Source: Syncephalis plumigaleata
Lineage: Eukaryota; Zoopagomycota; Zoopagomycetes; Zoopagales; Piptocephalidaceae
DNA: 32,627 nucleotides
Reading direction: 5' to 3'
Assembly: GCA_025201365.1 (NCBI GenBank)
Contig: JAIXMF010000136.1
Span: forward strand, 1 to 32,627
Below, one piece after another: positions 1 to 32,627 of the stretch (positions within the stretch are counted from its first letter, which is position 1; each line of letters begins with the position of its first letter). The notes under the pieces were generated by a model. The model saw only the letters and a program-made list of their open reading frames with translations. It was not told where the DNA came from and did not search any database. Made by a program: the position numbers and the translations under genes.

Positions 1-73
1 ATAATGCATAGTAAGTAATAGTTGTGACTGACTAACTAATCAGTCGGTTATACTGCTGTCAGTGTTACAACTC

Positions 74-1469
74 TTAGCAAACGTGCGTTAAATCAAGATC
101 ATAGCCAAAGTTCCAAATAACAATATTACGATCTTGTCCAACACTAGATATACGAACATCGTTAGTATATATGATAGTAATAGCCGTAATAACAAATGGT
201 ACTCCTACTACTACTTACCTAATAATTTTTGAGCAATCAAATTGCACATCGAATATCCAACCTTTATGGCCGCGTATCAAGTCGAGTGCCAAATGACCGG
301 TGCGTCGATTCCACACCTTGACCGTAAGATCATAGCTTCCGCTTACGATCCATTGATCGTTAAACCATACGGTACGCACGAGATCAGTGTGTCCTTCAAG
401 TACCTGGAGACACTCGCCCGTTTGCACGTCCCACACACGAATGGTGTGGTCATTGCTACCGCTGACAATGTGTTTGCCGTCGAATCGCACGCAGGCCAAC
501 CCGCGTAGATGTCCGCTAATGACACGGAGACACTTGAGTGTCTTGGCATCCCATACGCGTATTGTGGCATCGCCGCTTACCGACACAATCAGACCGGATT
601 TGATTTGTGCCGCGTTCACCGGTCCGCAGTGTCCCTTGAGTACGCCCTTGCACCGAGCGGTGACACGATCCCACACGCGTACGGTGGTGTCTTTGGAGCA
701 AGTGATTATCAGGTCGTCCTCGATACCAACGTCCAACACGCCCGATGTATGCCCGACCAACTGGTGCACGCGCGTGAAGGTGGGCAAACTCCATAGACAC
801 GCGGTACAATCGCTACTGCCGGTGATCAGCTGGTCACCGTAGCGACGTAGACATAGCACCGATGCCGAGTGTACTTCCACGGCGCGAACACACTCGCGCG
901 AGCGTAGATCCCATTGTCGTATCATTCGATCGCGGGATCCTGTCAATATGCCGTCCTTATCGGAATGCGCGCAATACACACTGTCGGTATGACCTTGTAA
1001 GAATTGCGTCTTAAGATCACCGCGAATCCAGCGATCGTCCAACGTTTTGCGAATACGGTAGAGCTGTTTATAGTGTGTGGGTGCATCCACCGACACAGGC
1101 TCATCATTGCGATACGCCTCATAGTCGCTCGATGTGATTAGCGGTTGTTTTTGCGGAACAGGCATGTTCTGTGTTTGCCAGCCTGGATTACTATAATAGA
1201 TTTGACGCCATAGATTGTTGTCATCGGCGAATCGATGCCAGTTCCGATTCACTTGAGAAGCTGCGCGTAATGTCACCTCATCCGTAAAGCTAAGTAAATA
1301 TAAGGCGAGTTCCGGAGGAAGCCGTCCAATAAAATCTACATTAACATAGCGTGACTGCATAAGTACATAACCACTACATTCCTACGACTATGACTGTGAT
1401 AGTCATTGTGTGTTAGCTTACCAATCTGTGGAAGTACATCAATACCACGGCCACTGTCGTTGTCATGTA
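74..1469 (-). CDS. F-box / WD40-repeat protein, 3' part (gene split by Tc1)
   Basis: Probable substrate-recognition subunit of an SCF ubiquitin ligase (FBXW7/Cdc4/sconB-like architecture). The F-box starts at DFIGRLPPELALYLLSF and is followed by seven WD blades ending IRQWDL, ACLWSL, VRVWDR, IRVWDA, IRVWDV, VKVWNR and IVIWNF. My model on the minus strand is: end of exon 1 at 1469-1422; intron 1421-1336 (GTAAGC to TGTAG, 86 nt); exon 2 1335-219; intron 218-144 (GTAAGT, ACTAAC branch site, CTAG, 75 nt); exon 3 143-74 with stop TAA. The last intron is needed to complete blade 7 (VGQDRNIVIWNFG); without it the frame stops at once. An in-frame ATG at 1360 would give a shorter protein of 403 aa, but in this model that ATG lies inside the first intron. 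The intron 1 acceptor is less certain because several AGs precede it. Joined to 3630-3107, the three exons total 1761 nt, or 586 codons plus a stop. Confidence 0.85.
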
Positions 1470-1471
1470 TA

Positions 1472-1694
1472 CAGTGACTCACACAAGTGCCGGAATGTTT
1501 TGCATTTTTTTACATTTCCCCTCACATTTTTATAACCCTTTGTTTAACCCCATCCATATTACACAATTTAATAAAGCTTTCAATTGTCTATCTAATGATA
1601 TAAAAATAATAATATGTTAATTAATAAAATGTTTAATTTTATACACTTCAAAAATCGTGACTGCATTCCGGCAGTTGTGAGAGCAAATTCAAAA
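1472..1694 (+). repeat. Tc1 left inverted terminal repeat (223 bp)
   Basis: Identical by eye to the reverse complement of 2882-3104. It carries TGCCGGAATG near the outer end (1488-1497) and the same decamer inverted near the inner end (CATTCCGGCA, 1664-1673), each beside a CTCACA/TGTGAG-like flank. These are candidate paired transposase-binding sites. Confidence 0.95.
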
Positions 1695-1833
1695 AAAATT
1701 TATTTTCTAATAAAGTTATTAATATTCTATAAACTGTTATTATTATTGTATATTATAGTTCTTGAACATACGCTGCATCGTTTACATTGCAAAAAATTTA
1801 TTTTTTATTGAGTTTTTATAGTGGAAAGGTAAC

Positions 1834-2865
1834 ATGAAGGCACTATCAGAGAAGAAGGTAAAACGCGCTATTCATGAGCTTAACGCTGGGAAAAGCGCGC
1901 GTCAAGTGGCTAAAATGCTTGATGTACACGCTTCTACGATCGATGCAATATCAAAAAAGCATCTACCGAACCGTGTGAAGTCGAAGGGGGGTAATACTGA
2001 GGTGCTCTCAGAGACGGACAAGCGCTTTGTTGTACGTGCAACGGTGAAAGAGAGGATGAAAAGCGCGGTACAAGTGCGCAAAGCACTCAAAGAACGCTTC
2101 GACATAGCTGTATCGGATGAAACAGTGCGGAGAGCGCTTAGATCCGCCGGGCTAGGGGCTGTAGAGAAAAAGAAAAAACCTCATCTAAGGGAGGTCAATA
2201 TCAGGAAGCGACTTCAATGGGCGTTGGCGCACAAGGATTGGACCGTCGCTGACTGGAGACGCGTCGTTTGGTCAGACGAAACGAAGATAAACCGCTACAA
2301 CTCCGACGGGCGCTCCTGGGTGTGGAAGCGGAGTGAGGAATCGCTTCAACCGCGTGACGTGAAAAGCACGTTCAAGCATGGCGGTGGCGGTGTGATGATT
2401 TGGAGCAGCATTTCGGCCGCTGGACCGGGCTGGCTATGCAGAATTTATGGAACAATGGATAAGGAGCTATATCAAAAGATATTAAAAGACGAATTAGAAA
2501 AAAATATTAATTTATTAATGGAGGAACTGAACATTACTAAGGAGCAGGTCATATTTCAGCAAGACAATGACCCTAAGCATAAGGCCAAATCGACCATGGA
2601 ATACTTCGATAAGCAAGCCTACACGGTCATGGAGTGGCCGCCGCAGTCTCCAGACCTCAATCCTATTGAGAATATGTGGGCTTTCGTGAAAAAGCAACTC
2701 AACGAGTATGATTCGCCACCTGGTGGGATTAATCAACTATTTGATCGGGTTGCCCACGTTTGGTACAACAAAGTCACCAAAGAAGAGTGCCAAAAGTACA
2801 TTGACGGCATGCCAAAGCGAGTACAACAGGTTATTAATGCTAAAGGCAGATGGACCGGGCATTAG
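1834..2865 (+). CDS. Tc1-family transposase (DD34E), 343 aa
   Basis: Cut-and-paste transposase that binds the terminal repeats and integrates at TA. The N-terminal ~110 residues hold two helix-turn-helix-like segments (first about 1-48, around SARQVAKMLDVHASTIDAIS; second about 60-105), followed by a basic linker EKKKKPH. The catalytic triad is D148 (VVWSDETK), D244 (FQQDNDPKH) and E279 (SPDLNPIEN). The 34 residues between the last two give the DD34E spacing of Tc1 proper. A glycine-rich GGGGVMIW stretch and a family-typical C-terminus (VINAKGRWTGH) are present. The length is normal for the family, there are no internal stops, and it begins at the first ATG after the left repeat, so it is probably functional. 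Confidence 0.96.
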   Translation: MKALSEKKVKRAIHELNAGKSARQVAKMLDVHASTIDAISKKHLPNRVKSKGGNTEVLSETDKRFVVRATVKERMKSAVQVRKALKERFDIAVSDETVRRALRSAGLGAVEKKKKPHLREVNIRKRLQWALAHKDWTVADWRRVVWSDETKINRYNSDGRSWVWKRSEESLQPRDVKSTFKHGGGGVMIWSSISAAGPGWLCRIYGTMDKELYQKILKDELEKNINLLMEELNITKEQVIFQQDNDPKHKAKSTMEYFDKQAYTVMEWPPQSPDLNPIENMWAFVKKQLNEYDSPPGGINQLFDRVAHVWYNKVTKEECQKYIDGMPKRVQQVINAKGRWTGH

Positions 2866-2881
2866 CAATAATTTAATAAAA

Positions 2882-3104
2882 TTTTGAATTTGCTCTCACA
2901 ACTGCCGGAATGCAGTCACGATTTTTGAAGTGTATAAAATTAAACATTTTATTAATTAACATATTATTATTTTTATATCATTAGATAGACAATTGAAAGC
3001 TTTATTAAATTGTGTAATATGGATGGGGTTAAACAAAGGGTTATAAAAATGTGAGGGGAAATGTAAAAAAATGCAAAACATTCCGGCACTTGTGTGAGTC
3101 ACTG
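2882..3104 (-). repeat. Tc1 right inverted terminal repeat (223 bp)
   Basis: Mirror copy of the left repeat, with inner TGCCGGAATG at 2903-2912 and outer CATTCCGGCA at 3079-3088. Its minus strand provides the 50 foreign residues and the stop codon that end the disrupted F-box exon frame. Confidence 0.95.
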
Positions 3105-3106
3105 TA

Positions 3107-3333
3107 AATATCTTGTTAATACCGAGACCGCGTAATTGTGGATTACCCCGTTGACTATCTTGCTCTTGTTCTAATCGCTGGGATATTTGCTGAGCATGCG
3201 CACCCTTACGTAGTAGCAGCCTAAGACTAGCGATTGGACTCGACAGTGCACTACGATTATTTGGTGAAGCAGTGAGAGCTGGCGAACTAACCGCCGTGGA
3301 TACATCGCATCTTGCCACATTCATCGATCGTAT

Positions 3334-3366
<33 letters not shown>

Positions 3367-3630
3367 ATAATGGTCGGCCGATAAGGTCCTTGATAAAACT
3401 AATGGACTTGAACGCGATTGAAGGCCTGACAGTGCAGTGACAGGTGAGGCATACTGCAAGTCGTCAAGTCCCGTTCTTATTACCATTGGTGCTGAATAGC
3501 ACATTGAAGCATTGCCGTCAACATTGCCATTCAATTCTCGTCTTTGTTCCTGTTGCAGCAGCAGTTCTTGTTCGTTACCAGCTCGCTGTTGCTTGGACGC
3601 AAACCACCCTTTCATACGCGGTAGTAGCAT
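3107..3630 (-). CDS. Disrupted 5' exon of the F-box/WD40 gene (low-complexity N-terminus)
   Basis: An open frame begins at ATG 3630, with an in-frame TAA five codons upstream. It encodes a Gln/Ser-rich, low-complexity segment with an 11-residue glutamine run (CAA/CAG at 3366-3334) and Ser-Pro-rich stretches. After 174 codons plus two bases the frame meets the Tc1 TA duplication at 3106-3105. It then runs into the inverted repeat and stops at 2956-2958, giving a 224-aa product whose last 50 residues come from the transposon. If the transposon and one TA copy are ignored, the same frame stays open on the far side to a GTAAGC donor at 1421. That phase-1 donor matches the phase-1 acceptor just before the F-box. 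I infer this is the N-terminal exon of the same gene. The alternative is a separate hypothetical gene. Confidence 0.6.
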
Positions 3631-6600
3631 GTTAGACCTGGCTTATTGATACAAATACTACCCAATGTGGCTTTCCCTAATCGAAGCAAACAATGAAATG
3701 TCACCTCGCAAATCGTATGTATAGTAAGTGTAATATAGAGAGAAAGTGAGAGAGGAAGAGAGAGAGGAAGAGAGAGAGAGGGCTAACGGTATAGTATATA
3801 GTTTCTTTAACAATGCGGAGATAGTTAGATGATATAAAGAAAGGAAGAACAGGGAAAAGGAGGTTAACTGGTGGCTAAAGGACAACGATAATGCGAGGCT
3901 GTCCTTGTAAGGCAGGATTCACACACACACACACACAACGCGTGCACAACAAAAGAAATAGTGCAACAAGGGAGCCACTACAACCACCACCAATCTCCTT
4001 GTAAATAGTAGAGTAGTGGTAGGGATACTTTTATTCATATATCGTCAGGCTGTTTGCCCTATGATATAATGAGGCACAGAGTAGCAGTAGTAGCGGTAGC
4101 AGCAGCAGCAGTATTGATAGCAGTTAAGGGTATTACAATGACAGAGTTTCCGTAACACTTGTGTGGCAATCTACCAAAAAGGGGAGAAGGTTGGGCAATA
4201 CCCCAGCACACTTCAAAACCGAATGTGAATCGATAGTTTCACGTATTGACCTGGTGACCGTTGTTTAATTGCTTTGTTAACAAGTGTAGTGTGGCAGTAA
4301 TGTAGTTGTGGAGGTAGTTTTAGAATGTTAAAGAAAACTAGGCGAATAGTATTGCCGATAAGAAGTGATAAATACGAAAGAGCTGGTTACCTGCCAAGCA
4401 AGTGCGTAAGCGGATCTTTACATTGCAGCAGCAACAGTTATTACAGTAATTAGAAGTACTAATACTAGTGTAGGATGATGGCATAATGTGATGTTCTGGT
4501 CAAAATGGTAACATGACCAATCAAGTACCTTGATGAATGAATGGATGAACGAACGAATGAATGTGTGTGGGTGTGCGCGCTCAAGCCTATGCATGTGAGC
4601 AGATCAGCTAAAGTCGAAATAGAGGAAAATGACGGGTTCATGGTGTCAGTCGAGTTTCATAGATTCAGACATGCACAGCATACTATTGTGATATTCTATC
4701 CGCCAATCCTCATCATTGCCATGGCCCTTGTCATCATCATCTACTCTTGTTACGAGTAGAATCGTCATATTAGTAGTTGTCATTACTATGTCATGTCATA
4801 AAATGACTAATTGTTGACTGGTTGTCTATATGAACATACAATTCTATGTTGCTACTACTATTACTACTACTAAGGTGCACGTATTCGTATAGCAATGATG
4901 TTGATGTCTATTCTCATTGGCTATTCTAACGTTGTTTTGATTACTACGCGGTTTAAAACAATAAACAAACAAAACTTGAACTAGTTTATTATTATTGTTG
5001 TTGTTATCACTACTCTCCCTTTAGCGGATAGGCTAGTTCATTGCCATCACGACGTAGCACGGCTAGTATGCAGTTCGTTGTATCAACTGCATCCATGGAA
5101 TCTTCCATTAATTATAGCTCCGAAAACAAGGTGGATAGCGTGGATTACTCTTGTTTCCATCGATGACAGCGATGACATGGCAAGTAAACGTCGAAGATGC
5201 CATCGAGATAGGAGGCGCACAAAGGATAACGGCGATAGTGGTGGGTGATTCTCAAGTGTGTGCGTGTATGCGTGTGTGTGCACAATGCAAGCAACTATAA
5301 CCGACCTTGTATAGCAATGGCATGCTCTCGGTTAAAGGATACTCCACCTTATATCCAACAGTGATCTTTGTACCACTGCCAGAGTAGCTGGCACACGCTT
5401 GGCACGTTATTTAGTAGTTTCCAGTGCTGTTTAGTAGTATGAACAGTCAGATGGTACAATAAATGAGAAAGTAATTAATGAATATCATTATGAATTAGTG
5501 TCTGGAACCATTTATTAGATATTGCCATGCTTTGCCATCATTACGATGTCATTAATACCGACGTCGTGTTTACGTACATCAAGTAAGCAGAAATAAGAAG
5601 CAACGAATATAGTCATGCATACTTGTATAAATGGCTAATTAGATAAGGCTAAAATAAATTCTCCGGCCAGTGCAACCAACCAGGCATTAGGATTGGATTA
5701 TAGCCTATAGGCGTATTACCAAAAAGAGTATATACTAATTGGACTTTGCCAAGCAAGCGGGTATATGGCGATTGCCTGCGATGCATCTCCATCTATAGCC
5801 TCGGTCGGGTTATTGCCGCTCACCACACAATGAGTGAATGGCACTGGAAAGGGGAGAAGGAATAGAAGGGAAACATCACGCGCCCTCCTTTATTGCTTGG
5901 GATTACTACTCGTACTCGTATACGTACTTGTATACGTACACACACACACGCGCGCGCGCACGCATGTCTAAGGCAAATAGTGACGTCAAACGCGATAGTG
6001 CACTAATGTTGACTGCCAATCGGAATAGTTTGTCGAAAATAAGACTGGCGTATCAACTAGTAGATACATCTACATCTATCTCTCTATGTATGTATGTATG
6101 TATGGTTGTTTGTGTACAACCAAAAGCAATCAATTTGGAAAGGCACTTGGCAGGGCAAGCTCCCTGGCCTTGCCTTGATCGTGAAATGAAGGTGACCCGT
6201 TGTATTTCGTGTTCTACGCGATGCCACTCTTAATCCTACTTGCATTGGCGTGACAAGGTAGCTGCTATGCACAATTGAACCAGAACCAGAGGAGCATGAT
6301 GTACATACGTGCATGTCATTATTATTATCATTATTGCTATTCATTAGTTAATTATTTCTCTTTATTTGGTAAGGCTATTTGCTACACTTTTATGAACAAA
6401 ATGTTACGCGAATATATCAATCGTAGTTTGTTGTAGAGACTAAGAATTACAAAACACGCAATTACATGGGCTCACGCCAAAACTGTGTGTATGCTCGGCA
6501 CGCGAGGTCTTCATTATGAAACTGTGGCCACTATCCAGCCATTCATTTTGTTATCAGTGCGCAAGCACGCACACACGTTCATTCATTCATTCATTCATAC

Positions 6601-7663
6601 GTGCACACAAGCACACACCGCACACGCCACACATCGTACACATGCGTGCACATACGCCTTCAGTTTCTGGAATGCGCTCGGCGCAATTCTCTACTGACCG
6701 ACGTTTGTCAGCAGTCGATGCGACGACATTTGCATGTACTACACTTGTCCAGTAACAAAAAATAGCGTGATTCTCACACCTCATGTAATTGCTATTGGCT
6801 TGTTTCCTCGTCGTTGGCGTGACATCTACTCTTTTTGCCTTCCTTTTCGGCATCCTCTTGCATTGCTAGGTGCATGCAGCCAGTCTGCATTTCCTGATAT
6901 TAGCCCTAGGAGGCATTTGTAACCGAGCATGGCAGGAGAAATAATCCTAAGATTAGATCACATCGATGATTAAGCTGCTGTACCCTTCCGTTTGAGTAAT
7001 TTACATGGTATTTTGTCGTATGACATTGTTCCAGAATGGTGATGCCACTCTTACCCTCCTCGTCATCGGCATTCTCGTCATCATTGGCATTGGCATTACC
7101 ATTCGCCTCATGCTAACATGTCACCGACCATTAAACCATGGTTTTCATGTGCTTCAGCACTGTATCGATTCGGTCTTCCCTGCTTTGCTATGAATACGTT
7201 TGCTCGGCTGCCAATGTCGTACTAATTCCCTTGGGCTATTTTCAGCTCACAATGGCCTTACTCTATCATCGTTGGTCCGATGCCTTGTTATTTATATTTC
7301 CAAGTTGTATAAATAGAACGCGAAATTGTTGTGGTTGTCGTCGTTTCTTTCCTCAATACACATATCATCTTCATCTACTCGATTCGTACTCAACCATCTA
7401 TACCACCTTCACTCTATTCCTCTAACTCGTTCCATTTCTTTACCACTATTTTTTGTTATCTGTTTCTCATTCTATTTATTCTAGTCTTGTTCGCATAGAT
7501 TAAGGCTACGAGTAGTCTAGCACGCCTATCGGTCCTTGGTGCATTGCTCGTGTTGTTGTTCCGTGGTAGAAGGACATTTGCCAAAGTCATCTGTCCATCA
7601 TCCATATCAAGTACACGCGTGCTCCACATTAGAAGGGAATGCTAATTACTCCGTTGAGCCTTA
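3631..7663. other. Gene-free spacer rich in microsatellites
   Basis: About 4 kb with no ORF I can recognise; the longest frames (for example 5838-6233) are compositional and lack any familiar motif. It contains a GA-rich tract (about 3735-3780), (CA)n (about 3920-3937), an alternating TACGTA/CACA/CGCG run with Z-DNA-like character (about 5920-5965), (TGTA)n near 6088-6103 and (ATTC)n (about 6577-6597). The left part should include the promoter and 5' UTR of the minus-strand F-box gene. The right end is the retrotransposon target site. Confidence 0.6.
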
Positions 7664-7668
7664 GTAAA

Positions 7669-7967
7669 TGTGGCGCCATATCTTGACCTCGTGGCTTAGC
7701 GGTCCAGAATAGGATAGCTACACGTTCAGCGTCGAGAGAAGAAAAAGCAAACGCAAAAGCAAATTTTAATAAAGACGAACAATTCTATCTTTTATCTCTA
7801 CACTACTGTGCTCCAAGTGTCTTACAAGTATTAACCGTGTTAAAGTGTTTTATTTGTCTATACATTCCAACAGTGAGCCACTGCAGCTAACTGAGGTTGT
7901 TGCACGTCACTTTCTGGAATCCCTTGTCCGGCCCCTATCGTGCCCCCTACCAGATAGGGCCGTGACA
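7669..7967 (+). repeat. 5' LTR of Ty3/gypsy element
   Basis: 299 bp, starting TG and ending CA. It should contain the element's promoter and carries AATAAA at 7768-7773 as a candidate polyadenylation signal. It differs from the 3' LTR at one position near its end. Confidence 0.96.
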
Positions 7968-7969
7968 AC

Positions 7970-7987
7970 TGGTGGAGAACCCGGGCG
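7970..7987 (+). promoter_or_regulatory. Primer-binding site of the retrotransposon
   Basis: TGGTGGAGAACCCGGGCG begins two bases after the 5' LTR. The leading TGG pairs with a tRNA 3' CCA, as expected for tRNA-primed reverse transcription. I cannot name the tRNA. No complement of this site was seen in the LTR, which argues against Tf1-style self-priming. Confidence 0.7.
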
Positions 7988-8192
7988 CGTGAAGCGAAAA
8001 CTTACCTTCTAGTAGCAAGCGCGTTCGGTGCCCAACCACATTTCACTAATCTTGTAGGACACGAATCCCGCTCTCTACCTTTCCTATCACATATTACGTT
8101 AACGATCTTTACATTCTACGTTATTACTCCCATTTCCCTTACGTTCTATTATTTCTTATTTATTTCACCTTATCTTACGATCATTGCACATA
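7988..8192 (+). other. Untranslated leader between primer-binding site and gag
   Basis: About 200 bp of pyrimidine-rich sequence with no ORF; probable leader and packaging region of the element's RNA. Confidence 0.6.
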
Positions 8193-9620
8193 ATGACACC
8201 CATATATACACGTGCGTCGGCCCAGCGCGAGGACGAAGCTGCAGGCCCATCCAACGCTCCGGCTGTTCCCGCCGAGGAAGAACCTGAGGCGCCTGTGCCG
8301 ACTTCCCCAGTCGAAGGCGACCCTCCAGTGACGACCGATCCTCAGCCTACCGCAGCGGTATCTCAAGCCGTTGCCACTACTGTTCTCCACCCACAGGCTG
8401 TTAGGACCGCTCCCACTACTATTCCTCCGGAACAGGCCGTCGAGACCGTCCCTACGCCAACCGCCGAAGACGTCACACTTCCTACTGATCCGAATAATCC
8501 GTTCGCTGCTGTACAACAAGCTATTAGTACACAGGATGACCAGTCTCCAAATGCAGTTGCTATGTTTATGGATTACGTAGTCAACCAACAACACAGGTTG
8601 ACGCAGACACAGGCTGTAGCGTTAGCTGAGCAAATGATCATTACGCTTGGCATAACTCGCCCTGATCCGCCCTCACAACCTATCGTCGAAACACCTGGTA
8701 CTGCTCATGTTCCATATCGCTTACCTTCGCAGAACGATCACACACCATCTCCAACTATCCAGATTCGTCGCCCTGTTCGTCGTGAAAGCGTGATGACGCC
8801 AGATGATGAATCAGATCATGACGATGTTGAACTCCCTATATTACCACCGTCGTATCGTCATTCCTACGCACCAAAGATGGAGATACCCATACTAAACGAG
8901 AAGGATGACCCTTTGGAATGGTTAGACGAATTCACCCTTGTCGCAGATATGTCTCCATGGTCCGAAAAGGATCAATGCTGTGCATTAATATATGGTTTAC
9001 GACAGCATGAAAAGGTATGGTGTGCTCGCGCTACGAAACAGTTAGCTTCGTTTAAACCTGGTCTCTATGATGAACTTGTAACTAGTATACGAGGTCATTG
9101 GTATCAAGAAGATCCTAAAGAAGGAGTGTTAGCTACGTTCCATTCTACTCGCAAGCGTCCGAAGGAATCTCTCCTCGACTATGCCGATCGCATCGAGATG
9201 AACGGAATACGCGCCAAAGTCAGCGACGAAACGATTTGGTACTACTTCAAGGTCAACGCCGATGAATCTACTCGTGATCTACTCAAATTATATCTGATTT
9301 CATCACTCGAGGAATTACGATCACGCGGAAAGAGTATCGACAAACTACTTACCCAGTCATCAACGCCTGTTAAACCAAAGTTCGTAGCTGCCGTACAAGA
9401 AGATGATTCTATCCCTTCTAACACCCGATCGACACAGAAGCAATATGACGACCGACGACAACGTCCACGACGCAAGGAGAAGCCACCTTCTGCGCCGCGC
9501 CATCCTTGTGCTCTCTGTGACGATCCAGGACACGCCGCCTATAAGTGTCCTAAGTTATCTGCGGCTCGTGAGTCAGTCACTGGCAAATTGCCTGAGGCTG
9601 CTCAGCCGTCGGAAAACTAA
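8193..9620 (+). CDS. gag: Gag polyprotein of Ty3/gypsy element, 475 aa
   Basis: Capsid/nucleocapsid precursor that packages the element's RNA in cytoplasmic particles. I start at the first ATG (8193, MTPIYTRAS); the frame is open a few codons further up, but only from non-ATG codons. The first ~200 residues are Pro/Ala/Thr-rich. A central retrotransposon-Gag-type region follows (around DDPLEWLDEFTLVADMSPWS, with WYQEDPKEG and STRKRPKESLLDYADRI). Near the C-terminus, after a basic stretch (DDRRQRPRRKEK), is a CCHC zinc knuckle, C-ALC-DDPGH-AAYK-C, at residues 439-452 (CX2CX4HX4C). The frame ends at TAA 9618-9620; pol lies in the -1 frame just downstream. Confidence 0.95.
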   Translation: MTPIYTRASAQREDEAAGPSNAPAVPAEEEPEAPVPTSPVEGDPPVTTDPQPTAAVSQAVATTVLHPQAVRTAPTTIPPEQAVETVPTPTAEDVTLPTDPNNPFAAVQQAISTQDDQSPNAVAMFMDYVVNQQHRLTQTQAVALAEQMIITLGITRPDPPSQPIVETPGTAHVPYRLPSQNDHTPSPTIQIRRPVRRESVMTPDDESDHDDVELPILPPSYRHSYAPKMEIPILNEKDDPLEWLDEFTLVADMSPWSEKDQCCALIYGLRQHEKVWCARATKQLASFKPGLYDELVTSIRGHWYQEDPKEGVLATFHSTRKRPKESLLDYADRIEMNGIRAKVSDETIWYYFKVNADESTRDLLKLYLISSLEELRSRGKSIDKLLTQSSTPVKPKFVAAVQEDDSIPSNTRSTQKQYDDRRQRPRRKEKPPSAPRHPCALCDDPGHAAYKCPKLSAARESVTGKLPEAAQPSEN

Positions 9621-9653
9621 ACCGGGTGCCGATGATTGAGGGTATTGGCACCC
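9611..9653 (+). promoter_or_regulatory. Candidate -1 ribosomal frameshift site with stem-loop (gag/pol)
   Basis: GGAAAAC (9611-9617, gag codons G-GAA-AAC) is followed directly by the gag stop TAA. After a 6-nt spacer there is a perfect 7-bp stem, GGGTGCC (9624-9630) with GGCACCC (9647-9653), and a 16-nt loop. The pol frame is open upstream only to 9596 (TGA at 9593-9595), so a slip must occur in this short overlap. The A-site change AAC to AAA is canonical, but the P-site change GAA to GGA is not a perfect match. The alternative is stop-and-restart at ATG 9632, inside the loop. Confidence 0.6.
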
Positions 9654-12600
9654 CCCTTCTAGCAAATCCCTTATCACAACCAGATGCCGTGATAGGTGCT
9701 GTTACCGCTAACGCACTCTTACAGGCCGGTTTTGTGAACGGACACGCAACAACTATGCTAGTGGACACAGGAGCCCAACAAACGGTAATCTCTAGCGCCT
9801 TATGCTCACGTCTAGGCATAAAGGTTGGACCGAATCGGAACTCGTTTGTTAAGCTAGCAGATGGACGACACGCTCACACTTGCGGATACTGTCAAGTACA
9901 AGTGCAAGTTGCTGATGTGGAACGTCAAGTCGAAGCGATCATACTTCATGCATCTCCATATGATCTCCTATTAGGTATGGATTGGTTAACCGATGCTAGC
10001 GCCACCATAGATTGCGCTGCTGGCACGTTGACAGTCGGCAATCATTCCTTACCTATGAAAATGTCAACCCACTCGCACGGTATACACTTTGTTGCCGTTG
10101 CTGAGAAACGCATTCGCAATAGTCGGCTTAGCAGGAAGCTACAACAATGCTATGATGCTATTCAGCCCCAACTCAACGAAGAGACTCCTACAGCCCTTAT
10201 TTCTGCGGCAGTATCTCAGTCTCCACATGTTGAACTGGTCGAATCGGAACGCAAGTACCTTCTCGACAAGTTGCTACGGGAATTTACGGATCTATTTGCA
10301 GATAATCCTAATAATCCTGGTGCAACTACTAGTATACAACACTTCATTAATACTGGCGACAGTAGACCCATCAACTCACCGCCATATCGCGTAGCTCATC
10401 GTCAACGCGAGATTATCACCAATTCTGTTAATGATATGCTCAAAAACGGAATCATTGAACGCTCTTTCAGCCCTTGGTCTTCCCCTGTTGTTCTTGTTGG
10501 TAAGAAGGATGGAGGCGCACGATTTTGTGTAGATTACCGTAGGCTTAACGAAGTAACCAAGAAGGATTCTTATCCTACTACGCGAGTAGATGACGCCTTG
10601 GACATGCTGTCTGGCGCTCGTTGGTTTACTACGTTAGATTTAGCTTCAGGTTATTGGCAAGTCAAAATGAACGTTAAAGATAGAGAAAAGACTGCTTTTA
10701 TTACACACGATGGTCTATATCAATTCAAAGTCATGCCTTTTGGACTTTGCAATGCACCAGCTACGTTCCAACGTCTTATGAACGAAGTGCTGGCTGGATT
10801 GAAATGGCGTACCTGCATCGTGTACCTGGACGATATTATCGTTTATGGACGGACGTTCGAGGAACATCTAGAACGTCTACGAGAAGTCTTTCAACGCTTA
10901 CGTACGGCTGGCCTACGACTAAAGAAGAGCAAGTGTCACTTCGGTCATCAAGAGATTGCTTACCTTGGTCATTTGGTCACTGCCAACGGTGTTAAGCCGG
11001 ATCCCAACAAAATCGCCGCTGTTCATCAATTTCCTCTTCCTGTAGATGTCCGTGGATGTAAAAGCTTCTTAGGTCTTGCTTCCTATTATAGACGATTCAT
11101 TCCTAATTTCTCTGAGAAAGCTGAACCGTTACATCGTCTCACTAAGAAGAACACGCCATTTACCTGGACCGATGCTCAACAAGCTGCCTTCGATCAGTTA
11201 CGTCAAGCCCTTACCGATGATGTTGTTCTCACTTACCCCGATCTTTCCAAGCCTTTCCGAATTGAGACCGATGCCTCTTCTACTGGTATTGGTGCCGTCA
11301 TTTCTCAACTCGTGAACGACCAATGGAAGCCTATCGCATACGCCAGCCGTGCTCTCAACCAAGCTGAACGCAACTACTCAGCCACGGAAGGTGAATGCTT
11401 AGCGATCGTGTGGGCCATCGACAAATTTCGACCATACATTTACGGTGGTGAATTCACTGTCGTTACCGATCACTCCGCCTTACGCTGGTTAATGTCTCGT
11501 CCAAATCCAACCGGTAGACTAGGTAGGTGGGTGCTGCGATTACAAGAGTATTGCCCCACTATCGAGTACCGTCGAGGCACTGCCAACTCCAACGCCGATG
11601 CCTTGTCGCGAGATCCCTTGCCATGGCCGGAACTAGTCGCTCAAGCCGAAGAAGATAAAGCTGTCGAAATCATGTCCACGGCCGCTGTACCATTATTACC
11701 TACGGCAGACGAATGGCTCCAGGCACAACGCAGTGAGAACGCCACTTGTGACATCTACGGTTATTTGTCGAAAGGTAACGATCATCTTATCATGATGAAT
11801 GAACCTACACGACGTTCGATCAAGAAACGCGCTCGAAGTTATCGCCTCGTCGACGGTCGATTGATGCGCCGAAAGATGGAAGAAGATCAAGAAGTACTAT
11901 TGGACGTAGTACCGAAACAGTTCCAACCCGTTGTTCTATATCATAATCATGATCAAGAATTATCCGGCCATCTCGGTAGATATCGCACATATAAACGAAT
12001 TCGACAAAAGTACTGGTGGTCGAACTTACATAGTGACGTTAGAGATTATGTAGCAACTTGTGTGAGATGCCAGAAGCAACGACGCATCACACAGCGTTCT
12101 GGCTTGCTACAGTCTCTGCCGGTACCCGAGAAGCCGTTCGACTTTATCGCTATCGACCTAATGGGACCGTTTACTGAGTCAGAGTATGGTAATAAGTATG
12201 TTGCCGTATGTTGCGATTACACAACTCGATGGATCGAAGCTGCTGCGATACCGGACGCTACAGCCGAGACTACCGTCAAGTTCCTTATGAATAACATTAT
12301 CGCTCGACATGGAATGCCCCGTGTACTCCTCACAGACGGAGGTACCAACTTCACGTCTGGTCTCACAGCAGGAATCGCGCGCCGCCTAGGCATTCGTCAG
12401 CGAATTACATCAGCACGACGTCCACAAACTGACGGTCTCGTTGAACGTTTCAATCATACGCTAGCTTCAATGATTGCCAAGTTCACTAACGACTTCGAAA
12501 CCGACTGGGACAAGTACTTACCTTTACTGTTGTTCGCCTATCGCACTACACCGCAATCGTCTGCTGGTCAGACGCCCTTCAACCTACTCTACGGCCGCGA

Positions 12601-13174
12601 AGCCACTCAACCATTAGAAGTCGCTGTTAACAACATGCCCACGACAAAAGCACGATTCAATAAGCGAACTGAAGAATACGAAGAGTACGTGAAGGACTTA
12701 CAATTACGGTTGAATGATGTACGAGAACGAGCTCGCCTCATGATCGAAGCCGCCCAACGCCGTCAATCAGCGCGTTATAACAAAGGAAGAAGAAGAGAAG
12801 CATTCAATGAGGGTGATTTGGTATGGTTAGAAGAAACGCTGTTGAAAGGATCTAAATTAAAGAAGATGAAGGAACGTATACGTGGACCCTTCCGAGTCGT
12901 AGAGCAGACGTCAGCTGTCAATTACAGACTATGTGATCTCGACACAAAAAGGACATTCCCCGCACACGCTGATCGAATTATTCCTTTACACTCTCGTCCA
13001 CAACATTTATTATTATCCCCCACGGCCAGTGAGCCAGTTTCAGTATTATCATTAACTAACACTTTATTATTATCTAGCGAAGACCAACCTAGTATGTTGG
13101 CGGGACGCTCAACACTCGAAGAGGGAGTGATGTGGCGCCATATCTTGACCTCGTGGCTTAGCGGTCCAGAATAG
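9626..13174 (+). CDS. pol: Pol polyprotein of Ty3/gypsy element (PR-RT-RNaseH-IN)
   Basis: Enzymes for polyprotein cleavage, reverse transcription and integration. Residues are numbered from the GTG at 9626; the first ATG is 9632. Aspartic protease: LVDTGAQQT (D47). Reverse transcriptase: SPWSSPVVLVGKKDGG, FMPFGLCNAPATF-like block, and YLDD at 400-403. RNase H begins at ETDASSTGIGA (D549). The integrase has an HHCC zinc finger (HDQELSGH ... CVRC), then D844 (AIDLMGPF), D904 (LLTDGGTNF) and E940 (GLVERFNH), with 35 residues between the last two (DD35E). A GPF-containing module (RGPFRVVE) follows. No chromodomain is visible. The frame extends 44 nt into the 3' LTR. It is probably made as a Gag-Pol fusion by -1 frameshifting and looks fully intact. 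Confidence 0.95.
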   Translation: MPMIEGIGTPLLANPLSQPDAVIGAVTANALLQAGFVNGHATTMLVDTGAQQTVISSALCSRLGIKVGPNRNSFVKLADGRHAHTCGYCQVQVQVADVERQVEAIILHASPYDLLLGMDWLTDASATIDCAAGTLTVGNHSLPMKMSTHSHGIHFVAVAEKRIRNSRLSRKLQQCYDAIQPQLNEETPTALISAAVSQSPHVELVESERKYLLDKLLREFTDLFADNPNNPGATTSIQHFINTGDSRPINSPPYRVAHRQREIITNSVNDMLKNGIIERSFSPWSSPVVLVGKKDGGARFCVDYRRLNEVTKKDSYPTTRVDDALDMLSGARWFTTLDLASGYWQVKMNVKDREKTAFITHDGLYQFKVMPFGLCNAPATFQRLMNEVLAGLKWRTCIVYLDDIIVYGRTFEEHLERLREVFQRLRTAGLRLKKSKCHFGHQEIAYLGHLVTANGVKPDPNKIAAVHQFPLPVDVRGCKSFLGLASYYRRFIPNFSEKAEPLHRLTKKNTPFTWTDAQQAAFDQLRQALTDDVVLTYPDLSKPFRIETDASSTGIGAVISQLVNDQWKPIAYASRALNQAERNYSATEGECLAIVWAIDKFRPYIYGGEFTVVTDHSALRWLMSRPNPTGRLGRWVLRLQEYCPTIEYRRGTANSNADALSRDPLPWPELVAQAEEDKAVEIMSTAAVPLLPTADEWLQAQRSENATCDIYGYLSKGNDHLIMMNEPTRRSIKKRARSYRLVDGRLMRRKMEEDQEVLLDVVPKQFQPVVLYHNHDQELSGHLGRYRTYKRIRQKYWWSNLHSDVRDYVATCVRCQKQRRITQRSGLLQSLPVPEKPFDFIAIDLMGPFTESEYGNKYVAVCCDYTTRWIEAAAIPDATAETTVKFLMNNIIARHGMPRVLLTDGGTNFTSGLTAGIARRLGIRQRITSARRPQTDGLVERFNHTLASMIAKFTNDFETDWDKYLPLLLFAYRTTPQSSAGQTPFNLLYGREATQPLEVAVNNMPTTKARFNKRTEEYEEYVKDLQLRLNDVRERARLMIEAAQRRQSARYNKGRRREAFNEGDLVWLEETLLKGSKLKKMKERIRGPFRVVEQTSAVNYRLCDLDTKRTFPAHADRIIPLHSRPQHLLLSPTASEPVSVLSLTNTLLLSSEDQPSMLAGRSTLEEGVMWRHILTSWLSGPE
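13118..13130 (+). promoter_or_regulatory. Polypurine tract
   Basis: GAAGAGGGAG followed by TGA abuts the 3' LTR. It is the probable primer for plus-strand DNA synthesis and also encodes pol residues. Confidence 0.65.
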
Positions 13175-13429
13175 GATAGCTACACGTTCAGCGTCGAGAG
13201 AAGAAAAAGCAAACGCAAAAGCAAATTTTAATAAAGACGAACAATTCTATCTTTTATCTCTACACTACTGTGCTCCAAGTGTCTTACAAGTATTAACCGT
13301 GTTAAAGTGTTTTATTTGTCTATACATTCCAACAGTGAGCCACTGCAGCTAACTGAGGTTGTTGCACGTCACTTTCTGGAATCCCTTGTCCGGCCCCTAT
13401 CGTGCCCCCTACCAGATAAGGCCGTGACA
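13131..13429 (+). repeat. 3' LTR of Ty3/gypsy element
   Basis: 299 bp, 298 of 299 identical to the 5' LTR, with AATAAA at 13230-13235. Its first 44 bp are also coding: the pol frame enters the LTR and stops at 13172-13174. Confidence 0.96.
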
Positions 13430-13434
13430 GTAAA

Positions 13435-16400
13435 CCATTTTATAATAGCTGTGTTTTCCCCATCCTTTCTTACTCCATCCTATTCCATTCCCTCTTTAGG
13501 GTTTCATCTTCCGTCTTTATTATTTTGTGATTCACATTAGTTTACTCGCATTAGTTACTTCTTATATTTTATTGCGCCATCTGGTGTAATATATATCATC
13601 GTGTTTACACTTGATTGCTGACCCTCCCTCTACACTTTACTTTCCATCAGTATCCTCGTCGTTTTGCTTTCTTCTCCCTCTTTACCGACAACCTTCCTTG
13701 ATCTTGGCCCATTACATCGTACTGCCCGTAGAACACTCTGGAATTACCGGTCATTCGACTACTGGCTTATTGGTGTAACCCACTGGAGTACGGGTGCCAC
13801 CTTGTCATTACAATCCTAATTGCCACGTGTGGTAGCGTGGCAGTACTTTTTCTGTTTAAATCTTTACCGCAAACTACCCTTGAATCACTTTGATTTATTC
13901 ATTTATTCATTCATTTATTTACTCGTCCATTTACCTATTTACCTATTTACTCATCTATACACTCGTACTAGTCTAGCTACTGATCTGATAGCCATTACTA
14001 TTCTTGCTTTCTTTTTTTGATTAAATATACACTAGCTGGTTATTTCATTGCCAGTACTATTTCTACTTTTACTACTTTTATTACTACTTATTACTTCTGT
14101 TGTTGTATCTTGTAACACAGTTGTAGTAAGCAAACAAATCTATCTAAACAGCTTCTTCCTCCTCTTCTTTTTCAGTTTATTTCCTTCATCGTTTATATAC
14201 ATTCTTTTGTTTCTTTTGCGATTATACGACATTTAACCTTCCATTAGTTTATACAACGTAAGAAATCACTTACTTTCTGGGATTCTTATCGTTTCTTTAC
14301 TCAACGCGTTTTATTCTTCTTGCCTTTCTCATTCTTCTTTCCACCCCTTCTTTCTTTCTTCCTTTCTTCCATTTCTTGCGTTATCTTTTATTTATTCTAT
14401 TTAAGCGCTTAGTTGTGTAGGTAAGTTCTTGTGAATGCGATGGTAATGGCGGTGACAGCGACAATGCCAGTGACAGCGATGGCAATAATGCGGGTTTGAG
14501 TCAACGATGCTTAATGAGTACTTGTGCTAAAGTAAAAAAGGTGTTATTGCAAATGCTTTGGATACACCATGCACATGCGGACACAGATGAATATGGCAGT
14601 GTGAATAAGAGCCACACGAGTGGCTAGTCCACCAATTTCCATATACCTGCAGTTCCTTGAAAACGGTACGAGGAGTCTGGACTAATACGGAAACTTGTGA
14701 GTTTGCTTATCGTATTCAGCGACACCATCGTACAGGCTGATTCAAGCCAATGAAGGTCTGGCGTTAAACTTGTCAGATCTCTCTTCTAAATTTATTCATT
14801 CGTTTGTTTTATGTAAATGTCGTTTCATTGTTCTTCTCCTATGAGGTGGTAAAAATAGTCTAGCTGGGCGGGAAGCAGCAACCATCGGTCATATTATTTA
14901 CCGATAACTAAAAGTGATGACTATGATGTTAATGGTACACTTCTCTCTCTCTCTCTCTCTCTTTGCTTGTTGCTTGTAGTGGCTACGGTACAAGCGTGAT
15001 GGTTTCCTAGACACTTGCATCATGCAAACACAGTCATATCGTATGAGTTACCCACGTGTGCTCTTTTACATGGCATGTCCAGTCAAACGTCGACACTTTT
15101 TACGTTCGTGCTATTTGTCAGGCATGCGGTTCACTGCAAACTAAGGCGGGCAATGTGACATTGCTTGCTGTCCAGTTTGTTCCCCGACACCACTGTGGTG
15201 CTATTATTATAATTATAGCTCCGGGGATATGCTCAGTAATTGTCGTCATTGATGGACGGTCATTACGGTTGTCATCACACTTTGTGTGCGTATGGATGTG
15301 TGAATCTGAGCGGACTAACATTAGATGAGGATGAATAAGACGCACATACATACATCCGCATCTACATCTACATACATTTACATGTAGGATGCGTGTTTTT
15401 GTACTATCTGATCACTTTTAGTAAGCAGATAGGAAGGCTCGCTTCTCCTTCTCTCTCTCTCGCTTGCTTGCTTATTGATGACTATACTGAGGTCTATAAC
15501 AGTATTACAGGTGTGGATTAACCAACCATGGATGGAATGAACTATTTTTGGCGTATTCGTGCTTACAGCCATCGATTGTGCCTCGTCGACTATAATGATG
15601 GTGGTGTAGACGACTTTGCCACGCTTCATTCCAAATACGATCACAATGGCTGTTCTATCCTTGTTCTTCCACTGGCTGGAATCTGTTTCACGCCATATTA
15701 GTCAAACTTTTCATTTTGGTTTTACCACCACTCATTCATGATTTAGTTTCCCATAGATTTGACTGGCACGTAAACGCCGACCGTTTGTGAGTGAAATTTT
15801 CTTTTTTACTTTACGGTAAATGATGCATCTATGGTGACATTTGCGTTATACGCTATTACTGCTTACTGTTCTACTGCTTACACATCAATTTGATTACTGA
15901 GTAGGCTAGAGTAACTGGATCTGCATGACATGAATGACGAAACATCATTCTATTACTCATCATAGTTCGTGATAATAATAATTAATCATTATGATCGTGA
16001 TGAACTGGATGAATGGGGCTCACTCCTCACTCCTCCTTGCTTTGGTTTTTTATTTCGGTTGTGGAACTGTTTATGGAATTTTGATTTGTTTTCTACTCTT
16101 ACTACACTCGCATACAAACACACACTCGCACACACTCGCACAACTCGTTGAATTATTTTCCTTTTCTGCGTACACCCTACGAGTTATTAGTCTTATACTC
16201 ACTCGCCGCCACTCAATGTGTTCTTATGTCTCTAGCAGGGCTTACCTAGTGATTTGTTGTTGTCTACTTGCTAACGCTTTCTATTCCGGTGCACGCTACT
16301 CTATAGGCGGGCCTGTCCTTTCAGTTGACTAGATTCCCTAGGGCGACTTTGCTAATTCTCTACTGTCGCATTTCGTGGTGTGATATTTATTGTACGTGCC
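13435..16400. other. Gene-free spacer, pyrimidine-rich in part
   Basis: No convincing gene. The first kilobase (to about 14400) is strongly T/C-rich on the plus strand with short ATTT/ATTC repeats, like the sequence left of the retrotransposon, so the element landed inside one such tract. A (TC)n tract lies at about 14942-14962. Frames near 15056-15328 and 15991-16332 show no domain or codon signature. The right end should hold the promoter and 5' UTR of the transcription-factor gene. Confidence 0.55.
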
Positions 16401-19400
16401 ATGTCTAACAACAACAGCAACAGCAACATTTATAATCAGCAACACCAGCAACAACACCATAAGTATCAGCACTTTTATTCGCAAGAATACATGCAGCGTA
16501 CATTACCATCACCAAATAGTCTTGCTGAACGGTCTATGGGTGCCGAAGTACAACGAGGCAGCTATCGAGACCTGAGTAATCTGACCACGTCCTCGGTTTC
16601 CGCCACACTGCCTACTGGCCATTATCCAACCATGAATACTAGTATAAACGGTGGACTAACCATTAATGCAGGCATGTATGGCAATAGCTCTATGCCACAG
16701 CCATCACCACGACCCATTAATTATTCGGTGGGCGAGCCTTCCTCTGCAACGTCAATGCGGTATGCTTCCACGGGCAGCGGTAATACCTCGTTAGCATCAT
16801 TGACGGCATCATCCGCAGCTCAACACATGGAGGCCACTGGTGTAACCGGCAGCAAGCGACAAAGAGTCAGCCGGGCCTGTGATGCATGCCGACGTAAAAA
16901 AGTGCGCTGCGATGGTGTGCGACCCATCTGCGGTAACTGTAGCGCGTTTCATTTCGAATGCACCTATCTTGATGCGGCCAAGAAGCGTGGTCCGCCCAAA
17001 GGGTATATCGAGGCCATCGAGCATCGACTACGTCGTATGGAAAAGTTGCTAAGCGGTATTGTCAAGCATGATCCTCGACTAGAGAGTGTAGTGCAGAATA
17101 TTAGCACGCAGGATACATCCGAGGTTGACACGGAGATACACGACCTCGATGGCATCCAGGATGTTGGCGCGCATGATGACGATAAACGACATGGTGGCGG
17201 TCGGCGTGGTCGACAAACAATGGCGTGGGGACATCGACTGGAGGCGATGGATCGACTGTTAACGCAAGCGACACAGGGCCTGGGCTTTGACGAGAAGTTG
17301 CTAGCCGCGTTGAATAAGGAGGCCGACAATGCCACCGAGCTTATGCGTGAGGAGGCTCGAGCCGGGCGTAATCGTTCTAGCTCGCATAGTGAAAGTCTCT
17401 CCGATCTAGAAGTGATGATCGATGATGAATACGACGAGCAAGCAACGCCGGCGGTAGAGAGTCGACCGCAGAAACATGCACAGCTCACTATAAAGTCCAA
17501 CAGCGAGTATAATCAGAAGAGCCAGGTGGCATACGATGAGCATGGCAATCTACGCTATATGGGCGGTAGTAGTGGCGCGTATCTTATTATGGATCGACGT
17601 GTTGCAGCTGCTAACTCTGCACAGAGCCAAGAGCAAGGTAAATGAACAATAGCAATAGCAATAATAATAATTGAACTAATCATCAATGATGACTATTTAT
17701 TCTATAGCGGCGGCTCGTTTATTACAACATCTGGCCATGCCATCAATTCCATTTCGTAGATTACGAGCTGATATTGAATTGCCACCGCCAGAAATGTCTA
17801 ATCGATTAATTAGCATCTATTTCGCTCGTTTACATCCATTCCATCCGTTCGTCCATAAGGCGGCGTTTCTTCGGTGTTTACGCGATCGTCGTCGACCACC
17901 TTTATTGTTGCTGAACGCCATTTACGCGATTGCTGCTCGATGGGCCAATGATCCTTCGTTGTACGCGGAGCCAGGCAAACCATTGACCGCGGGCCAGGTG
18001 TTCTTTGATCGAGCACGCATTCTACTTGACGATGAATACGACCGTAGCGAGTTAACTACCGTTCAAGCACTCATTATCATGTCCTTCTATCAGCATGGCA
18101 GCTCGCAATCCATGGGCTCATGGCTACTAGCAGGTATGGCATTCCGTATGGCTCACGATCTTGGCCTGCATCGCGACTGCGAGCGATGGGGACTCGACGA
18201 TCTCGATCGAGTGGAGAAGGAAACAAGACGTCGTGTTTGGTGGGCGTGTTTTGTCGTGGACAGTATGACAAGTGCCGCCCTTGGTCGTCCGCTAGCCATC
18301 GACGAGCGAGATATTGACGCTCAATTGCCGCGTATCGATGAGGATGAAGAGGTGGATCTCGATGCCGAGGAAGTGGCCACGGGTACCGTATCGCATAACA
18401 GTAGCTCACCTGGGCGACAATCGGTATCCAGTGATGTTTCCGGTGGTAATAGTCATCCTAGCGGTAATACAGGTCAACGACGTAATACAGGAGGATCAAC
18501 AGCAGGATCAACGGCAGGAGGGGGAGGACATGGTGGTGTGGCGGTAGCAGCGGCATTACCAGGCGGCCACGCTGGACCGAATCCACCTGCTTCTGTGACG
18601 ATGCCCACCAGCAATGCTCAGTTGTCCACGGGAGCTGGCGCTAAACCATCGCCGGTCCTGTACTACATTCAGTTAATTAAACTATCTGAACTGATGGCTA
18701 AGGTACTAAGGAATGTTTACGGGCCACGAGCAGCACGGAACAACTTATACGAAGTAGCCAGTCGTATGGATGTCGAACTGGAGACATGGGTCGCACGACT
18801 ACCCGTCACTTATAATTATCGTGAGGTAGACTTTACTTACACCTCAACTACGATCTCACCATTTACCGGCTTGCTTCACATATTCTTTGATGTAACACGT
18901 ATCCTATTGCATCGACCGTTGATTGTGCTGCCTACAGGCACCTCGGATACCAATAACACAGTTGATAACAGTAAGTAACTGCAATGGCAATAATAGTAGT
19001 AATAGTAATAACAAGTAATCATTGCACCTTTTTTATTAGTAAATCAAGAGGAAGCATCAAAGGCATTGGATGATTCATTTGCTACATCAGCAAATCAGTC
19101 AGAGCAACAACAACAGCAGCAGCAGCAACCCCTTTCGAATGTTGGCGGTTGGAGTTCATTCCGTACTTGTTGTGATGCTGCACAACGAATTACACGAATT
19201 GCCGATTGTATGCGTGTAGGAGGCTATCTACGCTGTCATGGTGTTATATTTATCGGTTATTCACTCTTCCAAGCCAGTATGGTGCACTTGAATAATGCGA
19301 TGGCACCCGACGAAGCAATATGTCGACCTGCCCGTGGTCATCTAGCACTAGGATTGCGTGCACTTGAGGAATTACAAAAAGAATGGCTATCTGCCCAACA

Positions 19401-20682
19401 GTGTCGTGCAATCCTACTTGATCTCATGGAAGTGCGCGGTGTTCAATTAACCGAAGAAGACTACGGGAAAACGGCGACTACGGGATCACGACGTGGTAAT
19501 CGACGTGCGGCAAATGCATCATCAGGCTCGAACAGGTCACGCGCGAACAATCAGGCAAGATCATCGTCTGAACATCCAACGCTAGCCACCAATAGGGCAT
19601 CATCATCATCTGGTACAAGTCCAGTAGCGTCCGCTGCTGTTCTGAAAATGGAGTCGCAATCACCTACCTCGCTACACGGCTTCTCTGACATGTCATTAGA
19701 TCAGTCGTTAACCACTGGTCTCGCGAGTTACGCGCAATTATCTGATTCGACAGCAAATGGCACGCCTACCATGAACGCCGCAACTATAGCTAATCAGTCT
19801 GGTCAGAACATGAGCTCGGCAACCTCCTCGCTTAACGCCACACTATTCCCACCATCCTACGGATTATCCGATATGGCAAGTGCCTTGTTCAGTATTCCTG
19901 GTGTTCAAGATGGATCGCAGAATAAGGAAGCCGCGGCGGCAGCAGCAGCAGCAGCCGCAGCACTAATGATGTCAAACCCACAGACGCAAGCTCATTTCGG
20001 CCTATCGATGCCAATCACTACCAATGCAACTACCATGGCATCGGTTGTATCATCCGCCAAGTCGGTATCATCGCATCTCAACCAGACATCGACACCTATG
20101 GCTACACTGCCCACGGATCCGACAATGCTGTTGAACCCGTCGACATCGGTTACCGCCATGCATAATCAAGGTAATCCTCACACCGCTGTCACGCATTCGA
20201 ATACCTTCTGGGGTATGCCATCCAGTCTTGACTTGGGAGCGTGGCAAACCTACTTGAATCAATGGGGTCTTCCTAATGTCAACATGTCAGACGCGGAAAC
20301 GAGTGCCGGTGTCGTTGCAGAGATTCCACAGATTCGTCCATTGACAATGACGAGTACTGCCATTGCTACAACGACCGCAGCCACAGCCACAGCCACAGCA
20401 GCAGCAGCAGCAATGACTCCGAATAGTCCAATCCAACCAACCACGCTATTCTCTAATCCTATTGCATTCCCAGCATCGACCACTAGCATTATTACTAGCA
20501 CTCCCTTAACTATGATCTCTAATACAGCACCTGGTGTAGCTGGCGGTATTGTCTCTAGCATGGCTACCAACACCAACAACAACACCACTAGCAATGCCAA
20601 TGTCATGCCTAATATCTCCACGGCAATATCGTCATCGTTAGCGGCGGGCCTACTTCCTCAGCGAGGTCGTCCACCTCAATAA
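16401..20682 (+). CDS. Zn(II)2Cys6 transcription factor with fungal_trans domain, ~1380 aa
   Basis: Nuclear DNA-binding regulator; target genes are unknown. Exons are 16401-17637, 17708-18970 and 19040-20682, with introns of 70 nt (GTAAAT/ATAG) and 69 nt (GTAAGT/TTAG). Both introns are in phase 1, and the total is 4143 nt (1380 codons plus stop). The start is the first ATG in frame (MSNNNSNSN). Cysteines C160, 163, 170, 177, 180 and 187 form a CX2CX6CX6CX2CX6C cluster, followed by KKRGPPKGYIEAIEHRL and a short likely coiled coil. Fungal_trans homology begins near 455 (HPFHPFVHK) and includes GLHRDCERWGL and RRRVWWACFVVD (586-597). A ~90-residue Gly/Ser/Thr linker (636-725) interrupts it before YYIQLIKLSELMAKVLRNVYG. 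The C-terminal half of exon 3 is low-complexity (Gln, Ala, Thr, Asn runs), perhaps an activation region. Some XlnR/RGT1-type resemblance, not enough for a name. Confidence 0.9.
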
Positions 20683-21354
20683 GTTCAAGTTTCTTTGCTT
20701 TCTTTCCTTTTCTTTCCTTTTAATTTCCCATTTCTCTTCATTTACGCTTTCTGCATTTTGCATCCATGATTCATTGCGTTTTCTAGCATGTTTGGATCGA
20801 CGAACGAACCCTTGTTCAATTGCAGCCTTTACCATACATATACACATACATACATTGTCTTCTTTTCTTTTTGTTGATTTTCTCGTCATTCTTTTTTCAT
20901 TCTTCATTCGTCTTCATCATCTTTTTGCTCGTCGCGTTATTTAGAAATCAACCAGTAGATACTACTTTACCAACATTGATCACGTATTTTTCATTTCATT
21001 GAGTCTGCCTTTTGTTCAGGCAAAATAGAAAGGAAAGCCAGTTTGCTGCTATTTGTTGACATTTACGATTGTCCTATTCAATCGGGTATAACTTGGATAA
21101 TTACGACTTTATTTAATTATTTATACCAACACATCTAGCAGCCACACATATCATTATCGTATATAAGTATGCGTGCTAAAGTTTACGCATACATACATAC
21201 TAAAAAAAGAGTATCTTGTATCTTGGAATGCTGCACAATTGTGTAGAGAGGAAAATACCTACCTACTTACCTACCTACATAAATAGTAGCTGTTGTTGAA
21301 TAGAATGGAGGATCAAACGCATTATTTACAAGTATTACATTGGAATCATAAAGA
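20683..21354. other. 3' flank of the transcription-factor gene, no gene seen
   Basis: A T/C-rich start, likely the 3' UTR of the preceding gene, then AT-rich sequence with (CATA)n-like runs. No ORF or RNA gene recognised. Confidence 0.5.
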
Positions 21355-21356
21355 TA

Positions 21357-21593
21357 CAGTGTTTTTCCATCCAATTTGCGCATTTATCCTTTAACTTTTA
21401 TTGCTATTCATAAATAGATTAACACAATTGTTAACATCATCATCGCATTGCTATTATCATTGAGTAGTTGTCATTGCCCTAGTAGTTGAGGGAGATGTTA
21501 ATGATCACGATATCACATATTAAAATGAGTGATAACTATTATTTATTCGTAAAAACAGAAGGCTAACTGCGCAAATTGGATGGAAATAGCCTG
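21357..21593. mobile_element. 237-bp TA-flanked MITE (Tc1/mariner/pogo type)
   Basis: The ends are CAGTGTTTTTCCATCCAATT at the left and, as reverse complement of the right, CAGGCTATTTCCATCCAATT. They continue alike through TGCGCA and, more weakly, for about 40 bp. TA flanks both sides (21355-21356 and 21594-21595). There is no coding capacity. The terminal sequence differs from the resident Tc1 beyond CAGTG, so that transposase is unlikely to mobilise it. Not seen elsewhere in the window. Confidence 0.75.
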
Positions 21594-21595
21594 TA

Positions 21596-23281
21596 TACAA
21601 ACAAACACAAATCTGATATTCTTGAACAATATACATGTTTATTTTACATTATTGATAAATATACATCGTACCTAAACTACGTAAAAAACAAACAAACAAA
21701 CAAACAATATATGCATACAATTATAGGTTAGCGTATGTTTATACTGAAATGCTATGCTATGTTGTGTATCCATGTGTCGTATTGTCTTCCTCTTCATTAT
21801 TGCACGTCAATAATAGCAGTTTCTCAGAGAACCTGTCTAATCACGACGTATTTATTACACGTCACTAAGACGGCACTTCCTATATATTATTTTTTGGTTG
21901 TGCTATCATCATTACTGCTCCATGCCGACAGACAGACAAACAGACAGACAAACACACAAACACAATAGATAAAGCACTATAAAGAAAGCAAATAATACTA
22001 ACCTAGTATAATGACCAGGTATCAATTTATTAAGGCATCTACAATGGCAAAGCAAACATATTCATGTTAGCAATGTATCAAATGAACATGATGGTAGGGA
22101 AACAATGGAATAAAAGGCTCAGACATCCAAGGAAGAATTTGACCAGCATTAGGCGCAAAAAGCAGCCTTTTGGTGGAAACTGCGAATTGGGATATGTTTT
22201 TTCATCATTGCAATCGAGAAAAGGGAAGCGCTGGACATGTTGTCACATCAACTTACCATAAGGTCGTAATCTTGAATGCGTTGCTATCTTATTAATGGTA
22301 AGGCATAACTAGAGAAATAGAAACAACGACAACGACAACAAATCTAGATGCAATCAGTTAGTCTACATAAAAGTAAATCAAATGATATATGTTGTCTGTA
22401 TGATAATAGACATATACGCATGCATGCATGTCTCATATATATCCATGATAAAAGTGAATAGTCAGATAAATGGTACACTGGCAAGTGTAACGTCATCTCT
22501 GCAAGCAAAGATGCCGTTGGGCGCTTGGTCTCCTCAAGGTCGATAGGACAATAGCAAGAAGAGTTGGGTATCATCATACTAATCAATATCATGGAACATA
22601 ATATGGACAACAAGACATGCAGGTATTGTCATGTACAACAAGACACATTTTGAACTAGCAACTTACATGAAACAATGGTACAAATGAACGGACATGTATA
22701 ATAGATAGTATACAGTATATAGTGAGGATAGAGAAGAAAGAGCAAGTAAATGAGTGGAGGGAAGATGATGCGACGAGAGTGAATGGCGCATGCCACTTTA
22801 TAGCAAAGGAAGATGGAAAAGTGAGAAAAAAAGAAAAAAGAAACAAGTCACTTTGATGAAGGGATCCACCCTTCCTCGTATTACTTGTCCTAAATAGTTC
22901 AATAGTTTTCAACTACAAGTTTCTAGATAGTTCGACGATAGTAATAGATTGAATGGTAGCATTAGTAACAATGGTGGTAGCAAATACACTATTAGTTACT
23001 GAATGATCGCCATAACATATATCATTGAAATGCAAGTCACTATGATTCAGACATGTAATGCCTCGTTTACTTGCATTTATCCACACACACACACACGCCC
23101 TTTAAGTATTGGTTTTTGGGGGGCAAGCCTTCAATGATATTCAACTCATCTTTCTCTTTTTTATTACTAACGTATACCGGTCATCGTTACTAGGAATTGG
23201 TTTCTCATCTTTGGTATACTTTTGAATTCTCTTCTATTCCCTATCGTCTACATCTATACTACTACTACTACTACTATAACA
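21596..23281. other. Gene-free spacer upstream of RAD6
   Basis: AT-rich sequence with (CAAA)n near 21690-21705 and a CAGA/CAAA-rich run near 21928-21962. No coding signature on either strand. The last ~60 bp are pyrimidine-rich and end in an (ACT)n tract at about 23259-23277, just before the RAD6 start, probably its 5' UTR or core promoter. Confidence 0.5.
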
Positions 23282-23848
23282 ATGTCGACTCCTTGCCGCC
23301 GTCGCTTGATGCGTGATTTCAAGCGATTACAAATGGATTCACCAAGTGGTGTGTCAGGTGCACCATGTCCTGATAATATTATGATATGGAACGCTGTCAT
23401 CTTTGGTCCAGGTAAGTAAAAGCATACTATGACATGCATTGCTATTGTGTGCTTGCAATACACTATCATAGCATAGTAATAGTAATAGCTGATCATGTCA
23501 TTCGACGATATCTTTGTATGTATAGGTGATACGCCATTTGAGGATGGTACGTTCAAGCTGGTACTCCAGTTCGACGAGACTTATCCGAACAAGCCACCTA
23601 CTGTTAAATTCATTTCGCAGATGTTCCATCCCAACGTCTATGCTAATGGCGATCTCTGCCTTGACATTCTGCAGAATAGGTGGTCGCCCACTTATGACGT
23701 GGCAGCAATCCTCACGTCTATCCAAAGCTTACTACACGATCCTAACCCGAACAGTCCGGCCAACGCGGAAGCCGCGTCATTGTATCGTGAAAACCGCAAG
23801 GAATACGTGCGACGAGTACGAGAAACGGTAGAGGCATCGTGGGTCTAA
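23282..23848 (+). CDS. RAD6: Ubiquitin-conjugating enzyme E2, Rad6/Ubc2 type, 150 aa
   Basis: E2 enzyme that, with RING partners of Rad18 and Bre1 type, monoubiquitinates PCNA and histone H2B in known systems. Exon 1 is 23282-23411, the intron 23412-23525 (GTAAGT...TATAG, 114 nt, phase 1) and exon 2 23526-23848; total 453 nt. The N-terminus [17 protein letters not shown] is diagnostic of Rad6. The catalytic cysteine is in [20 protein letters not shown], preceded by the FHPN motif that holds the E2 active-site asparagine. It ends in VEASWV with no acidic tail, like fission yeast Rhp6 and animal UBE2A and unlike budding yeast Rad6. The length is normal and no key residue is missing. Confidence 0.97.
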
Positions 23849-24585
23849 GGATTCAATCCGGTCTCCTCTGTCTTTTCTTTTGGCTATACATCTTTGAAGC
23901 GATAGTGATCATATAGTAGCGGTAGTAGTTGCAACGATTTGAACACTAGAGTCGCCACTCTCCATTGCAAGCTATCGCTTCAAAGTTTGTCTTTTACATC
24001 TGAAACACTACTATTAACGCTAAATCTTATACAGATACGCGTCTATATTACATACATACGTACATACATACGGATATGTATATATGTATGTTGTCCATTT
24101 GCGTATATAGATTGTCGTCATTATCGACACTGAATGACATTGTTTTTTTTCGAATATCATTATTGAAATGTATCATCCGTTCATTTTTAATTCATAGAGT
24201 TTTAATCACGTGTTTTTTGCCTTGAATCTTAGAAGCACTACCATGTTAAATATGTGTGTGTACGCCTATTTGCAGTATAAGAATAGGGCACAAGTGTATT
24301 CGATTACTTTATTAGTGTTCTCCTGTTTTTTTCTTCTTGATCAAGCTACTACTACTATTATTATTTCGTTATATAGGCATTGATAGTCTTATCAATGTTT
24401 ATTATTTAATTAGCTACTTCTTTTATGTACACATAACAAACTACTACTACTACTACTACTCAAGACTATTTCTTGCTTCTACACTGATTGGTTATTTCAC
24501 CGTCTACTACTACTACTACTAATCATAATAATTTAATAATCTATTTGTACTATTGTCATTGAACTAATCTCTATTAAACGTCATC
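23849..24585. other. Intergenic spacer between RAD6 and the DPBB gene
   Basis: Contains the RAD6 3' flank, CATA/CATAC repeats near 24050-24070, and two (ACT/TAC)n tracts at about 24440-24461 and 24505-24522 upstream of the next start. No gene seen. Confidence 0.5.
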
Positions 24586-25577
24586 ATGCCGCGTCATTCT
24601 CGCGATTCTCATCAGGCGCACTTGATGGAGCGAGAGTCGAATTTGTCCACCGCCACGTCATTCGCCAGTCTTCACGGTGCCTCGTCGGCAAACCACGCCG
24701 ATAACGTAGGTCTACTGCAGAATGCCGCTTCAGATATGCAAGAGGCCAGATCCACCCTGCCTCCATTGCCGCCACCTCGACATCGACCGTTGCCGGCACT
24801 ACCCTCGACCGGTGGATCTCATCGCGTGGCACCATCTTACGCGAGTATCGATGATGCCGCTGATTGGCGACGATCCAGCGATCGGTCTGCCGTGCCTAAT
24901 TATTACGCAGACAAGCCATTGCCATTGCCGCCATCTGCTTATGTGGGACCACCGGCCACAGGAGTCATGGGACCGTTCATTAATTTCTATCGTCGTAACC
25001 GTCGTGCAGTTCTTTTTGCAGCTACCTTGTTAGCTATCGGTATTATCATTATCATTGTCTTAACCGCATTGGGTCATTTTGGTGTTGGTCATGGTACGCA
25101 GAATGATAATGACTACAATAAGGGAAAGCAGGACACGGGATATGGTGGATTGCCGATTAGCGGTCGAGGTGACGGTACCTACTACGATCCGGAAGGTGGC
25201 GTTAAGGGCGGTATCGGTTCCTGCGGATGGGTCTATAAAAATGATGATATGGTGGCAGCATTGGTAAGCGTTGCTGTTGATGGAGGCAAACACATAAAAG
25301 ACGTAGGAAGTACTAATCAACTAACCGAATGAATGAATGAATGAATGAATGAATCGTTTAGAATGCACCACAATATGGGGCTTATGCACGACCGGGAGAT
25401 AGTCCAGTTTGCGGGGCATGTCTTGTTGTATCCGGACCGAATGGTAAGGTTCGCGTGAAGGTTGTCGACAAATGTCCCGTTTGCAAGAGTGGCGACGTTG
25501 ACTTATCGGAGGCGGCATTTGTGAAGATTGCCGACAAGGCCGCGGGACGTGTTAAAATATCTTGGCGTGGCTGTTGA
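24586..25577 (+). CDS. Type II membrane protein with C-terminal RlpA-like double-psi beta-barrel, 297 aa
   Basis: Exon 1 is 24586-25263, the intron 25264-25361 (GTAAGC; CTAAC branch site at 25321; TTTAG; 98 nt, phase 0) and exon 2 25362-25577. The first 130 residues are disordered and Pro/Ser/Ala-rich with proline clusters (LPPLPPPRHRPLPALP). Basic FYRRNRR leads into one membrane segment (141-164), so the C-terminus is predicted outside. A glycine-rich linker precedes the barrel (about 195-297: GDGTYYDPEG, GSCGW, VCGACLVVSG, VDKCPVC, VDLSEAAF, ISWRGC). Six extracellular cysteines (213, 243, 246, 264, 267, 297) suit three disulfides. The fold is shared with RlpA, barwin and expansin-like proteins and suggests cell-wall or carbohydrate association. 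Substrate and catalysis are unknown. Leaving the intron unspliced would remove the second half of the barrel. Confidence 0.9.
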
Positions 25578-28020
25578 GCTTATACTTGTATGTAAGAACG
25601 ATGAGCAGCGAACAGTATTAGCGTAAAGTCGGATGGCCCTGGTGGTTCCACTTGGCTAGTTTCTATTTATGGCGGTAGTTAGGCCTGCTTATCTTTTGGG
25701 ATACGTGGTAATATAGGCTAGATTCGCGCGTGTATTTTATCATATGACATAAATAATACATGTATTAGGACCAGAATAGTATAAAGTAACTAATAAACAG
25801 TTATAGATATGCTAATATGGACTATATTCATTGGTATTGTCCTCGAAATGATTGCTAAAATAATTTAGCATACAGCTCAATTGTACTCAATGTATAACAT
25901 GAGCATAGATTGGAACAGAGTGACATTTATTATATGGTTATGCAAATTGCGAATTGAATCAACGAACAAAATACTGGATTACGTAAATGATCCTGTAGAG
26001 TAATCGCTCATACTGCGTTTCGTTCGCTTGAACTAATAATCCTTTATATGAATTCATTCGTGGTTGAGACATGCCGCCGTTACCCTTAAATTGCTCATGA
26101 AATCTTGGCTCAATCTACTTACTTCACTATTAGCCATCGACTATTATCGCATGGCTAGCAATGTTCGATGGCGCATTTTGTTGAGCAATGACCGCCACGC
26201 AGAATAGCGTCACTGCAAATATTACCCCTATAACTAGTCCTGCCATAGAACAATGCACGCTGTCCATGCTTGCGTACCAAGATGCTTCATATGTTCATTG
26301 ATTCGTTATATGAAAAGTCATAGGTGAACAACCAGCATGATTGCATGTGTTCGATAGCCTAGTAATTTAGTGCAGCAAGGATATTAGCAGGATGCAGTCA
26401 CTCTTTATCGCTTGTATTTACCCTTTCCCTTTCCATAACTCCATTACCGCTTACGTCTTTCCCTCCTTCTCTTCGTCATTCAAACAGTCGTTCTCGTGAC
26501 GTAGTTGCTAGTACGCAGTGAGTTTTGTTGGCGGGCCCGTAATGGTTGAGCATGTTCAAAACATGGACTTTATTCATAGTCTACCCAGATCCGTAGTTAT
26601 ACATAATGCTCCTGCTCACTACTGCTGCTCCGCGCCTTTACTTATCAGCGTAGACTGTTCAATCGCGCAGACATAGCAATCTTGACCTATAATCTACCAA
26701 GCTATATAAGTGTGCGTGGTACGCGTGTTGACTGCTAATAACAATGTTTGTTTATCAACTTACATTTGTATCATTGCTACTTGTACTAAGTGTCCAGTCT
26801 ATTTCTATACGTATTTGCACGTTAATCGACCAGCAAGCTGGCACTAAAATGCTAAAGATCGTACTATTAAACGGCATGCATTACTTGCTTGTTCGCATAG
26901 CGTAGGTGTTGTTTTTCAATGCACTGGTAGGATTACTTGCTGTTGAAGTCAGTGGCGCACTTTTCCAAACTCGCGCTATGTTATCCTGGCTAGATAATGC
27001 TACCTGTACGATCACGACTATGTTTATCAGTATATTCATTTTATCGTGCTTGCTAACTATTCCACCAGCGCATTAGCTGCCATAGCGCTCATACGTTGTG
27101 TTCTCGCTGTTCACGCACACATTCTCACTCGTCTACTGCTTTTTATTCTTTTATTCGTCCTCTGACCACACATACACCACTACAACTCATGCTTTTCCTC
27201 TTACTCCACCTTCGTTTACAGCCATCTACAGACTACGCTTAGCTGCAGTCGTATACTACTTGTCTTTGTGTTGTTCTCGGTCGGTCGTCTTATTCCCGTC
27301 TAGTCTGCCGCTTTGCTAATGACTACTTGTCGAGTATGTTGATTGTATGTCGCGTACTCGTATTTTGTATCGCTACTCGTCGGCAGCCTCACTCCCATCT
27401 GTATACTCTGTCATAAGCACACTTTGCTCTTCACGCTGTGTAGTAATTGGTTCTTTATTCGTTGTCGACCAACGTGGCATATACTTCCACTGGGTCTTTC
27501 ATATTGGTCTATCCTCTATTCAGTTCTCTCTTTCTCGCTCCCTTGTCTACTTGCTTGCGACACTCCCTTGTCCTCACTCGTGTATTTCTATTATTTCATG
27601 CCGTGTCCTTTATTCATAACGTTTGCTTACCGCGTTGTACCACTTTATTCGCGTTGACTTGCTGATCATTGCTTTAGTATGTGGAGACACGTACGCATAC
27701 GTAACACTCGCGCTATGCATTAGGCACCACGCTTGCTTGCCAGCATACAACGTCTCCACTCGCTGCTTTGCACTACTTACTCGTGCTTTATAAATATATG
27801 CAAGTACGCGGTACTCGTGTTAATTACTAACCAGTGCTGTTTGTTCCTCTAATTGTGACATGTATACGTAACGAACACTATGCCTTCTACTCGTGTGTTG
27901 TGAAAGTACGCGTACATACATAATATCCGCGCTAACTACTATCCATTGCGTCGCTTAGCACTTTGTATTTGTAGTATTACTGTCTGACATTGTATTGCAT
28001 ATTGTAAATGTACCGAGGAA
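25578..28020. other. Gene-free spacer
   Basis: No convincing gene on either strand. The stretch around 27098-27665 is pyrimidine-rich and holds several overlapping long plus frames that look compositional. No tRNA-like B box with a foldable partner was found by eye. Confidence 0.5.
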
Positions 28021-29690
28021 ATCCTATATGATGGCTATATTTTTATTTGCATAGTATATATCAATAGCTAACATGGCACTAATAGAGGGTAATAACGGCA
28101 TTAGTACACCTACTAATTGGTCATTAGTATGGTATTAATAAAGTGTTAATAAATTACTAATATAGCCCTTAGTAAAATCAACAAGGGTTAACAGTTTAAA
28201 ACTAGCAACACAATACTAATGAATGCATTAATAAAAGTTAACAAAATTGTTAACAAATTCATTAGTAAAAAATTAGCAGTTTAAACCTAACAAAATTAGC
28301 TGGCAAAAACTAGTAAAATATTACTAATGAAAGCATTAGTAAAAGTTAACAAAAAGTTAACAAATTTATTAGCATTTATCCCCCATTATTAACAACCATT
28401 TCCCCTATATTGTCACCTATTTATAGCTATATATAGAGCGGCTATATATGCTATATATAGAACTATATATAGATATTACGTCACATTTCTATATATAGTA
28501 CTATTTATAGCTGTTCTATATATAGCTATTAATAGAAACGCAGTCACGGATATTATTTGTATGGCGTTTTACTTTCCACCCATTAACTATCGTTGTTTTG
28601 GTCCAATCTTACTGTTTATGCACTCATTCAACGTATCTCGCTTTTCCGGACCAGAATATGTACCTGTTGCCTAAATAAATGACAAATAGGGCGAGTAAAA
28701 TGTCGATAGTTGTCGTGATTCTTGATTTGGCTGTGCTTTCCAGTATCCATGTTTCCCTCCTCCGATATCCATCAGATCGGCATGCGGGTACTACCATTCT
28801 ACTGGGTAACACTGTGTGCACAAGTTTACTTAGTCGCTAAACCCAGCATAGCTTAGTAGTATGGCGAGTAAAGCCGCGGAAATCGCCGTGATTCTTGAAT
28901 TTGTATGGTAGTTTCCCTATAATACCGTGTTTCACAATGCTATTGCCATAACGCACTTGAAAGCATGCACAAATAGTGCATTTCGCATGTCCAGACGGCA
29001 ATAGCGAGTTGATTGATATGCGAGTCGGCTACAATCGATGCATTTTCAGGCAATAAATCGCAAATAGTCTATTTCTCCCATACAAATCGCGTTATTTGGG
29101 CATCCAGTCCTTTTCATTTTGCTCAAATGGCGTTATTTCTCAATGGCAGTGGCATATTCTGGTCCGGACGGGCCTTCTGACTTCAATAGACGTAATAACA
29201 CCTCCAGAAGACCAGAATTGAGCGAGAAAAATGGATAAACCAGAAAAATGACCTGATTCTCCAAGGGCCCCAATGGGTCATTAACATTTATTAATAAGTT
29301 TGTTAACTTTTATTAGTAATTTTATTAACTTTGTATTAGTAATTTACTAGCATTTATTAGCCAGACATGGGCCCGGTCCCCTCAAGAGCCGCAGAAGAGC
29401 CGCAGAAGAGCCCAAATAGCTATTAACTTTTATTAATAAATTCATTAACTTTTATTAGTAATTTTGTTAACATTTGTTAACCAGAAAATGACCTGGTCCT
29501 CCATGAGTTGCAATGGTCCCCCATTGGCGCTCCATTGGCCTATTAGCTTTTATTAGCATGTAGCCATGGCTATACTATTAGCAAGAGACAACAAAACAAT
29601 CTGATGGGTATTAGTAAGCTAACTGACTTTTATTAACATTTATTAATAACAATGGCTCACATTAATGGGTCTATAGGTATAGCCATGGTG
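28021..29690. repeat. Fold-back-like block with oppositely oriented tandem repeats
   Basis: Approximate limits. The left part has two ~108-bp units (TACTAATGAATGCATTA at 28214, TACTAATGAAAGCATTA at 28322), each containing AAAAGTTAACAAA (28233, 28341). The right part has the motif reversed (TTTGTTAACTTTT, 29299-29311) within three ~120-bp units starting CCAGA at 29240, 29361 and 29481. A perfect 16-bp inverted pair, TCCGGACCAGAATATG (28645-28660) and its complement (29153-29168), sits inside. No ORF of note. Resembles Foldback-class elements; exact ends and target duplication were not found. Confidence 0.6.
28427..28525. repeat. Cluster of five palindromic CTATATATAG decamers
   Basis: Exact copies start at 28427, 28451, 28463, 28489 and 28516, interspersed with near matches. 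TTACGTCAC (28475-28483, CRE-like) lies in the middle. Each decamer is self-complementary, so the tract could unwind or fold easily. Confidence 0.8.
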
Positions 29691-30004
29691 ATCATGACAA
29701 CATTCATTATTGTTTCAATACTGAGACATATGCATGACGATGACCATACACTCTGGCCTTCATGACTATACCTCCTTTTATATCCCTTCAATAATAATAC
29801 AACACATACCAGCATGTTCCTCATTTCAATATGATTGAATGAATGCACTTGTAGTGTTCTCGCTTCATTACCCATGTCATGAAAAATCGGCGAGTGTAAT
29901 TGACATGTTCACTATACACATGGCTCCCATGTCGCTACCTCCTCTAGTATGCTTCCTATACTGTTTTCATTAATACCACCATGTTCCCCATTACAATGCT
30001 GTAG
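29691..30004. other. Spacer between fold-back-like block and pyrimidine-rich block
   Basis: AT-rich. Holds a weak direct repeat (ATGTTCC-CATT-CAAT) near 29814 and 29981. No gene. Confidence 0.45.
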
Positions 30005-30850
30005 CTTTGTTACTCGATTTATTATACATTATTGCATTCATTCAATGTTGCTATACTCATTTCTTTACTAATCCCGCTCCTTTCTCGCATGTTATATTCA
30101 TTACACTCATTCACTCACTCGCTCGCTCTACTCATTCCTTGCATAATCTTGTCACTATACTCACATTCCTCTCGCATTCTATTCTTTCATCGTGCGTTCT
30201 ACTCACTTCTCTCACTCGATCTTGTTCTTTATACTTACTATACTCACTCCTCTCTCTTCATCTCGTTACTATACTCACTCATCTCTCTTCATCTCGTCAC
30301 TATATCCACTCATCTTGCTCGATCTACTCGTTCGCGGCGTGCTTTACTCCTTCTTCTTACTCGTTCTATTCATTACTCGTGTGTTCTACTCAATACTCTC
30401 ACTCCTCTCGCTCGGATCTACTCACTATACTCATTACGCTCACGCATTCGTCTTACACTCCTCGCTTATTCTACTTGTTTCTCGCTCGATCTTGTCACTA
30501 TACTCACTCCTCGCGCGTTCTACTCCTTCCACTCACTTCCTCGTCTGTTCTACTAATTACTCTTACGCTCGTCGCGCGATCCTGTTCCTCTCGCATTCTA
30601 CTCACTCCTTTCGCTTGATCTACACGTTTCCCGCTCAACCTACTCGCTCGTTGCGCGCTTTACTTGTTTCTCTTACTCGTACCACTCATTACTCGTGCGC
30701 TATACTCACTATACTCACTTCTCTCGCTCGATCCTGTTCGTTGCGCGCTTTACTCATTCTTCTTACTCGTTTATTCACTCATTCGTTCACTTGTTCACTC
30801 CTATTGCTATCCATACTACTTGTCTCTCTGCTTCTATTCTCATTCAGCCA
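30005..30850. repeat. Pyrimidine-rich degenerate repeat open in all three plus frames
   Basis: Built from variants of TCTCGCTCGATCTTGTCAC and TTCTACTCACTC. A is almost always followed by C or T and G occurs mainly in CG or GT, so stop codons are absent by composition. Frames 30007-30618, 30032-30556 and 30192-30854 overlap. None encodes a recognisable domain; I treat it as a repeat, not a gene. Confidence 0.7.
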
Positions 30851-32415
30851 ATAAACACCAGATCAACTTCATACATATCGCTGTATTCTCTACACTCTAT
30901 TGAACATGCCTTGCTTTCAACCAATACAACTAGCTACTACTACTACTGCTATTGCATGTTCACCATTTTTATCAATCTATCTTAGACTAATCACATGCGT
31001 CATACCTCTTTCTCTCTGTATTGACTACAATCTATTGCTTTCATTTCTACTCGTGTGTGTGTATCACTATGCACTGAACACTCTTACGCTGCTTGCTATT
31101 ACCTATTCCTTGTCTTACTTGTATGTCATTTGCTTGTTGTCCACACGTACCTTGTTATGTGTAGTGTTTGCTTTTTAACAAGCTCGTTTCCCTCCTTACT
31201 CTGCCGTGCTTGCTGTTGTTTGTCCACTTTACTGTATGTGCCTTACTCCCTTCTATCCAATATTGTCCTATTGTCTATCACAGCTTGTCAGCTATCTTTG
31301 TATGTTCTGAATACCGCTGTTTGTTCTGTCATCTTGACCGTGTCTCACTAGCATCCTATACTACCGTCAGTTGTGTTTACTCTTCTGCTTTCCTCTTTAT
31401 TATCGTATTCATTCTATTGCCGTAACTGCTACTTGCTCTGTCTCTCCTATTAGTATGAATATATTATGCTTTATGCTTACTCTACTGTATGACTATGCTG
31501 CTATACCTAGTCAATAATAATGATAACAATAATAGGCCAGAGTAGTATGGCTGTACAACAGTAGTTCTTTATTCATATGCTTGCTTGTTAACCAGTATTT
31601 ATTCAGTATCAATGATCAAGTATCATGCTCATAATAATAATCACTTCATAGCACGCTACTGGTGGTTGTAGCAGTATGCTATTGTTGTCTATCGCTTACC
31701 ATTCTTCAATGGTCATTAACACATACACACACATTGATTATCTACATGACAGTAAACGTACTAATCCATTTCATAATACTAGCACTCGATGCGTCAATCT
31801 ATACTCATATACATAATACTCAATACAATGACAATAGCTGGTGTACGCGTCATTATCGATGGAGTATTCTGAAATGATGATGATGTGTAGATTCAGACAA
31901 TTGACAGACCATGCGGTTACACGACATGACAGACATTCACCATTCATTCATTCATCTAATTGGTACTAATCTGCTCTGTATACTATATACAAGCAATGGA
32001 TTGACAACTCGCCTATACCAATATTCACTCCTAATTGGCACGATGCTGTTGGAATAGTCTTGCGCTATCATTCAGACAACAAATCTACTGATCAATATCC
32101 ACATGGATGGCATGGTAAACGTGCAGTCTGATGGATGTTCCATCATTCCGAGTACAATCCATGTACAGAGGAGAGTATTGTATGGAGATAGTCTGACTGT
32201 GGCCTATAATCATCATATTATGTCCACTAGGAATATCCGCCATTATCATCTCGGCTATAAATCGAGCACTTTTTGACACACTCGATTTGTCATCTTCATA
32301 TTCGCTCTTCTACTCTATTCTACTCTAGCTACTACTACTACTCGTATATACCACTGCCTTATATTCTCGTTCTAGTCAACTTAGCTATCTATTCATTCCA
32401 CTAGCCAACATCAAC
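30851..32415. other. Gene-free spacer upstream of the secreted-protein gene
   Basis: Still pyrimidine-rich to about 31440, then AT-rich with short ATTC and TCAT runs. The last ~120 bp before 32416 contain TCTACTC-type repeats and CTACTACTACTACT (about 32329-32342), a probable promoter or 5' UTR. No other gene seen. Confidence 0.5.
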
Positions 32416-32627
32416 ATGAAGCTCTCTGCCGTTCTCGCTATTGCTGTCGCCGTCGTCGCTGTCGCCAGTCTGGTCGCCGTTGAAGCCAAGCCCGCATTGG
32501 CCCTCGTGGTATGTCACAGGAACAACAAGAACAATGATAGTAATGGACACTAGCTGACTTATTAATGATTGCTCGATAGCTGGCAAGTCTACTATTTGAC
32601 CACAATGTCCCGTGTATTAACCATGCA
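32416..32627 (+). CDS. Small secreted protein, 5' end only (runs off window)
   Basis: ATG 32416 opens a clear signal peptide: MKLSAVLAIAVAVVAVASLV with a likely cleavage after VEA (about residue 24). After 31 codons there is a phase-0 GTATGT donor at 32509. The intron 32509-32579 (71 nt) has a GCTGAC branch-like site and a GATAG acceptor. Exon 2 then reads LASLLFDHNVPCINHA to the window end. Without splicing the frame stops at 32553, giving a 45-residue peptide. Too little of the mature protein is visible to assign a family. Confidence 0.65.

What the first reader, a model, noticed from the sequence alone, without database searches (positions are those of the whole stretch)
1422..3630. Tc1 insertion splits the first exon of an F-box/WD40 gene
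The minus-strand frame from 3630 reaches the Tc1 TA duplication, and the same frame resumes on the other side at 1469 with no stop, ending in ...GRGIDVLPQI at a GTAAGC donor. Using the TGTAG acceptor at 1336 gives a phase-1 join straight into DFIGRLPPELAL, the F-box, and makes the three-exon total divisible by three (586 aa). With the transposon present the product ends after 174 native plus 50 transposon residues. The allele is probably null or N-terminally truncated, and a heterokaryon or heterozygote could carry an intact copy.
Basis: partly seen in the sequence, partly recalled or inferred. Interest (0 to 1): 0.7.

Follow-up and report, generated by a model that had tools for sequence, protein, structure and literature searches.

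The report
Jumping gene splits one fungal allele
In one of the two versions of a fungal gene for a protein-tagging adaptor (F-box/WD40), a recently active Tc1-type jumping gene has landed inside the coding sequence; the other version has the undisturbed landing site, but in the assembly it carries a different small lesion, so it is open whether the fungus has any fully intact copy.

Summary
A 1,633-bp Tc1 element (window 1472-3104; TA duplications 1470-1471 and 3105-3106; identical 223-bp inverted repeats; open DD34E transposase frame) sits in exon 1 of a three-exon, 586-codon F-box/WD40 gene on the minus strand. The window is one whole contig (C42) of a 32.6-Mb assembly, taken to be fungal. 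Contig C57 looks like its other haplotype: collinear, 238 mismatches in 25,139 aligned bases, with the exact empty site (one TA) and the exon-1 frame open across it. The insertion is therefore most likely heterozygous. It is also recent: two further copies found differ by one base in 1,633, and one of these has its own uninterrupted second copy. Allele comparison supports exon 1 as coding: its only length change is 6 bp (two glutamines), and changes over the whole CDS are 12 synonymous to 5 non-synonymous. The in-frame ATG inside intron 1, the alternative start, is ATA on C57. New here: the empty-site allele is not intact as assembled. A one-base deletion at codon 500 cuts off the last two WD40 repeats; without reads I cannot tell a real lesion from a consensus error. 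The kind of event is ordinary; possible damage to both alleles makes it mildly interesting.

The parts
1472..3104 (+). Tc1-like element, 1,633 bp, transposase gene opposite in strand to the F-box gene
   Evidence: absent at C57:346762-346763
1472..1694 (.). left 223-bp terminal inverted repeat, with an inner inverted copy of its outer motif about 190 bp in
2882..3104 (.). right 223-bp terminal inverted repeat, identical to the left one
1834..2865 (+). open DD34E Tc1 transposase frame, 343 aa
1470..1471 (.). TA target-site duplication, left
3105..3106 (.). TA target-site duplication, right
3107..3630 (-). 5' part of coding exon 1 of the F-box/WD40 gene (ATG at 3630-3628, polyglutamine tract near 3335-3366)
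1422..1471 (-). 3' part of exon 1, up to donor GTAAGC
1336..1421 (-). intron 1, 86 bp; contains the in-frame ATG at 1360-1358 that is ATA on C57
219..1335 (-). exon 2: F-box and most of the WD40 repeats
144..218 (-). intron 2, donor GTAAGT
74..143 (-). exon 3 with stop codon: end of the last WD40 repeat
410..410 (-). place of the one-base deletion carried by the C57 allele (codon 500)
3204..3209 (-). cryptic donor GTAAGG, in phase with acceptor 1336 (hypothetical bypass of the element)

Best explanation
The window is one haplotype of a fungus with two (diploid, dikaryotic or heterokaryotic). A Tc1 element with an open transposase frame, recently mobile in this genome, inserted at a TA in the first coding exon of an F-box/WD40 gene (a putative SCF ubiquitin-ligase substrate receptor). 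The element is antisense to the gene; translation from the native start would give 175 native and 49 element-encoded residues and neither F-box nor WD40 domain, so this allele most likely makes no working receptor. Shown: element anatomy, splice-compatible frame, empty site on C57, near-identical copies. Inferred: allelism of C42 and C57 (collinearity, no read depth), loss of function, SCF role, transposase activity.
For: Both flanks lie side by side on C57 with a single TA. C42 is collinear with C57:345294-372127, with 238 mismatches in 25,139 aligned bases. The two other full copies found differ from the window copy by one base in 1,633. Uninterrupted second copies exist for the C42 site (C57) and the C1 site (C370); the C77 copy has a paralogous empty site on C13. 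Transposase domains and DD34E. Exon 1 behaves as coding: 0 of 2,000 resamples kept 191 codons open; 5 synonymous to 4 non-synonymous changes in exon 1 and 12 to 5 over the whole CDS (binomial p = 4e-5 for the whole CDS, 0.037 for exon 1 alone); its only indel is 6 bp.
Against: No transcript data, and no orthologue was found outside this genome (a bacterial and archaeal collection), so exon 1 rests on frame, splice signals and allele comparison. For exon 1 alone the selection signal is weak (p = 0.037, not corrected for testing each exon). The C57 allele also carries a frame break, which would fit a gene no longer under strong constraint. Bypass by a cryptic splice (3209 to 1336, 535 aa) or by the ATG at 1360 cannot be excluded.
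Confidence: 0.9

Rival explanations
1. Compound lesion: both haplotypes are broken, one by the Tc1, the other by a real one-base deletion at the end of the fifth WD40 repeat, so the individual has no full-length copy and the gene is dispensable or being lost. (Not exclusive of the main explanation.)
For: C57 lacks one base at window 410, codon 500, in a non-homopolymer context; predicted product 519 aa with an altered end and without the sixth and seventh repeats. In the same comparison the five other ORF ranges checked (Zn2Cys6 factor, UBC exon and others, about 5.4 kb in all) have no indel. In 2 of 2 other haplotype pairs compared, ORFs of 609/610 and 560/560 codons stay open; but these two were picked because one search had already shown long frames in both, so that control is weak.
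Against: One base in one assembly; no reads. By my reading of the list, six other one-base indels outside runs of four or more of one base lie in the non-coding sequence of the same pair, so errors or neutral indels of this kind occur. Exon 2 keeps 6 synonymous to 1 non-synonymous change, which speaks against long neglect.
Confidence: 0.3
2. The insertion allele is only weakened: the element is bypassed by splicing from the GTAAGG at 3209 to the acceptor at 1336 (535 aa, F-box and WD40 kept), or translation starts at the ATG at 1360 on a transcript begun in or near the element.
For: The 3209 donor is the only GTRAG among 32 GT dinucleotides scanned and is in phase; the ATG at 1360 is in frame with the F-box and is ATA on C57.
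Against: 16 of the 32 GT dinucleotides are in phase and open, so phase alone is a coin toss. The frame before 1470 runs into a stop at 1512 without an ATG. A promoter in the element was not looked for.
Confidence: 0.15
3. The gene starts at the ATG at 1360; the upstream frame is not coding and the element lies in a 5' flank or leader.
For: The ORF is open from 1381 and has an ATG eight codons before DFIGRLPPEL.
Against: The C57 allele has ATA there; the upstream frame is open for about 190 codons, changes length only by two codons and joins in phase at consensus splice sites. A paralogue on C279 has an open frame running some 35 residues upstream of its F-box.
Confidence: 0.05
4. C42 and C57 are recent segmental duplicates in a haploid, not alleles.
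For: Ploidy is not known, and I saw no read depth.
Against: The whole of C42 is collinear with the inside of C57. Several WD40 exons occur as near-identical pairs on a large and a small contig (C112/C349, C329/C102, C362/C117; lengths), as an assembly of two haplotypes would give; the C1 Tc1 locus has its own second copy on C370.
Confidence: 0.05

Closest known systems
Tc1-like elements (Tc1/mariner superfamily, DD34E; Sleeping Beauty, Tc1 of C. elegans)
   Same: TA target, long inverted repeats, HTH plus DDE_3 transposase, DD34E triad; a length of about 1.6 kb and repeats beginning CAGT are usual for such elements (recalled)
   Different: The inner motif of each 223-bp repeat is inverted relative to the outer one, whereas Sleeping Beauty has direct repeats there (recalled); only three near-identical copies found
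F-box/WD40 substrate receptors of SCF ubiquitin ligases (FBXW7/Cdc4, beta-TrCP)
   Same: F-box followed by WD40 repeats; best natural F-box matches among the 60 of 460 PDB sequences shown are FBXW7 (7t1y, 2.4e-85) and the beta-TrCP family (6wnx 5.1e-67, 1p22 4.9e-66); two chains named Tako8 (designed propellers, recalled) score higher
   Different: Seven WD40 repeats by my count, a polyglutamine-bearing N-terminal exon; orthology to either not established
TE-linked differences between haplotypes of dikaryotic fungi (e.g. Puccinia striiformis 104E, PMC12129025)
   Same: Haplotype differences shaped by structural variation linked to transposable elements (abstract and passages seen)
   Different: Here a single coding-exon hit by a young Tc1, with a possible second lesion on the other haplotype; organism unnamed

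Membership tests
Tc1-like elements | TA target-site duplication | tested here: met
   TA at 1470-1471 and 3105-3106; single TA at the empty site
Tc1-like elements | terminal inverted repeats | tested here: met
   223 bp, no mismatch
Tc1-like elements | HTH_Tnp_Tc3_2 and DDE_3 transposase with DD34E | tested here: met
   Pfam 3.2e-16 and 6.6e-16; D148, D244, E279 with 34 residues between the last two
Tc1-like elements | transposition activity | tested here: inconclusive
   three copies at most one base apart and uninterrupted second copies of two sites imply recent movement; no assay
F-box/WD40 SCF receptors | F-box domain | tested here: met
   PF12937 5e-11, 42.6 bits against a cut-off of 24.3
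F-box/WD40 SCF receptors | WD40 propeller after the F-box | tested here: met
   PF00400 9.3e-44, six stretches in the exon-2 ORF; last repeat completed by exon 3
F-box/WD40 SCF receptors | binding of Skp1 and of a substrate | not testable with these tools
   needs protein work
Heterozygous insertion | allelic empty site in the same individual | tested here: met
   C57:345294-347954; allelism inferred from collinearity, no read depth

The most novel reading that the evidence does not exclude
The individual carries no full-length copy of this F-box/WD40 gene: the two haplotypes were hit independently, one by a young Tc1 in exon 1 and the other by a frameshift in the propeller. It would be a natural double disruption of a putative SCF receptor, seen while the gene is still otherwise conserved.
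Probability: 0.3. Interest if true: 0.45.

Novelty: new member of a known kind. Interest (0 to 1): 0.3.

Why it matters
It is a clean case, with filled and empty sites in one assembly, of a young Tc1 creating a probably heterozygous coding disruption in a fungus. The two haplotypes together offer a direct test of whether heterokaryosis or diploidy shelters such lesions. It also shows that an annotation made on one haplotype alone would mis-call this gene.

Tried and rejected
Downstream start at ATG 1360 as the only gene model: rejected because C57 has ATA there. Element in an intron or intergenic: rejected by the open frame, the in-phase splice sites and allele comparison. Orthologues outside this genome: one genome-contig scan with the 215-1381 ORF found none (the collection is bacterial and archaeal, so this says little). 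One viral-contig scan with the transposase found none. Naming the organism: one paper search on the contig count gave one unrelated fern paper; not pursued. Paper searches on Tc1 insertion polymorphism and on splicing over Tc1 gave listings only; by title and abstract start none of the listed papers is on this locus, which is not proof that none exists. Pfam on kinase-like ORFs of larger elements with related inverted repeats: no match. In one search I also compared five relatives of the transposase over 939 bases: three were identical, two differed at 709 and 710 places and were probably out of register; I drop that comparison. Of the fifteen one-base indels, one (22291) sits at my block border and is an artefact.

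Full report
WHAT IS THERE. The window is the whole of contig C42 of a 32,639,069-base, 383-contig assembly. It holds ORFs with a fungal Zn2Cys6 cluster and a fungal transcription-factor domain, so the organism is taken to be a fungus; its name is not known. At 1472-3104 lies a 1,633-bp element with 223-bp perfect terminal inverted repeats and TA on both sides. Its plus-strand ORF 1834-2865 encodes a 343-aa transposase with HTH_Tnp_Tc3_2 and DDE_3, similar to Sleeping Beauty (PDB 5cr4, 3.2e-47), with D148, D244 and E279 spaced as DD34E. It is a Tc1-like element.

THE GENE. On the minus strand the frame starts at ATG 3630, reaches the TA at 3106-3105, and continues on the other side to a GTAAGC donor at 1421. 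The acceptor at 1336 leads in phase into exon 2 with an F-box (PF12937, 5e-11) and WD40 repeats (PF00400, 9.3e-44). A second intron (218-144) and exon 3 complete the last repeat, with a stop at 76-74: 586 codons. I count seven WD40 repeats.

THE EMPTY SITE. The left flank (1-1471) matches C57:345294-346763 at 99% and the right flank (3107-4300) C57:346764-347954 at 98%; they are adjacent there with a single TA. C42 aligns along its length with C57:345294-372127, with 238 mismatches in 25,139 aligned bases. Three large differences remain: the Tc1 and a Ty3/gypsy element (7669-13429, TSD GTAAA, LTRs 99.67% alike over 300 bp) only on C42, and a 1,630-bp palindromic TA-flanked element only on C57. 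C42 and C57 are therefore most simply two haplotypes. Read depth was not available.

AGE AND ACTIVITY. Two other full copies were found, on C77 and C1, each differing from the window copy at the same single base of 1,633, and so identical to each other; the C1 copy is split by a 6.1-kb LTR element with identical 184-bp LTRs and a 5-bp duplication. The C1 site has an uninterrupted second copy on C370, with flanks 98% and 99% alike over 400 bp each side; it lies in a TA-rich tract, so the exact joint is not fixed there. The C77 copy lies in repeated DNA, where C13 shows a paralogous empty site (flanks 88% and 92%). The DNA search for the inverted repeat listed 41 matches (a lower bound; 40 of 52 candidates scored): six belong to these three copies and 35 are weaker relatives, 70-89% alike. 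The family has moved recently; present activity is inferred, not shown.

IS EXON 1 REALLY CODING? Probably, by four tests that need no transcripts. (a) 0 of 2,000 first-order resamples kept 191 codons open. (b) The only length difference between alleles in exon 1 is 6 bp in the polyglutamine tract, whereas a 4-bp and a 1-bp indel occur upstream at 3919 and 3955. (c) Nucleotide changes between alleles, counted base by base, are 5 synonymous to 4 non-synonymous in exon 1 (one codon has two changes, counted one each), 6 to 1 in exon 2 and 1 to 0 in exon 3; binomial p is 0.037 for exon 1, 0.0008 for exon 2, 0.20 for exon 3 and 4e-5 overall. Exon 1 alone is thus only weakly constrained. (d) The alternative start, ATG 1360 inside intron 1, is ATA on C57. 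A paralogue at C279:13860-15673 also has an open frame upstream of its F-box.

AGAINST THE SIMPLE STORY. The empty-site allele is not intact as assembled. Relative to the window allele it lacks one base at window 410 (codon 500 of 586, between the end of the fifth and the start of the sixth WD40 repeat) and would end after 519 residues. Of 42 indels between C42 and C57, two fall in the ORF ranges that I marked (about 7.1 kb): this one and the polyglutamine tract; the five other ORF ranges, about 5.4 kb, had none. On the other side, it is a single base without reads, and by my reading six other one-base indels outside homopolymer runs lie in non-coding sequence of the same pair. I put a real compound lesion at about three in ten.

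CONSEQUENCE FOR THE ALLELE. Loss of the F-box and WD40 part from the native start is direct from the sequence; loss of function is inferred. Two bypasses can be written down: donor GTAAGG at 3209 to acceptor 1336 (535 aa), the only GTRAG among 32 GTs, though 16 of 32 are in phase and open; and ATG 1360. The frame before 1470 inside the element meets a stop at 1512 with no ATG.

PLACE AMONG KNOWN THINGS. This is an ordinary kind of event: a young Tc1 causing a probably heterozygous coding disruption. TE-shaped haplotype differences in a dikaryotic fungus are described (PMC12129025, abstract and passages). DD34E as the mark of Tc1-like elements is stated in the abstract start of PMC4054914 seen in a listing. 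The feature of interest is the possible second lesion on the other haplotype, which reads would settle.

Noticed in passing
C57:360180-361809, insertion point at window 22290: A 1,630-bp almost perfect palindrome (95.7% self-complementary) flanked by TA, ends CAGTGGGGG, no ORF over 77 aa, present only on the C57 haplotype: a fold-back, non-autonomous element of Tc1/mariner type by its ends.
   Followed up: partly
window 7669-13429: Ty3/gypsy element present only on the C42 haplotype, LTRs 99.67% alike, 5-bp duplication GTAAA.
   Followed up: partly
L048 (C112:1521744-1526859) and L049 (C353:24421-29450): About 5-kb elements with inverted repeats of at least 1.3 kb, parts of which are 72-81% like the Tc1 repeats; inside are ORFs with kinase-like motifs (recalled motif; two C112 ORFs had no Pfam match). 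By eye, similar translated text recurs near window 30.8-31.0 kb.
   Followed up: partly
L045/L046 (C1:1859940-1866054): LTR element with identical 184-bp LTRs nested in a Tc1 copy; its long ORF contains a stretch that reads like a dUTPase (recalled, not searched).
   Followed up: no
window 3335-3366: Polyglutamine tract differs by two codons between haplotypes.
   Followed up: yes
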